From: Rhizobium sp. TH2
GTDB lineage: Bacteria > Pseudomonadota > Alphaproteobacteria > Rhizobiales > Rhizobiaceae
Assembly: GCF_024707525.1 (NCBI RefSeq)
Contig: NZ_CP062231.1
Location: forward strand, 1,736,001 to 1,800,000
Length of the DNA stretch: 64,000 nt
Direction of reading: 5' to 3'
The position numbers were made by a program, and so were the translations under genes. A model generated the notes under the pieces. That model was not told where the DNA came from. It ran no database searches and saw nothing but the letters and a program-made list of their open reading frames with translations. Shown one piece after another: positions 1 to 64,000 of the stretch (position 1 is the first letter of the stretch; every line of letters starts with the position of its first letter).

Positions 1-138
1 ACACCCGGTGAGTTGCGGTACTATTTCTCCGGCCACAAGACTTTCATCGAAGGCACCGTCGACGCCGATGGCCAGGCCGATTTCATGATCGAGCTCAAGG
101 GGCGGATCAAGCTTGTAGAAGACGATTTCGTTCTCTGA
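1..138 (+). CDS. C-terminal end of an unidentified protein
   Basis: Open from the first base of the window in frame 1 for 45 codons to a TGA stop. The visible part alternates charged and hydrophobic residues (for example YYFSGHKTFIEG and FMIELKGRIKLVEDDF), which suggests beta strands at the end of a small beta-rich domain. There is too little to name a family. It reads in the same direction as the next small gene, 140 bp downstream. Confidence 0.6.
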   Translation, partial: TPGELRYYFSGHKTFIEGTVDADGQADFMIELKGRIKLVEDDFVL

Positions 139-278
139 TGCGGGCACGCAAAGACAATCTGATGCAAAGAGAAACACCGCGAGAGGCCTGCAGTTAGAGT
201 TTCTTAGCCACTCAAGCAATCTTCCGGAACACCCCGTGAATCCGGGTGTTATTCTGTTCGATTGAAAAGGTGAACGCC

Positions 279-551
279 ATGACCCAGTGGTTCCAGGAGC
301 GATATATTTCCCGCGAGGAGCACCAGCAAAGCATTGCGTATTACACAAGGCTTGTGGCCCAGCTCTACCGACAGGTTTGCGAACTCAGGGCGGCGCGCGT
401 CGATCCTGAAGCGATCGATGCGTTGATCGAGGAAAACCGGCGCAAGGCGGAGGACGAAATCCGCCGCCACATGCGACCACCCGCCCGCATTCTGCGTGGC
501 AACGTCGTCAGCGTGGACTTTCAACGCCGTGCGACGATGGACAGCGAATGA
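279..551 (+). CDS. small hypothetical protein, 90 aa
   Basis: Not recognised. The ATG at 279 is preferred over the in-frame GTG at 246 because a GAAAAGG ribosome-binding site lies 8 bases upstream of it. Residues about 10-70 are rich in Glu, Arg, Gln and Ala with no prolines (SREEHQQSIAYYTRLV, EENRRKAEDEIRRHM) and look like two amphipathic helices. The tail is basic. There is no signal peptide or membrane segment, so it is probably a cytoplasmic helical protein. It converges on the DinB-fold gene. Confidence 0.6.
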   Translation: MTQWFQERYISREEHQQSIAYYTRLVAQLYRQVCELRAARVDPEAIDALIEENRRKAEDEIRRHMRPPARILRGNVVSVDFQRRATMDSE

Positions 552-582
552 GGCCGTTGCCGACCGGTGCCGGATAGTGCTG

Positions 583-1092
583 CTATAGCCACTGCTTTCC
601 GGCGAACCGCTGGAAATAGACCAGGTCGAGTATCAGGCTCGGCTTGCCCAGGCCCGTCAGAATCATATGGCACTGGCCCCGGTGATGGGTCTGGTGGTTG
701 AAGAAGTGGAACATCGCCGAGCCGAGCTTCTGGGTGACCAATTGCGGATTGGTGATCGGCGTATATGTGAAGTTCTGTCCAAGTGACTCTTCCTCGACGC
801 CTGCAACCCAATCCGCGATCCGTTCGTCCTCCGCCTTGCGCGCCGTTTCGAGTGCCGAGAGCTCCTCAAATAGAATGACGTTCAGCGCTGCCGGCGCGTC
901 GCCCGCGCCGGTGAACCGCCGCATCCAAATCCGGTCGGCGCAGAGCAGATGATTGAGCGTGCCCTTCATCGAGCCGAAGTGGGCGCCGCGATTGGAGTCG
1001 AATTCCTCCGGTGTCAGCGTGGCCGCGGCCGCATAGAGGGTTTCGTTGGCCCAGCGATTATAGGCGGCGAACATCTCGAAATGGTCTTTCAT
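583..1092 (-). CDS. DinB/YfiT-fold family protein, 169 aa
   Basis: Four-helix-bundle protein of the DinB superfamily (putative metal-dependent hydrolase or thiol transferase, not DNA polymerase IV). The N-terminus FAAYNRWANETLY, a first His in LNHLLCADRIWMRR (about residue 47) and the late HFFNHQTHHRGQ (about 127-138) give the usual three-His metal site. The length fits the family. The start at 1092 is chosen for the AGGGAGA ribosome-binding site 8 bases upstream; the longer reading frame to 1209 has no such site. Substrate cannot be told from sequence. It is divergent from the GST gene. Confidence 0.85.
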   Translation of the reverse strand: MKDHFEMFAAYNRWANETLYAAAATLTPEEFDSNRGAHFGSMKGTLNHLLCADRIWMRRFTGAGDAPAALNVILFEELSALETARKAEDERIADWVAGVEEESLGQNFTYTPITNPQLVTQKLGSAMFHFFNHQTHHRGQCHMILTGLGKPSLILDLVYFQRFAGKQWL

Positions 1093-1238
1093 GATAGATC
1101 TCCCTGCGGTCACGCCAGTTAATCGCCTGTAGCCGGCGCGATCAAGTGACGATCGTTGATGGCGGCGATAACATTTATTGAATTGATGCGGCCTGCTTTT
1201 TGCGGTCAATTCGGCGCTTCGAGATTGAGGAGACGACC

Positions 1239-1931
1239 ATGACCAGACTTCTTTATTCGCTTTGCGGCGCCGACCCCGGTCGGCGGTTCTCGCCTCATAC
1301 GTGGAAGGTCGTCATGGCGCTTTCGCACAAGGGCCTCGATTTCTCGGAAGTGCCGACGCCATTCACGGCAATCAAGGCGATCGAGGGCGGATTCTCGCCG
1401 ACCGTGCCGGTGCTCGATGACGGTGGTCACCTGGTGCGCGACAGTTTCGCCATCGCCCTCTACCTCGAGGAAAAATATCCGGATCGACCAAGCCTTTTCC
1501 ATGGCGAAGGCGGCAAAGCGCTGAGCCGCATGATTGAAGGCTATGCGCAGACGCTGATCCAGGCCGCGCTGGTCAAGATCATCGTCAAGGACATCCACGA
1601 CATCCTGTCACCCATCGATCAAAGCTATTTCAGGACGAGCCGCGAAGAAAGGCTCGGGCTCACTCTGGAAGACATCGAGGCGGGACACGAGGCCGAGCTG
1701 GCCGCCTTCCGGCCCAGGCTCGACCCCATGCGGCATATGCTCAAATATCAGCCCTTCATCGGCGGGGAAGCGCCGTTGTTCGCGGATTACATTCTGTTCG
1801 GTGCGCTGCAATGGGCAAGGGTGGCCTCGCCCAAGGCGATACTGAGCGATGACGATCCCGTTTACGATTGGTTCGAGCGCTGCCTGGACCTTCATGGCGG
1901 ACGAGGAAGGCAGATGGCTGCCGCTGCTTGA
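1239..1931 (+). CDS. glutathione S-transferase family protein, 230 aa
   Basis: Soluble thioredoxin-fold plus helical GST. The N-terminal domain (about 1-80) starts MTRLLYSLCGADPGRRFSPHTWKV and carries the conserved PTVPVLDDGG-x-LVRDSFAIALYLEEKYP segment, with the cis-Pro after the Val and the DS pair that contacts the glutathione gamma-glutamyl group. The C-terminal helical domain includes PFIGGEAPLFADYILFG, the conserved N-capping box region. The start is set by TGAGGAG about 8 bases upstream of ATG 1239. The catalytic residue and substrate are not clear; the HTWKV motif resembles etherase-like GSTs but that is only a resemblance. Confidence 0.85.
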   Translation: MTRLLYSLCGADPGRRFSPHTWKVVMALSHKGLDFSEVPTPFTAIKAIEGGFSPTVPVLDDGGHLVRDSFAIALYLEEKYPDRPSLFHGEGGKALSRMIEGYAQTLIQAALVKIIVKDIHDILSPIDQSYFRTSREERLGLTLEDIEAGHEAELAAFRPRLDPMRHMLKYQPFIGGEAPLFADYILFGALQWARVASPKAILSDDDPVYDWFERCLDLHGGRGRQMAAAA

Positions 1932-2000
1932 GCACAGTTGCGACAATCGCATGAAATTCTCGTCAGTGATTGCCGGCTGCGCGTTCGACCCCTTGTTTTC

Positions 2001-2035
2001 CCTTGGGAAGGCGGTTAAGAGCCGCCCACCCAAGG
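2001..2035 (+). promoter_or_regulatory. hairpin in the ndk leader
   Basis: CCTTGGG-aa-GGCGG-ttaagag-CCGCC-ca-CCCAAGG: two perfectly paired stems separated by a symmetric 2x2 internal loop, ending 24 bases before the ndk ATG. No run of T follows on either strand, so it is more likely a 5' leader structure than an intrinsic terminator of the upstream GST gene. Confidence 0.5.
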
Positions 2036-2059
2036 AAACCAAGACAAAGGACCCTGAAA

Positions 2060-2482
2060 ATGGCGATTGAACGCACCTTTTCGATGATCAAGCCGGACGC
2101 AACCCGCCGCAATCTCACCGGCGCCATCACCAAGATGCTGGAAGATGCAGGCCTTCGCGTCGTCGCTTCCAAGCGCGTCTGGATGAGCCGCCGCGAAGCC
2201 GAGGGCTTCTACGCCGTTCACAAGGATCGCCCCTTCTTCGGCGAACTCGTCGAATTCATGTCGTCGGCTCCGACCATCGTGCAGGTTCTTGAAGGTGAGA
2301 ACGCAATCGCCAAGAACCGCGAAGTGATGGGCGCCACCAACCCGGCCAACGCCGCTGAAGGCACCATCCGCAAGGTCCATGCCCTGTCGATCGGCGAAAA
2401 TTCGGTCCACGGTTCGGACGCCCCCGAAACGGCTGCCGAAGAAATCGCCTACTGGTTCTCGGGCACCGAGGTCGTCGGCTGA
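2060..2482 (+). CDS. ndk: nucleoside diphosphate kinase
   Basis: Transfers the gamma-phosphate between nucleoside tri- and diphosphates, keeping (d)NTP pools balanced in the cytoplasm. The 140 residues match the usual bacterial length. Diagnostic features are the N-terminal [11 protein letters not shown], the [20 protein letters not shown] core and the active-site NSVHGSD, whose His (about residue 117) is phosphorylated, followed by APETAAEEI. The start at MAIERTF fits the family; CAAAGGACC upstream is a modest ribosome-binding site. A strong terminator follows. Confidence 0.97.
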
Positions 2483-2527
2483 TTCAAGTCCTGAGGTTCA
2501 AGCCTTAGAGAACTGGTATTATTCAGG

Positions 2528-2560
2528 AAACCGGGATGCGCTGCATCCCGGTTTTTCTAT
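2528..2560 (+). terminator. intrinsic terminator after ndk
   Basis: Stem AAACCGGGATGC, loop GCT, GCATCCCGGTTT, then a run of T. It sits at the convergence of ndk and the minus-strand exported-protein gene, and with A residues on its left side could act in both directions. Confidence 0.85.
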
Positions 2561-3987
2561 TTTGCCACGTCGAAATCGTAGAGCAGGGCGGCAGGCCCCA
2601 TCACGCCTTCTCCCGGAAAATAGAGCCGGCTGTCGCACAGCCTGTCGAGACGCGTGGAGAAGTCTTCCGCAAGGCGCAGCTTGAGCCAGGGCGAAGGAAC
2701 GGATGCGACCAGTTCGGTCAGCGCCTGATAATCGCCTTTCGCGAACAGCAGTTCAGTGGCTATCGCGGACGCCTTCTCATCCCGTCGATCAAGACTCTGC
2801 AGGTCGCCCGCCTCGATGGCGGTGCCGACAGTCCGCCACGTTTGCCAGTTCACGCGAAGGCTTTCGCCGGCCTCGTCGGGAATATCCGGAAATTCATCGC
2901 CCGGATTATTCAGCCATGGCGCGATCGCTTCCACGGCCAGCATCCAGTTCAGGATCTCACCGGCGTTCGTCCTCAGGTGCCGCCTGCCGTCGAAGCCGAT
3001 GCGCTCCATCTTTTCCATTGTTCCGCGCGGGTCGCCGATGCGGGCCGCTATCTCGCGAAAGGCGACGAGCCAGCTCTCGTCCATGTTGTCGGTCGGCTTG
3101 ATTGCGCCTTGATCGATGAGCTTGATCAGCTTGTCGCTGGCCTTGGCGGAAAAGAGAGGTTCGAAATGGATCCTTGATCCATAGGCGAGCGGCAGCGATA
3201 CATGCGGCAGGCGGAAGCCGGCGGCATAGTCCGTTCTCACATATTTCCGGATCATCAATGAGTTGCGACCATTGCGCGGATCAGGCATAGGCGGAAGTTC
3301 GGGATGGTAGGCCGAAAACGCCAGGAATGTGTAGCGCAGGCGCGGAAATCCCGGCTTCTTGAAGTTGCGCTTGATGTAGCCCGGCCAATCACTCCGGTCG
3401 CCCATCGAGGCATAGATGCCGCCCGCCATCGCATAGAGCCCGGCCGCTTCGGCGGCCTGCGCAAAGCGCCGCTTGTCGGCATCCGGGAAATCGATCACCG
3501 CCATTGCGTCGCCCAGCGGCCGATTGGCGTCCGGAGGCGTGGTTTGCTTGACGAGTGCCGATATCGCGACATCGAACCGGTTGGCCTTCGCCAACTGCCG
3601 GATCACCGTGGTATCGAGCGATCCGTATCCCACGGTCTGCCGAAACGACTGCAATCTTTGCGTAGCCTCATCGTATCCGTACCGGGAGATGAGATAGGCT
3701 TGCACGAAGCTTCGCCCAGCCACGACGTTTTGCGCAATCAAAGCCTTGAGTAAGCCTTCGGCTTCCGGTTCCGAGATATTGCCGTAATGCAGCGTAAGAT
3801 ATGCGGCGTCCACACCGTAACTTTTGCCAAGCGTCGGCTGGGGATGCGCCAGATCATCGAGCACGAAGCCCGCGAGATCGGTGATCTCCTTGGCGTGCGC
3901 GCATTGCTCGCCGCCGGCGATCGCGGGCGTTGCAAGCAGGAACGCCGATGTGACGAGGAGTGCCAGAAAACCGGACTTCAAAATCAT
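2557..3987 (-). CDS. exported protein of unknown function, Sec-type paralogue, 476 aa
   Basis: Not a family I recognise. The start at 3987 gives a typical Sec signal peptide (MILKSGFLALLVTSAFLLATPAIAG) and overlaps the TGA of the upstream gene by four bases (ATGA), indicating translational coupling. The mature part is almost entirely alpha-helical with helix pairs that resemble a solenoid. It is paralogous to the upstream gene product: both have a Cys soon after cleavage, a MD/METAWLV-like segment, an xILNWMLAVEAI / VLDHMLAIEAL segment, a hydrophobic LLFAxG helix, and a similar Cys plus YFPGEGV / AFPAEAV ending. The pair probably act together in the periplasm. Confidence 0.85.
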   Translation of the reverse strand: MILKSGFLALLVTSAFLLATPAIAGGEQCAHAKEITDLAGFVLDDLAHPQPTLGKSYGVDAAYLTLHYGNISEPEAEGLLKALIAQNVVAGRSFVQAYLISRYGYDEATQRLQSFRQTVGYGSLDTTVIRQLAKANRFDVAISALVKQTTPPDANRPLGDAMAVIDFPDADKRRFAQAAEAAGLYAMAGGIYASMGDRSDWPGYIKRNFKKPGFPRLRYTFLAFSAYHPELPPMPDPRNGRNSLMIRKYVRTDYAAGFRLPHVSLPLAYGSRIHFEPLFSAKASDKLIKLIDQGAIKPTDNMDESWLVAFREIAARIGDPRGTMEKMERIGFDGRRHLRTNAGEILNWMLAVEAIAPWLNNPGDEFPDIPDEAGESLRVNWQTWRTVGTAIEAGDLQSLDRRDEKASAIATELLFAKGDYQALTELVASVPSPWLKLRLAEDFSTRLDRLCDSRLYFPGEGVMGPAALLYDFDVAK

Positions 3988-5420
3988 GTCTGCGGTTCGA
4001 ACCTGAACATGGGCGCTCCGGGCATCAGCACAGCTTCGGCGGGGAAGGCGAGGTAGCCGCTGCAATGCCGGTCGAGCGCTTCGGCGAACAGTTCGGCGAG
4101 CCGGATACTGTCCGAATTGGGCACGGTGCTGGTCAGGAACTTTGCCAGTTCCTCATGACGTCCGGATGCGAACAGCAGGTTGGCGGCGATCAGCAGCTTC
4201 TGGCCGCTGGACCGAAGCGCCGCCAGGTCGCCGCCGGCCGCAATCACCGCGGCTGCCTCCTGCCATGCCTTGTATTGCGGCTCGAAACCCGCCGAGGCTC
4301 CCTGGAGTTCCGGTGGCCGCGACGCGCCGCCATTCGCGGCATGTGTCTTGAGAGCCTCGATCGCCAGCATATGGTCGAGAACTTCGCGCACATTGTCGCC
4401 CCCGAAGCGCACGCTGTTCACAGCGATGTTCTTGAGCTTCTCGTCAATCTCGGCGCGCTTGCCGGAGGATTCGACCAGCGATTCATAAATCACCAGCCAG
4501 GCGGTCTCCATGTCGATCGCGGCGCCTTCGCGCGTCAGGTCGATGATCGCGGCTGCCGCCCGGCCGGCGCCGGCGAAATCGCCGGTCTGGTTGAGATAGG
4601 TCACGAGATAATCCCGTTCGGGTATCCGTGCCGCGGCGATCATCGTTTCGTGAAGCAACGAGCGCACCATCTGCCCTTCCGCATTGGCGGGCGCCGGGCG
4701 AGGCAGCGCAGGTTTGCCCTTCAATGCCGGCAGCCAGTGAAGCATGGTGGTCAGCGCCTCGGCGCGCCTGAGGTCCTGCAATGCCGCCAGGAAAACCGGC
4801 CAGGCATTCGCGTCATCCTGTGTTGCGGCAAGGCTGGCGGCCAAGACATAGAGCCTCCGGGTCAGCGCCTCGGCGCCGAGTGCCTTCTTGGATTCGTCAT
4901 CGACATCGATCACTGAGAGGGCGGCGCTCTTTTCGAGCCCGTGGCGGTTCTCCTCGGGTATCGCTGCGAGCTTGTCGAAGAAAAATGCAATCTCGCCAGA
5001 CCGGGTCGCGGCCCGAAGAGGCGAAAAGCCTTCGCCTAATGTCAGGACGTCTTCTTGGGCCTCCGGCGTAGCGCTCGTCAGCGTAGCCTCAAGCCCATCG
5101 GTGCTGATCCGCCATGCCAGAAACAGTTCGCGGGCGCGATCGACCTTGGCATTGGCAAGCGGTTCGACGAGCGCCGCGATCTGTTCGGCCCCAAGCTGCT
5201 GATACATGATCTTGAGATAGGCCGAGACCGTGCCATGCCGGCGGTTCTGCAGTTTCGGGAGCTTGGAGCGGTTGGCGATCACGTAGTCCGCGAGCAGCAC
5301 AATGTGATCCTGTGACGCGCAAGCCTCCTGCGCGAAACCGGGCCGCAACCCCATGACAAGCGGCAGGGTCGATCCCAGAAGAAATGCACGTCTCGAAATC
5401 AAGGATGTTCGCCTCTGCAA
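3984..5420 (-). CDS. exported protein of unknown function, Tat-type paralogue, 478 aa
   Basis: First of two tandem paralogues. The N-terminus has a twin-arginine motif, SRRAFLLGS, then a hydrophobic stretch and GFAQEA, a plausible Tat signal with cleavage after AQ. The start is a TTG at 5420 with CCGGAGG about 10 bases upstream; no nearby ATG keeps the Tat motif. The mature protein is Ala/Leu-rich and helical, with no enzyme motif that I can name. One member of the pair using Tat and the other Sec is unusual and hints that this one folds, or binds a cofactor, before export. It lies 83 bp after the lipoprotein gene on the same strand. Confidence 0.8.
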   Translation of the reverse strand: MQRRTSLISRRAFLLGSTLPLVMGLRPGFAQEACASQDHIVLLADYVIANRSKLPKLQNRRHGTVSAYLKIMYQQLGAEQIAALVEPLANAKVDRARELFLAWRISTDGLEATLTSATPEAQEDVLTLGEGFSPLRAATRSGEIAFFFDKLAAIPEENRHGLEKSAALSVIDVDDESKKALGAEALTRRLYVLAASLAATQDDANAWPVFLAALQDLRRAEALTTMLHWLPALKGKPALPRPAPANAEGQMVRSLLHETMIAAARIPERDYLVTYLNQTGDFAGAGRAAAAIIDLTREGAAIDMETAWLVIYESLVESSGKRAEIDEKLKNIAVNSVRFGGDNVREVLDHMLAIEALKTHAANGGASRPPELQGASAGFEPQYKAWQEAAAVIAAGGDLAALRSSGQKLLIAANLLFASGRHEELAKFLTSTVPNSDSIRLAELFAEALDRHCSGYLAFPAEAVLMPGAPMFRFEPQT

Positions 5421-5503
5421 GAGCGCGAAGCCTCCGGATTCACTAAGGCTTCTCTATGGCGAACGTATAAGGCCAAGGAATTATTTCAAGCCCAGCAATG
5501 CCT

Positions 5504-5998
5504 CTAGCCACATTTCTTGCGGAACTTGATCGAGCCATCAGGATTGAAGGCCTCCGGGTTCCGGTCATACTTGGCGCCGAGCACGAGTGCCTTTTCCGGC
5601 AGCATGGTTTCGTCGAGCGTCGAATTCAGTGTCGTGTCGATGGTTTGCAGTTCCTCGCCATCGGCGCTCTTGAGCGTGATCTTGATCTTGTAGGCCTTGC
5701 CGGTGACCACGCAATTGACATCCGGGCTCTGGAGATCGATCCGCGTCATCTTGGGGAACACCTTCTGCTTCTTGATCAGCGGCGGACCGCCCGAAGGGTC
5801 CTCGAACTCGGCCACCACCACGGCGTCGTCGGGCGTCGTCGGCAGCCGGTTGAGCGTGAGCATGTAGAAAGCGCGCGCCACCCTGATGTTGAAGATGAAG
5901 ACCTTGCCCTTGATGGTGATATAGTCCTCCGGCTCCCGCTGGCATGCTGAGAGCAGCAGTCCGGCCAGCAGAATGGGGATGATGACCAGCCTGTTCAT
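5504..5998 (-). CDS. putative outer- or inner-membrane lipoprotein, 164 aa
   Basis: The N-terminus MNRLVIIPILLAGLLLSAC is a lipoprotein signal with lipobox LSAC; Cys19 would be lipidated, and the +2 Gln does not favour retention in the inner membrane. The mature domain is beta-rich with ITIKGKVFIFNIRVARAFY and a late pair NCVV and KKCG that could form a disulfide. No family is recognised. The start codon overlaps the stop of the upstream CGNR-protein gene by four bases (ATGA), so the two are co-translated. Confidence 0.8.
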   Translation of the reverse strand: MNRLVIIPILLAGLLLSACQREPEDYITIKGKVFIFNIRVARAFYMLTLNRLPTTPDDAVVVAEFEDPSGGPPLIKKQKVFPKMTRIDLQSPDVNCVVTGKAYKIKITLKSADGEELQTIDTTLNSTLDETMLPEKALVLGAKYDRNPEAFNPDGSIKFRKKCG

Positions 5999-6558
5999 GG
6001 CGACGCCTCCTTGCGTCTCTTTTCGTAGTGAAGCCGCGCCTTGGCACGGTTGCCGCAGACCGACATGTCGCACCACGTGCGGCTCTGGTTCTTGCTGCGG
6101 TCGATGAACAGCCATTCGCAATTGGGGCAGATCTTTAGCCGTTCCGTTTCCGGCGAGGCGATCAGCTTCAGCGCCGAACGCGCGGTGGCGAGATCGACGG
6201 GGCAGGGATCGGGATTACTTGTATGGGCTGCAAAGGTCGCTGAAAGCCGCCCGAGCAACCCAGCGACCAGCCGGTGGTCATCCGCGCCATGAAGGGTACG
6301 GTGACGGAAATGCGCGTCGATCGCTTCCCTGAGCCCGATGAAATCGGCCTGCCGCCCATCCGCGACCGGCGCGAGCTCAGGGAAATCCGTCCGCTCGGCC
6401 GACAGCTCGCTCGCGGCTTCTGCAAAGGCGCCGAACTGTTCCGGCACCGCGAAACGGTCCGTGCGGCGCTTCTCGTCGAAGCGCAGGATCACGCTGTTGG
6501 CGACATCGAGCGCCAGCGCGCCACCCGTAAAGCGATGTGGTGTCCATCGAAACGTCAT
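5995..6558 (-). CDS. CGNR zinc-finger (ABATE-domain) regulator, 187 aa
   Basis: Putative transcriptional regulator. The N-terminal ABATE-like domain starts WTPHRFTGGALALDVANSV; the C-terminal zinc finger has CPNCEWLFIDRSKNQSRTWC then MSVCGNRAKARLHYEKR, with the family CGNR signature and four Cys ligands. Such proteins are predicted stress-responsive regulators. The ATG at 6558 lies only 6 bases from a 38-bp palindrome that holds a plausible promoter, so the mRNA may be leaderless and the protein may bind that palindrome to control itself and the divergent permease gene. Confidence 0.85.
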   Translation of the reverse strand: MTFRWTPHRFTGGALALDVANSVILRFDEKRRTDRFAVPEQFGAFAEAASELSAERTDFPELAPVADGRQADFIGLREAIDAHFRHRTLHGADDHRLVAGLLGRLSATFAAHTSNPDPCPVDLATARSALKLIASPETERLKICPNCEWLFIDRSKNQSRTWCDMSVCGNRAKARLHYEKRRKEASP

Positions 6559-6562
6559 GGCA

Positions 6563-6605
6563 CGAATTATAACTGGCAAAAACTATTTTGCCAGTTATAA
6601 TTTCG
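6563..6605. promoter_or_regulatory. symmetric bidirectional promoter/operator palindrome
   Basis: Arms AATTATAACTGGCAAAA (6565-6581) and its exact reverse complement (6586-6602) with a 4-base spacer ACTA; CG/CG pairs flank both ends. Each strand contains CTGGCA, 17 bp, then TATAAT (plus: 6573-6578 and 6596-6601; minus: 6594-6589 and 6571-6566), a good -35/-10 pair. The ATGs of both divergent genes lie 5-6 bases beyond the palindrome, where transcription would begin. Confidence 0.8.
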
Positions 6606-6607
6606 TC

Positions 6608-7519
6608 ATGCTCAGCGACACCCAACTCGCCTATTTCCTCCAGCAGAGTCTCAATGCCGCACCGGTCGCGGCGCTCTATGCCATGCTGGCCTTCGGCTAT
6701 TCGCTGAGCTTCGCGCTGACCAAACGTGCGGATTTCACGCCCGGCGCGCTATTCGCCTTCGCAGGCCAGGTCTTCGTCTATTTCACCGCTTTCGGCTATG
6801 ACCGGCTGTGGCTGATCTATCCTGCGGCGCTCGCGATCGGCGCCACGGCAGCGATCACCTATACGCTGCTTGCTGCGGCCATTGTCGGTGACAAGGTGAT
6901 CCGGCCGCTGGCGCGCATATCGCCCAATTCGGTCATCACCGCCTCGCTCGCCATCATGATAGTGTTGATGGAACTGGTGCGGATCGCAGCAAGCGCCAAG
7001 GATCTCTGGCTGTCGCCCTTCCTAAACACGCGCATCACCTTCTGGGCTCACCCCGGCTTTCCCGTGGTGCTCACGGCCATCCAGGTCATCAATGTCGTCT
7101 CGATGACGGCAATCGTGCTGCTCGGCGCCGCCGTGCTCGCCTATAGCAAACAGGGCCGCAACTGGCGTGCGGTGTCGGACGACGCCTTTGCCGCCACCCT
7201 GCTAGGCGTCGATGCGGGCAGGGTGCTCGTCGCGGCGGCACTGATCACGGCGGCGATTTCGGCCGTCGCTGGCGTGATGGCGACTTCTTATTACGGCTCG
7301 ATGGATTTCGGCGCCGGCCTGATGTTCGGGCTCAAGGTGGTGATGATCGCCGCCATCGGCGATCAGTCGTCACCGGCAAAATGCGCGCTTGGCGCCGCGC
7401 TCTACGGTCTCGCCGAGACGATGTGGGGCGCTTACATGCCCTATGTCTGGCGCGATCTCGCGATGTTCTCGGGCTTGGTAATCCTCGCCGTCGTGGCGAG
7501 GCAGGAGCGGCGGGTTTAG
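6608..7519 (+). CDS. LivH-type branched-chain amino acid ABC transporter permease, 303 aa
   Basis: Inner-membrane permease of the LivH/LivM superfamily with about eight hydrophobic segments. Landmarks are the N-terminal ALYAMLAFGYSLSFALTKRADFTPGALFAFAGQ, the coupling-helix region YSKQGRNWRAVSDDAFAATLLGVDAGRV (the family RAxxxdxxaAxllGi motif) and GLKVVMIAAIGDQSSP. No ATP-binding subunit, LivM partner or binding protein is encoded nearby, so it is an orphan component. The ATG is placed by family N-terminus; there is no room for a Shine-Dalgarno site because the palindrome ends 5 bases upstream. Its stop overlaps the convergent moaE stop. Confidence 0.9.
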   Translation: MLSDTQLAYFLQQSLNAAPVAALYAMLAFGYSLSFALTKRADFTPGALFAFAGQVFVYFTAFGYDRLWLIYPAALAIGATAAITYTLLAAAIVGDKVIRPLARISPNSVITASLAIMIVLMELVRIAASAKDLWLSPFLNTRITFWAHPGFPVVLTAIQVINVVSMTAIVLLGAAVLAYSKQGRNWRAVSDDAFAATLLGVDAGRVLVAAALITAAISAVAGVMATSYYGSMDFGAGLMFGLKVVMIAAIGDQSSPAKCALGAALYGLAETMWGAYMPYVWRDLAMFSGLVILAVVARQERRV

Positions 7520-7989
7520 TCCTTGTCGCGCCACCGCTCGAACGCGCTGGTATCCGTGTCCCTGGCACTCACCCAGTCGCCTTCGGACCCATCGACAAAA
7601 TGCTCCTTCTTCCAGAAGGGCGCCGAGGTCTTGAGGTAGTCCATCACGAAATTGGCGGCGTCGAAGGCTGCCTGCCGGTGGGCGGAGGCTGCCAGCACGA
7701 GCACGATATTGTCGCCCGGCGCGATCTTGCCGAAGCGGTGGATCGCGGTCAGCCCAGTCACCGGCCAGCGGTCGATGGCGATCTCGCAGATGCGGCGGAT
7801 TTCGCGTTCGGCCATCCCTGGATAATGTTCGAGTTCGAGAGCGGCGAGCCTGCCGCCCTCGTCGCGGCACAATCCGGTGAAGCTGACAACCGCGCCGATA
7901 TCGCGCCGGCCCGAGGAGAGCAGGGCGCTTTCCCGGGCCAGGTCGAAATCCTCGGCCTGCACCCGGATGACGGGCTCGACCGTCGCCAT
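7516..7989 (-). CDS. moaE: molybdopterin synthase catalytic subunit
   Basis: Large subunit of molybdopterin synthase: with thiocarboxylated MoaD it converts precursor Z (cPMP) to molybdopterin. Seen are FTGLCRDEGG, LELEHYPGMAEREI, IHRFGKIAPGD, SAHRQAAF and the C-terminal FVMDYLKTSAPFWKKE, which holds the catalytic Lys residues. The start at ATG 7989 is chosen; an in-frame GTG at 7998 overlapping the moaD stop is also possible and adds three residues. Third gene of pgsA-moaD-moaE. Confidence 0.95.
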   Translation of the reverse strand: MATVEPVIRVQAEDFDLARESALLSSGRRDIGAVVSFTGLCRDEGGRLAALELEHYPGMAEREIRRICEIAIDRWPVTGLTAIHRFGKIAPGDNIVLVLAASAHRQAAFDAANFVMDYLKTSAPFWKKEHFVDGSEGDWVSARDTDTSAFERWRDKD

Positions 7990-7990
7990 C

Positions 7991-8248
7991 TCAGCCACCC
8001 GTCATCGGCGGGAAGATGCCGATCTCGCGCACGCCGGCAATCTTGTCGGTATGGTGGGCATGTTCCTGGTCGAGCGCCACGCGGATCACCCGGTCGTGCT
8101 CGAGCGCGATCTCGTATTCCTCGCCGAGCGTCTTGAGATGGTTGAGCAGGTCGCCGACCGTGATCACATCGGGCGGCAGGTCGATTTCCTCGTGGCCCTT
8201 GCCGATCCGTTCGCGCACCCAGGCGAAATAGACGAGCGACGCCCTCAT
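7991..8248 (-). CDS. moaD: molybdopterin synthase sulfur carrier subunit
   Basis: Ubiquitin-fold sulfur carrier, 85 residues. The C-terminus IFPPMTGG ends in the Gly-Gly that is adenylated and thiocarboxylated by MoeB-type enzymes before donating sulfur in the MoaE active site. The N-terminal strand LVYFAWVRERIG, with the ERIG turn, is typical. Its ATG overlaps the pgsA stop by four bases (ATGA), and it ends just before moaE, so the three are translationally linked. Confidence 0.95.
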   Translation of the reverse strand: MRASLVYFAWVRERIGKGHEEIDLPPDVITVGDLLNHLKTLGEEYEIALEHDRVIRVALDQEHAHHTDKIAGVREIGIFPPMTGG

Positions 8249-8838
8249 TCGTCATCCACCACGTGCTTGATACCGGCGCGGAAATAGTCGTAGCCGGTAT
8301 AGACGGTCAGAAGTGCTGCGACCCAGAGCAGAGTGATGCCGATCTCGATCGTGTAAGGCAGAACTTTCTCGCCCGCAGGCCCGGCGAGCAGAAAACCGAT
8401 CGCCAACATCTGGGCCGTCGTCTTCCACTTGGCGATGCGGGTGACCGGCACCGAGACCTTGAGGTCGGCGAGATATTCGCGCAATCCCGCCACCAGGATT
8501 TCGCGGCTCAGGATGATGATGGCGGCCCAGAGCGACCAGCCGGCGATGGTGCGCTCGGTGTCGGCGGCGAGCAGCAGCAGGCAGACGGAGATCAGCAGCT
8601 TGTCGGCGATCGGGTCGAGCATCTTGCCGATATTCGAAGTCTGGTTCCAGATTCGTGCGAGATAGCCGTCGAGATAATCGGTGATCGAGGCGACCGCGAA
8701 AAGGCCGAGCGCGGTCCACCGGGCGAAATCCGTACTTTGCAGCCGGCCCTCGACGAAGAAGCACAGGACGATGAGCGGAACGGCCAGGATGCGGCCATAG
8801 GTCAGCATATTCGGAATATTCAATGCGCGTTTCGCCAT
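8245..8838 (-). CDS. pgsA: CDP-diacylglycerol-glycerol-3-phosphate 3-phosphatidyltransferase
   Basis: Inner-membrane enzyme that makes phosphatidylglycerol phosphate, the committed step to phosphatidylglycerol and cardiolipin. The CDP-alcohol phosphotransferase motif DG-x2-AR-x8-G-x3-D-x3-D is complete in DYLDGYLARIWNQTSN followed by IGKMLDPIADK (about residues 57-83). The N-terminus NIPNMLTYGRILAVP is the family signature, and there are five to six membrane segments. 197 residues is normal. In the rhizobia I remember, uvrC lies directly upstream; here it does not. Confidence 0.96.
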   Translation of the reverse strand: MAKRALNIPNMLTYGRILAVPLIVLCFFVEGRLQSTDFARWTALGLFAVASITDYLDGYLARIWNQTSNIGKMLDPIADKLLISVCLLLLAADTERTIAGWSLWAAIIILSREILVAGLREYLADLKVSVPVTRIAKWKTTAQMLAIGFLLAGPAGEKVLPYTIEIGITLLWVAALLTVYTGYDYFRAGIKHVVDDE

Positions 8839-9116
8839 GATCACCGCTTCAGACTCGTGGGATGCACCAAGAAGAAGGCTTTGCCGCCAAAAGGTCAAGC
8901 CGGTGCGCCCGCTAAATCCCTTGGATGTCAATGCTTTCGTCCCCCGCTGTGTCGGAAAATAGGCAGCTACGGACCGCCATTCAAATTTATTCGGAAGAAA
9001 ATGAAAAAAATTCGGGGATTGTTCCCGGCGTAACATCGTGTGCCCCGGGTCGCAGGCATTTTAGGCTCAACGAGAGGGCCTGAAAAACCTTCGACACCAC
9101 AAAGGGTTAGACGACA
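8839..9116. other. divergent intergenic region between pgsA and the wHTH regulator
   Basis: 278 bp without a gene. It should hold the pgsA and regulator promoters. An A-rich tract near 8995-9015 is conspicuous but no terminator, repeat or small gene stood out. It is one of the two junctions where gene order appears to differ from related genomes. Confidence 0.4.
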
Positions 9117-10040
9117 ATGTTGATGAATCGCGCCGATATCAGCGGCCACGAAAACCTGTTGCCGCAAATCAGGCAACATGCCGAAATGAGCGTGGAATTC
9201 CATGGCAGGCACCGCCGGTTCCTGCGCTTCGTGGATACGCACCAGAAGTGGCTGCTGCTGCACCTGATCGCCGACACCTGCGGCCATCCCGAAAACGCCG
9301 GCAGCATGCACGGCGCTGCAGCCAATTGGATCTGCGACCGTGCCTCCGAACTCGGCGTCGCCAGCCGCAACACCTCGCTCGCCTTCTTCAACCAACTGGT
9401 CGCCTATGGCTATCTCACCAAGAAGGAATGCCGCGGCGACAGGCGCATCCGTCTGATCTCGCTTTCCGAAGGCGCAGAGGCCGTGATGCTGGACTGGACG
9501 CGGCTGGTCGTTGAGTCCGCTACCGGCGAGGATACCGGCTCGCTTGGCGAAGAGTGCCTGCGCCGCATGTATCTCGACATCGCCGCAAGCCTGCTCGCCG
9601 ACGGCAAATGGATGAAGCCGCCCATCGATGTGAGCCTGACCCAGGATATGCGCGGCGGCTGGCTGGTCATGAGCGACATTCTGCGCCACCTGCCGGTCGA
9701 AGCCACCGGCGAGGCCTGGGTTCCGGCGCGGGACCTGAATATTCCGCGCATGAGCCGGTATTTCGGCCTGTCGCGCAGCACGCTCTACCGGCTGGTGCGC
9801 CTCTCGGTCGAGGCGGGAACCATGGCATGGGAGGAGAAGGGCGCGATTTCCATGCTCTCGATCAACCTCTACCACCTGCGCCAGTTTTGCCGCTGGATCG
9901 GCCGCCTGCATGACGCGGCAGCGGATGCCCACGCTAGGCATGCAAGCGGTGCTGACGCCGACCCATCTAGCTTCGATATCCCAGCTTTGGGCGAGATAGC
10001 TTATCCCGCAAGCCGGTCGGATGCCGTCTCCTGCCGGTGA
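9117..10040 (+). CDS. putative transcriptional regulator with two winged-helix modules, 307 aa
   Basis: No family named with confidence. Residues about 40-130 (FRFVDTHQKWLLLHLIADTCG, then SELGVASRNTSLAFFNQLVAYGYLTKKE and RRIRLISLSEGAEAV) read as a MarR-like winged helix. A second helix-turn-helix appears at about 220-260 (MSRYFGLSRSTLYRLVRLSVEAGTM, then a beta wing AWEEKGAISML). Start at ATG 9117 with AAAGGG upstream; a second ATG two codons later is possible. There is no signal peptide or effector domain. It stands alone and divergent from pgsA; the downstream OmpW-like gene is 130 bp away and could be a target. Confidence 0.7.
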   Translation: MLMNRADISGHENLLPQIRQHAEMSVEFHGRHRRFLRFVDTHQKWLLLHLIADTCGHPENAGSMHGAAANWICDRASELGVASRNTSLAFFNQLVAYGYLTKKECRGDRRIRLISLSEGAEAVMLDWTRLVVESATGEDTGSLGEECLRRMYLDIAASLLADGKWMKPPIDVSLTQDMRGGWLVMSDILRHLPVEATGEAWVPARDLNIPRMSRYFGLSRSTLYRLVRLSVEAGTMAWEEKGAISMLSINLYHLRQFCRWIGRLHDAAADAHARHASGADADPSSFDIPALGEIAYPASRSDAVSCR

Positions 10041-10170
10041 ACAATCATCGATGAAATTTCGTGGCCGGACGCGGCCGGAATTAGAACTCTCTCAACAGGT
10101 TATGGCTAGATTCGAATCAGGTCCGGAAATTCCGGCCGGTTGCCGCAAGGGGCGCGGCTGGAGAAGGTCG

Positions 10171-10827
10171 ATGAAACTGCCGGCACTGGCATTCGGATTG
10201 CTCGCTTCGTTTGCGGCGGGGCCATCGCTCGCCGGCGAAGATCTGGCTTATGACCGGTTTTTCATGATGCCCAACGTCTCGACGCTTGGCGCCGGTATCG
10301 AGGCCGGTTACCGCTGGAACGACAACTGGCAGGTCCGCGCCGGCATCAACGGATTTGCCACATCCTATGTCTACCATGACCGCAAGTCGGACCTGCCTTC
10401 GACGCTGACCCTGCTCAATGGCGGCGTCACCGTGGATTATTTCCCCTTCGCCGGCGATTTCTACCTATCGGGCGGCGTGCGCCTCTCGGCCAACAAGATC
10501 GAGGGCAAGGTCAAGAACATGGAAGCGAAGATGGGCGGCTCCACTGTCACCATCGACGACCCCCTGACCGACTTCACCGTCCGCCAGAATGTCATCCAGC
10601 CCTATATCGGCGCCGGATATTCCGTGCCGATCAACGAGCGGGTGTCGTTGAATTTCGACCTCGGCGCGCTCTATGCCGGCACGCCTTCGCTCAGCTACAA
10701 TTCCCGCGCCACCGAACTCGGCTTCACCCGCGACCAGATTCGCGACCAGGCGGAGCGTGCGAGAAACCGGATTGCGCCGTTCAGGGTGTATCCGGTGGTG
10801 CAGGTGGGGCTGAAGATCAGCTTCTAA
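10171..10827 (+). CDS. OmpW-like outer membrane beta-barrel protein, 218 aa
   Basis: The start at 10171 has GGAGAAGG directly upstream and gives a clean signal peptide (MKLPALAFGLLASFAAGPSLAG, cleavage before EDL). The mature protein is a string of amphipathic strands (AGIEAGYRWNDNWQVRAGI, YFPFAGDFYLSGGVRLSAN, VIQPYIGAGYSVPI, NFDLGALYAG) ending in Phe after VVQVGLKIS, the usual C-terminal barrel signal. The pattern fits an eight-strand OmpW-type barrel that might pass small hydrophobic compounds, but the cargo is unknown. Longer in-frame starts exist but lack a signal peptide. Confidence 0.8.
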   Translation: MKLPALAFGLLASFAAGPSLAGEDLAYDRFFMMPNVSTLGAGIEAGYRWNDNWQVRAGINGFATSYVYHDRKSDLPSTLTLLNGGVTVDYFPFAGDFYLSGGVRLSANKIEGKVKNMEAKMGGSTVTIDDPLTDFTVRQNVIQPYIGAGYSVPINERVSLNFDLGALYAGTPSLSYNSRATELGFTRDQIRDQAERARNRIAPFRVYPVVQVGLKISF

Positions 10828-10978
10828 CGGATTTTATCGACTCAAGCCGGTTTTTGAGGGGTCGAAACCAAAATACTTGCTCCACATCGCCGGAAATCAA
10901 CTCGCTCTCTTGCCAGCGACATCACTCTGTGCCCAAATCAACACTGGCAGGAACTGCACTGTTCGGAGGGGACAGGTG

Positions 10979-11611
10979 ATGCTTTCAGTCATTGGCTCGG
11001 GCTTCGGCAGAACGGGTACGCGCTCACTCAAGGAAGCGCTGGAAACACTCGGTTTTGCAACATGCCACCATATGGAGGAGGTCTTCGAAAATCCTCCTCA
11101 GGTTCCATACTGGCAATCAGTCGCTAGTGGCGAGCCCGTCGATTGGCACGACGTCTTTGCCAATTATCGGGCTCAGGTAGATTGGCCAGGCGCGCATGTC
11201 TGGCGCGAGCTGTCCGTCGCATTTCCCGACGCCAAGGTCGTGCACAGCGTCCGCCCCGACGACGCATGGTGGAACAGCTTCTCCAGCACGATCGGCAAGC
11301 TCCTTTCGATCCACGAAGGGCTGGATGTCCCGCCACATGTCCGTGACATGCTGAATGCGGCTTACGAGATCATCGGCAAGCAGACCTTTGCCGAACAGTT
11401 TGGCGACAGGGACAAGGCGCTGGCCGCCTTTCATCGCCGCACGGCGGATGTCCGCGCAGCCATTCCAGCGGACCGGCTGCTCGTCTTCGACGTCTCCGAG
11501 GGTTGGGCACCACTTTGCACTTTCCTCAGCGTCGATATCCCGGATGGTCCGTTCCCCCGCCGCAACGGTCTGGCGGAATTTTGGGTCGGTCTCGGCGGCG
11601 TGCCGGCCTGA
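10979..11611 (+). CDS. sulfotransferase family protein, 210 aa
   Basis: PAPS-dependent sulfotransferase fold. The N-terminal IGSGFGRTGTRSLKEALE is the 5'-phosphosulfate-binding P-loop-like motif, and DAKVVHSVRPDDAWWNS fits the 3'-phosphate-binding region. GFATCHHMEEVFEN is typical of the short family seen in bacteria and eukaryotes (Sulfotransfer_4-like). Start at ATG 10979 with GGAGGGG about 9 bases upstream. The acceptor substrate is unknown; no sulfate-activation gene is near. Confidence 0.8.
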   Translation: MLSVIGSGFGRTGTRSLKEALETLGFATCHHMEEVFENPPQVPYWQSVASGEPVDWHDVFANYRAQVDWPGAHVWRELSVAFPDAKVVHSVRPDDAWWNSFSSTIGKLLSIHEGLDVPPHVRDMLNAAYEIIGKQTFAEQFGDRDKALAAFHRRTADVRAAIPADRLLVFDVSEGWAPLCTFLSVDIPDGPFPRRNGLAEFWVGLGGVPA

Positions 11612-11670
11612 TCCGAGGGCCGTTCCTAACGCCGTGGCAACTCGCCAATTACAGCCCGGCACCTCGAAAC

Positions 11671-11713
11671 CCTGTGAATAGCGGGCAGGCTTCGGCCGCT
11701 CTCAACACTTTTT
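11671..11713 (+). repeat. 43-nt direct repeat, copy 1
   Basis: Matches 13898-13940 at 35 of 43 positions with no gap: CCTGTGAATAGCGGGC and GCTCTCAACACTTT are identical at the two ends and the 11-base centre varies. Conserved ends with a variable middle suggest selection on the ends. The two copies bracket the dehydrogenase/HxlR pair. Confidence 0.7.
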
Positions 11714-11808
11714 GACAGTTCTAGGGACGCGTCAAGCACCGCCTCTGAGCCCTTGAGCCAGAGACGGCGCAGCTTTTTCAGCAAATGAACCGGTTAGCCG
11801 GCAGGCGA

Positions 11809-12978
11809 TCAGAAGATCTCCGCCACCGGCTGGCCGAGAGCCATCGCACCGGCATATCGCGCCTGAGGTCCCGATTGAAGCGGATGAAAGCGTGCACCTT
11901 GCACATCGCGGAAGCGCCGCTCCAGTCCGTTGGCCCGATAGAACCCGGCCCCGCCGGCGAGTTCCATCGCAAACTCCGTCGCCTCGATCGCATGGCGGGC
12001 GACGAGGGAGCGACCGATCATCACTTCATTCACGCTCTCCGCAGACGGCGCATTGCGGGCGACGATATCGAGCATCCAGCGGTGTGCGAGTTGTGCGGCG
12101 CGGAGCGAGGTATCCATCCGCCCGGCGAGGCTGGTGGCGTGATCGCTGGCGGGCTTCTTCCTGGCAAGATCGATGGCGATGTCGCGGGCGCTTTCGGCGA
12201 TGCCGAGATAGACCGCGTAGATCAGGGGAAAGGCGACGGTCGCGATGACCTGGAACAGTGGATGCCATTCGCCGGCCTTTCGCGACAGCGCCACGTTGGC
12301 GTCAGGGATGAAGAGGTTCTCGAACACCACATCGTTGGACCCCGTGCCGCGCATGCCGAGTGTCCGCCAGGTGTTTTCGATCCTCACCTCGGGTGATTTC
12401 ATCGGCGCGCCGAAATGGATGACGGACCGCGTGCCATCCGCCGCCTCATGAACGGCACCGGTCATCAGGATCGCCCCGGCTTCGGCGCCCGATGTGAACA
12501 CCTTGCGGGCGTTGATGCGGTAGCCGCCATCGACCTTTTCGGCTTTCCCGGAACCGCCTATCCAATCCGAGCCGCCGCTGGAGAGCAGGATCAGGCGTTC
12601 GGCGGCGACGCGCTTGAGTAGCGGTTCGACGGCGGCGACTTTCTGGTGCCTCCAGCGCCAGGCGGGGATCGCCACCTGATGTGTGTGCATCGAGAAAGCG
12701 AGCGCGGTGGAACCGCAGGCGTGTGCGAGGATGCGGAGCATGTCCGCCAACTCGGCGACTTCCGCGCCACCACCGCCAAGCTCGACGGGCACGGCTGCCT
12801 CGACCAGGCCTGATTCCTTGAGCAGGGCGTAGTTCTCGCTGACGAAGCTATCGCTTTCATCTGTTGTCGCGGCGCCATCCGCGATCGCCGATGCCAGCGA
12901 TGCCGCAATCTCGGCAACGCTGCGCTTGGGGGTGTCCATCGTATTCGGGGAAAGTGCAAATTCCGCTGCGGCTTGCAT
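11809..12978 (-). CDS. acyl-CoA dehydrogenase-like flavoprotein (DszC/monooxygenase type), 389 aa
   Basis: Acyl-CoA dehydrogenase fold. The N-terminal helical domain includes LLKESGLVEAAVPVELGGGGAEVAEL; the central barrel has YRINARKVFTSGAEAGAILMTGAV; the C-terminal helical domain has ATEFAMELAGGAGFYRANGLERRFRDVQGA, in which the catalytic Glu of true dehydrogenases is not evident. That places it nearer the flavin-dependent desulfurization/monooxygenase branch. Start at 12978 with GGAGG 8 bases upstream. Divergent from an HxlR regulator, a common arrangement for a regulated redox enzyme. Substrate unknown. Confidence 0.8.
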   Translation of the reverse strand: MQAAAEFALSPNTMDTPKRSVAEIAASLASAIADGAATTDESDSFVSENYALLKESGLVEAAVPVELGGGGAEVAELADMLRILAHACGSTALAFSMHTHQVAIPAWRWRHQKVAAVEPLLKRVAAERLILLSSGGSDWIGGSGKAEKVDGGYRINARKVFTSGAEAGAILMTGAVHEAADGTRSVIHFGAPMKSPEVRIENTWRTLGMRGTGSNDVVFENLFIPDANVALSRKAGEWHPLFQVIATVAFPLIYAVYLGIAESARDIAIDLARKKPASDHATSLAGRMDTSLRAAQLAHRWMLDIVARNAPSAESVNEVMIGRSLVARHAIEATEFAMELAGGAGFYRANGLERRFRDVQGARFHPLQSGPQARYAGAMALGQPVAEIF

Positions 12979-13166
12979 GTCGATATCCTCCAATTGTGAA
13001 ACTATGCCATCGACCTTGCCTGCACTTCCGACCAGCTTCCAGTTCAGGAACTGTACTGCTCGGTGAGACGGGTCGCTCGACCATGTTTCTGAGAATGGCG
13101 ACACGTGTTGGTTCTGGTGGAAATCTCGACTATCATGGGTTTTTCGTCGACCTTGAGAGGTCTCCA

Positions 13167-13859
13167 ATGCAAGAGCGCGGTGGGTATGGACAGTTCTGTC
13201 CGGTTTCGATGGCGTCGGAGATTCTGTGTTCGCGCTGGACGACGCTTGTGGTGCGCGAATTGCTCTGCGGTTCGACGCGCTTCAACGAACTTCGCCGCGG
13301 CGTCCCCAAAATGTCCCCGGCACTGCTTTCCAAGCGTCTCAAGGAACTCGAACAGTCGGGCGTGGTCACGACATTGCGCAAACCGGGAGGCGCTGTGGAG
13401 TATGGGCTGACGCCGGCCGGCGAAGAGCTTCGTCCGCTCATCATCGGCCTTGGAAACTGGGCACAGCGATGGATGGAATCCAGGCTGTCGCTGAAGAATC
13501 TCGATCCTTCGCTGCTGATGTGGGACATGCGCCGCAACCTCGATGCCGGGCATCTGCCGTCCCGCCGCTGCACGATTCAGTTTCTGTATCCCGAACTCAT
13601 TGCCTCGCAGAAGAGTTGGTGGCTTGTGGTCGAGAACGGAAGTGCTGATCTCTGCAATTTTGACCCCGGATACGATCTCGACTTGCTGGTGCGTGGATCG
13701 CTGCGGTCGATGACCGCCATCTGGATGGGCCTCACCACCATCCGGCGCGAGGCCGATGCAGGCCAACTTGATATCGAGGGCGATCCTGCGATCGCCAAAA
13801 GCATGCAGCAATGGCTTGGCCTGAGCGGTTTCGCGACCGTGCAGCGAATGGCGCAGTAA
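13167..13859 (+). CDS. HxlR-family transcriptional regulator, 230 aa
   Basis: The N-terminal HxlR winged helix (about 8-100) shows FCPVSMASEILCSRWTTLVV, then RFNELRRGVPKMSPALLSKRLKELEQSGVV and a wing with EYGLTPAGEEL. The C-terminal extension of about 120 residues (MWDMRRNLDAGHLPSRRCTIQF onward) may be a ligand-binding domain. Start at ATG 13167 with GAGAGG just upstream; longer frames toward 12864 run over the divergent gene. The 188-bp gap to the dehydrogenase gene probably holds both promoters and its operator. Confidence 0.85.
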   Translation: MQERGGYGQFCPVSMASEILCSRWTTLVVRELLCGSTRFNELRRGVPKMSPALLSKRLKELEQSGVVTTLRKPGGAVEYGLTPAGEELRPLIIGLGNWAQRWMESRLSLKNLDPSLLMWDMRRNLDAGHLPSRRCTIQFLYPELIASQKSWWLVVENGSADLCNFDPGYDLDLLVRGSLRSMTAIWMGLTTIRREADAGQLDIEGDPAIAKSMQQWLGLSGFATVQRMAQ

Positions 13860-13897
13860 CCTCAGTCCAACGTCAGCCAGGCCAAAGTTCTCCCGCC

Positions 13898-13940
13898 CCT
13901 GTGAATAGCGGGCGGTCCCTCGTCGCTCTCAACACTTTCT
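13898..13940 (+). repeat. 43-nt direct repeat, copy 2
   Basis: Partner of 11671-11713 (35/43 identical). This copy lies immediately upstream of the LexA-box promoter of the micro-peptide and dnaE. The TGTGAATAG within it differs at two positions from the DnaA-box consensus TGTGGATAA, which may be coincidence. Confidence 0.7.
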
Positions 13941-13962
13941 TAACCACCCAGCATTTGCCCCA

Positions 13963-13992
13963 TTGACTCATGAACAAAAATGGAACAAATAA
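13963..13992 (+). promoter_or_regulatory. LexA (SOS) box in a promoter
   Basis: GAAC-AAAAATG-GAAC (13972-13986) fits the alphaproteobacterial LexA operator GTTC-N7-GTTC read on the other strand, including the flanking AAA. A TTGACT -35 candidate at 13963-13968 places the box between -35 and -10, an ideal repressor position. It precedes the 28-codon gene and dnaE. Confidence 0.7.
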
Positions 13993-14018
13993 GAAACATA
14001 AACGAACAGGAGGCGTAA

Positions 14019-14105
14019 ATGACCGATTTTCTTCGCGACATGGCAGCGTTCACCTCAATCGTCATGTTTGTAACCAGCTGCGCTGTGTTGATGATCACTT
14101 TCTAG
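14019..14105 (+). CDS. 28-aa single-span membrane micro-peptide, SOS-controlled (SidA-like in kind)
   Basis: ATG with a consensus AGGAGG ribosome-binding site 5 bases upstream. The peptide starts MTDFLRDMAAF and continues into an unbroken hydrophobic span TSIVMFVTSCAVLMITF, so it is predicted to be a one-pass inner-membrane peptide with a short charged cytoplasmic end. A LexA box sits in the promoter. Caulobacter SidA, a 29-residue SOS-induced inner-membrane division inhibitor, has the same size, architecture and control; whether this is an orthologue cannot be told by eye. dnaE begins 85 bp downstream on the same strand. Confidence 0.7.
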   Translation: MTDFLRDMAAFTSIVMFVTSCAVLMITF

Positions 14106-14190
14106 TGGGTAAGGACAGGGTCTCTTAAACAGGACTCGCGCAGGCGACCGCCCGTCGCTAGAATCCGCCATCGCGAAACGGTGGCATGGC

Positions 14191-17100
14191 ATGGCAGGTG
14201 ATTCTCATTCGGGGACGGAACAGGCGCTTAGCGAGAGCCCGCAATTCGTCCATCTGAGGGTCCATTCGGCCTATTCGCTGCTCGAGGGCGCACTGCCCGT
14301 CAAGAAGATCATCGCCAAGGCGCTCGACGACAATCAGCCCGCCATCGGGCTGACCGACACCAACAATCTCTTTGCCGCGCTCGAATTTTCCAAGACCGCC
14401 TCGGGCGATGGGCTCCAGCCGCTGATCGGCTGCCAGCTCTCGATCGACATGGAAGACGAGTCCGGCGACGACAGGAACGGCCGCCAGCAGCAACTGCGCA
14501 AGCTGCCGGCAATCGTGATGATCGCCGCCACATCAGAGGGCTATCACACACTGTCCGGCCTCGTCAGTCGCGCCTACATGCAGGGCGAGGGGCCGGGCAC
14601 CATCCACATCAAGCGGTCCTGGCTCGGGGATTCCGTTCCCGGCGTGATTGCGCTGACCGGAGCACGCGGCGGACCGGTGGATTCGGCCCTCGTCGAGGGT
14701 CAGCACGATGTCGCCGAGGCGCGGCTTAGGGCGCTCGCGTCGCTCTTCGGTGATAGGCTCTATGTCGAACTGCAACGGCATGGAAATTACGACCACGCGC
14801 ATGAAGCGGCGATGATAAATCTCGCCTACCGTTTCGAACTGCCAATCGTCGCGACCAACGAGCCGTTCTTCCCGACGCTGGATTATTTCGAGGCCCATGA
14901 CGCGCTGATGGCGGTGGCCCACAATGCGATGGTCTCCGACGACAACCGTTTCCGCCTGACGCCCGACCACTATTTCAAGTCGCGCGCCGAGATGGCGAAG
15001 CTCTTCGCCGACCTGCCGGAAGCGATCGACAACACGGTGGAGATCGCCCGCCGCTGCTCCTTCATCCTCAAGACCGTGGCGCCGATCCTGCCGCGCTTCA
15101 CCAGCGAGGCCGCCGTTGAGGGTACGGATCCAGAGTCGGAAGAACTGAAGCGCCAGTCCTGGGAAGGGCTGGAAATGCGGCTCAAGACCATCGGCCTGGC
15201 ACCTGGCTATACCGAGACGGATTATCGCGACCGGCTGGAATTCGAACTCGGTGTCATCGAGGGCATGAAGTTCCCCGGCTACTTCCTGATCGTCGCGGAT
15301 TTCATAAAATGGGCCAAGGCGCATGACATTCCGGTCGGGCCGGGCCGTGGTTCGGGCGCGGGCTCGCTGGTCGCCTATGCTCTCACCGTCACCGACATCG
15401 ACCCGCTCCGCTTCTCGCTGCTCTTCGAACGCTTCCTCAATCCCGAACGCGTCTCGATGCCCGACTTCGACATCGACTTCTGCCAGGACCGGCGCGAAGA
15501 AGTGATCCGCTATGTCCAGGCCAAATACGGCCGCGAGCAGGTGGCCCAGATCATCACCTTCGGTTCGCTGCAGGCCCGCGCCGCGCTGCGCGACGTCGGC
15601 CGCGTGCTCGAAATGCCTTACGGCCAGGTTGACCGCATCTGCAAACTGGTGCCGAACAACCCGGCCAACCCGACGCCGCTCTCCAAGGCCATCGAGGAAG
15701 AGCCGCGCCTGAAGGAAGAGGCCGAGCGCGAGCCGGTCATCGCCCGCCTGCTCGATATCGCCCAGAAGATCGAGGGCCTCTACCGCCACGCCTCGACGCA
15801 TGCCGCCGGCATCGTCATCGGAGACAGGCCGCTCGCCGAGCTCGTGCCGCTCTATCGCGATCCGCGCTCGGACATGCCGGTCACCCAGTTCAACATGAAA
15901 TGGGTCGAGCAGGCCGGCCTGGTGAAGTTCGACTTCCTCGGCCTCAAGACGCTGACCGTGCTGAAGACCGCCGTCGACCTGATCGCCCGAAAGGGCATCC
16001 ACATAGACCTCGCGGCGCTGCCGCTCGACGATCCCAAGAGCTACGAAATGATGTCGCGCGGCGAGACGGTCGGCATCTTCCAGGTTGAAAGTGCGGGTAT
16101 GCGCAAGGCGCTGCTCGGCATGAAGCCCGACTGCATCGAGGACATCATCGCGCTTGTGGCGCTCTACCGCCCCGGCCCGATGGAAAACATCCCGGTCTAC
16201 AACGCCCGCAAGCACGGCGATGAAGAGATCGAATCCATCCACCCGATGATCGACCACCTGCTCAAGGAAACCCAGGGCGTCATCGTCTATCAGGAACAGG
16301 TGATGCAGATCGCCCAGGTGCTCTCTGGCTATTCGCTCGGCGAAGCCGACATGCTGCGCCGCGCCATGGGCAAGAAGATCAAAGCGGAGATGGACCAACA
16401 GCGCTCGCGCTTCGTCCAGGGCGCGATGGCCAACAAGGTGTCGAAGCCGCAGGCCGACAATATCTTTGATCTCCTGGCAAAATTCGCCAATTACGGTTTC
16501 AATAAATCCCACGCCGCCGCCTATGCCGTGGTGTCGTTCCAGACCGCCTATATGAAGGCGCATCATCCGGTCGAATTCCTCGCCGCCTCGATGACGCTCG
16601 ACATGGGCAATGCCGAGAAGGTCAACGACTTCCGCCAGGATGCGCTGCGCCTCGGCATCAAGGTCGTGGCGCCCTCGGTGCAGACCTCATTCCGACCCTT
16701 CGAGGTCGGCGAGAACTGCATCTATTTCTCGCTCGCGGCAATCAAGGGCGTCGGCGAGGCGGTGGTCGAGCACATCGTCGAAGCGCGCGGGACCACGCCT
16801 TTCGCCAGCCTCGAGGATTTCTGCCTGCGCACCGATCCGAAATTCGTCAATCGCCGCGTCTGGGAAAGCCTGATTTTCGCCGGCGCCTTCGATTGCTTTG
16901 GCGTCGATCGCGCGCTTCTGTCCGGTGGCATCGATCGCCTGATGGCCTTTGCCCAGCGGGCAGTGTCCGACAAGGTCAGCGGGCAGGGCGATATTTTCGG
17001 CTCTATGAGTTCCGGCCCGGAAAAGATCATCTTCCAGCCTGTCGCGCCATGGCTGCCGTCGGAAAAGCTGCTCAAGGAATTCCAGGTCCTGGGCTTCTAC

Positions 17101-17676
17101 CTCACCGCCCATCCGCTCGATACCTATGGCAGTCTCCTGGAGAAGATGCGGGTCCAGACCTTCGCCAACTTCTCCAACGCCGTCAAACAGGGCAAGGCGC
17201 CCGGCCGGCTCGCAGGCACCGTCACCTCGAAACAGGAGCGCAAGACGCGCACCGGCAACAAGATGGGCATCGTTACCTTCTCGGATTCCTCCGGGCAGTT
17301 CGAGGCCGTGATGTTCTCGGAAGCCTTGGCACAGTACCGCGACGTGCTGGAGACGGGCAAAAGCTTCGTGATCGGCGTCGAGGCCGAAGAGCGGCCGGAG
17401 GGCATCAGCCTCAGGATCAACTCCCTGCAATCGCTCGAGGAAAAATCGGTGCAGATGCAGAAGGCGATGCGCGTGTTCCTGCGCGATGCCGGACCGCTCC
17501 GCAGCGTCACCACCCATCTCGGCACGCGCGGCGAGGGACTCGTCTCCTTCATCCTGATCAAGGAGGACGGTCGCAAGGAGATCGAGGTCGAACTGCCCGA
17601 GAAATACCGTATCTCGCCGGAGATTGCCGCGGCGCTGAGGGCTAGCCCCGGGGTCGTGGACGTGGAGCTTGTCTAG
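14191..17676 (+). CDS. dnaE: DNA polymerase III alpha subunit, replicative
   Basis: Catalytic subunit of the replicative polymerase; 1161 residues, the normal DnaE1 length. The N-terminal PHP domain begins FVHLRVHSAYSLLEGAL. The C-family active site is seen as GPGRGSGAGSLVAYAL and MPDFDIDFCQDRREEVI with two of the catalytic Asp residues. Finger and clamp-binding regions follow (YRPGPMENIPVY, GVIVYQEQVMQIAQ, FNKSHAAAYA) and the C-terminal OB fold starts near AGTVTSKQERKT. Start at ATG 14191 fits the family. The stop overlaps that of the convergent TetR gene in a CTAG. Confidence 0.98.
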   Translation: MAGDSHSGTEQALSESPQFVHLRVHSAYSLLEGALPVKKIIAKALDDNQPAIGLTDTNNLFAALEFSKTASGDGLQPLIGCQLSIDMEDESGDDRNGRQQQLRKLPAIVMIAATSEGYHTLSGLVSRAYMQGEGPGTIHIKRSWLGDSVPGVIALTGARGGPVDSALVEGQHDVAEARLRALASLFGDRLYVELQRHGNYDHAHEAAMINLAYRFELPIVATNEPFFPTLDYFEAHDALMAVAHNAMVSDDNRFRLTPDHYFKSRAEMAKLFADLPEAIDNTVEIARRCSFILKTVAPILPRFTSEAAVEGTDPESEELKRQSWEGLEMRLKTIGLAPGYTETDYRDRLEFELGVIEGMKFPGYFLIVADFIKWAKAHDIPVGPGRGSGAGSLVAYALTVTDIDPLRFSLLFERFLNPERVSMPDFDIDFCQDRREEVIRYVQAKYGREQVAQIITFGSLQARAALRDVGRVLEMPYGQVDRICKLVPNNPANPTPLSKAIEEEPRLKEEAEREPVIARLLDIAQKIEGLYRHASTHAAGIVIGDRPLAELVPLYRDPRSDMPVTQFNMKWVEQAGLVKFDFLGLKTLTVLKTAVDLIARKGIHIDLAALPLDDPKSYEMMSRGETVGIFQVESAGMRKALLGMKPDCIEDIIALVALYRPGPMENIPVYNARKHGDEEIESIHPMIDHLLKETQGVIVYQEQVMQIAQVLSGYSLGEADMLRRAMGKKIKAEMDQQRSRFVQGAMANKVSKPQADNIFDLLAKFANYGFNKSHAAAYAVVSFQTAYMKAHHPVEFLAASMTLDMGNAEKVNDFRQDALRLGIKVVAPSVQTSFRPFEVGENCIYFSLAAIKGVGEAVVEHIVEARGTTPFASLEDFCLRTDPKFVNRRVWESLIFAGAFDCFGVDRALLSGGIDRLMAFAQRAVSDKVSGQGDIFGSMSSGPEKIIFQPVAPWLPSEKLLKEFQVLGFYLTAHPLDTYGSLLEKMRVQTFANFSNAVKQGKAPGRLAGTVTSKQERKTRTGNKMGIVTFSDSSGQFEAVMFSEALAQYRDVLETGKSFVIGVEAEERPEGISLRINSLQSLEEKSVQMQKAMRVFLRDAGPLRSVTTHLGTRGEGLVSFILIKEDGRKEIEVELPEKYRISPEIAAALRASPGVVDVELV

Positions 17677-18347
17677 CTTCCGGCCTGCATCGCCAGTAAC
17701 TCCCGCATCGTCATCCGCTTGAACGCTTCGACCATGGCATCGCCCTCGGCCCGATCGAGCGAGATCGCCAGCCGCATCGTGCTTTCTCCGAGCTGCCAGA
17801 TCAGCAATGCCGAGGCCTCGACTTCGGCCCTGTCGATATCGCCGAATGCCCGCTTCATCGCGTCCGCCAGCATCGCGGCACAAAGGCGACTTTCGGCGAG
17901 TTCGATGGCCATCAACTGTTTATCCGCCTGCATGCCGGACCAGACGTCGCGCATCACAGGTTCGGACAGGAACAACTCGTAGTACTGGTCGACGAGGCCA
18001 AGATAGGCCGATTTGAGGCTCTCTACATCATGCACCGTGTCGAGCGCGCTGCTGATACATGCCCGGCTTTCGAGGCCATAGTGCTCAGCCAGGCTGCGGA
18101 TGATCGCGGCCTTGTCAGGAAAATATTGATAGAGCGAACCGATTGATATTCCTACATGTTCGGCGAGTTCTCCCATCTTCAGCCGGTCGCTCCCGGTTCT
18201 GGCAATCAGTTCCGACGCTGCGGACATGATCTTATCCAGGCGCTCGCGAGCGCGTTGCTGGGTCGGCTGCTTGCGGGCAACGGATGCCTGGCGGGCAGTG
18301 ACCTTAAGATTCGCGTCGACCACTTCATTTTTCTCGATCTGTGCCAT
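17673..18347 (-). CDS. TetR/AcrR-family regulator, 224 aa
   Basis: The N-terminal TetR helix-turn-helix is clear: RLDKIMSAASELIARTGSDRLKMGELAEHVGISIGSLYQYFPDKAAIIRSLAEHY (given in parts: helix 1 DKIMSAASELI, recognition helix GSLYQYFPDKA). The C-terminal helical ligand-binding domain is unlike named groups. Start at 18347 with GGAAAG upstream. It faces the NmrA-like gene across an inverted repeat and most likely represses that gene and itself until an inducer binds. Confidence 0.92.
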   Translation of the reverse strand: MAQIEKNEVVDANLKVTARQASVARKQPTQQRARERLDKIMSAASELIARTGSDRLKMGELAEHVGISIGSLYQYFPDKAAIIRSLAEHYGLESRACISSALDTVHDVESLKSAYLGLVDQYYELFLSEPVMRDVWSGMQADKQLMAIELAESRLCAAMLADAMKRAFGDIDRAEVEASALLIWQLGESTMRLAISLDRAEGDAMVEAFKRMTMRELLAMQAGS

Positions 18348-18383
18348 TGACTTTCCAAAAGTGAGGATTTATCGCTTTTATAT

Positions 18384-18402
18384 ATGTGAGGATTACTCAC
18401 AT
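18384..18402. promoter_or_regulatory. TetR operator candidate
   Basis: ATGTGAG-GATTA-CTCACAT: perfect 7-bp arms, 5-base centre, between the divergent TetR and NmrA-like genes. A further half-site GTGAGGATT at 18361-18369 repeats the left half of the operator plus its centre (GTGAGGATT at 18386-18394), giving two directly repeated half-sites 25 bp apart. Confidence 0.65.
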
Positions 18403-18420
18403 TAACAGATGGAGATTGAA

Positions 18421-19269
18421 ATGACAATGGTTGGCAATTCTGTTGGGAACATTCTGGTTTTGGGCGCCAATGGCAAGACTGGCCGCCGCATTGTGGAGCG
18501 GCTCCGGAACCTGGATGCGCCCATCCGCATCGGCTCGCGCAAGGCGCCAATCCCTTTCGATTGGGAAAATCACACCACGTGGAAGCCCGCACTCGATGGT
18601 GTCTCGACGGTCTACGTCACCTTCCAGCCGGATATCGCAGTGCCCGGCGCGCTTGAGACAGTCAGCAAGTTTTACGACACGGCGATTGCGAGCGGCACTG
18701 CTAAATTCATTCTGCTTTCGGGTCGGGGAGAGGTGGAGGCCGAGGACGCCGAGCGCGTGCTGCAGGCCACGAACGCGGATTGGACCATTCTGCGCGCCAG
18801 CTGGTTTGCCCAGAACTTCAGCGAGAGCTTCTTCCTCGAGCCCATTCGGCAGGGCGAGGTCTTTCTGCCCACGGGGCTTGCGGCCGAGCCGTTCGTCGAT
18901 GCCGACGATCTCGCCGACATGGCCGTCGCCGCCATCATGACGTCGGATCATTCCCGCGTGCTTTACGACATCACGGGTCCGGAGGCGCTGACCTTCGAGG
19001 ATGCGGTTGGCAGGATCGCCCGGGCGACCGGCCGGGAAATATCCTTCACGACAGTTCGGCCGGAGGCCTATCGCGACGAACTGGTGCGGATGGAAGTGCC
19101 GCGCGAATATGTCGAGCTGATCATGTATCTGTTTGCCAACGTTCTGGATGGCCGCAACACGCCAGTCACCGACGCTGTGCAACGGGCCCTCGGCCGCCCG
19201 GCCGGCAGCTTCGACGAATATGTTGCGCGGACGGCGGCAACCGGCATCTGGGGAGGCAACAATGTCTGA
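18421..19269 (+). CDS. NmrA-like NAD(P)-binding protein, 282 aa
   Basis: Atypical short-chain dehydrogenase. The Rossmann motif NILVLGANGKTGRRIVERL is at the N-terminus; FILLSGRGEVEAEDAERVLQATNADWTILRASWFAQNF is the NmrA/HSCARG signature region, and PFVDADDLADMAVAAIM follows. It lacks the YxxxK dyad in a clear form, so it may be a redox sensor or an NAD(P)H:quinone reductase-like enzyme. ATG 18421 is preferred (GGAG 7 bases upstream); ATG 18409 is an alternative. Overlaps the next gene by 8 bases. Confidence 0.88.
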   Translation: MTMVGNSVGNILVLGANGKTGRRIVERLRNLDAPIRIGSRKAPIPFDWENHTTWKPALDGVSTVYVTFQPDIAVPGALETVSKFYDTAIASGTAKFILLSGRGEVEAEDAERVLQATNADWTILRASWFAQNFSESFFLEPIRQGEVFLPTGLAAEPFVDADDLADMAVAAIMTSDHSRVLYDITGPEALTFEDAVGRIARATGREISFTTVRPEAYRDELVRMEVPREYVELIMYLFANVLDGRNTPVTDAVQRALGRPAGSFDEYVARTAATGIWGGNNV

Positions 19270-19735
19270 TCGAATGATCCACGCACTCACGATCACAAGT
19301 GTACTCGGCAGTGGCATCGTCGCCGGCGTCTTCTTCGCCTTCTCGTCCTTCGTGATGGCCGCACTCGCCCGGCTTCCAGCCAATCAGGGGATCGCGGCCA
19401 TGCAATCGATCAACATCACGGTGATCAATCCGTTGTTCATGCTGATCCTGTTCGGCACGGGCCTGCTGGGTGCTGCGCTCGCCGTCGGCGTCTATCTCGC
19501 CTGGCCCCAGCCGCGTGGGCTACTGCTTGTCGCGGGCGCCGTCGTCTACATCGTCGGCGTGCTTGGGGTGACCATGGCCGGCAATGTGCCGCTCAACGCC
19601 GCGCTCGCCGCCGCCAATCCTCAGAGTGCGGAGGCCTCATGGTGGGCCGGCTATCTCGCGGACTGGACGACATGGAACCATGTCAGGACGATAGCCTCCG
19701 CGCTATCGATGCTCCTGTTCCTGCTGGCGCTGTGA
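19262..19735 (+). CDS. DUF1772 (anthrone oxygenase-like) membrane protein, 157 aa
   Basis: Four hydrophobic segments: TSVLGSGIVAGVFFAFSSFVM, ITVINPLFMLILFGTGLLG, GLLLVAGAVVYIVGVLG and IASALSMLLFLLAL, plus the conserved GNVPLNAALA and W-x3-W/NHVRTIAS elements of DUF1772. Members lie beside NmrA-like reductases, as here, where the genes overlap by 8 bases and surely share an mRNA. Function is probably a membrane oxidoreductase step but no catalytic residue is proven. Confidence 0.85.
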   Translation: MSDRMIHALTITSVLGSGIVAGVFFAFSSFVMAALARLPANQGIAAMQSINITVINPLFMLILFGTGLLGAALAVGVYLAWPQPRGLLLVAGAVVYIVGVLGVTMAGNVPLNAALAAANPQSAEASWWAGYLADWTTWNHVRTIASALSMLLFLLAL

Positions 19736-19770
19736 TGTGGGGTCGTGGTCAGAAGGCGTGGCGCAATTGG

Positions 19771-19795
19771 CAACGGCCGCGAAATGCGGCCGTTG
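19771..19795. terminator. hairpin between convergent genes
   Basis: CAACGGCCGC-GAAAT-GCGGCCGTTG, a perfect 10-bp GC-rich stem between the DUF1772 gene and the convergent L,D-transpeptidase gene. No T tract follows on either strand, so termination may need Rho or be partial. Confidence 0.6.
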
Positions 19796-19824
19796 CATTG
19801 AATGCGATAATGAATATCGGAGGC

Positions 19825-21072
19825 TCAGCCTTCCGTCTTCGGTGCAGCTTTCGTGATCGTGATGAAATCTGTGCCCTGACCGGTTTCGCTTTCGGTGCCG
19901 ATATCGGTGATCGTCAGCGAAGAGCCGTTGCCGAGCATGGTCTCGATCTTGGCGCGTAGCTCGTTGGGAACCGTGACCCGCTTGAAGGCCGTCTCGGCGG
20001 CATCCGGCGCCAGCGCGTCGGCCGGAACGGTGATGCCAAGTCGCTTGGCAGCCTTGTCGCCGATATAGTTGTCGAGCGTCGTTGCATACCATTCGGCCGA
20101 ATTCTGCGCCGGGTTGACGCGGATCGAGGTGTAGAAATGCGTGCCGAGTGCGACTTCCGGCTGGTCGAGATCGACGGCTGCGTCGAAGATCGGCTTGAAG
20201 TTGCGGCGGACCGACAGCCAGCCCGTGAGTGGCTTCCTGTTCATCACCTTGTGGATCGACAGCAAGAAGGCCTGGTCCATGACGCCGGTCGGCTTCTGGC
20301 CGTGCAGTTCCTGATAGGCCTTCACGGCATCGCGGGTCTTCTTGCCGATGCTGCCGTCATGCGGGCCGTCGTAGTAGCCGAGCCGCGTGAGCAGGGCCTG
20401 CGCGTCGGCGAATTTCTGGCGTTCGCTGACCCGGGTGATCAGGATCTTGAGCGGCGGCTCGGCCTTCGGCATCGCGGCCACGGCGAGCGCGCCGTTCTTC
20501 GGCAGGTTGTCGTTCGATGCCACCTCGACCTCAGTGTCGCCGGTCACCGTGGGGCGAAGTTCGGCGTCGCTCAAAAGCTCGGCTTCCGGCTGCGCGAAAC
20601 GCGGCATGAAGAGGTCGGCGGTCGTGATCCGTTGCGGCATCAGTTCGCGATCGGAAATGATCACGTGGAAACCGCGCTTGGTCATCGGAAACAGCATCTT
20701 GGCAAATTCGCGCGGCATGCGCACGCAGCCATGCGAGGCCGGATAGTCCGGCACATGCTTGCCTTCATGCAGCGCCACGCCCGACCAGGTGATGCGCTGC
20801 ATCCACGGCATCGGCGCGTCGTCGTAAAGGTTGGAATGGTGCATCTTCTTCTTCTCGATGATCGAGAAGATGCCGGATGGCGTGGTGTGGCCGCGCTTGC
20901 CGGTCGAAACGTTCGTCGAGGTGACGACCTGGTCGCCATCGTAGACGACCAATGTCTGCGTGTCCTTCGACACGAAAATCTGCAGCGGCGCGGTATCGTC
21001 GGCGGCAAGCACCGCTGTCCCGAAAACGGTCGAAGCGGTCAAGGCGAGCGAAAAGGCAAGACGGGTAAGCAT
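19825..21072 (-). CDS. L,D-transpeptidase with peptidoglycan-binding domain, 415 aa
   Basis: Periplasmic cell-wall enzyme. A signal peptide (MLTRLAFSLALTASTVFGTAVLA) is followed by a YkuD domain (about 30-150) with HHSNLY, WSGVALHEGK and the catalytic motif YPASHGCVRMP, whose Cys forms the acyl-enzyme in 3-3 cross-linking or lipoprotein anchoring. A PG_binding_1 domain lies at about 215-275 (LLTRLGYYDGPHDGSIGKKTRDAVKAYQELHG, seen as repeats around YDGP and AVKAYQ). The C-terminal 130 residues are unassigned. Start at 21072 with GGGGAC upstream. Confidence 0.93.
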   Translation of the reverse strand: MLTRLAFSLALTASTVFGTAVLAADDTAPLQIFVSKDTQTLVVYDGDQVVTSTNVSTGKRGHTTPSGIFSIIEKKKMHHSNLYDDAPMPWMQRITWSGVALHEGKHVPDYPASHGCVRMPREFAKMLFPMTKRGFHVIISDRELMPQRITTADLFMPRFAQPEAELLSDAELRPTVTGDTEVEVASNDNLPKNGALAVAAMPKAEPPLKILITRVSERQKFADAQALLTRLGYYDGPHDGSIGKKTRDAVKAYQELHGQKPTGVMDQAFLLSIHKVMNRKPLTGWLSVRRNFKPIFDAAVDLDQPEVALGTHFYTSIRVNPAQNSAEWYATTLDNYIGDKAAKRLGITVPADALAPDAAETAFKRVTVPNELRAKIETMLGNGSSLTITDIGTESETGQGTDFITITKAAPKTEG

Positions 21073-21231
21073 GTGTGTGTCCCCACGCAATACTGGTTGT
21101 CCAGAAGGTTAGAAGCCTTCATTTAAGGAATCTTTGCAACGCCGTAAGTTACCGTGGGAACAGGGCTATGGCTGGTATCACGGTTAATTGATTGCTAACT
21201 GCCGTGAGAGTTCGCTTGGAACCAATCACCA

Positions 21232-21251
21232 TTTGCAGGCCGGCCTGCAAA
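21232..21251. repeat. perfect 20-bp palindrome downstream of dinB
   Basis: TTTGCAGGCC joined directly to its reverse complement GGCCTGCAAA, 13 bp past the dinB stop. With no loop it is a poor RNA hairpin and looks more like a protein-binding site, perhaps linked to the L,D-transpeptidase promoter downstream. Confidence 0.5.
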
Positions 21252-21264
21252 CGGCGATCGGTCC

Positions 21265-22557
21265 TCATGCATGCCCGCGCTTGCCCTTGCCGAATGTATA
21301 GCCCGTCTCGATGCTCTTGTTGCCGAACTTGTCGCGCAAGGTATCCATCGCGGCTTCCGCCTTGGCGCGGCGGCCGGCGTCGCGGTCGATGAGGTCGGGC
21401 GGGTCGGCGGTGGCGGAATCGGCGAGATCGCTGACGCCGATGCCGAGCAGGCGGTATTTGGTGCCGTCGAGCTCGCGCTCCAGCAGCGATTGTCCCTCGC
21501 GGAAAATCCGGTCGGCGAGCTGCGTATGGGCTTCGAGCTTGCGATTGCGGGTGCGGGTCTTGAAATCCTGGGTCTTGAGTTTCAGCACCACCGTCTGGCC
21601 GGCGATCGCCGCCTTCTTGAGCCGCCGCGACACCTGTTCGGCGAGCGCCCTCAGCACCGGTACCAGGTCCTCGGGCCGCGAATAATCTTCGAAGAAGGTC
21701 GTCTCGGCGGAAACCGTCTTGGCCTCGTCGTTGAGATGCACCTTGCGGTCGTCCTGCCCGCGCGAGAGATTGAACAGCCGCTTGCCCATCACCCCGTAGC
21801 GGCGCATCAGCGTCGCCTCGTCCATCTCCTGCAATTGCCCGATCATGGTGATCCCGTCACTGGCGAGCGTCGCGGCAAAGGCCTTGCCGACGCCCCAGAT
21901 CAGCGTCACCGGCCACTCTTTCAGGAAAGCGTAGGCTTCTTCCTCGCCGATCACCGAGAAGCCGCGCGGCTTGTTCATATCAGACGCCACCTTGGCGAGG
22001 AACTTGCAGTAGGAAAGCCCGACCGAAACCGTGATGCCGATCTCCTGTTCGACGCGCCGGGCGAATTTCGCCAGCGTCCGCGCTGGCGGATCGTGGTGCA
22101 GGCGCTCGGTGCCCGCGAGATCGAGAAAGGCCTCGTCGATCGACAGCGGCTGCACCAGCGGCGTGAGATCCTGCATCATCCTGCGGACTTCGCGGCCGAC
22201 GCGGGCATATTTCTCCATGTCGGGCTTGATGACGACCGCCTGCGGACAGGCTTCCAGCGCCTTGAACATCGGCATGGCGCTCCGAACGCCATGAATGCGC
22301 GCGACATAGCAGGCGGTCGACACCACGCCGCGCTTTCCCCCGCCGATGATCACCGGCTTGTCGGCAAGCTCGGGATTGTCGCGCTTCTCGACCGAGGCGT
22401 AGAAGGCATCGCAATCCACGTGCGCGATCGTCAGCCGGTCGAGTTCCGGATGCACCATCAGCCGTGGCGATCCGCACGCACGGCACCGCCGTCCAGCGCC
22501 GGAAACCGGCGCCAGGCAGTCGCGGCAGAAGCCGGGATTATGGTCTGGAATGCTCAT
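21265..22557 (-). CDS. dinB: DNA polymerase IV (Y family) with N-terminal zinc-ribbon-like motif
   Basis: Translesion polymerase, 430 residues. The polymerase begins with [17 protein letters not shown] (first catalytic Asp residues), [19 protein letters not shown], and [13 protein letters not shown] (second catalytic Asp-Glu). The little-finger domain and tail follow. An N-terminal extension of about 40 residues has CRDC and CRAC pairs, a zinc-ribbon-like addition seen in some rhizobial DinB proteins. Start at ATG 22557. A degenerate LexA box, GAAC-N7-GAAT at 22567-22581, lies just upstream, hinting at SOS control. Confidence 0.95.
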
Positions 22558-22930
22558 GCGACGCCGGAACAGAGGTTGAATGGTCGATAATACGATGCCG
22601 CGGGATGGGGCTCAAGCTCGATTCAGGAAGCGCTCATGACTGGCGATGGCAGGATTGTCCACAGCTGATTGCCCGGCCGCAATCTGCACGCTTTTCATCG
22701 ACGGCTTCCCGGTACCGCCTGCAAAGGTATGATTTTGCACGACGGCTCTCAGCGCCTAGCGTCCAGCTTGTACCATCACTCCTCCATGCTGTTTACGCGC
22801 CGTCTGAATCGGTGCAGACTGCTAAGTAGCACTGCGCGCGTTATCATTTGCCTTCTACCTTGAGGTGTTCCATAGTGTGAGCGCTCTGTCTGCCATCCAC
22901 CGGGCGAGATCATGAAACTTGGGGGGAGAA
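22558..22930. other. gene-free region upstream of dinB and the small membrane protein
   Basis: 373 bp. It holds the degenerate LexA box near dinB and a TTGTCCACA (22656-22664) one base off the DnaA-box consensus. No coding signal or strong hairpin was recognised; it should contain the dinB promoter and that of the downstream small gene. Confidence 0.4.
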
Positions 22931-23179
22931 ATGCAAAGTACGTCCTGGGGAACACTCGCGATCCTAGCGATAATTGCTGGCAGTATAATAGGTTCTTTCG
23001 TTCTTGTTTTCCGGAAAGGAATTGGCCCGCGAACGATTCAAATGGTAAGCCTTGTCGTACTTGGTCCGATACTCTTGCTGCTGGGCATCGACCGCGTTTT
23101 CGCTGGTGAAACGTTGGCCACCTTGTTCGGTACTTATTTGGGGTTTGTTATTTCGCTCGCGACCTCGAAAGCTGAGTAA
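22931..23179 (+). CDS. small two-span membrane protein, 82 aa
   Basis: Not recognised. The ATG at 22931 follows GGGGGGAGAA, a strong ribosome-binding site. It has a hydrophobic span ILAIIAGSIIGSFVLVF, a basic loop RKGIGPRTIQ, then MVSLVVLGPILLLLGI and a third weak span TLFGTYLGFVISLAT. Base composition is lower in GC than its neighbours, a possible sign of acquisition. It stands alone between dinB and the HAD gene; no function is inferred. Confidence 0.65.
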   Translation: MQSTSWGTLAILAIIAGSIIGSFVLVFRKGIGPRTIQMVSLVVLGPILLLLGIDRVFAGETLATLFGTYLGFVISLATSKAE

Positions 23180-23215
23180 GCGCAAATTTCAAACTGACCC
23201 ACTGCCCAGGAATTG

Positions 23216-23872
23216 TCAGTAGTCAGCGGCAATTCCCAAATGCCGCCTTATCACCCGCTCCGCATCCGCCCAGTCCTCGGCCACGACGATATGCTCTTCC
23301 GCCTTCGGTAGCATTTTGCGGAACACCGCGTTGACCATCAAATGGATCAGCAGGCAATCGGGCGCACTGTCACGCACCGAACCATGGTTGCGCAGGATAT
23401 CATCGATGAACACGGCAGGGACATCACGCCCGCCGATCAGGCTCGCCACGACCGGCCCCTTCGGCTCCTCGGTCGCGATCATAGGATAGGTCAGCCCATG
23501 CATATCCAGCACAGTGCGCCTGACATCCTGATGCCGTGGCGGCATGGCGGTCAGGAAGACGATGTCGGCGTCCCTGGCGAGACGATTCAGCACATCGACG
23601 ACGCCGGGGGCAGGGCTCTGCCACTTGTCCTGGCTGGCAAAGAACGCCTCCTGCATCTCCGCGACCCGGTCGTCACTGGCCGCGATGCCGCCCGATATGC
23701 TCCTGATATTGCCATGTAGCCTAAAACTGTCCGGATGCAGCCGGTGCTCGACGGAATTCAGATATCGGTCGAACGGATCGAGGAATTCCAGCACCACCTC
23801 GTCCACGTCGCAGACCACAAGTGGCCGTGAAGACCCGGCGATCGCCTTGATGATATCGCCGCTCACATCCAC
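23216..23872 (-). CDS. HAD-superfamily hydrolase-like protein, 218 aa
   Basis: HAD motif I is VVCDVDEVVLEF (DxD near residue 22), motif II VFLTAMPP, the Lys motif EEPKGP and motif III/IV FIDD, so the phosphatase core looks intact. A cap insertion lies between motifs I and II. Family members next to DUF3572 and divK are common in rhizobia, but the substrate is unknown. It overlaps the upstream DUF3572 gene by 10 bases and is probably translated from the same mRNA. Confidence 0.8.
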   Translation of the reverse strand: MDVSGDIIKAIAGSSRPLVVCDVDEVVLEFLDPFDRYLNSVEHRLHPDSFRLHGNIRSISGGIAASDDRVAEMQEAFFASQDKWQSPAPGVVDVLNRLARDADIVFLTAMPPRHQDVRRTVLDMHGLTYPMIATEEPKGPVVASLIGGRDVPAVFIDDILRNHGSVRDSAPDCLLIHLMVNAVFRKMLPKAEEHIVVAEDWADAERVIRRHLGIAADY

Positions 23873-24174
23873 GCGTCGTCTCCCGGACCGTTGAGCTTGT
23901 GGTGGCAGGCGGCAACGAATTCCGCCTTCACAGCGTTCTGCTCGCAGAAAGTCATCAGGGTCGGCTCGTGGTTCATCAGGAAGTCGGTCAGGCCGGCGAA
24001 GAAGCCCGGCTCCTGCGCCGCCTGCCGGATCGATCCGGCCTCGATGCCGGAAAGCGCCAGGAAGCGGCTCATCATGTCAGGGTCCTGGGTCAGCCAGCCA
24101 AGAACCTTGATGGCCAGTTCCTCGGCCTCTTCGCCGCTCGGCGTCAGGCCCCTCATCGGGATTTTGTCGCGCAT
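23863..24174 (-). CDS. DUF3572 family protein, 103 aa
   Basis: Small helical cytoplasmic protein matching the rhizobial family found divergent from divK: EEAEELAIKVLGWLTQDPDMMSRFLALSG is the characteristic region, followed by PGFFAGLTDFLMNHEPTLMTFC. The C-terminus HHKLNGPGDDAW runs into the HAD gene by overlap. Its function is not known; the fixed position beside divK-pleD suggests a cell-cycle link but does not prove it. Confidence 0.85.
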   Translation of the reverse strand: MRDKIPMRGLTPSGEEAEELAIKVLGWLTQDPDMMSRFLALSGIEAGSIRQAAQEPGFFAGLTDFLMNHEPTLMTFCEQNAVKAEFVAACHHKLNGPGDDAWM

Positions 24175-24294
24175 ATTTCTTCTTTATAAACCTAATGACC
24201 GTAAGGTGGTGCTTGGAACATTTAAGAATCCGAATGACAATACCTATATAGAGTTCGGAAACAGCTTGTAAAATCAGGATTAGAGAACGGCGCC

Positions 24295-24666
24295 ATGCCA
24301 AAACAGGTTATGATTGTCGAAGACAATGAGCTCAACATGAAGCTCTTCCGTGACCTGATCGAGGCGTCCGGTTACAGGACGATCCAGACCCGGAACGGGA
24401 TGGAAGCGCTCGATCTGGCACGCAAGCATCGTCCCGATCTCATCCTCATGGATATTCAGCTGCCCGAAGTTTCGGGCCTGGAAGTCACCAAATGGCTGAA
24501 GGAGGATGACGACCTGCATGTCATCCCGGTCATCGCGGTGACGGCCTTTGCCATGAAGGGCGACGAGGAGCGCATCCGCCAGGGCGGCTGCGAGGCCTAT
24601 GTTTCCAAACCCATCTCGGTTCCGAAGTTCCTGCAGACCATCAAGACGTATCTTGGCGACGCCTGA
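24295..24666 (+). CDS. divK: single-domain response regulator DivK
   Basis: Receiver-only protein of 123 residues that in Caulobacter and rhizobia controls the DivJ/PleC-CtrA cell-division circuit. The acidic pocket [10 protein letters not shown], phospho-acceptor Asp53 in [13 protein letters not shown], Thr in VIAVTAFAM and Lys in YVSKPIS are all present. The sequence reads as canonical DivK throughout. It is followed 23 bp later by pleD, the usual pairing. Confidence 0.97.
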
Positions 24667-24689
24667 TCCTAGAAATCACGGATGTTTGT

Positions 24690-26060
24690 ATGACCGCGCG
24701 TATTCTAGTCGTTGACGATATTCCAGCCAATGTGAAGCTTCTGGAAGCAAGGCTTTTGGCCGAGTATTTCGACGTTCTCACCGCCGAGAACGGCTATGAA
24801 TGCCTCGATATCTGCAGCAAGGTCTCCGTCGATGTGATCCTGCTCGATATCATGATGCCCGGCATGGATGGTTTCGAGGTCTGCGAGAAGCTGAAGTCCA
24901 ATCCGAAGACCGCGCATATCCCGGTCGTGATGGTCACCGCGCTCGACCAGCCCGCCGACCGCGTGCGTGGGCTCAGGGCAGGGGCCGACGATTTCCTCAC
25001 CAAGCCGGTCAACGACATGCAGCTCATGGCGCGCGTGAAAAGCCTCGTGCGGCTCAAGATGCTGTCGGATGAACTCAAGCTGCGTGCCGAGACCGCCCGT
25101 TCGATCGGGCTGGAAGATCACCTTGCCCGCGCCGTACAGGCAGAGGAAGTCGCCAGCATCCTGCTCGTCGATGGCCGTGCCAATTCGCAAGAGCGCATCG
25201 CACGCGCTCTGAGGCCGATTGCCGACATCACCGCGATGAACGATCCGCAGGCCGCGATCTTCGAGGCTGCCGAGGGTCATTTCGACCTCATCATCGTCAA
25301 TTCCAACTTCGACGACTACGATGCGCTGCGGCTCTGCTCGCAGCTACGATCGCTCGAGCGCTCCCGTTTCATCCCGGTCCTGCTGGTGGTCGATCAGGGC
25401 GGCGAGAGCATGGTGGTGCGGGCGCTGGAACTCGGCGTCAACGATTACATCCTCCGTCCTGTCGACCCCAACGAACTGCTGGTGCGCTGCCTGACCCAGC
25501 TCAAGCGCAAGCGCTATAACGATCGCCTGCGCGACAGCGTGCAGCAGACGATCGAACTTGCAGTGACAGACGGGCTGACCGGCCTGAACAACCGCCGCTA
25601 TCTCGACAAGCACCTGAAGCTGCTTTTCGATCGCGCGATCGCGCGCGGCCGTCCGCTCTCGATCTGCATCACCGATATCGATCGCTTCAAATCAGTCAAC
25701 GACACCTACGGTCACGATGCCGGCGACGAGGTGTTGAAGGAATTCGCCGCCCGCATCCGTTCCACCGTGCGCGGCGCCGATCTCGCCTGCCGCTTCGGCG
25801 GCGAGGAATTCGTGGTCATCATGCCCGACACATTGCCGGAAACGGCTGCGGCAATCGCCGAACGCCTGCGGCATGTCGTGGAATCACAACCCTTCCAGCT
25901 CCGGCAGAACGGCACGGCGCTCACCATTACAGCATCGCTGGGTTTTTCCTCGACTATCGGTGGCGCCGAATCAGCGGAACAATTGCTCAAGCAGGCCGAT
26001 CGTGCGCTCTACGAAGCCAAGCATGGCGGCCGCAATCGGGTTGTGGCGGCGGCTGCTTAG
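24690..26060 (+). CDS. pleD: PleD-type diguanylate cyclase, REC-REC-GGDEF
   Basis: Makes cyclic-di-GMP at the cell-cycle transition when phosphorylated. Receiver 1 (about 3-120) keeps the Asp in VILLDIMMPGMDG. Receiver 2 (about 150-270) is degenerate, with FDLIIVNSNFDD where the phospho-acceptor should be, as in the known PleD adaptor domain. The GGDEF domain (about 290-455) has the catalytic FGGEEFVV and an upstream RGAD inhibitory I-site, so product feedback is expected. Co-transcribed with divK. Confidence 0.97.
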   Translation: MTARILVVDDIPANVKLLEARLLAEYFDVLTAENGYECLDICSKVSVDVILLDIMMPGMDGFEVCEKLKSNPKTAHIPVVMVTALDQPADRVRGLRAGADDFLTKPVNDMQLMARVKSLVRLKMLSDELKLRAETARSIGLEDHLARAVQAEEVASILLVDGRANSQERIARALRPIADITAMNDPQAAIFEAAEGHFDLIIVNSNFDDYDALRLCSQLRSLERSRFIPVLLVVDQGGESMVVRALELGVNDYILRPVDPNELLVRCLTQLKRKRYNDRLRDSVQQTIELAVTDGLTGLNNRRYLDKHLKLLFDRAIARGRPLSICITDIDRFKSVNDTYGHDAGDEVLKEFAARIRSTVRGADLACRFGGEEFVVIMPDTLPETAAAIAERLRHVVESQPFQLRQNGTALTITASLGFSSTIGGAESAEQLLKQADRALYEAKHGGRNRVVAAAA

Positions 26061-26540
26061 AATCCGCGGATTGCATTTTCGTGGTTCGCACGGTTGTCCA
26101 CAGACAATTCTGGCGGATTTTGTTGGTACATAGGCGCCGCAGGGGCTTTCGCTCTCGCATGAGCTTAGCTAAAATTACGCTTCGTCGATGAATATCTATT
26201 AGAAGTAGTACCCATTAAATTCGAGCAATATCCCCAAGTTGATAAAAGTCAATTCTGGAGCTGAATACCTGTCTTTTAGTCGGCTCTTCCACAGCATAGC
26301 TTTCTGCTTTCAGTTGCGTATTGTGGAATCACTACGAGTATTTAATACTGTCGTATAGCGCGAGTATTTGGCAATGCGACCGAAGTGTCCGTATGCCGCT
26401 TTATGGGGCAGGAACCTGCCCGAGCGTTAACCATTTGTACACTTTTGCAACGGGTTGGTTAATAACCCGTTGATTTCCTCGCGATTTCGGAGCATGTTCC
26501 ACCTGCATGGGAGCGGTAGCTAACTGCTCACAGATTCGGA
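26061..26540. other. AT-rich gene-free region downstream of pleD
   Basis: About 480 bp, visibly richer in A and T than its surroundings, with no supported reading frame. It contains an FNR/FixK-like box at 26239-26252, IR TTCCACA...TGTGGAA (near 26289-26323), hairpin GGGCAGG-aa-CCTGCCC (26406-26421) and AACGGGTT-N7-AACCCGTT (26449-26471). A TTGTCCACA near 26093 resembles a DnaA box. In the rhizobia I remember rpmG follows pleD; it is absent here. Confidence 0.5.
26239..26252. promoter_or_regulatory. FNR/FixK-type box
   Basis: TTGAT-AAAA-GTCAA fits the rhizobial FixK/FNR half-site pair TTGAY-N4-RTCAA exactly. It is in an AT-rich gap, so a chance match is quite possible, and no oxygen-regulated gene is adjacent. 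Confidence 0.35.
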
Positions 26541-26690
26541 TACCCCATGATGCTCAGGTCCGCCGCATCTCCTGGGTCGTGGGGCCGGTCGGTCAGCTAG
26601 TAATATATGCGGAGTCCTCGTTCTGCTTTTACTGTTGACCGACCCCCATTGAACGCCACCGCCTGAACGGGCGGTGGCGTTTTCAATTTA
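26540..26690 (+). ncRNA. candidate structured small RNA with terminator
   Basis: GGTCGGTCA (26587-26595), preceded by GGGG, pairs with TGACCGACC (26636-26644) followed by CCC, closing a 40-base loop; CCGCAT (26563-26568) can pair with ATGCGG (26607-26612) as an alternative fold. A strong intrinsic terminator with a T tract on this strand follows directly. pleD stops about 480 bp upstream, far for it to own this terminator. The 5' end is a guess. Confidence 0.45.
26652..26690 (+). terminator. strong intrinsic terminator
   Basis: AACGCCACCGCC, loop TGAACG, GGCGGTGGCGTT, then TTCAATTT. The T-rich side is on the plus strand, so it ends rightward transcripts, opposing uvrC, rather than serving uvrC. 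Confidence 0.85.
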
Positions 26691-26707
26691 GGCGAGTCTC
26701 CGTGCCG

Positions 26708-28759
26708 CTATTTGTCCGGAAGCTTGTCGTGGAAATGGGCATAGACCTGCTTTGCAACCGCTTCCGAAATCCCCGGCACCGACAAAAGATCCGTGATCCC
26801 CGCGCGTGACACCGCTTTTGCCGTGCCGAAATGTTGAAGCAAGGCGCGCTTGCGGCCGGGGCCGATGCCCGAGACTTCATCGAGCGGATTTTTCACCAGT
26901 TCCTTCTTGCGCCGCGCCCTGTGCGTGCCGATGGCGAAGCGGTGCGCCTCATCGCGCATGCGCTGGATGAAATAGAGCACGGGGTCGCGCGGCGGCAGTG
27001 AGAAGCTCTGCTTGCCGAGTTGGAAGAAGCGTTCACGGCCGGCCTCGCGATCCTGCCCCTTGGCGACGCCGATCGCGATCACGCTATCGGTAATGCCGAG
27101 CTCTTCGAGGATCGCCCGAACCGCCGTCATCTGGCCCTGGCCGCCGTCGATCAGAATAATGTCCGGCCATGCCGGGAAGGGTGCGTCCTCCGGTGCTGAC
27201 TGCGAGCGATCCGGAATGCCTTCTTCCTTGATGAGCCGCGAGAAGCGCCGGGTCATGACTTCGCGCATCATGCCGAAATCGTCACCGGGCGTCAGTTCCT
27301 CGGATTTGATGTTGAACTTCCGGTACTGGCTCTTGACGAAACCTTCCGGCCCCGCAACCACCATGCCGCCCACGGCATTGGTGCCCATGATATGCGAGTT
27401 GTCGTAAATCTCGATCCGGCGGGGCGGGTAGGGCAGGCTGAATGTCTCGACCATGCCGTTGAGCAGCCGTGCCTGTGAACTCGTCTCGGCCAGTTGCCGG
27501 CCATGGGCCTCACGCGCGTTGTTGAGTGCATGCTCGACCACTTCGCGCTTCTCGCCTCGCTGCGGCGTGTTGATATGCACGCGAAAGCCCGAGCGCTCCG
27601 TCAGAGCATCCGAGAGCAATTGTTGCTCTTCGATGGCCTCTGACAGCAGAATATGCCGTGGACATGGCTTGTCATCATAGAATTGTGCCAAGAACGCGTT
27701 CAACACTTCAGCGCCGCTGAGCGCGGGATCGGCTTTAGGGAAGTACGCACGGTTGCCCCAGTTTTGGCCTGTCCGGTAGAAGAACACCTGGATGCAGCTG
27801 AGCCCGCCATCGTGATAAATGGCGAAGACATCCGCTTCCTCGATCGAGGCGAGGTTGATGCCCTGGTGGCTCTGCACATGCGACAGTGCCGCCAGCCGGT
27901 CGCGATAGACTGCCGCGCGCTCGAAATCGAGATCCTCGGCCGCCTCGTTCATGCCCTTGGCAATCGTAGCCTTGACCAGTTGGCTGCGGCCCGAAAGGAA
28001 GTCGCGTGCCTCGGTCACCAGTTCGGCATAGTCCTCGTCGCTGACCTCATGCGTACAGGGCCCGGCACAGCGCTTGATCTGGTAGAGCAGACAGGGCCGG
28101 GTGCGACTTTCGAACACGGAATCCGTGCATGTCCTGAGCAGGAAGGCACGCTGCAGCGAATTGATTGTCCGCCCGACCGCGATTGCCGAGGCGAACGGCC
28201 CGAAATAATCGCCCTTGCGGACGCGCGCACCGCGATGCTTCATGATCGCCGGCGCGCGATGCCCGCCCGAGATCAGGATATAAGGAAAACTCTTGTCGTC
28301 GCGCAGCAGCACGTTGAAGCGCGGCCTGAGCCGCTTGATCAGGTTCGCCTCGAGCAGCAGCGCCTCGGTTTCCGTCCTGGTGATGACGAATTCCATATTG
28401 GCGGTCAGCCGCACCATCTGGCCGATGCGATTGGAATGAACACGGCCGGCTGCATAATTGCCGACACGCTTCTTCAGCGAGCGCGCCTTGCCGACATAGA
28501 GCACTTCATTGTCCGCATTCAGCATGCGGTAGACGCCGGGGCTATTGGGCAATTGCTTGACGAATTCGCCGATCAGTTCCATGCCGGTCAGGCTGGTCTC
28601 GAGCCGCGGCGTCTCGTTCCAGGCGATTGTCGCGCCGGTCGCATCTGTCAGCAGCACATCCGCAGCGACCGCCGGTGCCTCCATGACATCGTCGTCGTCT
28701 TCCTCAATCGCGTTCTCGTCATAGAGAATGCCGCCGTCGTCAGGCGTGCGTCCGTTCAT
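26708..28759 (-). CDS. uvrC: excinuclease ABC subunit C
   Basis: Dual-incision nuclease of nucleotide excision repair. After a variable acidic N-terminus (about 1-55) comes the GIY-YIG domain ([29 protein letters not shown]), then a Cys-rich region ([15 protein letters not shown]), a UVR motif ([15 protein letters not shown]), the RNase H-like endonuclease ([21 protein letters not shown]) and a C-terminal double HhH ([31 protein letters not shown]). 683 residues is normal. Its ATG overlaps the SDR stop by four bases. Confidence 0.98.
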
Positions 28760-29523
28760 TCCACGACCTCCGCCACATCGGGCGTCTGCCAGGCCAGATG
28801 CTGGCCGCCATCGAGCGCGATCATCTGGCCGGTGAGCGACGGTGTATCATGCAGGTATCGGATCGTCCGGCCGAACTCGTCGAGATCGGCACCCTTTTTC
28901 ATGATCAGGCCCGCCGTCTGCTTTTCAAAATCGGCCTGTGTCTGGCGTGCGGCCGGCAGCGTGGGACCGGGACCGATCGCGTTGACGCGGATGCGTGGGG
29001 CCAGCGCCTGTGCCGCTGTCTTGGTCGCCATATAGAGTGCCGCCTTCGAAAGCGTATAGGAATAGAATCGCGGGGTGGGGGACCAGACCCGCTGGTCGAT
29101 GATATTGACCACAAGCCCGCTGACGGATTCCGGCAGTTGCCGCGCGAAATCGCGCACCAGGATCGATGGCGCCTTCACATGGATCTCGAAATGCTCGTCG
29201 AACAGCGCTTCGTCGAAATGCTCGACGCTGTCCTGGCGGAAAATCGAGGCATTGTTGACCAGCACGCCGAGCGGCCCGAGATGTGCGACCGCCTCCGCGA
29301 TGATGGTTTGGCGCTCTTTTCGGTCGGTCAGGTCGCCGGAAACCACCGCCGCGCGGCCGCCCGCCGCCACGATCTCGTCGCGCAACGAGCTTGCCAGGTC
29401 GATAGACCGTGACGCGTGGATAGCAACGGCATAATCATGGCTCGCGAGTTCCCTGACAATCGCCGCGCCGATACGCTGGGCGCCGCCGGTGACAAGCACT
29501 GTCTTCAGTTGCCGGGATGTCAA
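28756..29523 (-). CDS. SDR oxidoreductase, pteridine-reductase-like, 255 aa
   Basis: Short-chain dehydrogenase. The cofactor motif is TGGAQRIG, the TGxxxRxG form found in FolM and trypanosomatid pteridine reductases. NNAS follows, and YSYTLSK supplies the Tyr and Lys. The usual catalytic Ser is replaced by IIDQRVW, with Asp in that place as in PTR1-type enzymes. A dihydropteridine or dihydromonapterin reductase role is therefore likely, though not shown. Translationally coupled to uvrC by an ATGA overlap; the start at 29523 is the first Met before the Rossmann strand. Confidence 0.85.
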
Positions 29524-29886
29524 TTCAGGACCTTCAGAATCACGTTTGGATATCCGTTAATAGATATAGTGCGGCTTAGGCTGGTACAAACCCAAACGTA
29601 GAGGATTTTTTAACCGTAATATTCGATGTAATATTTCATCTAATTTTCAGTTTATGTTGCGCGGGTGATGGTGCATCTATATGTATAGTGAATGAATAGT
29701 TGATTATTGGATTGTTTCATTGATAAAATAACACAACATTGCCATGATTTATTCATGCTTTGGTAACTTCATTTCCCCATTTAGGAGGCATCAATTCTTT
29801 CAGTCCGGGAGCGGATTGATGTTCAGAACTGGTGCTGGAAATCGCGGGGTCCGCCGGTCCGGCACGGGAAATTAAGGAGTAGTAAC
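29524..29886. other. AT-rich divergent leader region before the porin gene
   Basis: 363 bp. The left part is strongly AT-rich with imperfect tandem GTAATATT motifs (around 29613-29635). The right part is a probable long 5' leader of the porin mRNA containing a small upstream reading frame. Promoter elements were not assigned with confidence. Confidence 0.4.
29819..29875 (+). CDS. possible 18-codon leader peptide of the porin mRNA
   Basis: ATG with GGGAGC about 7 bases upstream, 18 codons rich in Gly and Arg (MFRTGAGNRGVRRSGTGN), and a TAA that overlaps the AAGGAG ribosome-binding site of the porin. The geometry suits translational coupling or attenuation, but such a short frame can arise by chance. 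Confidence 0.35.
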   Translation: MFRTGAGNRGVRRSGTGN

Positions 29887-30525
29887 ATGCGTAACCTCAT
29901 CAAGACCCTCACGGCTTCGGTCATCCTCGTTTCCGCCGCTGCCGGCTTTGCCCGCGCGGCTGATGCCATCGACGAGATTCCGTTGGCGCCTGAAGCCGTC
30001 GAAACCGTCACATCAGGCAACTGGGAAGGTGCCTATGTCGGCGGCAAGCTCACCCACCAGTGGGGTAAGGTCAAGGACACCAAGGATTATGACGCCAATG
30101 GTTTCGGCGGCGGCGTCTATACCGGCTACAACAAGCAGAACGGCCAGATCGTCTACGGTGTCGAAGCCGACGTGAACTATTCGGGCATCGACAAGGGCTA
30201 CAACGGCGTCGAATCCGAGCAGGGCGTCAACGGCTCGCTGCGCGCCCGCGTCGGCTACGATCTCTCGCCGGCCCTAGTCTATGCGACCGGCGGTCTGGCT
30301 GCCACCAATCTGGAGAGCAAGGACGCAACGTCGAGCGACAGCAAGAACTTGATCGGCGTGACCATCGGCGCCGGCGTGGAAACCAAGATCACCGAATCGA
30401 TCACGGCACGTACCGAGTATCGCTTTACCAACTACCAGAGCCAGACCTTCGATCTCGATTCCGGCGCCACCGAACGCGGCCTGAAAGATCACCAGGTCAA
30501 TATCGGCCTGGGCGTAAAGTTCTGA
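29887..30525 (+). CDS. outer membrane beta-barrel protein, RopB/Omp25-like, 212 aa
   Basis: Signal peptide MRNLIKTLTASVILVSAAAGFARA with cleavage before ADA. The mature part begins with a short linker then WEGAYVGGKLTHQWGKV, the opening strand of the Omp25/31/RopB family, continues with GGGVYTGYNKQNGQIVYGVEADVNYSG and ends TERGLKDHQVNIGLGVKF with the C-terminal Phe. It is probably an abundant eight-strand barrel that stabilises the outer membrane. AAGGAG lies 8 bases upstream. Its position beside the SDR-uvrC pair matches the usual RopB locus, as I recall it. Confidence 0.9.
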   Translation: MRNLIKTLTASVILVSAAAGFARAADAIDEIPLAPEAVETVTSGNWEGAYVGGKLTHQWGKVKDTKDYDANGFGGGVYTGYNKQNGQIVYGVEADVNYSGIDKGYNGVESEQGVNGSLRARVGYDLSPALVYATGGLAATNLESKDATSSDSKNLIGVTIGAGVETKITESITARTEYRFTNYQSQTFDLDSGATERGLKDHQVNIGLGVKF

Positions 30526-30566
30526 TCTCGCTGCAACGCGTTCCATTCCCAATCGTCGGGGGACGA

Positions 30567-30600
30567 GGGGCCGGGTGAAAACCCGGCCCCGATTTTATTT
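30567..30600 (+). terminator. intrinsic terminator after the porin
   Basis: GGGGCCGGGT-GAAA-ACCCGGCCCC followed by GATTTTATTT: ten GC-rich pairs, a stable GNRA tetraloop and a T tract, right for a highly expressed gene. Confidence 0.9.
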
Positions 30601-31197
30601 CGGCGCTTGCGGCACCATGTCGGCATGGGCGGGAAAGAACTTCTCGAATTTCTTCGTCCAGTTCCTGAGCTTCGGGCGGCCCTTTTCCCATTGGCCGGGA
30701 AAACGCAAGCCCAGATAGCCGATCAGCGCCGCGAGCGCGAAGTGGCCGCCGTGCAGGTTCTTGTTGGTCTTCGGCAGGTTGGCTTCAATATGATCGAGCC
30801 CGCGCGTCACCTTCACCCACTGCCGGTCTATCCACGGCTGGTGAACGAGTTCGGCCGGCCGCATGCGCCTTTCATAGACGATCGCCAGCAGGCAGTCGGT
30901 GATTCCGTCGCACAGCGCCTCGAACACCTCCGCCTCGGTCCTCTTTTCCGGATTGCGCGGGTAAAGCCCGTTCTTCGTCATGCGGTTGAAATATTGCATG
31001 ATCGCCCTGGAGTCATAGACCGACGGCATATCCTCGCGGATCAGCACCGGAATCTTGCCGAGCGGGTTGTTGCCGGTCAGGAGTTCCGGTGATTCTTCGG
31101 TATTGGTCGTGACGCTCTCGACATCGAGGCCGAGATATTTCGCTGCCATCCGCGCTTTGGCGGAATAGGGCGAGGTGGGCGAGTAAAGCAGTTTCAT
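30595..31197 (-). CDS. glutathione S-transferase family protein, 200 aa
   Basis: GST fold: N-terminal MKLLYSPTSPYSAKARMAAKYLGLD with a Ser/Tyr-type active-site region (SPYSAK), NNPLGKIPVLI with the cis-Pro, and PSVYDSRAIMQYFN with the Asp-Ser glutathione contacts. The C-terminal domain has HFALAALIGYLGLRFPGQW. It resembles the YibF-like group. Start at 31197 with GAGGA 6 bases upstream. The RNase T2 gene lies 8 bp upstream on the same strand, so the two may share a transcript. Confidence 0.88.
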   Translation of the reverse strand: MKLLYSPTSPYSAKARMAAKYLGLDVESVTTNTEESPELLTGNNPLGKIPVLIREDMPSVYDSRAIMQYFNRMTKNGLYPRNPEKRTEAEVFEALCDGITDCLLAIVYERRMRPAELVHQPWIDRQWVKVTRGLDHIEANLPKTNKNLHGGHFALAALIGYLGLRFPGQWEKGRPKLRNWTKKFEKFFPAHADMVPQAPK

Positions 31198-31205
31198 TTG
31201 TATCC

Positions 31206-31844
31206 TCAAGGCAGGGCGGGAAGGTTGACGATGCGGGCGCGGCAGGCATTCCTGTCGGTCTCGTCGCAATCTCGGAAGGCAAGCGATTTGGTCATGCAAA
31301 CGCGGATTTCAATGAGTTGCCCGCCTTGGCAGGAAACGGCGACACCCTTGTGCGTCAGGCCCGGATTGGCCTTCGTCATCAGGGTCTCGATCTCGTCGAC
31401 AGCAAGCCTGCGTGGAAGTCGTCCGTCGAACACGACTGGCGGCACACGCACTCTCTGATAGGCAGCCCTCAACGTCTGGAAATAAGTCCGCTGGTTCAGC
31501 CCCGAACAGCTGCCGTGCTTGCGCCATTCGTGACCCGCAAGCCCCGCCGAGGGGATGATGTCGAACATGGTCCGCGCAAGCGCCTGCGGCACCCGTTCCG
31601 GCTCGCGGCTGGAGCAGTATTCCGGCCAGCCCCGCTCGTTCTGCGGCCACAATCCATGCACGATGAACGTATAGGGACGACGGCCGCTGCATTGTGCGGT
31701 CGAACCGTCCCGGTCGTTCGCCGCACACCAGCTCGGCGACCACGAGAGCGACAGAACATAAAAATCAAAATCGTCGGCAAACGCCCGGCTCCCACTGGCG
31801 AGCAGGAACACGGCCATGAGAACTCGGGTAGCGATGCGCTTCAT
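31206..31844 (-). CDS. RNase T2 family ribonuclease, exported, 212 aa
   Basis: Periplasmic or secreted endoribonuclease with no strong base preference expected. Signal peptide MKRIATRVLMAVFLLASGSRAFA. Both catalytic segments are intact: FIVHGLWPQ (CAS I) and HEWRKHGSC (CAS II), with the two His and the Glu-Lys required. YVLSLSWSPSWC is the standard first strand and several Cys allow disulfides. The start overlaps the stop of the upstream gene by four bases (ATGA), so its synthesis is tied to that of the small exported partner. Confidence 0.93.
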   Translation of the reverse strand: MKRIATRVLMAVFLLASGSRAFADDFDFYVLSLSWSPSWCAANDRDGSTAQCSGRRPYTFIVHGLWPQNERGWPEYCSSREPERVPQALARTMFDIIPSAGLAGHEWRKHGSCSGLNQRTYFQTLRAAYQRVRVPPVVFDGRLPRRLAVDEIETLMTKANPGLTHKGVAVSCQGGQLIEIRVCMTKSLAFRDCDETDRNACRARIVNLPALP

Positions 31845-32305
31845 CCGTCGTTTCCGGTTTCCCAGCCGATCGTGTTGCGGATCGTCGAGCAGTCCTTGCC
31901 GTAGATATGCCACGGATCGAGCCCCGCGATGCAGAATTCAAGCCCCGAAAGAAGCGGCGTGCCGGCAAAGCCCCATGGTTTTTCCAGGAGATACCACATG
32001 TCGCGTATCGTGCCGTCGTTCATCCGCGCCTTGGCATGGCACCATTTGCGGGCGACGGTATGCGTCTCGTCGCGCTTGCTGTCGAGCCGCTCGCGCGGAT
32101 GGATGACCTCGACGAGGAAAATCTTCGTCTTGGTATAGCCGCGGAACTTGGAATCCACCTTCTGCTTCAGCGTCTCGATGACCCAGGGCGTCGTGCAATA
32201 GTCGGTCGGATCCGGCAGGCGGAGTTCACCGGCCGCCGCGTTGCCAGCCGGCACCAGCGCGGTCAGCGTCAGCGCGAGGGAAAGCGCGGTGCGAGCGAGA
32301 AACAT
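31841..32305 (-). CDS. exported cysteine-containing protein of unknown function, 154 aa
   Basis: Not recognised. Start taken at 32305 (MFLARTALSL), which places TCGGAG 8 bases upstream; an ATG two codons earlier is possible. It has a signal peptide ending near AGNAAAG, then a 130-residue mature domain with four Cys (DYCTTPW, RKWCHAK, LEFCIAG, GKDCSTI) that could make two disulfides, and an aromatic stretch MWYLLEKPWGF. Direct ATGA coupling to an RNase T2 gene suggests a partner, chaperone or inhibitor of that enzyme; this is inference only. Confidence 0.7.
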   Translation of the reverse strand: MFLARTALSLALTLTALVPAGNAAAGELRLPDPTDYCTTPWVIETLKQKVDSKFRGYTKTKIFLVEVIHPRERLDSKRDETHTVARKWCHAKARMNDGTIRDMWYLLEKPWGFAGTPLLSGLEFCIAGLDPWHIYGKDCSTIRNTIGWETGNDG

Positions 32306-32435
32306 CGTCATGACTCCGATAGCTAGGTGCCGCACCTTGATCCGGATGCGAATGCCGGGTCAAGTGCAAACCTGTCACACTTGCCGGTCTATAAATCGGC
32401 CCCGCTGCGATTACGTCTATTGAGGCCAGAAGTCC

Positions 32436-33242
32436 ATGAAGCTCGTCCATATCTCCGACATCCATATCAACCCCGAGCCGATCCTCGGCATCGATCCGGT
32501 GGCCAATTTCAAGGCCTGCATCGATCACGTCGCCGAATTCCAGTCCGATGCCGACCGCGTCGTCATCACCGGCGACCTGACTCACCACGGCCGGCGCGAA
32601 AGCTACGAGCTGCTGCGCGGGATGCTCGACCAAAGCGCATTGAAGAACGACCTCGCGCCGCGCCTGCTGATCGGCAATCACGATGACCGCGACACATTCC
32701 GCGCCGTTTTCCCGGAAGCCGCGGCCGATCACAACGGCCACGTCCAATGGTACGAGGACGTCGCCGCCGGCCGCTTTATCTATCTCGATACCGCCGAGAA
32801 AGGCACCCATGCCGGCCATTACGGCGAGGAACGCCGCGCATGGCTGACCCATGTGCTCGACCTCGCGCGGGAGGATGGCGTGCCGGCCTGGCTCTTCATG
32901 CACCACAATCCGGCCGCCGTGCATGTCGCCAATGCCGACCAGATCGGCCTTGTCGACGAAGCCGCATTCCAGGCGCTGATTTCGGATTATCGCGACGTCG
33001 TGCGCCACATCTTCTTCGGCCATTGTCACTATACGCTGAGCGGCATGATCGACGGCGTGCCTTTCTCGGCGCCGCGTTCGACCTGCCACACATGCTGGCC
33101 GGATTTCTCCGGCATCGCCGACCGCATGGGCTATGGCGACCTCGTACCCAACTACAATGTCTGCATGCTCAACGAGCGTTCGACGGTGATTCATTCGGTC
33201 GATTTTCTCGATCAGCACAAGGTGAAGTGGCTGGTGGAATGA
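32436..33242 (+). CDS. class III cyclic-nucleotide phosphodiesterase-like metallophosphoesterase, 268 aa
   Basis: Calcineurin-like dinuclear metal phosphoesterase. All metal motifs are present: HISDIHIN (D-x-H), VVITGDLTHHG (GD), LLIGNHDDRD (GNHD), WLFMHHNP, and FFGHCHYTL (GHxH). The order and length fit the CpdA/GpdQ family that hydrolyses cAMP or glycerophosphodiesters; which of these is not decidable here. No signal peptide, so cytoplasmic. Start at ATG 32436 fits the first beta strand; the ribosome-binding site (GAGGCCAG) is fair. Confidence 0.9.
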   Translation: MKLVHISDIHINPEPILGIDPVANFKACIDHVAEFQSDADRVVITGDLTHHGRRESYELLRGMLDQSALKNDLAPRLLIGNHDDRDTFRAVFPEAAADHNGHVQWYEDVAAGRFIYLDTAEKGTHAGHYGEERRAWLTHVLDLAREDGVPAWLFMHHNPAAVHVANADQIGLVDEAAFQALISDYRDVVRHIFFGHCHYTLSGMIDGVPFSAPRSTCHTCWPDFSGIADRMGYGDLVPNYNVCMLNERSTVIHSVDFLDQHKVKWLVE

Positions 33243-33399
33243 GCACATGGGAAAAAATTGCCATACGTCAAAAAAAGTACGACAATTTAAGCATTGGTTA
33301 AATATGGGACAGAAAATGGATCCATGCGAGGGAATTGTTAACTCTGGAATAGTGTGACTTTATTAGAACGGTAGCCTACTGCTGAGCGGGGGCTTCAAC

Positions 33400-34713
33400 A
33401 TGCATTCCAAAAGAGATCACTTCAGCGCAATCGGGCGCGACAAATCCGGAAATTTCGGGATAATCCTTGCGCTACTGATGGCGCCCATCGCGCTCGCGAT
33501 GGGAACTGCCATCGACTATGGCTATGCGCTGAGCGTCAGAACCGAAATGCAGAGCGCAGCCGATATCGCGGCCGTTCAGGCACTTTCTGAGCAATCAGCC
33601 GGTGTCATCGCAGCCTTGACACAGAGCCTGAGCGGCGAACTCCAACTCGCGGAAACCGACGCCGGATATCTCTTTGAAGCCAACCTGCAGAAAATGTCCA
33701 AGGATTATCTCAATTCGAAAGAGATCAACATCGTCCGGACTGGCGACACATTCGTTTCCACTGTGAGCTTCAAGGCGACCGTCCCCACCAGCTTTCTCGG
33801 CATGTTCGGCGTGCGCAAGATTGAGGTCGCCGGAATCGCGAAGGGCGTCTATGTGCCCGCGAGCTACATCGATTTCCATCTAATGCTCGACAATTCGCCC
33901 TCTATGGGCTTGGGAGCCACGACTGCGGATATCGCCAAGCTGGAAGCGAACACGCCCGACAAGTGCGCGTTTGCATGTCACGAAACGACGAAAGCCGATA
34001 ACTACTATAAACTTGCAAAATCACTCGGCGTGATGACGCGCATCGAGCTCGTCAGCGAAGCTGCGCAGAAAATGATGGAGACAGCCGAAGATACTCGTCG
34101 CCACAAGGACCAATATCGTATGGCGGTGTATTCCATGGGTGCGAAGGCGGAGGAACCCGCACTCACCAATGTCGCCGAACTGTCGTCAAATCTGGACACG
34201 GTAAAAACGAACACCAAGAAGATCGATCTGATGTCCATTCCCAAGCAGAACTACAAGCAGGACCAGATGACAGATCTTTTGACCAATCTGACCGCACTTA
34301 AAGATAGCATGGGCAAGTCGGGAAGCGGCATGAATTCCGGGGATCGCAAGAAGGTTCTGTTTCTTGTCAGCGATGGTGTCGAAGACGTTTACAGGCCGAT
34401 CGGATGCATACGCGCGCCAATCTCCAGTGGTGACAACAAGGGAAGATGCCAAGCGCCGTTGGATAGTTCGATCTGCCAGAAAATCAAGGAAAATGGCGTT
34501 TCAATTGCTGTGCTCTATACAACTTATCATCCCATCGAACGAGATGGTTGGTACAACAAGCATATCAAGCCCTTTAGACCAGACATCGGTACGCATATGA
34601 AAGCCTGCGCTTCCGAAGGTCTCTTCTTCGAAGTTTCCCCGTCTCAGGGCATCGACGAGGCGATGAACGCCCTGTTCATGAAAGTCGTCAACATGCCACG
34701 GCTGACGCAATAA
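33400..34713 (+). CDS. TadG-like protein with TadE-type N-terminus and VWA domain, 437 aa
   Basis: The N-terminus SGNFGIILALLMAPIALAMGTAIDYG is the class of TadE/TadG pseudopilin-like membrane segment, followed by the typical QSAADIAAVQAL. A von Willebrand A domain (about 155-430) has the MIDAS motif LDNSPSMG (DxSxS) and VLFLVSDGVED. Cys residues (CAFACHE, IGCIRAP, GRCQAPL, ICQKI) suggest disulfides. It would be anchored in the inner membrane with the domain outside. No other tad/flp gene is in the window, so its assembly partners are elsewhere or it acts alone. A GC content lower than neighbours is apparent. Confidence 0.88.
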   Translation: MHSKRDHFSAIGRDKSGNFGIILALLMAPIALAMGTAIDYGYALSVRTEMQSAADIAAVQALSEQSAGVIAALTQSLSGELQLAETDAGYLFEANLQKMSKDYLNSKEINIVRTGDTFVSTVSFKATVPTSFLGMFGVRKIEVAGIAKGVYVPASYIDFHLMLDNSPSMGLGATTADIAKLEANTPDKCAFACHETTKADNYYKLAKSLGVMTRIELVSEAAQKMMETAEDTRRHKDQYRMAVYSMGAKAEEPALTNVAELSSNLDTVKTNTKKIDLMSIPKQNYKQDQMTDLLTNLTALKDSMGKSGSGMNSGDRKKVLFLVSDGVEDVYRPIGCIRAPISSGDNKGRCQAPLDSSICQKIKENGVSIAVLYTTYHPIERDGWYNKHIKPFRPDIGTHMKACASEGLFFEVSPSQGIDEAMNALFMKVVNMPRLTQ

Positions 34714-34719
34714 AGGGTC

Positions 34720-34803
34720 TCACTCACCTCTGCCCCACCCGCAAGGAGACAGGCCGAAGCGATCCTGCGCCAGCCGCTCCTTGAGGAGCGGCAGCAGGAT
34801 GGC
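34720..34803 (-). pseudogene. rlmJ 3'-end remnant
   Basis: Reads ILLPLLKERLAQDRFGLS, then PCGWGRGE and a stop, against ILLPFLKERLAQDRFGLS and RCWWVRGE-stop at the end of the intact rlmJ. The match runs without a gap over about 82 bases from the stop (34720 equals 36411) at roughly 83 percent identity and then ends abruptly. Differences are largely silent in the conserved half. The rest of the gene is missing. Confidence 0.85.
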
Positions 34804-34821
34804 GCCGGGAGTAATGCGAAG

Positions 34822-35637
34822 TCAAACGATGCCGAGGGGGCCAGCAAGCATCGCAAGTCCGGCAACCAACAGCACGGCAGCCATGACCTGCGCCATGCGC
34901 TTTCCGCCGGGCGCCAGCTTCTCGAGCGCGACATAGAGCGCGATGCCGACGATCCACCAGATGTTCATGACGCCGCCGACGAAAAGGAGCGACATCAGGG
35001 CCCAGCAGCACCCCAGGCAGTAGCGGCCATGAATGAGCCCCATGCGGAACGCTGCGGCGCGCCCCGTTCGCCGATGCCGTGTGAGCGCTTCCACGGGGCC
35101 GCGGCAGTGATCGAGGCAGGCGGCTTTCACGGGAGACAATTGATAGAGACCGGCACCAATCAGGACCACTGCTGCGAGATAGGGCGTGGCAAGGTTCATG
35201 TACATCGCCGATACCAATCCGCTGGCCGACAAAAGGCCCTGCGCCGCGGTCGCCACCAGGCTGAACCCCGCCCATATGACGAGGTAACCGGAGAGAAATT
35301 CGAGAGGCCCCCAGGCGCCGCGATCGCGATTGAGCGCGCCGTAAAGCAGGATGGTCGGAGCGGCGCTAGGAACCATCATGGCGACCATCATCAGCCACCA
35401 CATGAAGAAAATGACGACCGCGTAGCCAGGCGTCCAAACCATGGGCATGATCATGTCAGGCATGCCGCCGATCAGCGCCCCGGCAGGCCCCGTGTCCAGC
35501 GACATGCCGAGCGATGACATGCCGGTTCCCGCCCCCGACAGGACGAAGCAGGCCGAGGCCGTGACGCCGATCAGAAGCGCCCCGATGACGATCACGCGAT
35601 CGCGGGTTAGGATGCGTTCGACGATCGATTGGTTCAC
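34822..35637 (-). CDS. DUF2182 integral membrane protein, 271 aa
   Basis: Predicted metal-binding membrane protein (COG5486 type). About seven hydrophobic spans, with the conserved FFMWWLMMVAMMVPSAAPTIL (Met/Trp-rich helix), SPVKAACLDHCRGP and HGRYCLGCCWALM, where Met and Cys residues could bind a soft metal such as copper. The start is a GTG at 35637 preceded by GAGGACGG. It follows the DUF1326 gene by 9 bp, the pairing normally seen for these families. The pair sits between two copies of the rlmJ end. Confidence 0.85.
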   Translation of the reverse strand: MNQSIVERILTRDRVIVIGALLIGVTASACFVLSGAGTGMSSLGMSLDTGPAGALIGGMPDMIMPMVWTPGYAVVIFFMWWLMMVAMMVPSAAPTILLYGALNRDRGAWGPLEFLSGYLVIWAGFSLVATAAQGLLSASGLVSAMYMNLATPYLAAVVLIGAGLYQLSPVKAACLDHCRGPVEALTRHRRTGRAAAFRMGLIHGRYCLGCCWALMSLLFVGGVMNIWWIVGIALYVALEKLAPGGKRMAQVMAAVLLVAGLAMLAGPLGIV

Positions 35638-35646
35638 GGTCCGTCC

Positions 35647-36288
35647 TCAGGCAGCGTGTTCGATCACACCCTGGCCGTTCATGTACACCCGGCAGATATG
35701 CGCGTGCGTATTCTTGCTCTTTTCAAGGGAGATAGCGCCAAAGGTCCGTGTCGTGCCGCTGGCCACTTCGGCAACTCGATATTCGAATCCGTGCGGCAGG
35801 TTGATGCGAGCGCGATGCTCCTGGCCGGTCACGGGATTGCGGATCGGTTCGACGTCCAGATCGAACACATCGGGCACACGAACATATCCCGTTCGTGATT
35901 CCATATCGATGCGCAAGTCTATCGGCTTGGTCAGTGTTTCCAGCTTGTTCGGTGCCATCTTGCTGAAGACCCAGAACATGGTTGCCATGTCCTCGGTCTC
36001 GCCTCCGGTGACGATCGTTTCGATGGCCTCGCGTTGTTCCGGTGTAGTGGCCGAATCCACCACCAATTGTATCGTGCCGTTGCCGAGATGGATCGGACCC
36101 GGCCAATGCGCCGTCAGCGCGATCTTCACGCCGTCCAGCCGGACATCGCCGAAATGGCCCGACTTGACGATGAAGCCCACGGCCGCTTCGCAATTGTCAT
36201 GGGTCGGAAGCGAATTGAACTGGCAAGGACATCCGGGATCGCAATTGCAGTTCGCGATTTCCAGTGCATCGATCTCCCAAGGTATCAT
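35647..36288 (-). CDS. DUF1326 family protein, 213 aa
   Basis: Soluble protein with the hallmark N-terminal Cys cluster NCNCDPGCPCQFNSLPTHDNC (split here as C-x-C-x3-C-x-C plus a later Cys), typical of DUF1326. Mostly beta-rich beyond that, with TFGAISLEKSKNTHAHICRVYMNG near the end. No signal peptide. Start at 36288 with GGGGGAGG 6 bases upstream, a strong site. It probably works with the DUF2182 membrane partner in metal handling; biochemical role unproven. Confidence 0.87.
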   Translation of the reverse strand: MIPWEIDALEIANCNCDPGCPCQFNSLPTHDNCEAAVGFIVKSGHFGDVRLDGVKIALTAHWPGPIHLGNGTIQLVVDSATTPEQREAIETIVTGGETEDMATMFWVFSKMAPNKLETLTKPIDLRIDMESRTGYVRVPDVFDLDVEPIRNPVTGQEHRARINLPHGFEYRVAEVASGTTRTFGAISLEKSKNTHAHICRVYMNGQGVIEHAA

Positions 36289-36410
36289 GGAAACCTCCCC
36301 CAAAACCGATCTTGGTGATACCTAATATAGATACCACTAAACCGGAATGCGGGATACTTTTATTTGGCCGGCCACCGCGCGATACTTCCGATTGTGGTGC
36401 GGCGCGCAGG

Positions 36411-37256
36411 TCACTCGCCCCGGACCCACCAGCAGCGCGAGAGGCCGAAACGATCCTGCGCCAGCCGCTCCTTGAGAAACGGCAGGAGAATGTCCAGTTC
36501 ACCCTTCAGGGTATAGGGCGGATTGACGACGATAAGGCCGGAGCCGGTCAGGCCTTCCTCGCGATGGCCTTTCACCGTCAGCTCGGCGCCCAGCATTTTC
36601 GGGATCTCGAGCTCGAAAAGCGCCTCGTGGAACTCGCGGATCGGGGCAGTGTTCTTCAGCGGATACCACAGGCAATAGACGCCGCCGGGAAACTTCCGCC
36701 ATGCTTTGGCGAAATTATCGACCAGGCGTTTGTATTCGTTCGGCTCCTCGAAGGGCGGATCGACCAGGATCAACCCCCGCTTTTCCTTCGGCGGCAGATG
36801 CGCGTTGAGCGCCAGCCAGCCGTCGAGATGGGTGACGCGGGTCTGGAAATCGCCTTCGAAATTGGCATGCAGCGTCTCGTAGTCCTCGGGATGCAGCTCC
36901 ATCAACGAGAGCCGGTCTTCCTTCCTCAGCAGCATCCGGGAAAGCTTCGGCGAGCCGGGATAGAGCATGACATTGGTGGTCGCGTTGAGCGCCTTGACCG
37001 CGTCGAGATAGGGCGCGAGCAGCGGCGCGACATTCCTGGGCAAGTCCGCGCCCATCAGCCTGCCGATGCCGCCAAGCCATTCGCCCGTCTTCTGCGCCTC
37101 CTCTGCGGAGAGATCATAGAGGCCGATGCCGGCATGGGTATCGATCACCCGGAACGGCTTGTCCTTCAGCTTGAGATACTCGATCAGCCGCGCTAGGACC
37201 GCATGCTTCAGCACATCGGCGAAATTCCCGGCATGATAGATGTGGCGGTAATTCAT
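36411..37256 (-). CDS. rlmJ: 23S rRNA (adenine-2030-N6)-methyltransferase
   Basis: N6-methylates A2030 of 23S rRNA using SAM. The N-terminus MNYRHIYHAGNFADVLKH is the family signature, THAGIGLYDL holds the SAM-binding motif, and LILVDPPFEEPNEY supplies the catalytic DPPF-type motif. 281 residues matches RlmJ. The C-terminal segment ILLPFLKERLAQDRFGLS is duplicated as a remnant at 34720-34803. Divergent from the molybdopterin oxidoreductase gene with an 84-bp gap. Confidence 0.95.
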   Translation of the reverse strand: MNYRHIYHAGNFADVLKHAVLARLIEYLKLKDKPFRVIDTHAGIGLYDLSAEEAQKTGEWLGGIGRLMGADLPRNVAPLLAPYLDAVKALNATTNVMLYPGSPKLSRMLLRKEDRLSLMELHPEDYETLHANFEGDFQTRVTHLDGWLALNAHLPPKEKRGLILVDPPFEEPNEYKRLVDNFAKAWRKFPGGVYCLWYPLKNTAPIREFHEALFELEIPKMLGAELTVKGHREEGLTGSGLIVVNPPYTLKGELDILLPFLKERLAQDRFGLSRCWWVRGE

Positions 37257-37340
37257 GATTTCCCGTGATCGTCACATGATTTTTCGCAATTGCGAGATGA
37301 TGCGCTTTTCCGCGCCCATCGCATCGCATATAGAAATGCC

Positions 37341-39455
37341 ATGAATATTGCGACCCGCGACATAGAAAAAGTCACCATCGGCCACACCGCCTGTCCGCAT
37401 GACTGTCCCTCCACCTGCGCGCTCGACGTCGAGATCGGCGCCGATGGCCGGATCGGACGGGTGAGGGGCTCCGACTCCAACAGCTACACCGCAGGCGTGA
37501 TCTGCGCCAAGGTCGCGCGTTATGCCGAGCGGCTCTATCATCCAGACCGGCTGATGCACCCGATGCGCCGCACCGGTGCCAAGGGCGCCGGCGGTTGGCA
37601 GCAGGTCCGTTGGGATGACGCGCTCGACGAGATCGCCAACGCCTTCGTCAAGGCCGAGGCCATACATGGCTCGCAGACAGTCTGGCCCTATTACTACGCC
37701 GGCACGATGGGCTGGGTGCAGCGTGATTCCATCGACCGCCTGCGCCATGCCAAGCGCTATTCCGGCTTCTTCGATTCGATCTGCACCAACCAGGCCTGGA
37801 CCGGCGTCGTCATGGGCACCGGCGCGCTGCGCGGTCCCGATCCGCGCGAAATGGCGAAATCCGACTGCGTGGTGATCTGGGGCACCAATGCCGTCTCGAC
37901 CCAGGTCAATGTGATGACGCACGCGATCCGCGCCCGCAAGGAACGTGGGGCGAAGATCGTCGTCATCGACATCTACGATAATCCGACGATGAAACAGGCC
38001 GACATGAAGCTGATCCTCAGGCCGGGATCGGATGCCGCGCTCGCCTGTGCCGTCATGCACATCGTATTCCGCGATGGCCATGCCGACCGCGAATACCTCG
38101 CGAAATATTCCGACGATCCCTCGGGCCTTGAGGCACATCTTAAGACCCGGACACCGGAATGGGCCTCTAGCATAACCGGCCTCTCGGTCGGGGAGATCGA
38201 GACATTCGCCCGCCTCGTCGGCACGACCAAGAAGACTTTCTTCCGCCTCGGTTATGGCTTCACCCGGTCGCGCAACGGCGCGGTATCGATGCATGCGGCG
38301 CTCTCGGTGCCCGTCGTGCTCGGTGGATTCAAGTATGAAGGCGGCGGTGGTTTCCATTCCAATTCCGGCATCTTCGGCCTGGACAACCGGCTGCTCACGG
38401 GCGCGTCATTCGCCGATCCAGCCATCCGGCACCTGGCGCAGACCGAACTCGGCCGCATCCTCACCGGCGACAAGGCCTCGCTGCAGGGCGGCCCGCCGGT
38501 GACCGCCATGCTGATCCAGAACACCAATCCAATGAACGTCATGCCCGAACAGCGGCTGGTGCGGCAGGGCTTTGCCCGCGACGATCTCTTCGTCGCGGTG
38601 CACGAGCAGTTCATGACCGAGACGGCTGACATCGCCGACATCGTGCTGCCCGCCACCATGTTCGTCGAGCATGACGATATCTATCGCGCCGGCGGCCAAA
38701 GCCACATCCTGCTCGGCCCCAAGCTCGTCGAAGCGCCCGAAAACGTGCGCACCAATCTCTTCGTCATCGAGGAACTCGCAAAGCGCCTCGACGTGTCCGA
38801 CATGCCCGGCTTCGGCCTGACGGAGCGCCAGCACATCGATGCGATCCTCTCGCCGGCCGATCTGCCGAGCTATGAAGAACTAGCCGCCGACAAATGGTTC
38901 GACCGCCAGCCGGATTTCGAGACCGCGCATTACCTCAATGGCTTCGCCCAGCCCGATGGCAAGTTCCGCTTCAAGCCGGACTGGAAGGGCCAGCGCGGCC
39001 CGACCCGCCCGCCCGAAAGCATGGGGTTAATGGGCCCCGTCGATACGCTGCCAACCTTCCCGGATTACTGGGCCTCGATCGAGGAGACCGATGCCGCGCA
39101 TCCCTATCGCCTCGCCACGCCGCCGGCGCGCAACTATCTCAATTCCACCTTCGCCGAGACCAAGACGTCGCGCGAGAAGGAAGGCCGTCCCGAATTGATG
39201 ATCTCGCCGGCCGATGCGGCACGCGCGGGCATAGCCACCGGCGACATCGTCACCATCGGCAATGCGAGGGCCTCGATCCGCATCCACGCGAGGGTCACTG
39301 ATCTTACCAAGCCGGGCGTGGTGCTGGCCGAAGGGCTGTGGCCCAACAAGGCACATCTCGACGGCGAGGGCATCAACGTGCTGACCAGCGCCGAAGCTGC
39401 CGCCCCCTATGGCGGTGTCGGCCTGCATGACAATCACGTATGGCTCAGGAAGTAG
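37341..39455 (+). CDS. molybdopterin-dependent oxidoreductase (DMSO reductase/formate dehydrogenase superfamily), 704 aa
   Basis: The N-terminal iron-sulfur motif ACPHDCPSTCALDVE...CAKV (four Cys) leads the 4Fe-4S domain, followed by RHAKRYSGFFDSICTNQAW, VVIWGTNAVSTQ (cofactor binding) and the C-terminal molydopterin dinucleotide-binding domain from about 580 (YLNSTFAETKTSREKEGRPELMI). No Tat signal, so cytoplasmic. No dedicated electron-transfer subunit is nearby, so the partner and substrate are open. The start at ATG 37341 is chosen because the TTG at 37290 would add an unusual basic extension; its ribosome-binding site is weak. Depends on MoaD/MoaE-made cofactor. Confidence 0.9.
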   Translation: MNIATRDIEKVTIGHTACPHDCPSTCALDVEIGADGRIGRVRGSDSNSYTAGVICAKVARYAERLYHPDRLMHPMRRTGAKGAGGWQQVRWDDALDEIANAFVKAEAIHGSQTVWPYYYAGTMGWVQRDSIDRLRHAKRYSGFFDSICTNQAWTGVVMGTGALRGPDPREMAKSDCVVIWGTNAVSTQVNVMTHAIRARKERGAKIVVIDIYDNPTMKQADMKLILRPGSDAALACAVMHIVFRDGHADREYLAKYSDDPSGLEAHLKTRTPEWASSITGLSVGEIETFARLVGTTKKTFFRLGYGFTRSRNGAVSMHAALSVPVVLGGFKYEGGGGFHSNSGIFGLDNRLLTGASFADPAIRHLAQTELGRILTGDKASLQGGPPVTAMLIQNTNPMNVMPEQRLVRQGFARDDLFVAVHEQFMTETADIADIVLPATMFVEHDDIYRAGGQSHILLGPKLVEAPENVRTNLFVIEELAKRLDVSDMPGFGLTERQHIDAILSPADLPSYEELAADKWFDRQPDFETAHYLNGFAQPDGKFRFKPDWKGQRGPTRPPESMGLMGPVDTLPTFPDYWASIEETDAAHPYRLATPPARNYLNSTFAETKTSREKEGRPELMISPADAARAGIATGDIVTIGNARASIRIHARVTDLTKPGVVLAEGLWPNKAHLDGEGINVLTSAEAAAPYGGVGLHDNHVWLRK

Positions 39456-39463
39456 ATCGACCC

Positions 39464-40051
39464 ATGGACATGAAGATAGAGCCGAAGATCAGGATTCTGG
39501 CGCGCGAGACGCTGTCGAAGCGCTTCGTCAACCTGGAAAAGGTGACAGTCGAGCACGCCACGCTCGCCGGTGGACGCCAGACGGTCGAGCGCGAGATCCA
39601 TGACCACGGCAATGCCGCGACGATCCTGCTCTACGATCCCACGAAGAAAACCGTCGTGCTGGTGCGCCAGTTGCGCGTGCCTGTTTTCCTCAACGGCGGC
39701 GAAGGCTTCATGATCGAGGCGCCCGCCGGCCTCAACGACGGCGACCATCCCGCGGATGCGATCGCCCGCGAGGCGATGGAGGAGACCGGCTATCTGGTCG
39801 AGAGTGCCGAATTCCTGTTCGACGCCTATATGTCGCCCGGCACGCTCACCGAACGCGTCAGCTTCTTCGCAGCCGAGATCGACATGTCGAAGAAGGTTGC
39901 CGAGGGCGGCGGACTGGCCGGCGAGGGCGAGGACATCGAAGTCCTCGAAATCCCCCTCGACAAGGCCATCGCCATGATCGCCACCGGCGAAATCTGCGAC
40001 GGCAAGACGATCATGCTGCTGCAATGGGCGAAGATGAAGTATCTGGCGTAA
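39464..40051 (+). CDS. nudK: NUDIX hydrolase, GDP-mannose hydrolase NudK-like, 195 aa
   Basis: The Nudix region PAGLNDGDHPADAIAREAMEETGY matches the NudK variant (E. coli has AGLLDND and EAIEETGY), followed by LFDAYMSPGTLTERVSFFAAEI, also as in NudK. It would cleave GDP-mannose or a related nucleotide sugar. Start at ATG 39464 with AGGAAG upstream; the ATG at 39440 overlaps the previous gene and is less likely. It follows the oxidoreductase by 8 bp and is probably in the same transcript. Confidence 0.85.
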   Translation: MDMKIEPKIRILARETLSKRFVNLEKVTVEHATLAGGRQTVEREIHDHGNAATILLYDPTKKTVVLVRQLRVPVFLNGGEGFMIEAPAGLNDGDHPADAIAREAMEETGYLVESAEFLFDAYMSPGTLTERVSFFAAEIDMSKKVAEGGGLAGEGEDIEVLEIPLDKAIAMIATGEICDGKTIMLLQWAKMKYLA

Positions 40052-40121
40052 CCTGCTGCCAGGACGTCTGATTCCTGAGCGGTCGGCCGTTCGGATCGTA
40101 GATCGCGGTTTTCGACGGGCT

Positions 40122-40604
40122 TTAGGCCCCGTGGCACTTCTTGAATTTCTTGCCCGAACCGCAGGGACACGGATCATTGCGGCCGACGCGTGCCATCGCG
40201 GCCGCAATCGGTTCGGCATCAACCTCGCCGCTCACATAGCGCCATTCTCCACCGATCCGGCGGAACTCCGAGCGCTCGCCCTGCAGATGCAGGCGGCCGT
40301 TCTCGCGGAAGCGCGCCGTGAACGTCACCGAACCACGGTCGTCAGCTTCCTGACCGGCCTCGGTCGCGGTGATCTCCAGCCCCAGCCATTCCGTGTTGGG
40401 CAGCGACAGTGCCAGCTCGGCGTGATTGAATTTCAGCGCCGCCTCGCCCGCGGAAGTCTTCTGGAGATAGTCGAGGTCGCCGATCGTGAAGGCCGAATAG
40501 CGCGAGCGCATCAAGGCCTCAGCCGTCGGCGCGGGCCGGCCGGCGATCAGGGGACCGCAGCAGAAGTCGAAGGCCTTGTTCGACCCGCAGGGACATGGAC
40601 CCAT
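40122..40604 (-). CDS. YchJ-like protein with two SEC-C motifs, 160 aa
   Basis: Short cytoplasmic protein with zinc-binding SEC-C motifs at both ends: [15 protein letters not shown] at residues 4-18 and [14 protein letters not shown] at the C-terminus. Between them is the UPF0225/YchJ core with [21 protein letters not shown] and [18 protein letters not shown] motifs are known from SecA but here serve an unknown role. Start at ATG 40604; the length equals the family's. Confidence 0.92.
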
Positions 40605-40751
40605 ATTGCAAACCTCTCCCGCTGATCATGCCGATCCGGCCGTGGATACGGCGGCGGTCTGGTGATCGCGCGGACAGCCCGCAGCGCCAATATCAGGGGA
40701 CAAATGCACGTCAGTGGCAGACAGCCGCCTCTCTTGAAGCGGCCATTGCAA

Positions 40752-41051
40752 TCACTTGTTCTGCATCAGCCAGATCTTGCCCGCCATGGTGATCGCATGG
40801 GGATCTTCATTGGCGTTGTCGGCGATATTGCATCTGGCGACGAGGCCATTTTCCCGGAGTTCCTCCAGGATCGTCGTCGTGACGAACTTGATCTTCTGCG
40901 GCCGTTCCTTGAACCGGTCGCTCTTCAGGTAGGTCACCTCGGCGTTGAGGTGGGTCCATTTCTTGGGCTGCTGCGGATGGAGATTGCCATCTTTCGCCAG
41001 CTTGAGCCCTCTTATCTGTGTCGGTGTCAGCATCAGCATCGTCGTAGCCAC
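40752..41051 (-). CDS. small hypothetical protein, 99 aa
   Basis: Not recognised. Opens with GTG at 41051, AAGGG 6 bases upstream; an ATG at 41039 is an alternative. The composition is Lys-rich and balanced, with a plausible winged-helix-like layout (TPTQIRGLKLAKDGNLHP, then TTTILEELRENGLVARC, and a closing ITMAGKIWLMQNK reminiscent of a LTxxG wing end). It may be a small DNA-binding protein, but that is a guess. Shares strand with the upstream cold-shock gene. Confidence 0.6.
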   Translation of the reverse strand: MATTMLMLTPTQIRGLKLAKDGNLHPQQPKKWTHLNAEVTYLKSDRFKERPQKIKFVTTTILEELRENGLVARCNIADNANEDPHAITMAGKIWLMQNK

Positions 41052-41173
41052 GTGTTACCCTTGTGTTTCATCATCATGTCAGAACAAAAAAGGCCAGGCA
41101 AGATGCCTGACCCGGTCGGTAGCCTGCGTTCGCAATGCCAGTACATCCGTGGTCAGCGGAACGCAGAAACCGT

Positions 41174-41383
41174 TTAGGCGGCCTGGAGATTGCAGGCCGA
41201 CATCTTGCCCGACTTGTTGTCGCGCTCCATGTCGTAGCCGATCTTCTGGCCTTCGACGATTTCGCGCATTCCGGCGCGTTCGACGGCGGAGATGTGGACG
41301 AACGCGTCGGCGCCGCCGTCGTCAGGCTGAATGAAGCCGAAGCCCTTGGTGGCATTGAACCATTTAACTGTGCCAGTGGTCAT
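41174..41383 (-). CDS. cspA: cold-shock domain protein
   Basis: 69-residue single cold-shock domain that binds single-stranded RNA or DNA as an RNA chaperone. TGTVKWFNATKGFGFIQPDDG carries RNP1 (KGFGFI) and DAFVHISAVERAG carries RNP2 (FVHI). Full length with normal start MTTGTVKWF. A long leader with a stem-loop upstream fits post-transcriptional control of csp mRNAs. Confidence 0.95.
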   Translation of the reverse strand: MTTGTVKWFNATKGFGFIQPDDGGADAFVHISAVERAGMREIVEGQKIGYDMERDNKSGKMSACNLQAA

Positions 41384-41831
41384 GTTTGAACCCTTTCATA
41401 GCATATTGAACGACCGCAACGCACAAGCATTGCGGATGGTGATAGCGATTTTTGAAAGGAAGGTTCGTTCAGGGCGCGGTGCTAAACGCGCGGTAACCAA
41501 AGCTCAGCAAGCAAAATATCGATAAACTGTAAATAGTCACATATATAGGCAATGTCAACTTTTAGTTTAGAATGGCTGCTATGCAAAGAGTTCCATCCGG
41601 ATTGGGAGTGCGCTATTTGCCGAGGAATGCCAACAGCGAAGATCTGATCAGCGGCGACTAACGGTCGATTAGTTCCGCCTTACCAAGATATGACGCAGGT
41701 GCGATATTAGTGGAACGGTTACGCACCAGCCATGTTATAGTGGTGTTGTCGAGCTTGCCCTTTCGGGCTTGTCGAAGTTTCTGCCGAGTCATGACTTGCT
41801 CCGTGAGTCTTCGGCCCCTGAGGGCCATTTC
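41384..41831. other. divergent region between cspA and the histidine kinase
   Basis: 448 bp. The left part probably is the cspA 5' leader; the AT-rich middle (41500-41580, with ATATATAG) likely holds promoters. On the right GCCC-TTTC-GGGC (about 41757-41768) is a small hairpin near the kinase start. No gene was supported. Confidence 0.4.
41414..41435 (-). promoter_or_regulatory. stem-loop in the cspA leader
   Basis: Read on the minus strand: CCGCAATGC-TTGT-GCGTTGCGG, nine pairs with one U-G, 31 bases upstream of the cspA start. It could act as a temperature-sensitive leader element. Confidence 0.45.
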
Positions 41832-42884
41832 ATGCTACAGACACCGACAGTGCATTTCGAAGCGGCGAGCACGCTTGCCGTGGTGGTGTCATCAAATGAA
41901 CCGCTGCTTTTCCTGTCCGACGATCTGAAGGTCATTGCAGCGAGCGCTTCGTTCTGCAGGGCCTTCGGGATCGATCCTGCTTCAGTTCCCGGTAGCCGCC
42001 TTGGCGAACTTGGAAACGGCGAATGGGCCATGCCAAAGCTTGAGTCATTGCTGAAAGCCACCGCTTCAGGAAGTGCGAACATCGAAGCCTACGAAATAGA
42101 CCTCAAGCGGCCAAACCAGAAAATACGGCAGTTGGTCGTCAATGCACGGACGCTCGATGACGGCGACCTCGATCACATTCGCCTCCTTCTAGCCGTAACG
42201 GACGTGACCGATGTGCGCGCCGAAGCCCGACTGAAAGATGACCTCGTTCGTGATAAAGCCATCCTGCTACAGGAGGTCCAGCACCGGGTCGCGAACAGTC
42301 TCCAGATCATTGCAAGCGTTCTGATGCAGAGCGCACGCCGGGTTCAGTCGGAGGAAGCGCGCGGACATCTTCATAACGCCCATAGCCGGGTCATGTCGAT
42401 CGCAGCCCTGCAACAGCAACTCTCGACCTCCCACGGCGGCAGTGTTGAGCTCCGTGCCTATTTTACGCAGCTTGGCCAAAGCCTTGGCGCGTCAATGATA
42501 GCCGACCCCGACCGGCTCTCGATTCAGGTGACGGTCGATGACAGCGCGGTGGATCCGGACGTTTCCGTGAGCTTGGGGCTGATCGTGACCGAGCTTGTCA
42601 TCAACGCCCTCAAGCACGCCTTTCCCGACGAGCGAACAGGCACGATCGTCATCGACTATCGATCGTCGGGCAACGACTGGACTCTTTCGATTGCCGACAA
42701 CGGCATCGGTATGCCGGTGGGAAGCGATGCACCCAAGGCGGGACTGGGGACTGGCATCATTGAGGCGCTCGTCAAGAACCTGGACGGCGAAATTAAGTTG
42801 AGCGATGCCGGCCCCGGCACCGTCGTTACAATCAGCCATCGGGAAAGCGCCGGTCTCCATGCCGATCTTTCTACAGCGGCGTAG
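41832..42884 (+). CDS. sensor histidine kinase, PAS plus HisKA_2/HWE-like, 350 aa
   Basis: The PAS-like domain (about 20-135; PLLFLSDDLKVIAASASFCRAFGID) has no evident chromophore site. The phospho-acceptor region LLQEVQHRVANSLQIIASVLMQ is the HisKA_2/HWE type with HRVxNSL; the ATPase domain has LIVTELVINALKHAFP (N box), LSIADNGIGMP (G1) and GLGTGIIEALVKNLDG (G2). No membrane span, so cytoplasmic. Start at 41832 because GAGGG lies 7 bases upstream; a TTG at 41769 could extend it. Such kinases often feed stress responses; the regulator downstream is the likely partner. Confidence 0.88.
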   Translation: MLQTPTVHFEAASTLAVVVSSNEPLLFLSDDLKVIAASASFCRAFGIDPASVPGSRLGELGNGEWAMPKLESLLKATASGSANIEAYEIDLKRPNQKIRQLVVNARTLDDGDLDHIRLLLAVTDVTDVRAEARLKDDLVRDKAILLQEVQHRVANSLQIIASVLMQSARRVQSEEARGHLHNAHSRVMSIAALQQQLSTSHGGSVELRAYFTQLGQSLGASMIADPDRLSIQVTVDDSAVDPDVSVSLGLIVTELVINALKHAFPDERTGTIVIDYRSSGNDWTLSIADNGIGMPVGSDAPKAGLGTGIIEALVKNLDGEIKLSDAGPGTVVTISHRESAGLHADLSTAA

Positions 42885-42957
42885 GAACCAAATTGCCCCC
42901 GACGCGCTATACAATCGCAGCCCTCGAGGCGGCCCACCCTCGTATACCGAGTGAACG

Positions 42958-43356
42958 ATGAATAACGGCAAACCGGTCGTCCTAGTCGTCGAAGACAGTC
43001 CCTTGATACGAATGGGTGCCGTCAATCTGGTGTTGTCGGCAGGATACGAAGCGCTTGAGGCATGCGATGCGGACGAGGCAATTCGCGTCCTTGAATCGCG
43101 AGACGACGTCGATCTGGTTTTCACGGATGTTCAGATGCCGGGGACGATGGACGGCATCAAGCTATCCCATTACATCCGGAATCGATGGCCGCCTGTAAAG
43201 CTGATGGTTGCATCTGGCGCGGCCATTCTCGAAGAGAGCAGCCTGCCCGTGGGGAGCAGATTCTTCTCGAAACCCTATGACGACCACGCGATTACAGATG
43301 CAATGGCCCGCCTGTTGGCGAGCGATATTCCACACGCCTCCACCATCGCGACGTAA
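42958..43356 (+). CDS. single-domain response regulator, 132 aa
   Basis: Receiver-only protein: acidic pocket VVLVVEDSPLIRMG, phospho-acceptor Asp (about residue 57) in LVFTDVQMPGTMDG, Ser/Ala switch at MVASGAA, and Lys in FFSKPY. The FTDVxMPGxMDG form is typical of receivers paired with HWE kinases. Lies 73 bp after the kinase gene on the same strand. No output domain, so it may act as a phosphate sink or by protein contact. Confidence 0.92.
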   Translation: MNNGKPVVLVVEDSPLIRMGAVNLVLSAGYEALEACDADEAIRVLESRDDVDLVFTDVQMPGTMDGIKLSHYIRNRWPPVKLMVASGAAILEESSLPVGSRFFSKPYDDHAITDAMARLLASDIPHASTIAT

Positions 43357-43868
43357 TTCCTGACAGATCCAGGAACAATTGTAGGAAAATATTCCTCACC
43401 TATCTTCCCAAATCTCCAACTCCATGCCATAATCCCTCCCGTTCCGCATCGGCTACACCTTGAGGCGTCAGGGCGAGGCGGGACCGGTGACCGGCTTGGA
43501 GAAGCGACGTAAATCTCCATGCCGGGCGTCCGCGAGAAGGGCCAGTCCTCTGGGGACGGCAGCGGAAACGCTGAGTTTCGCCCCGGACGTGCGCTGTAGC
43601 GCACACATATCCGCCTCCAGTCCTCGACAGGGATGGAGATACGGGGGCAGTGCTGGCGAGTTCGGGGATGGAGACACCGAGAGCGGGGCACGGATACGTG
43701 TCTTAACGGTCGCGAAAGCGGCCATATAACTCGGCACGGAGACGTGCCCCGGCCGATCCTTCATGCGAAGGCAAGGGATCGGGGATGTGCATGGTCATAC
43801 CACGGGGTGGAAAAGCTCGCGTGAACGCGGAGGTGTATTTTAAGGGAATCCAATGATGCAAAAGGGAC
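43357..43868. other. non-coding stretch, part of an 834-bp gap before purM
   Basis: No intact gene. On the minus strand, pieces of three frames between 43400 and 43764 read like fragments of one degraded sequence (for example LTPQGVADAER near 43430), with no start or length to support a gene. It may be a decayed gene or a dispersed repeat unit. The GCGCTGTAGCGC palindrome near 43591 lies inside. Confidence 0.4.
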
Positions 43869-44070
43869 ACCCCTCACCAACTTCGGCCAGGCATTCGCCT
43901 GCGGCTCACGCGGCCTTCGTATCCTCTCCCGCAGGGGAGAGGTAGGGTGCCACGCTCGCCACCTTCACTTGAGGCAAGGGGGTGCCACGGGTTTTACCTC
44001 TCCCCCTGCGGGAGAGGATAGCAAGTCCGTGAGAGGCGAAGCCGATCACTGGACGCGCTTGGTGAGGGGT
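43869..44070. repeat. 202-bp intergenic element with nested inverted repeats
   Basis: Outer arms ACCCCTCACCAA (43869-43880) and TTGGTGAGGGGT (44059-44070) are perfectly complementary. Inner arms TATCCTCTCCCGCAGGGGAGAGGTA (43920-43944, quoted in parts: TATCCTCTCCCG, CAGGGGAGAGGTA) and 43995-44020 are complementary with one extra base. The layout resembles rhizobial palindromic mosaic repeats or a MITE. Confidence 0.75.
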
Positions 44071-44190
44071 GCTGGCCGGACGCACACCCCTTCTCCTGAG
44101 GAAATCCCGCACTTCCCGCATCTGCCCACTGGCAATCCCGCATTCTATTCGCTATTCGCTACCCGCAATTGACCCTTCCGGAGCCCCGAT

Positions 44191-45264
44191 ATGACCGACG
44201 CCCCAAAAAACGGCCTGACCTACAGCGATGCGGGCGTCGATATCGATGCCGGCAACCTGATGGTCGAGAAGATCAAGCCGCTGGTGCGCTCGACGAAGAG
44301 GCCGGGTGCGGATACCGAGATCGGTGGCTTCGGAGGCCTGTTTGACCTGAAGGCCGCGGGCTTCATCGATCCGATCCTGGTGGCCGCCAATGACGGCGTC
44401 GGCACCAAGCTCAAGGTGGCGATCGATGCGGGCAAGCATGACACGGTCGGCATCGACCTCGTCGCCATGTGCGTCAACGACCTCGTCGTGCAGGCGGCCG
44501 AGCCCCTGCTGTTTCTCGACTATTTCGCCACCGGCAAGCTCGATCCCGACCAGGGTGCCGCGATCGTTGCGGGCATTGCCGAAGGCTGCCGCCAGGCCGG
44601 CTGCGCGCTGATCGGCGGCGAGACCGCCGAAATGCCGGGCATGTACCGCGATGGCGACTATGATCTGGCGGGCTTTGCCGTGGGTGCCGCCGAGCGCGGC
44701 CAGCTGCTGCCATCAGGCGACATCGCCGAGGGCGACGTGATCCTCGGCCTCGCTTCCTCCGGCGTCCATTCCAATGGCTATTCGCTGGTGCGCAAGATCG
44801 TCGAGCTCTCCGGCCTCGGCTGGGATGCCACCGCACCTTTCGACGCCGAAAAGACGCTCGGCGAAGCGCTGCTGGAACCGACGAAAATCTACGTGAAGCC
44901 GCTGCTCAAGACGATCCGCGAGACCGGCGCGATCAAGGCGCTCGCGCATATCACCGGTGGCGGCTTTCCGGAAAACATTCCGCGCGTGCTGCCGAAGGCG
45001 CTCGCGGCCGAAGTCGATCTCGCGGCCATCCCCGTCAAGCCGGTCTTCCGCTGGCTGGCATCGACGGGCGGCGTCGCGGAAAAGGAAATGCTGCGCACCT
45101 TCAACTGCGGCATCGGCATGATCGCCGTCGTTCCCGCCGACAAGGCGGCCGAAGTCGCCGCCGTACTGACTGCCGAAGGCGAGACCGTCGTGACACTCGG
45201 CCGGATGATCGCCCGGGCCGAAGGCGCCGCCGGCGTCAGCTACAAGGGCACGCTCGCCCTATGA
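44191..45264 (+). CDS. purM: phosphoribosylformylglycinamidine cyclo-ligase
   Basis: AIR synthetase, fifth step of purine synthesis: ATP-dependent ring closure of FGAM to [18 protein letters not shown] opens the protein, [16 protein letters not shown] and [23 protein letters not shown] are the signature of the family, and [11 protein letters not shown] and [16 protein letters not shown] follow. 357 residues is normal. purN overlaps it by four bases, the usual purMN pair. Confidence 0.98.
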
Positions 45265-45881
45265 CGTCTCCCCGCAAGCGCGCTGCGATCATGATCTCGG
45301 GCGGCGGCTCCAACATGGCCGCCCTGATCGCGGCATCGCGGGAGCCGGATTATCCCGTGGAATTCGTGGGCGTGATCTCGGACCACGCGAATGCTGGCGG
45401 ACTGGCAAAGGCCGAAGCCGCCGATGTGCCGGCCATCGCCTTCGAGCGCAAGCACTTTGCCTCCAAGGCCGCCCATGAGGCTGCGATCCTTGCCCATCTC
45501 GCAAGCCTCAACCTCGACCTGATCTGCCTCGCCGGCTACATGCGGCTGCTCTCGCCGGATTTCATCCATGCCTGGCGCGGTCGCATCATCAACATCCACC
45601 CATCGCTCCTGCCGCTCTATCCCGGCCTTCACACCCATCAGCGGGCAATCGATGCCGGCGCGAAGCTCGCCGGCTGCAGCGTCCACTTCGTCACCGAAGG
45701 CGTCGATGAGGGCCCGATCGTCGCGCAGGCTGCGGTGCCGGTCCTTGCCGGGGACACCGCCGAGACGCTTGCCGCCCGTATCCTGAAAGCCGAGCACAAG
45801 CTCTATGCGCTGGCGCTCCGCAAGGTCGCCGGCGGCACGACCACGACCGACGGAGCAGCGCAGCTTATCTCGTTGGGCTGA
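45261..45881 (+). CDS. purN: phosphoribosylglycinamide formyltransferase
   Basis: GAR transformylase using 10-formyl-tetrahydrofolate, third step of purine synthesis. The N-terminal [15 protein letters not shown], the active-site segment [18 protein letters not shown] (Asn and His of the catalytic triad) and [18 protein letters not shown] with the catalytic Asp are all present. 206 residues fits. Its ATG overlaps the purM TGA (ATGA), so the two enzymes are made together. Confidence 0.98.
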
Positions 45882-45884
45882 TTG

Positions 45885-46003
45885 CCCCTCACCCTAACCC
45901 TCTCCCCGTAAGAACGGGGAGAGGGGACGCTGGAGGCACTGCCGCTGCCACGAGTCCCTTCTCCCCGCCTGCGGGGAGAAGATGCCGGCAGGCAGATGAG
46001 GGG
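45885..46003. repeat. 119-bp palindromic intergenic element
   Basis: Bounded by CCCCTCA (45885-45891) and TGAGGGG (45997-46003). Inside are two hairpins: CTCTCCCCGT-AAGA-ACGGGGAGAG (45900-45923) and CTTCTCCCCGC-CT-GCGGGGAGAAG (45958-45981). It starts 3 bp after the purN stop and may double as a terminator or mRNA stabiliser. Same CCCCTCACC edge as the element before purM. Confidence 0.75.
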
Positions 46004-46152
46004 CAGTCTCGGTTGAAACAGATCGATAAAAATCGATCCAATCCGCTGACCGCAAATAAACCGCCCCCGCATTCATCCCCGCCCCAGAATCCCGCGTTAA
46101 GATCAATTTAACGGCGTTGCCCGCCAATGGGATTATATTCAAAGGGATCGTC

Positions 46153-46980
46153 ATGCGGAAACTCGTGTCCATATGGACTGTATTGCCCAAGGGACAGCAG
46201 CTTTTCCTCGTGGCGCTGGCCACGTTCATCGTCATTCCCTTCGTCGTGCTGCTCTTCCTGCAGATCTACAACGCCTATCACCTGACCCAGCTCGGCAACG
46301 ATATCGCGATCAAGGAGAACGAGTGGAAGATCGCGGCCGCCAGGCTCAACGCCAATGTCGATCCGGAAAGCCTGAAGAGCCCCGCCAACCAGTTCGCCTA
46401 CAAGCTCATGGAAGTCCATGACGACATGGTTGCCGAACGCCGGGTGATCGTCACCATCCAGCAGCCGCTCGGCGAGAAGAAGCTGAAATCCGGCAAGACA
46501 TTCACCGACGATCAGCTCCTCAATGCCGCCTCCGAGAAGATCAACGACATGGGCGAGGCCGAATGCGCCGCCATGCTCGAGACGCTCGCCGGCAGTTGCA
46601 CCGTGATGTCCGCGACGGGCCGCGCGCTCGGCACCAATGCCTACGAATACCAGTTGCAGCTCGCCTTCGCCGAAAAGAGCAAGCTCGGCACCGTCGATCC
46701 CACGATGTCCTATGAATTCCTGGTGACCAAATCGAGCCCCGGCAAGGCCGCGACTTCCTCACGCGTCTATTTCGAGAAGGCCGGGGGCCTGCGCCAGCGC
46801 ATCTACCAGGATGTCGCCGATACCTGTGCCGCCATGCGCAAGAAATCGGGCAATTGCAGCATCACCGCGCTGTCGGTCGCCTCCAAGCTGGACCGTGGCA
46901 CGCCGATGGTCCGGGTTTCGGCGTCCGCGGCTTACGCCAGCCTTGTGCGGGCATCCGAAGTGACTGCCAGCACCCGTTGA
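46153..46980 (+). CDS. membrane-anchored protein of unknown function with internal repeat, 275 aa
   Basis: Not recognised. ATG at 46153 with AAAGGGA upstream. One N-terminal membrane span (LFLVALATFIVIPFVVLLFLQIY, residues 16-38) anchors a soluble, probably periplasmic domain. Two similar units are visible: ECAAMLETLAGSCTV near 140 and TCAAMRKKSGNCSI near 225, each a CAAM helix, a second Cys 9-11 residues later and a beta strand. The two Cys in each unit could form a disulfide. It precedes the omptin gene by 54 bp on the same strand. Confidence 0.75.
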   Translation: MRKLVSIWTVLPKGQQLFLVALATFIVIPFVVLLFLQIYNAYHLTQLGNDIAIKENEWKIAAARLNANVDPESLKSPANQFAYKLMEVHDDMVAERRVIVTIQQPLGEKKLKSGKTFTDDQLLNAASEKINDMGEAECAAMLETLAGSCTVMSATGRALGTNAYEYQLQLAFAEKSKLGTVDPTMSYEFLVTKSSPGKAATSSRVYFEKAGGLRQRIYQDVADTCAAMRKKSGNCSITALSVASKLDRGTPMVRVSASAAYASLVRASEVTASTR

Positions 46981-47034
46981 AGCCTCTCCAATCGGTGATA
47001 TCCTCGAACTCCCGGTGATTTGGAGAGATTCGCC

Positions 47035-47964
47035 ATGAATTTTCGCGCATTGGCCGCCTGCATGACGCTAGTTTCAGCACCGGTCGCATCGCAGGCGGGC
47101 GACATGCTGCTCTCATCGGCCGATGGCACGGTGATCTTCCGCGGCAGCTACGGCATCACCGCCGTCAAGGCCAATGAGCTGGTCTGGGAGGGCAAGGCGA
47201 AGGTCTCGCAGCTGATCTGGAAAAGCCAGGGCATCAGCACTTTCACGGGTGACGCGACATTCGCGCTCGACAAATCTTTCTATTTGAAGGCAATCGGCAC
47301 GATTGGCTTCGGCGGCGATGGCTACATGGCCGATTACGACTGGTTCAATCCGGGCGGCCCCTGGACCCACCGCTCGCAGCATCCCGACACGCGTCTCGAC
47401 CACTATTTCGCGCTCGGCCTCGAGGCTGGCCGCGAGGTCCTCTCCTACGACGGCACGGCGGTCTCGCTCGGCGGCGGCTTCAAATATACCGACGTCAAAT
47501 GGTCGGCCTATGGCGGCTCCTACGTCTATTCCGACACCGGCTTCCGCGCCGACCGGGGCAAATTCCCGGATGGCGAGAAGGGCATTTCCTACCAGCAGCA
47601 ATGGCCGGTGCCGTATCTCGGCGTCAATCTCAGCCATACCGAAGGCGCCTGGACATTCGGCAGCGCGCTGCAGGGCGGCATCGCGGTCAATGCCGACGGC
47701 ACCGACGACCACTGGATGCGCGACCTGCGCTTCATCGACCATTTCGACACGACGCCGGCCGTCATGATCTCGGCATCGGCCGAATACGAATTCCGGCCGG
47801 ACACCGCCTTCTATCTCTCGGGATCGTTCGACCATATGTTCAGGACCCGGGCGGATACCGACGAGATCGACAAACTCACCGGCGACAAACACAAATTTCC
47901 CGATGGCGCCGGCGCGGATTATCAATCCGTGACCGTGTCGCTCGGGCTGAGGGGGAGGTTCTGA
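47035..47964 (+). CDS. omptin-family outer membrane protease, 309 aa
   Basis: Ten-strand beta-barrel aspartate protease of the OmpT/Pla type. Signal peptide MNFRALAACMTLVSAPVASQAG. Landmarks: ADYDWFNPGGPWTHRSQHPDTRLD parallels the OmpT segment DQDWMDSSNPGTWT/SRHPDT with the first catalytic Asp pair region, and TDDHWMRDLRF parallels Pla DEHHMRDLTF with the catalytic Asp-His pair. The C-terminus VTVSLGLRGRF ends in Phe. GGAGAG lies about 9 bases upstream. It probably cleaves peptides at the cell surface, perhaps with lipopolysaccharide as cofactor. Confidence 0.88.
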   Translation: MNFRALAACMTLVSAPVASQAGDMLLSSADGTVIFRGSYGITAVKANELVWEGKAKVSQLIWKSQGISTFTGDATFALDKSFYLKAIGTIGFGGDGYMADYDWFNPGGPWTHRSQHPDTRLDHYFALGLEAGREVLSYDGTAVSLGGGFKYTDVKWSAYGGSYVYSDTGFRADRGKFPDGEKGISYQQQWPVPYLGVNLSHTEGAWTFGSALQGGIAVNADGTDDHWMRDLRFIDHFDTTPAVMISASAEYEFRPDTAFYLSGSFDHMFRTRADTDEIDKLTGDKHKFPDGAGADYQSVTVSLGLRGRF

Positions 47965-48068
47965 ACTTGTGTACACGGCGTTTGACCGATCACAAGATGT
48001 CGCACCCTTGACCACCCCTCCATCCCCGTCATATTGCCATGACGCAATTCACGGGGATGCGACGACCG

Positions 48069-49217
48069 ATGACCACTCATATCTCGGGCAGGAGCCTGCG
48101 CCGCCAGATATACTTCTGGCTTCTCGTGCTGGCTGCCTTCATCGGCTTCCTGATGCTGTTCTCCTCGATCCTGCTGCCCTTCGTGGCGGGCATGGCGCTC
48201 GCTTATTTCCTCGATCCGGTCGCCGACCGGCTGCAGCGCTGGGGTTTTTCGCGCATGGCGGCGACCTCGGTGATCCTCATGTCCTTCGTCATCCTGCTGA
48301 CGATCGCGCTGATGATCATCGTGCCCCTTCTCGCGAGCCAGGCCGCCGATTTTGCCAAGAACGTGCCGGGTTACGTGACCTCGCTGCAGGGCATTCTCGC
48401 GGAGACCAATTCGACACTCGTGCCCGACTGGCTGAAGGGTCAGATGGGTACGCTCAAGGAAAATGTCGGCAAGTATATCGGCGAGGGCGCTACGTTCATC
48501 GCCGGCGTCTTCGTGCAGATCTGGGCCTCGGGCAAGGCGCTGGTCGATATCCTGTCGCTGCTGGTGATTACGCCGGTGGTTGCCTTCTACCTGCTCCTCG
48601 ACTGGGACAAGATGATTGCCAAGGTCGATCGCTGGGTGCCGCGCGACTGGACTGATGTGGTGCGGCGGCTTGCCGGCGAGATGGATCATGCGATCGCCGG
48701 CTTCGTGCGCGGCCAGGGCACGATCTGCATCGTCCTGGCGGTGTTGTACGGTGGCAGCCTGTCGCTGGCGGGCTTGAATTTCGGTCTGCTGATCGGCATC
48801 GTGTCGGGGCTGGTATCCTTCATTCCCTATGTCGGTTCGCTGCTCGGACTGGTGCTGTCGGTGGGCGTGGCGCTCGTCCAGTTCTGGCCGGATTATCCCT
48901 GGATCGGGCTGATCGCCGCGATTTTCTTCGTCGGCCAGATCATCGACGGCTATGTACTGCAGCCGAAGCTGATCGGCGAGCGTATCGGGCTTCATCCGGT
49001 ATGGCTGATGTTCGCGCTGCTGGCCTTTGGCTCGCTGTTCGGCTTCGTCGGCCTGCTGGTGGCGGTGCCCGTCTCGGCCTGCATCGCGGTGCTGGTGCGC
49101 TACGCGCTATCGCGCTATCTCGACAGTGACCTCTATCATGGCGACGCCATGCCGGATGCCGACAAGCCGCAGATCATTGCCGAGGACGCGACTATCCTGA
49201 TCGTCAAGGAAAAGTGA
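48069..49217 (+). CDS. AI-2E family transporter/permease (PerM type), 382 aa
   Basis: Inner-membrane protein with seven to eight spans: IYFWLLVLAAFIGFLMLFSSIL, ATSVILMSFVILLTIALMIIVPLL, and the conserved C-terminal GIVSGLVSFIPYVGSLLGLVLSVGVAL and QIIDGYVLQPKLIGERIGLHPVWLMFAL regions that define the family. The substrate is not known; some members export autoinducer-2 or act as Na+/H+ antiporters. The start is uncertain: ATG 48069 is preferred with GGGGA 11 bases upstream, 48039 is possible. hdaA follows by 13 bp. Confidence 0.88.
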   Translation: MTTHISGRSLRRQIYFWLLVLAAFIGFLMLFSSILLPFVAGMALAYFLDPVADRLQRWGFSRMAATSVILMSFVILLTIALMIIVPLLASQAADFAKNVPGYVTSLQGILAETNSTLVPDWLKGQMGTLKENVGKYIGEGATFIAGVFVQIWASGKALVDILSLLVITPVVAFYLLLDWDKMIAKVDRWVPRDWTDVVRRLAGEMDHAIAGFVRGQGTICIVLAVLYGGSLSLAGLNFGLLIGIVSGLVSFIPYVGSLLGLVLSVGVALVQFWPDYPWIGLIAAIFFVGQIIDGYVLQPKLIGERIGLHPVWLMFALLAFGSLFGFVGLLVAVPVSACIAVLVRYALSRYLDSDLYHGDAMPDADKPQIIAEDATILIVKEK

Positions 49218-49230
49218 TAGGCTTGCTCGC

Positions 49231-49926
49231 ATGAAAGCCACCAGAGCCGCAAAGCCGGAGCAACTGCCGCTCGACCTGCGCCATGACGCGGCGACCGGGC
49301 GCGACGATCTCGTGATCTCCGATCCGGTGAGTGCGGCCGCCTCGATCATCGACCGCTGGCCGGACTGGGCGTCGCCGGTGGTCATCATCACCGGGCCCGA
49401 GGGCTCGGGCAAGTCGCATCTCGCCCAGGTCTGGCGCAGGAAGAGCGGCGCGAAGGCCGTGCGGCCGGTGGCTGGCTCCGGCGCCGTCGAGGCTGCGGGA
49501 GAGGGGCCGGTGCTGATAGAGGATGCCGATCGCGACGGCTTCGACGAGACCGAACTGTTCCACCTGATCAACGCGGTGCGTTCGGCCGGCACCAGCCTGC
49601 TGATCACGGCGCGGATCTGGCCGCTCGCCTGGGGAGTAAAACTTCCGGACCTCGTCTCGCGGCTGAAGGCGGCGACCACGGTCGAGATCGGTGCGCCCGA
49701 TGACATGTTGCTGTCGCAGATACTGGTCAAGCTGTTCGCCGACCGGCAATTGCAGGTCGATGACAAACTGATCGCCTATATCGTCTCGCGCATGGAGCGT
49801 TCGCTGGCCGCCGCGCAGACGATCGTCGAGCGGCTCGATACGCTGGCGCTGTCGCGGGGCACGCGGATTTCGCGCGCGCTGGCAGCCGAGGTGATGGGCG
49901 CGCTTTCCGAGCGCGAAGACGATTGA
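49231..49926 (+). CDS. hdaA: DnaA regulatory inactivator HdaA
   Basis: AAA+ protein that, bound to the sliding clamp, promotes ATP hydrolysis by DnaA and prevents re-initiation. The N-terminal QLPLDL (residues about 10-15) is the beta-clamp-binding motif. Walker A is ITGPEGSGKSHLA, Walker B region VLIEDADRD, and SRLKAATTVEIGAPDD with a sensor 2-like tail matches the DnaA/Hda group. The lid domain lacks the DnaA DNA-binding domain IV, as expected. 231 residues fits. Neighbour of ppk-ppx. Confidence 0.93.
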   Translation: MKATRAAKPEQLPLDLRHDAATGRDDLVISDPVSAAASIIDRWPDWASPVVIITGPEGSGKSHLAQVWRRKSGAKAVRPVAGSGAVEAAGEGPVLIEDADRDGFDETELFHLINAVRSAGTSLLITARIWPLAWGVKLPDLVSRLKAATTVEIGAPDDMLLSQILVKLFADRQLQVDDKLIAYIVSRMERSLAAAQTIVERLDTLALSRGTRISRALAAEVMGALSEREDD

Positions 49927-50004
49927 CTGTCACGGAACTGTCGTCATTCTGTAATAATTCAGGGCCGGATTGCTTTTATTGAATACTTGTATGGAGATGG
50001 CGGG

Positions 50005-52215
50005 ATGGAAGCTGGTGCAGGCGGGCTGATAGCGATGGAAATGCCGGTGGAGCCACAGCCGCAGGCGGCCTCCGCGCCTGACATCCGCGAGAGCCCGGAC
50101 CGCTTCATCAACCGCGAATTCTCCTGGCTTCAGTTCAACCGGCGGGTCCTTGAAGAGACGCTCAACGTCAACCACCCGCTGCTCGAGCGGGTGCGGTTCC
50201 TGTCGATCTCCGCCAACAATCTCGACGAATTCTTCATGGTGCGCGTCGCCGGGCTCGAAGGCCAGGTGCGCGCCAATATCGCCGTCAAGAGCCCCGACGG
50301 GCTGACACCGGCCGAGCAGCTCGAACAGATCCTGAGGGAAATCAACAACCTTCAGATGGAGCAGCAGGCGGCACTCGCCGTGCTGCAGCAATATCTCGCC
50401 CGCGAGGATATATTGATCGTCCGGCCCGGCGCGCTCTCGAAGGAAGACCGCAAGTGGCTCGAAAAGGAATTTGACGAGGCGATCTTTCCGGTACTGACGC
50501 CGCTCAGCATCGATCCCGCCCATCCCTTTCCGTTCATTCCCAATCTCGGCTTCTCGATCGCGCTGCAGCTGTCGAGCCTTTTGGGCAAGGAGCCGATGAC
50601 GGCGCTGATCCGCCTGCCGCAAGCGCTCGACCGGTTCATCAAGCTGCCCGACCAGAAGGGCACGCTGCGCTACATCACCCTGGAAGACGCGGTGGAGGCC
50701 TTCATCACCAAACTGTTCCCGGGCTACAAGGTCGAGGGTTCGGGCACGTTCCGCATCATCCGCGACAGCGATATCGAAGTCGAGGAAGAGGCCGAAGACC
50801 TGGTCCGCTTCTTCGAAAGTGCGCTCAAGCGCCGCCGTCGCGGTTCGGTGATCCGCATCGAGACCGATAGCGAGATGCCGCAATCGTTGCGGAACTTCGT
50901 CACCCATGAACTCGGCGTGCCGGAAAACCGCACTGCGGTTCTGCCCGGCTTCCTAGCGCTCGATGCGCTCTCGGAAATCGCCAAGGCGCCGCGCGACGAC
51001 CTGCGCTTCGCCTCCTACAATGCCCGCCATCCGGAACGGGTACGCGAGCATGCCGGCGACTGTTTCGCTGCGATCCGCGAGAAGGACATGATCGTCCACC
51101 ATCCCTACGAGAGCTTCGACGTGGTGGTGCAGTTCCTGATCCAGGCCGCGCGTGACCCAGATGTCGTGGCGATCAAACAGACGCTCTACCGCACCTCCAA
51201 CGACAGCCCGATCGTGCGGGCGCTCGCCGATGCCGCAGAGGCCGGCAAGTCGGTGACAGCACTTGTCGAGCTCAAGGCGCGGTTCGACGAGGAGGCCAAT
51301 ATACGTTGGGCGCGCGACCTCGAACGCGCCGGCGTACAGGTCGTGTTCGGTTTCATCGAACTCAAGACCCATGCCAAGATGAGCATGGTCGTGCGCCGCG
51401 AGGACGGGCGGCTCAGGACTTATTGCCACCTCGGCACCGGCAATTATCACCCGGTGACCGCCAAGATCTACACCGACCTCAGCTACTTCACCTGCAATCC
51501 GGTCATTGCCCACGACATGGCCAACATCTTCAACTTCATCACCGGCTATGGCGAGCCGGAAGCGGGCATGAAAATAGCGATGTCGCCCAATACGCTGCGC
51601 CCGCGCATTCTCCAGCACATCCGCGAGGAGATCGTGCATGCCAGGGCGGGCAAGCCCGCGGCGATCTGGATGAAGATGAATTCGCTGGTCGATCCTGAGA
51701 TCATCGACGCGCTTTACGATGCCAGCGCCGCCGGGGTGAAGGTGGAACTCGTGGTGCGCGGCATCTGCTGCCTGAGGCCCCAGGTCGAAGGGCTGTCGGA
51801 AAACATCTGGGTGCGTTCCGTCGTCGGCCGCTTCTTGGAGCACAGCCGGATCTTCTGCTTCGGCAATGGTTTCGGCCTGCCGCACGAGAAGGCGCTGGTC
51901 TATATCGGCTCGGCCGACATGATGCCGCGCAACCTCGACCGGCGCGTCGAGACGCTTGTGCCGCTGGTCAACAAGACTGTGCATGAGCAGGTGCTGTCCC
52001 AGATCATGCTGGCCAACCTGATTGACAACCAGCAGTCCTACGAGATACTTCCCGACGGCACTTCCAGACGCGTAACCGTACGCGAAGGAGAGGAACCCTT
52101 TAACGCGCAGCTCTATTTCATGACCAATCCGTCGCTCTCCGGACGCGGCGAAGCATTGAAATCGAGCGCGCCGAAACTGATCGCCGGCAGGTTCCCATCC
52201 TCCGGCCGGAAATGA
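50005..52215 (+). CDS. ppk: polyphosphate kinase 1
   Basis: Reversibly polymerises the terminal phosphate of ATP to polyphosphate. Domain order N, H, C1, C2. [18 protein letters not shown] opens the protein; [13 protein letters not shown] carries the phosphorylated His of domain C1, [18 protein letters not shown] follows, and [25 protein letters not shown] holds the second catalytic His. 736 residues is normal. Start at ATG 50005 with GGAGATGG upstream. ppx follows 24 bp later. Confidence 0.98.
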
Positions 52216-52239
52216 CAGAAGCGCTGAATTCGGTATCTC

Positions 52240-53766
52240 ATGGTAGAATCTGAAGCCCAGGGACGGTTGCCCGGCATAGAGCCGGTGTCGATCGTCGATA
52301 TCGGATCCAATTCGGTCAGGCTCGTGATCTATGAGGGGCTCAACCGCGCCCCCACCATGCTGTTCAACGAGAAGGTCATGTGCGGCCTCGGCAAGGGGCT
52401 GGCGCAGACCGGCAACATGGATGCGCAGAGCGTGGAACGCGCGCTGACCGCGCTCAAGCGGTTCAGGGCGCTGGCTACGCAGGCACGGTCGCGCACCATG
52501 TTCGCCATCGCCACGGCCGCAGCCCGTGAGGCGAAGAACGGCCCCGAATTCATCCGGCAGGCCGAACTGATCCTTGGGCAGAAGATACGGGTCCTCTCCG
52601 GCGAGGAAGAGGCGCATTTCTCCGCGCTCGGCATCGTCAGCGGCTATTTCGACGCCGACGGCATCGTCGGCGACCTCGGTGGCGGCTCGCTCGAACTGGT
52701 CGATGTGCGCGGCAAGGGGCACGGCACAGGCTTGACGACGCCGCTCGGCGGATTGCGGCTGTCGGAGTTCTCGGGCGGCTCGCTCACCAAGGCGGCCAAT
52801 CATACGCGCAAGCTCCTGCGCGGCGTTGATTTCCTGAAAGAGGGTGAGGGGCGTACCTTCTATGCTGTCGGTGGCACCTGGCGCGCTCTCGCCAAGCTCC
52901 ACATGGAACTCAGGAACTATCCGCTACATATGGTCCAGGACTACCGCCTTGGCCTCGACGAAGCGATGGTCTTCCTTGACGAGGTGATCCGCAACAAGGA
53001 ACAGAAGGAGCCGGCCTATCAATCGGTTTCCCGTTCGCGCCGCGCGCTGCTGCCCTATGGCGCCGTCGCCATGCGCGAGGTGCTGGCGGAAATGAAGCCG
53101 TCGCGCGTCTCCTTCTCGCAGCAGGGCGTGCGCGAGGGCTATCTCTATTCGCTGCTGCCAGAAGCTGAAAAGGCGCAGGATCCGCTGCTGTCGGCGGCGC
53201 GCGAACTGGCCGTCCTGCGTGCCCGCTCGCCCGAACATGCCCGCGAGCTTGCGACCTGGACCGGTCAAATGGTTCCGGCCTTCGGTATCCGCGAGACGGT
53301 GGAGGAGGGGCGCTACCGACAGGCGGCCTGCCTGCTCGCCGATATCAGCTGGCGTGCCCATCCGGATTATCGCGGCCTGCAGGCGCTCAACCTGATCGCG
53401 CATGGCGCCTTTATCGGGATCACTCATCCGGGTAGGGCGTTCATCGCGCTGGCCAACTACTATCGCTTCGAGGGGCTGAGCGACGACCACGAGACGGATG
53501 AACTCTCGACGATTGCCACGCCGCGGCTGCTGGAACTGGCAAAGCTGCTCGGCGGGCTGTTGCGCGTTGCCTATGTCTTCTCGGCCTCGATGCCTGGGAT
53601 CGTCCGGCACCTCCGCTTCGAGGCGCCGAAGATCCCGCAAAGCGGTCTCGACCTCGAATTCGTCGTGCCGCACGAATATTCGGCCTTCAGCGGCGAGCGC
53701 ATCGAGGGACGGCTGCAGCAGCTTTCCAAGCTCACCGGCAAGAAGCTGGCATTCCGGTTCGAATAG
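52240..53766 (+). CDS. ppx: exopolyphosphatase (Ppx/GppA family)
   Basis: Hydrolyses polyphosphate ends, and possibly pppGpp. The ASKHA motif VSIVDIGSNSVRLVIYEG is at the N-terminus; ATAAAREAKNG, VLSGEEEAHFSALGIV and GIVGDLGGGSLELVDV are the conserved phosphate-binding and catalytic segments (Glu of SGEEE). The C-terminal HD-like helical part extends to 508 residues, the usual length in rhizobia. Operon with ppk, so synthesis and breakdown of polyphosphate are co-expressed. Confidence 0.97.
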   Translation: MVESEAQGRLPGIEPVSIVDIGSNSVRLVIYEGLNRAPTMLFNEKVMCGLGKGLAQTGNMDAQSVERALTALKRFRALATQARSRTMFAIATAAAREAKNGPEFIRQAELILGQKIRVLSGEEEAHFSALGIVSGYFDADGIVGDLGGGSLELVDVRGKGHGTGLTTPLGGLRLSEFSGGSLTKAANHTRKLLRGVDFLKEGEGRTFYAVGGTWRALAKLHMELRNYPLHMVQDYRLGLDEAMVFLDEVIRNKEQKEPAYQSVSRSRRALLPYGAVAMREVLAEMKPSRVSFSQQGVREGYLYSLLPEAEKAQDPLLSAARELAVLRARSPEHARELATWTGQMVPAFGIRETVEEGRYRQAACLLADISWRAHPDYRGLQALNLIAHGAFIGITHPGRAFIALANYYRFEGLSDDHETDELSTIATPRLLELAKLLGGLLRVAYVFSASMPGIVRHLRFEAPKIPQSGLDLEFVVPHEYSAFSGERIEGRLQQLSKLTGKKLAFRFE

Positions 53767-53916
53767 CTTGCCGCCGTCTCATAATTAGACATTAACCGAT
53801 CGCCATAAGATTCTGTAAAGCCTAAATTTTATCTGCGATTATTCGTCGCCGAAGCGGACGATATTTGGTAACCAATTGCCCCCATGATCCCGCTCAACAG
53901 ACGACCGGGGGCATCA

Positions 53917-54669
53917 ATGGTTAGCGTCACGCTTGGCGGCAGAGCAAAGATTTACGATTTCGACGTTGCGGATATCAAGCTGAAAGGCTTGATGGAAGAC
54001 GGCCCCGACATTTCGGTTGGCCGGGACGAATTGAAGATCTCCCAGGACAAGAACAATTACGTCGTCCTCGAAGGCGAATTCAAGTTCGGCTTCGGCAAGG
54101 GTATCGACGAGATGATCCGGGCGCTCGACGGGATCACCGTGGTCGAGAACGGCCGGCAGATCTATCATGCGGGCAATCTCGACCTGACGGGCAGGGAAAT
54201 CGGCAACGACGACTTCAGCCCCAAGCAGTGGCTCGTCGAGCAGAACTATACGGTCAAGGGCAATGCATTCGGCAACGAGATCCTCGGCGCCGCGCGCAAC
54301 GATCTCATCCACGGCATGGCAGGCAATGACGGCCTCATCGGCCTGGCTGGAAACGACAGGCTTTTCGGCGACGACGGCAACGATGTCCTTACGGGGGGGA
54401 TCGGCAACGATTTGCTGACCGGCGGGCGGGGCATCGACACATTCGTCTTCGCGACCGGCGATGGCGCCGACACGGTCATGGACTTCATCGCAAAGGGCAG
54501 GGCTCACGAGATCATCGATCTCACCGCTGTCGATAGTGTTGCCTCTTTCGAGGATCTGTCGCTCGAGCAGGTCGGCAAGAATGTCGTCCTCGACCTTGGC
54601 GACGGCGACACGATGACGCTCAAGAATGTGGCGCTGGCAAATCTCGACGCGTCGGATTTCCTGTTCTGA
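53917..54669 (+). CDS. small RTX-type calcium-binding protein A, 250 aa
   Basis: No Sec signal. Start at ATG 53917 with GGGGGC upstream, so that the N-terminus MVSVTLGG lines up with its neighbours; ATG 53884 is possible. Residues about 1-110 are a non-RTX beta-rich domain (NNYVVLEGEFKFGF). Five nonapeptide RTX repeats follow (GMAGNDGLI, GLAGNDRLF, GDDGNDVLT, GGIGNDLLT, GGRGIDTFV), expected to fold as a calcium-bound beta roll. The tail has GADTVMDFIAKG, HEIIDLTA and ends LDASDFLF, fitting a type I secretion signal. No ABC exporter is in the window. Confidence 0.88.
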   Translation: MVSVTLGGRAKIYDFDVADIKLKGLMEDGPDISVGRDELKISQDKNNYVVLEGEFKFGFGKGIDEMIRALDGITVVENGRQIYHAGNLDLTGREIGNDDFSPKQWLVEQNYTVKGNAFGNEILGAARNDLIHGMAGNDGLIGLAGNDRLFGDDGNDVLTGGIGNDLLTGGRGIDTFVFATGDGADTVMDFIAKGRAHEIIDLTAVDSVASFEDLSLEQVGKNVVLDLGDGDTMTLKNVALANLDASDFLF

Positions 54670-54939
54670 CACAACATCCTGTTTAGCATCGGCGCCGGTC
54701 TCACTCAAAGGCCGGCGCTATTTCTATTTCGCGTTTTGCTTGTTTTCCAGTATATCCCTTACGAATTGACAATATCCAGGACTGCAAGATCTAGATAGTT
54801 TTGTTCGTAAAATATTTGCCATTCCGAATAGTGCGCCGCCAAATTACCGCTTCTTAACTGTACTGTCTCACGGAAATTTCAGCTTTGAGCGGTAAGTTCA
54901 TCTCAACACCAAAGCGGTGGGTAATCAGGGGTGAAAAAA

Positions 54940-55731
54940 ATGATCAACGTTACTTTCGGCGCTGCTGGCGCCTCGGACTTCAATGTCTCGAACTTCGTGT
55001 TCCAGGCGTTTACTGGCGCAAACTTCGAGGTTGCGTTTCAGGAAGGCACCGGGGAAGCGCTCGACAGCGTACGCTTCTATTCCGGCAAGAATGACTATGT
55101 AGAATTGAAGGGTCAATTCAACGCGGAAGACCCCGTGGACCAGGAAACCGAGACCTTGCTCGACAACGTCGAATCGGTCGCCAGCTACAAGGTGGTCGAT
55201 AACGGCAAGGTTGCCTTCCAGATTTCTGGACTGGAGATCGGTGCGGATCAACTGCACAGTTTCAAGGCGCTTGCGAAGTATCTCGCAAACAGCGACTATC
55301 AGATTACCGGCAACAATGCCGCAAATGATCTTTATACGGCCAATGGCGACGACAAGCTGAACGGCCTCGACGGCAACGACTTCCTGTTCAGCGGCGCGGG
55401 TGCGGACGAATTGCTGGGCGGCAAGGGCAACGACACGTTCGACGCCGGCCAGGGCGACGACAGCATTAACGACAAGATCGGTGCCGACACCCTGATCTTC
55501 CACAGGGGCGATGGCATCGACGATGTCACGGGCTTCAACTTTGTCGGCAAGGGCCACGACACGATCGACCTTTCCGAGTATTTCGGCGGCGACAAGGAGC
55601 TGCGGTTCAAGGACCTCGACATTTCCAGGCAGGGAAAGTCCGATGTCGTGATCGATCTCGACGGTGCCGATCAGATCATCCTGCACGGCGTAACCACCAA
55701 GCAGCTCGACGCCTCGGACTTCCAGTTCTAA
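54940..55731 (+). CDS. small RTX-type calcium-binding protein B, 263 aa
   Basis: Same layout as protein A: N-terminal MINVTFGAAG and NDYVELKGQFNAED beta-rich domain (about 1-125), then RTX repeats (GLDGNDFLF, SGAGADELL, GGKGNDTFD, AGQGDDSIN), a GADTLIF and GHDTIDLSEYF segment, and the ending LDASDFQF. Start at ATG 54940 has AGGGGTGA upstream; a GTG three codons earlier is possible. Predicted to be secreted by a type I system encoded elsewhere. A strong terminator follows. Confidence 0.88.
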   Translation: MINVTFGAAGASDFNVSNFVFQAFTGANFEVAFQEGTGEALDSVRFYSGKNDYVELKGQFNAEDPVDQETETLLDNVESVASYKVVDNGKVAFQISGLEIGADQLHSFKALAKYLANSDYQITGNNAANDLYTANGDDKLNGLDGNDFLFSGAGADELLGGKGNDTFDAGQGDDSINDKIGADTLIFHRGDGIDDVTGFNFVGKGHDTIDLSEYFGGDKELRFKDLDISRQGKSDVVIDLDGADQIILHGVTTKQLDASDFQF

Positions 55732-55749
55732 GACGAGATAGAATGAAAC

Positions 55750-55783
55750 AAGGGCTTGGCGGTCGTCCGCCAGGCCCTTTTTT
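55750..55783 (+). terminator. intrinsic terminator after RTX protein B
   Basis: AAGGGCTTGGCGG-TCGT-CCGCCAGGCCCTT then TTTT. Thirteen pairs with one G-T. It lies between RTX protein B and the convergent rnd gene. Confidence 0.9.
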
Positions 55784-55797
55784 CCGTGAATTTTGGC

Positions 55798-56964
55798 TTA
55801 TTCGGCGGCGAGCGAAAACTCGACGACATCGACCTTGCGGTTGACGAAGCGTAGCGCCATCTCGCCCTGGATGAGCTTCAGGGCAGGCTCGCCGAAGAGT
55901 TCGCGCCGCCAGCCGTGCAGGGCCGCGACTTCGGCTTCCTCGCCCTTGGACGCAATGGCGTCGAGATCGTCGCCGGACGCGATGATCTTGGAGGCCACGC
56001 CGTTCTTTTCGGCGATCAGCTTGAGCAGGACTTTCAGCATTTCCACGGCCGCGCCGCTGCCTTCGGGCGCACTGCCCGAGCGCGGAATGCGCGGAAGGTC
56101 CGCCTTCGGGATGGCGAGCGCCGCATTGACCGCGCCGAGGATCGCCGCGCCATTCTGCGAGCGTTCATAGCCCTTGGGAATGGTGCGGAGACGAGCCAAC
56201 GCTTCGGTGTCCTTGGGCTGCTGCTGGGCGATCTCGAAGACCGCATCGTCCTTCAGCACGCGGCCGCGCGGCACATCGCGGGAACGGGCTTCGCGCTCGC
56301 GCCAGGCGGCGATATTCTTGAGGATCGCCAGCTCGATCGGCTTGCGTACCCGCATCCTCAGCCGCTGCCAGGCGTCATCGGGGTGCAGGTCGTAGGTCTC
56401 GCGGGATTCGAGAACCGACATTTCCTCGGCCAGCCACTCGGTGCGCCCCTCGCGCTCGAGCTCGCCCTTGAGATGGAGATAGACGTCCTTCAGGTGCGTG
56501 ACATCGGCGATGGCATAATCGAGCTGCTTTTCCGACAGCGGACGATGGCTCCAGTCGGTGAAGCGCGACGACTTGTCGAGCTGGACGTTGACGATGCGCT
56601 GGACCAGCGTGTCGTACGACGCCGAGTCGCCGAAACCGCAGACCATGGCGGCCACCTGCGTATCGAAGATCGGATGCGGGATCAGCCCGCCGCGGTTGAA
56701 GATGATTTCAATATCCTGCCGCGCCGCGTGAAACACCTTGGTGACGGACGCGTCGGCCATCAGCTTGAAGAACGGGGCGAGATCGATGCCGGGTGCGAGC
56801 GGATCGACGATGGCGTCGAGATCAGGCCCCGAAAGCTGGATCAGGCAGAGCTGCGGCCAGAACGTCGTCTCGCGCAGGAATTCGGTATCGACCGCGACAT
56901 AGTCGTGCCGGGCAAATATTTCGCAGGCCTCGGCGAGTTCCTCGGTCTTGAGAATGATCTTCAT
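55798..56964 (-). CDS. rnd: ribonuclease D
   Basis: 3'-to-5' exoribonuclease that trims tRNA and other structured RNA. The DEDDy exonuclease domain (about 1-170) shows VAVDTEF (Exo I), VFHAARQDIEII (Exo II) and YAIADVTHLKDVYL (Exo III with the Tyr and Asp), with IFDTQVAAM between. One HRDC domain is visible at about 210-290 (KPIELAILKNIAAWREREARSRDVPRG, seen in parts). 388 residues is normal. It lies in the stretch between ppx and aspS as in related genomes. Confidence 0.96.
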   Translation of the reverse strand: MKIILKTEELAEACEIFARHDYVAVDTEFLRETTFWPQLCLIQLSGPDLDAIVDPLAPGIDLAPFFKLMADASVTKVFHAARQDIEIIFNRGGLIPHPIFDTQVAAMVCGFGDSASYDTLVQRIVNVQLDKSSRFTDWSHRPLSEKQLDYAIADVTHLKDVYLHLKGELEREGRTEWLAEEMSVLESRETYDLHPDDAWQRLRMRVRKPIELAILKNIAAWREREARSRDVPRGRVLKDDAVFEIAQQQPKDTEALARLRTIPKGYERSQNGAAILGAVNAALAIPKADLPRIPRSGSAPEGSGAAVEMLKVLLKLIAEKNGVASKIIASGDDLDAIASKGEEAEVAALHGWRRELFGEPALKLIQGEMALRFVNRKVDVVEFSLAAE

Positions 56965-57046
56965 AAATACAGAGTCCGTATTGTTTTCATGTTCTTCCGC
57001 TTATGGCGGGCAAAAATCAAGGCTCGGCGGAAGCTTTGCCCGCATT

Positions 57047-58186
57047 TTATGCAGGGCGTTGCAGCTTGCGTGTCAACGTATAGGCGAGAAATATCGCCTG
57101 CGTCGCGGCCGTGAAGGCAAACATCGACTTCGGACCGAACCAGCCCATTATCGATGCGGCAAGCCAGGGGCCGATCACGGCGCCGGCCGCCCAGTAGAAA
57201 AGTAGCGCCGCAGTGATGGTGGCGAACTCGCCGGGGCCGGCCCGATCGTTGGCATGCGCCGAACACATCGAATAGAGCGGCATCGAAAATGCACCGAGCA
57301 GGAAGACGCCCGCGATATTGAGGAAGATGCTGTTGCCGGCGAAGAAGAACAGCAGCAGGCTCGCCAGCATGCCGCCGGCGGTCGCCACCATGATCACCGT
57401 GCGCCGGTCCTTTCGGTCGGAATAGTGGCCGAACGGATATTGCAGCACGACGCCCGATATGATGCTGGCGGCGAGGAACCATGCGGTGACCGTGGTGTCG
57501 AAGCCGAGCTCCAGGCAGTAGACCGGCCCGAGTGAGCGATAGACGGTGTTGGTCATGCCGACGGCGAAGCAGCCGACAGCGGCGAGCGGCGAGGTCAGCC
57601 ACAGATATTTCATGTCGAAATTGACATGGTCGGGTGGCGAAGGGCTCGACTTGTCGGCGAGCGAGATCGGCGTCAGCGACAGCGACAGCGCGATCGCCGA
57701 TATGCCGAACAGTATGAAGGACGTACCGCCGAACCACGGCAGGAAATACTGCGCCGACGTGTTCGCCGCGAGATCGACATAGCGATAGACCGACAGCGTG
57801 CGCGCACGGATGGCATTGTCGACCTTGGAATTGAGCCAGCTCTCGATGACAGCGAAGAGAACGGCCAGGCAATAGCCGCTGATCAGCCGGAGGATGGTCC
57901 ACAGCCACGGATCGACGACCAGGCCCGCCAGGATGATCGTCGCCGTCGAGATCGCCGCCATCGCCGAGAAGGCACGGATATGGCCGACCTGACGGAGCAG
58001 ATGCGTGATGTGGAAGCAGCCGAGCGCGAAGCCGAGATAGTAGGCTGCGGTGATCAGCCCGATCAGCCACGGCGGAAAGCCCTCCGACGACGCCCGCCAG
58101 GCGATCAGCGTGCCCTGCAGCCCGTTGCCGAACATCAGAAGCGCGGCCGAGGCGAGAAGCGGGATGAGGGATGTGAGCTTGTTCAT
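57047..58186 (-). CDS. MFS transporter, 379 aa
   Basis: Twelve hydrophobic segments of a major facilitator. LISGYCLAVLFAVIESWLN and YPFGHYSDRKDRRTVIMVA (the loop 8-9 GxxSDRxxRR motif) are characteristic; the N-terminal LASAALLMFGNGLQGTLIAWRASSEG resembles YcaD-type carriers. Substrate unknown. Start at ATG 58186 gives the normal N-terminus but has no good ribosome-binding site; a longer frame reaches 58276. It is transcribed in the same direction as the large repeat protein upstream and rnd downstream. Confidence 0.85.
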   Translation of the reverse strand: MNKLTSLIPLLASAALLMFGNGLQGTLIAWRASSEGFPPWLIGLITAAYYLGFALGCFHITHLLRQVGHIRAFSAMAAISTATIILAGLVVDPWLWTILRLISGYCLAVLFAVIESWLNSKVDNAIRARTLSVYRYVDLAANTSAQYFLPWFGGTSFILFGISAIALSLSLTPISLADKSSPSPPDHVNFDMKYLWLTSPLAAVGCFAVGMTNTVYRSLGPVYCLELGFDTTVTAWFLAASIISGVVLQYPFGHYSDRKDRRTVIMVATAGGMLASLLLFFFAGNSIFLNIAGVFLLGAFSMPLYSMCSAHANDRAGPGEFATITAALLFYWAAGAVIGPWLAASIMGWFGPKSMFAFTAATQAIFLAYTLTRKLQRPA

Positions 58187-58374
58187 GCAAGGATTACGCG
58201 CGGGAGAAGACGGCCTGAATCGGCCTCGATCTATTCCTAGCGGCAAATGCCGCCAAAGTCCGTCCGAATCCGGCATATCAGGTCAAATTATGTGCAGGCT
58301 AGGGTGCGGAATATTTGCGGATGGGGCGCGCCTATGCCTCGGTGTTCATCGTGCGGTCAACCTTCCGTCGTCGA

Positions 58375-61300
58375 TCAGAACATGAAATCGCCCTTGCCGA
58401 GATGCTTGATGTTGACATCCTCGAGGACCAGCACGTCCTTGCCGGCTTCGAGCCAGACGTCGGAGCCGTGCTTTTCGAGCGCCGCCTTGACGTCCTTGAG
58501 ATTGTCGAAGCCCTTGAGCTTGGACAGATCGACGATGTCGTGATCGACTCCGGATGCCTCGAAATCGGTGATCGTGTCGCGGCCGTATTTCCTGCCGAAG
58601 AAGAACGTATCCGAGCCGAGATCGCCGGTCAGCTTGTCCCGGCCGCCCTTGCCGTTGAACACGTCGTGCGCTGTGGTGCCGGTAAAGTTGTCCTCGCCGT
58701 TGCCGCCGGTATAGATGTCGGTGACTTCATCGACATCGAAGCTGATGACATCAGGCGTCGCGTCAGTGTCGGAACCGCCATGGGCGGTCTGTCCATCGTC
58801 CACCACCTGGAAGCTGAAGGCGTCGAGGCCGTCGCCATAGGCGTCCTTGTCGGCCAGCCACGTCAGCGTGGCGAGATCGGCCACGGCGATATGATCGCCG
58901 GCTTCCACCACGACGCCGCCGAGCTTGAGTTCGCCGGAGCCGGGCAGGGCGGAGACGATGATCTCCTTGAAGCCGTTGTTCTCGGTGTCGGCATAGCCGA
59001 AATCGGCAGCCGAGAAGGTGTAGGCGGTGTCTTCCAGCGTTGTGACGGTCTTGTCGAGGCCGGTGGGCGCATCGTTGACATTGTTGACGGTGAGGGTGAA
59101 GGACGTTGTTACACCCAGTGATCCATCCCAGGCGGTGACGAATATGGCGAAAGATCCGACATCGGCATCGAGCGGCGTACCCGTGAACGTGCCGGTGACA
59201 GCGTCGAAGATAAGCCATTCCGGCAAGCTGTTCCCGTCTTCCATCGTCGCGGAATAGGTCAGCGTGTCGCCCAGATCGACATCGACGAACGTGCCCGGCT
59301 GCAATGCCAGCGTGAACGGGCTGTCCTCGTAGACGACCTGATTGTCGATCGTCTGGCTGACAACCGGCGCATCGTTGGTGTTGCGAACCCAGAGGTCGAA
59401 CGTCCTCGACGCACTGAGCGCGCCGTCCGAGGCCGTGAGCTTGATCGAAAGCGTTCCGACATCACCGTTATTAGGCGTGCCCGAGAAGGTTCTCGTAGCG
59501 GGGTCGAAGTCCAGCCAATCTGGCAAATCGGAACCATCTTCCAGCGTCGCCGAATAAGTCAACGTGTCGCCGATATCCTGATCCACGAACATGTCGGCGT
59601 CGAAAGTGAAGTTAAGTTCGCTGTCCTCAAACACATCTTGCTCGCCGAGCGAGCCGGAGGATGTCGGCGCGTCATTGGTGTTTTCGACCACGAGCTCGAA
59701 CGTGTTATCGACGGTAACGTCGCCATCCGAAGCCCTGACCGTGATGGAGACTATGCCGACATACTCATTGCCAAGCGCGCCGGAGATGGTACCGGTGCTT
59801 GCGTCGAACGTCATCCATGCAGGGTAATCGAGTACTTCATAGCTCAGCGTATCGCCGAGATCGGCGTCGGTGAAGGCACCGGCGATGCTGAAACTGAACG
59901 GGATGTCTTCCATGACCGTCGGCGGCGTGAACGGAATGGCCACAGGCGCATCATTGGTGTTTTCGACCACGATGTCGAATGTCGTGGAGGCGCTGAGCGA
60001 CCCGTCCGACGCAATGACCTTGACCGTGAGCGTGCCGACATCGCCATTGAGAGGCGTGCCGGAGAAGGTGCGCGTTGCGGGGTCGAAATCCAACCAGTCC
60101 GGCAGGGCGGAGCCATCGGCGCTGGTCGCGCTATAGGTCAGCGTGTCGCCGACATCCACGTCGAAGAAGTGGTTTGCGGCGAAGGTGAAGGTGAAAGGAC
60201 TGTCTTCGATGGCAGAGCCCGACGCGATCGCGCCGCCAAGCTGCGGCGCATCATTGGTGTTGGTCACATTGATGACGAAGGTATTGGATGTCTGTGCGCC
60301 GTTATTCGATGATACGATGACCGTGACGGTGAGCGGCCCGACGTCGCCGTTGGCAGGCGTGCCGGTGAAGGTGCGTGTCGCGTCATCGAAATGCAGCCAG
60401 TCCGGCAGGTCGGTGCCGTTGACCAGTGCGCTATAGGTGAAGGCGTCGCCCTCGAAATCGGAAAACAGGTCCGCCGGGATCTGAAACGTGAAGGGCGCAT
60501 CCTCGGGCGCTGTCTGGTTGGCGATCCCTTCCATCGTGGCCGGCGGATGATCGTCGATATGAAAAACGCGCTGGTAGACGCCGAAGCCGTCGCCGTCCTG
60601 GCTACCGGAGTGCCATGTCACCACCCAGCCGCCATCGGGCAGTGCGGTCACCTGGGCATCGTATTGATTTCCCGTCGTATAGTCGTTGACGCGAAGTTCC
60701 GTTCCGTGGCGGCTGCCATCGGGATTGAAGGCTTGCTGGAAGACGCCGGCGCCGGCGCCGTCTTCGCCGTAAGCCCATGTCACCACCCAACTGCCATCGA
60801 CAAGCGCCGTGACGATCGGATCATACTCATTCGATGCATTCGTGACATTGACCATCATCTCGGTGCCGAGCGGTGTCCCGTCGGCGCTGTAGGCCTGCTG
60901 GTAAATGGCACCGTCTTGGCCAAGCGTTAGCCACGCCACGACCCACCCGCCGCCGGGCAGGGCGTTGATGGAAGGGTCGGACTGTACGGGTGGCACATCG
61001 GTGTTGACCAGCATGGCATCGCTGGCCGCGATACCATCGCTGTCATAGCGTTGCTGGTATATGCCGAGGCCGTCGGCGTCTCCTGTTCCGCGCCATGTCG
61101 TAATCCAGCCGCCATCGGTAAGGGAAGTGATCTGCAGGTCTCTGTCGAAATGGGTCGTGACCAGCGTCTCGGTTGCGTGCGCGGAGCCGTCTTCGTTATA
61201 GGCTTGTTGAACAAGGCTGGCTGTCGAAGTGGCCGGGTCATAGTGACTCCAGCTTACAACCCAGCCGCCGTCGGCAAGTGCCGTTGTCCGATGGACGTCA

Positions 61301-61860
61301 GAACTTCCGTCAGAATAAGACAGCGGGTGACTGTTGACCTGCGCATCCGCACTGCGGATCGTGCCGTCGGCATTATAGGATTGCTGGTGGAAGCTGAATT
61401 CGTCAACGTCTGGCGTCTGCGACAACCAGGTCACGACCCAGCCGCCATCGGCGAGCGCGACCACCTGCTGGCTCAACGCGTTAGCCGGCGTGGGCGCGTT
61501 TACCGCTGCCTCGCCACCCAGCGGGGTTCCATCGGCTTTGTATGCTTGCGAGAAGAGGTCATAGCTGCCGTCGGCATGCGAGCTCTGCCACACAACCACC
61601 CATCCGCCATCGCCCAATGCCGCGATCTGAGGATCAACCTGGACTCCTGACGTTATCGTATTGACCGGCGTTTCACTGTCGTGCGGCGTGCCATCGGCAT
61701 CGTATCGCTGCTGGTAGACGCCATGGAGATCACCATCTTGTCCGTAAGACATCCACGTCACCACCCACCCGCCGTCGGTCAGCGTGGTGATCTGAGGCGC
61801 GCTTTGTTCGCTCGTCGTATAGGTATTGATCTGCGTCTCGGTGCCGGAAATCACGCTCAT
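58375..61860 (-). CDS. large secreted RTX adhesin-like protein: propeller repeats, cadherin-like repeats, calcium roll, 1161 aa
   Basis: No Sec signal. Residues about 20-430 hold eight repeats of about 50-60 residues with the core ALxDGGWVVTW and a xGVYQQxYxADG turn, likely an eight-blade propeller. Residues about 440-930 hold five CADG-type immunoglobulin-like units (LPDWLDFDPATRTFSGTP, DVGTLTVKV, VENTNDAP). A further cadherin-like unit runs to about 1040, then RTX repeats (GGNGEDNFT, GKGGRDKLT, GDLGSDTFFF) and a tail ending HLGKGDFMF, like the small RTX proteins. Probably exported by type I secretion as a surface or matrix protein that binds sugars or cells in a calcium-dependent way. Confidence 0.85.
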   Translation of the reverse strand: MSVISGTETQINTYTTSEQSAPQITTLTDGGWVVTWMSYGQDGDLHGVYQQRYDADGTPHDSETPVNTITSGVQVDPQIAALGDGGWVVVWQSSHADGSYDLFSQAYKADGTPLGGEAAVNAPTPANALSQQVVALADGGWVVTWLSQTPDVDEFSFHQQSYNADGTIRSADAQVNSHPLSYSDGSSDVHRTTALADGGWVVSWSHYDPATSTASLVQQAYNEDGSAHATETLVTTHFDRDLQITSLTDGGWITTWRGTGDADGLGIYQQRYDSDGIAASDAMLVNTDVPPVQSDPSINALPGGGWVVAWLTLGQDGAIYQQAYSADGTPLGTEMMVNVTNASNEYDPIVTALVDGSWVVTWAYGEDGAGAGVFQQAFNPDGSRHGTELRVNDYTTGNQYDAQVTALPDGGWVVTWHSGSQDGDGFGVYQRVFHIDDHPPATMEGIANQTAPEDAPFTFQIPADLFSDFEGDAFTYSALVNGTDLPDWLHFDDATRTFTGTPANGDVGPLTVTVIVSSNNGAQTSNTFVINVTNTNDAPQLGGAIASGSAIEDSPFTFTFAANHFFDVDVGDTLTYSATSADGSALPDWLDFDPATRTFSGTPLNGDVGTLTVKVIASDGSLSASTTFDIVVENTNDAPVAIPFTPPTVMEDIPFSFSIAGAFTDADLGDTLSYEVLDYPAWMTFDASTGTISGALGNEYVGIVSITVRASDGDVTVDNTFELVVENTNDAPTSSGSLGEQDVFEDSELNFTFDADMFVDQDIGDTLTYSATLEDGSDLPDWLDFDPATRTFSGTPNNGDVGTLSIKLTASDGALSASRTFDLWVRNTNDAPVVSQTIDNQVVYEDSPFTLALQPGTFVDVDLGDTLTYSATMEDGNSLPEWLIFDAVTGTFTGTPLDADVGSFAIFVTAWDGSLGVTTSFTLTVNNVNDAPTGLDKTVTTLEDTAYTFSAADFGYADTENNGFKEIIVSALPGSGELKLGGVVVEAGDHIAVADLATLTWLADKDAYGDGLDAFSFQVVDDGQTAHGGSDTDATPDVISFDVDEVTDIYTGGNGEDNFTGTTAHDVFNGKGGRDKLTGDLGSDTFFFGRKYGRDTITDFEASGVDHDIVDLSKLKGFDNLKDVKAALEKHGSDVWLEAGKDVLVLEDVNIKHLGKGDFMF

Positions 61861-62127
61861 GGCTCAGACCTCCGTCATCGCATGAAATGACGGAAGGGCG
61901 CGCGCGCCCGTGACAAAACCTTGCTCATGCGTCTTCCCCCAAATGCGCCGCTTGCCCCGGCATCGGTGACCGGCAAGGCTTGATGACGCAAAAGGCGGCA
62001 GGGCCGCAAATGCACCGCATGCCCACGCCGCTTCCATGGCACAGGCCCGCGCCGAAACTCATAGCGTCAAACGCATGTGTGTGTTTGACTTTTTCTGGGG
62101 GGCATTCCGGTTGGACTTGGCGACAGC
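61861..62127. other. intergenic region between two RTX genes
   Basis: 267 bp with the promoter of the large RTX gene expected at its left. No small gene was supported. Two CATG/GTGTGT-rich motifs near 62065-62090 are noted without interpretation. Confidence 0.35.
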
Positions 62128-62844
62128 TTAGAAGAAGTCGAAATACTTGTCCTTGCCCTCGATCTGGGCGGCCTGCGTCTCGTTGTCAAATTCAAACGTC
62201 AGCGTGTCGCCGGTCGGCAGTTCGAGGATGAGGTTTACTCCGTCTTCCGTGACGACCTGGGTGAAGACGATGTCGTCGTAGAGGTAATAGTCCATATAGA
62301 TGAAGTCGTGGTCCTTGCCGGTCAGGTCGAAATCGGTGACGGTGTCGCTGTCATAACCGGTCAGAAAGGCGAAGTGATCGGCGCCGGCGCCGCCGGTCAG
62401 CGTGTCATTGCCGCGATGGCCGTAGAACCAGTCGTCGCCGCCCTTGCCGTTGAGCGTGTCGTCACCGGCAAAGCCCCACATGCTGTCCTTCTTCGCCGAA
62501 CCGCTGACCATGTCGTCGCCGTCCATCAGCCCATGCAGGATGCGAAAGGGGTCGCTTTTCAGGCTGAATGCCTTGAAGATGTCGGCGGAATCAACCTCCA
62601 GATTGTCGAATGTGTAAATCCGCTGGCCCTTGTTGTTGAAGAACTCGGCGCTCTCTATCGTGCCATCGGTGATGACGTTCTGGGTCTTTTCGAAGTTCTC
62701 GCCTTCGAAGACCATGGACGTGCCGTCCTTGTCCTTCAGGGTGAATGTGTCGTCGATGAGTTTCGAGATAACGAGCGTCTTGCCGTCGAACTGGGAGAAG
62801 TTGTCGAAATCGGGCAGTCTCTTGCCGTAGACGATCGTAGCCAT
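62128..62844 (-). CDS. small RTX-type calcium-binding protein C, 238 aa
   Basis: Third of the small RTX proteins. Start at ATG 62844 has GAGGA 8 bases upstream. The N-terminal domain (about 1-110; [46 protein letters not shown]) matches the N-domains of proteins A and B in strand order and in the closing IFKAF/LHSF element. RTX repeats [36 protein letters not shown] follow, then [21 protein letters not shown]. The end is YFDFF, a relaxed form of the DFxF ending. Divergent from aspS. Confidence 0.88.
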
Positions 62845-62999
62845 TGTGGAATCCTCATGATGCCTTGGCCGGACAAGACACGATGAGGGTTGCGCTGGGC
62901 TTGTCGCGCCCTCCCGCCTTGACAAATCGGGCACATCATGCGCTTGTCCCGCCGAATTTTAACGACCCATTTCCCGGGATTCCCGGCAGGATATTCGAC

Positions 63000-64000
63000 A
63001 TGCAGGACCAACAGTTTCACCGCTACCGCAGCCATACATGCGCGGCACTCCGCAAATCCGACGTCGGCCAGACCGTGCGTATTTCCGGCTGGGTGCATCG
63101 CGTGCGCGACCACGGCGGCCTGCTGTTCATCGACCTGCGCGACCATTACGGCATGACCCAGATCGTCGTCGATCCGGATTCGCCTGCCTTCAAGGCGGCC
63201 GAGACCGTGCGCGGCGAATGGGTGATCCGTATCGACGGCCTGGTCAAGGCTCGCTCCGAGGAGACCGTCAACAAGCAGATGGCGACCGGCGAGATCGAAC
63301 TCTACGCACAGGAGATCGAAGTGCTCTCCGCCGCCAAGGAGCTGCCCTTGCCGGTGTTCGGCGAGCCCGATTATCCCGAGGACATCCGCCTGAAATACCG
63401 CTTCCTCGATCTCCGTCGCGAGACGCTGCACAAGAACATCGTCAAGCGCAGCCAGATCATCTCCGACATGCGCAACCGGATGACCGATATCGGCTTCGGC
63501 GAATATTCGACGCCGATCCTGACCGCGTCGTCGCCAGAAGGCGCGCGCGACTTCCTGGTGCCGTCGCGCATCCATCCCGGCACGTTCTTCGCGCTGCCGC
63601 AGGCGCCGCAGCAGTACAAGCAGCTTCTGATGGTGGCCGGCTTCGACCGCTATTTCCAGATCGCGCCCTGCTTCCGCGACGAAGACCCGCGCGCCGACCG
63701 CCTGCCGGGCGAATTCTACCAGCTCGACGTCGAAATGAGCTTCGTGACGCAGGAAGACGTGTGGGACACGATGGGTCCCGTGATGACCGAAGTGTTCGAG
63801 AAATTCGCCGACGGCAAGCCGGTGACCAAGGACTGGCCGCGCATTCCTTACGATGTCGCGATCCGCAAATACGGTTCCGACAAGCCTGATCTCCGCAACC
63901 CGATCGAGATGCAGAGCGTCACCGAGCATTTCGCCGGTTCGGGTTTCAAGGTGTTCGCCGGCATGATCGAGAAGAACCCGAAGGTCGAGGTCTGGGCAAT
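63000..64000 (+). CDS. aspS: aspartyl-tRNA synthetase, N-terminal part (runs off the window)
   Basis: Class IIb synthetase charging tRNA-Asp. The N-terminal OB anticodon-binding fold (about 1-110) shows [23 protein letters not shown]; then [14 protein letters not shown] leads to the catalytic domain with [23 protein letters not shown] (motif 1 region), [14 protein letters not shown] and motif 2 [21 protein letters not shown]. 333 codons are visible; the family has about 595. Probably the non-discriminating bacterial type. Start ATG at 63000. Confidence 0.97.

Follow-up and report, generated by a model that had tools for sequence, protein, structure and literature searches.

The 28-codon open reading frame (ORF) directly upstream of dnaE in Rhizobium sp. 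TH2 is very probably the rhizobial counterpart of sidA, encoding a LexA-repressed SidA-family inhibitor of division that would probably act on FtsW. The gene lies in what we call the window, the whole 64-kb stretch of DNA that was analysed, taken from a genome of 6.4 Mb. On its + strand, a −35 element TTGACT (13963-13968), read directly from the sequence and conserved in the promoters of the family, is followed by a LexA box GAAC-N7-GAAC (GAACAAAAATGGAAC, 13972-13986), the sole exact box in the window. The box sits between the −35 element and the presumed −10 element, a likely candidate being CAAATA (13986-13991), which was picked by eye 17 bases past the −35 element; a promoter scan of the locus returned no consensus sigma-70 promoter. 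A third half-site-like repeat, AAAC (13994-13997, +), stands 11 bases beyond the second half-site of the box and is followed by a further GAAC (14004-14007, +), the repeats being spaced at intervals of 11, 11 and 10 bases. A Shine-Dalgarno sequence AGGAGG (14008-14013, +), also conserved in the family, precedes the 28-codon ORF MTDFLRDMAAFTSIVMFVTSCAVLMITF and its stop (14019-14105, +), and 85 bases separate this ORF from its conserved downstream neighbour dnaE (14191-17676, +), recognized as the gene of the replicative DNA polymerase III alpha subunit by the Pfam models DNA_pol3_alpha, PHP and others. Every element of this order, from TTGACT to dnaE, had been claimed in an earlier note on this DNA and was found in the sequence. 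The plan proposed there for the peptide, a charged head and a single span as in SidA, was also borne out at the level of prediction: hydropathy and inspection by eye indicated a charged head (D3, R6, D7) and then one membrane span, in which basic residues are absent, over 28 residues against 29 in SidA. A scan found no terminator between the peptide gene and dnaE, and the two possibly share a transcript. Directly upstream of the locus is a gene for an HxlR-domain regulator (12864-13859), whereas genes of a lipoprotein-release ABC transporter occupy the upstream position in a Sinorhizobium meliloti record (L215), and the gene to the left is thus not the same in both.

The earlier note had staked its reading in part on conservation of the peptide and the box in close relatives, and both are indeed conserved. 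The peptide was matched in 9/9 genomes of the genus, our own included, with E values of 2e-5 or better. At the family level, the single sequence as a query matched 121 of 297 genomes at E<=1, and a profile (A1) matched 116 of the 297, representing 41 of 109 genera, at E<=0.01; in the 181 genomes that gave no A1 match at this threshold, the peptide is either lost or too divergent. The best family matches were inspected, comprising 36 loci (L009-L044) with our own among them. dnaE lies beside the peptide in 34/36; the exceptions are L010, which is cut off by the end of its contig, and L019, a second match of low strength. The latter, with no box and no dnaE found, was excluded from the box and codon counts. 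A perfect box is present within 90 bases of the start in 32 of the 35 remaining loci, our own included, and the second half-site reads GTAC in L029, L036 and L037. In one family genome (G284), three places matched the profile (E 4e-6 to 2e-5) and may represent paralogues.

All complete in-frame copies that were inspected have 28 residues, and a stop at codon 29 was found in each of the 34 loci that extend so far. For the codon test, L010 (same genome as L018) and L017, in which the start is out of frame, were excluded. Among the resulting 33 codon-aligned copies, pN averaged 0.18 and pS 0.59, with pN the smaller in 527 of 528 pairs, and the differences at the three codon positions were 0.29, 0.06 and 0.51. 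Taken together, the fixed stop, the low pN and the codon-position pattern indicate that the ORF is a protein-coding gene. Six residues (M1, R6, A9, A10, S13 and F17) do not vary among the 26 Rhizobiaceae copies that were aligned. These 26 peptides end at the span and contain no tryptophan, whereas most other members have one. Comparison of five peptides with Pfam gave only sub-threshold matches. Phage carriage is unsupported, as a phage collection gave no peptide match at E<=1, and a plasmid collection yielded a single match, on a Shinella replicon of 4.6 Mb in which dnaE occupies its expected position.

The promoter region was compared in 36 family promoters, consisting of 34 from the L009-L044 set and two Sinorhizobium records. 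TTGAC was retained in 32, and in 33 the −35 hexamer ends 3 bases ahead of the half-site registered as first. GAAC is read at this half-site in 36/36 and at the second in 33/36, where the second and third repeats of L015 and L043 were scored as first and second. At the third position, 11 bases on, 14 of the 36 read GAAC and 18 read AAAC. A Shine-Dalgarno-like motif is present at 35/36 family loci. Three perfect half-sites occur in S. meliloti (strain Ak57; locus L215) and Sinorhizobium sp. K101. A second LexA dimer may use the third repeat, or this repeat could belong to the start region instead. Among the dnaE loci of the class, L143 and L159 each carry two perfect GAAC-N7-GAAC boxes ahead of the SidA-like gene, as if double operators had arisen more than once.

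Perfect boxes number 99+80 (179) in the own genome and matches to the reversed pattern 71+69 (140), so that the box taken alone is near chance and an argument from this genome by itself is weak. A stricter SOS promoter pattern selected three places in the genome, the window gene included, and the lexA gene of this genome is preceded by a like box (GAACATAAATGGAAC), 64 bases before the lexA domain match. TTGAC with a LexA box was also observed elsewhere in the genome (L213, G000:C3:37129-37156, minus strand) before a short ORF whose frame stops after 75 codons and whose start, we presume, resembles ImuA.

We then turned to the DNA upstream of dnaE in the class Alphaproteobacteria. dnaE was located in 150/153 genomes, and the census covered the upstream DNA of 148 dnaE loci, excluding our own genome and G449 (contig too short), with three loci (L097, L100 and L174) shortened by contig ends. 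GAAC-N7-GAAC was found in either orientation within 600 bases of dnaE in 27/148 loci; as controls, 11 half-sites with permuted letters occurred in 0 to 5 loci and 15 other spacings in 0 to 9. The GAAC orientation is present at 21 loci, of which 20, from 14 families, carry a mini-ORF with a single predicted span behind the box (19 recognized with a hydrophobicity filter and L143 with a profile), the exception being L198; none of the six loci with only the reverse orientation does. When 2906 mini-ORF starts on both strands were scanned, 20 loci scored at least 15 bits, and in each of them a perfect box precedes the start by 28 to 60 bases. The next plus-strand score was 9.4 bits, without a box, and the best reverse-strand ORF reached 6.8 bits. 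Nineteen of these 20 high-scoring loci were themselves in the profile; L143, which was not, scored 15.3 bits. In the class loci, between 121 and 397 bases separate the start of the peptide from the dnaE match that follows. The Rhizobiaceae profile matched 17/249 genomes of the order at E<=0.1, including 12 from other families, and nine of ten out-of-family loci inspected have dnaE downstream together with a perfect box, the tenth being without dnaE. Across 289 genomes of the class, the same profile matched our own genome and gave nine partial matches (E 0.004-0.085). The dnaE loci in plasmid records of two Rhodobacterales and one Methylobacterium (L218, L219 and L220) have neither a LexA box nor a SidA-like ORF in about 900 bases upstream.

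These comparisons bear on the possibility that a chance ORF follows a chance LexA box, or that the box serves dnaE alone. The near-chance number of perfect boxes in the own genome would fit such a view, as would a 2012 survey that lists dnaE among alphaproteobacterial genes with LexA sites and so assigned the site to dnaE (PMC3323433). On the other hand, the combination exceeds chance because box, promoter, length and peptide are kept in relatives, and because GAAC-N7-GAAC near dnaE outnumbers the permuted and spacing controls across the class. A chance box is thus ruled out by conservation, although the box count of the genome alone would not do so. With the conserved peptide, the selection at the protein level and the leave-out profiles described below, we regard this explanation as extremely improbable.

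The gene in the same position in Caulobacter was then identified. Four Caulobacter genomes, found with an S-layer bait and including two metagenome assemblies, were examined, and in 4/4 a 29-codon ORF lies directly before dnaE behind the box GAACATCTTGTGAAC. Three distinct versions matched the NCBIfam model NF033228 for SidA with 73.4-74 bits over 29/29 positions, the cut-off being 35. As the Caulobacter ORFs match this equivalog model, which catches the Caulobacter versions, the position ahead of dnaE is that of sidA, and the Caulobacter gene in it is SidA. We take the tags CCNA_02004 (sidA) and CC1926 (dnaE) to be those of neighbouring genes. The former has been given for sidA (PMC10769358) and the latter for Caulobacter dnaE (PMC1839093). 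SidA is a 29-residue inner-membrane protein that acts on FtsW (PMC4211646), and Caulobacter lexA mutants filament on account of sidA (PMC12700426). Structural models have placed SidA on helix 7 of FtsW, a placement that its authors do not hold with high confidence (PMC13396833).

The relationship between the rhizobial peptides and SidA was examined with profiles from which one group at a time was left out. All 31 left-out peptides scored above all 196 hydrophobic controls, with 7.5 to 36.6 bits; the window peptide obtained 27.4 bits, likewise above all 196, and Caulobacter SidA 18.4-18.8 bits. In this test, L071 and L084, which belong to one family, were left out singly and not jointly, and the start was picked by eye where several were possible. 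Because the Rhizobiaceae profile had served to select nine of these 31, the 19 class peptides and the three SidA versions constitute the cleaner evidence. Neither the window peptide nor three relatives from the Rhizobiaceae matched NF033228 at E<=1, and five other slot peptides gave no match at E<=10. The model did match L143, at 20.5 bits, below the cut-off of 35. L143, being matched by both the family profile and NF033228, links the rhizobial and SidA sets. A direct match of the Rhizobiaceae profile to SidA was also considered and was not significant: the profile made from Rhizobiaceae only does not single out Caulobacter SidA, with a shuffle fraction of 0.03 for one version, the smallest, and 0.33 for another. 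Homology therefore rests on intermediates and position, and the comparisons point to common descent with SidA through intermediates only. Without a match to NF033228, the window peptide is named a SidA-family member by slot and leave-out profile, and not a member of NF033228. The results also indicate that the SidA family is far wider than NF033228 detects. A membrane toxin of the TisB/DinQ type, induced in the SOS response to depolarise the membrane and make dormant cells, would be similar in size, SOS control and single span. Both the slot and the sequence relation point to SidA instead, and the rhizobial span is without basic residues, making a toxin of this kind very unlikely.

In S. meliloti, the corresponding region can be related to published data. 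In the record CP090106.1, about 470 bases without annotation separate dnaE from an ABC transporter gene, and they contain MADFVRDLAAFASMSLFIVSISVIALGL behind TTGACT and a triple operator. This record, the locus L215 mentioned above, is titled S. meliloti plasmid pSymB, measures 3.7 Mb and carries dnaE and the lipoprotein-release transporter genes; it may be a mislabelled chromosome. Ribosome profiling in S. meliloti 2011 revealed a translated small ORF, sORF25, in the 5'UTR of dnaE1, which was discussed as a possible upstream ORF (PMC10117765); LexA, SOS and SidA are absent from the main text of that article. We consider sORF25 likely to be the SidA-like gene of S. meliloti. Its listing among possible upstream ORFs, and the position before dnaE in 34/36 family loci, would also suit a leader peptide that is itself inert and whose translation regulates dnaE in cis. 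However, selection acts at the protein level on a peptide of fixed length, the peptides are related across families when judged against hydrophobic controls, the start is 121 to 397 bases away from the dnaE match in the class, and the slot is occupied in Caulobacter by SidA, a protein acting in trans (PMC4211646). A leader peptide is accordingly quite unlikely in our estimation. Among the matches listed in the open-licence literature, the portions of text concerned, including those of PMC13384398, PMC9578287, PMC13396833, PMC12700426, PMC10811719 and PMC9638019, describe no SidA homologue outside Caulobacter; earlier remarks may exist elsewhere.

We propose the following mechanism for the SidA-family inhibitor of the window organism. 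In an undamaged cell, LexA would bind two, perhaps three, GAAC half-sites filling the spacer between the −35 and −10 elements and block the promoter. Upon DNA damage, RecA filaments would bring about self-cleavage of LexA, the promoter would fire, and the strong ribosome site would allow a burst of the 28-residue peptide. Its charged head (D3, R6, D7) is predicted to stay in the cytoplasm, with residues ~9 to 28 across the inner membrane. The peptide would most likely bind FtsW in the late divisome and keep the FtsW/FtsI/FtsN complex inactive, and with division held, cells would filament until repair is complete. It may be that the peptide is a SidA-family division inhibitor whose rhizobial target in the septal complex differs from FtsW, considering that the tryptophan common elsewhere is missing from the 26 aligned peptides of Rhizobiaceae, which end at the span, and that Caulobacter DidA works through FtsN (PMC4211646). 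The simplest reading retains the SidA target, and we think a change of target unlikely. Along with inhibition of division through FtsW, part of the transcript would probably continue into dnaE and provide more replicative polymerase. As no terminator was found, damage-driven read-through into dnaE is plausible, and together with the linkage to dnaE this suggests that damage would raise dnaE expression as well.

On a broader scale, SidA may be an ancestral alphaproteobacterial SOS division brake, forming one operon with the replicative polymerase under a LexA operator (often triple in Rhizobiaceae) that, after damage, both halts division and replenishes DNA polymerase III; on this proposal our judgement is evenly balanced. 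The gene is a concrete candidate for the agent of division arrest after DNA damage in rhizobia and many other alphaproteobacteria. It would explain the LexA site credited to dnaE (PMC3323433), as well as the small ORF with no assigned role that is translated ahead of dnaE1 in S. meliloti (PMC10117765). The four Rhizobiaceae copies tested are missed by the curated SidA model, and the divergent peptides found across the class represent natural variation with which to map how a helix of ~28 residues blocks the septal wall machine.

Several known systems can be compared with this gene. DidA, YneA, SosA and ChiZ are damage-induced small membrane proteins that inhibit division at a late stage (PMC4211646, PMC13396833), and we claim no relation to them in sequence or position. 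The 2012 survey likewise has a LexA site before dnaE, but credits it to dnaE, and the part of the survey dealing with the site leaves a peptide gene unmentioned (PMC3323433). sORF25 of S. meliloti 2011, which is translated, is like the window gene a small ORF in front of the polymerase gene, and strain Ak57 has a 28-residue homologue in that position. The closest counterpart is SidA of C. crescentus. The rhizobial peptide is unlike SidA in having no NF033228 match and, in the Rhizobiaceae copies, no tryptophan; its operator in Rhizobiaceae is often a triple repeat. On the other hand, the two share their size (28 against 29 residues), a single span, the slot before dnaE and the relation seen in the leave-out profiles, and the LexA operator in the promoter, a SidA trait, is present here as a predicted site. 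The analogy with SidA is thus stronger than first claimed, as SidA of Caulobacter sits in this very position ahead of dnaE and shows a sequence relationship via intermediates.
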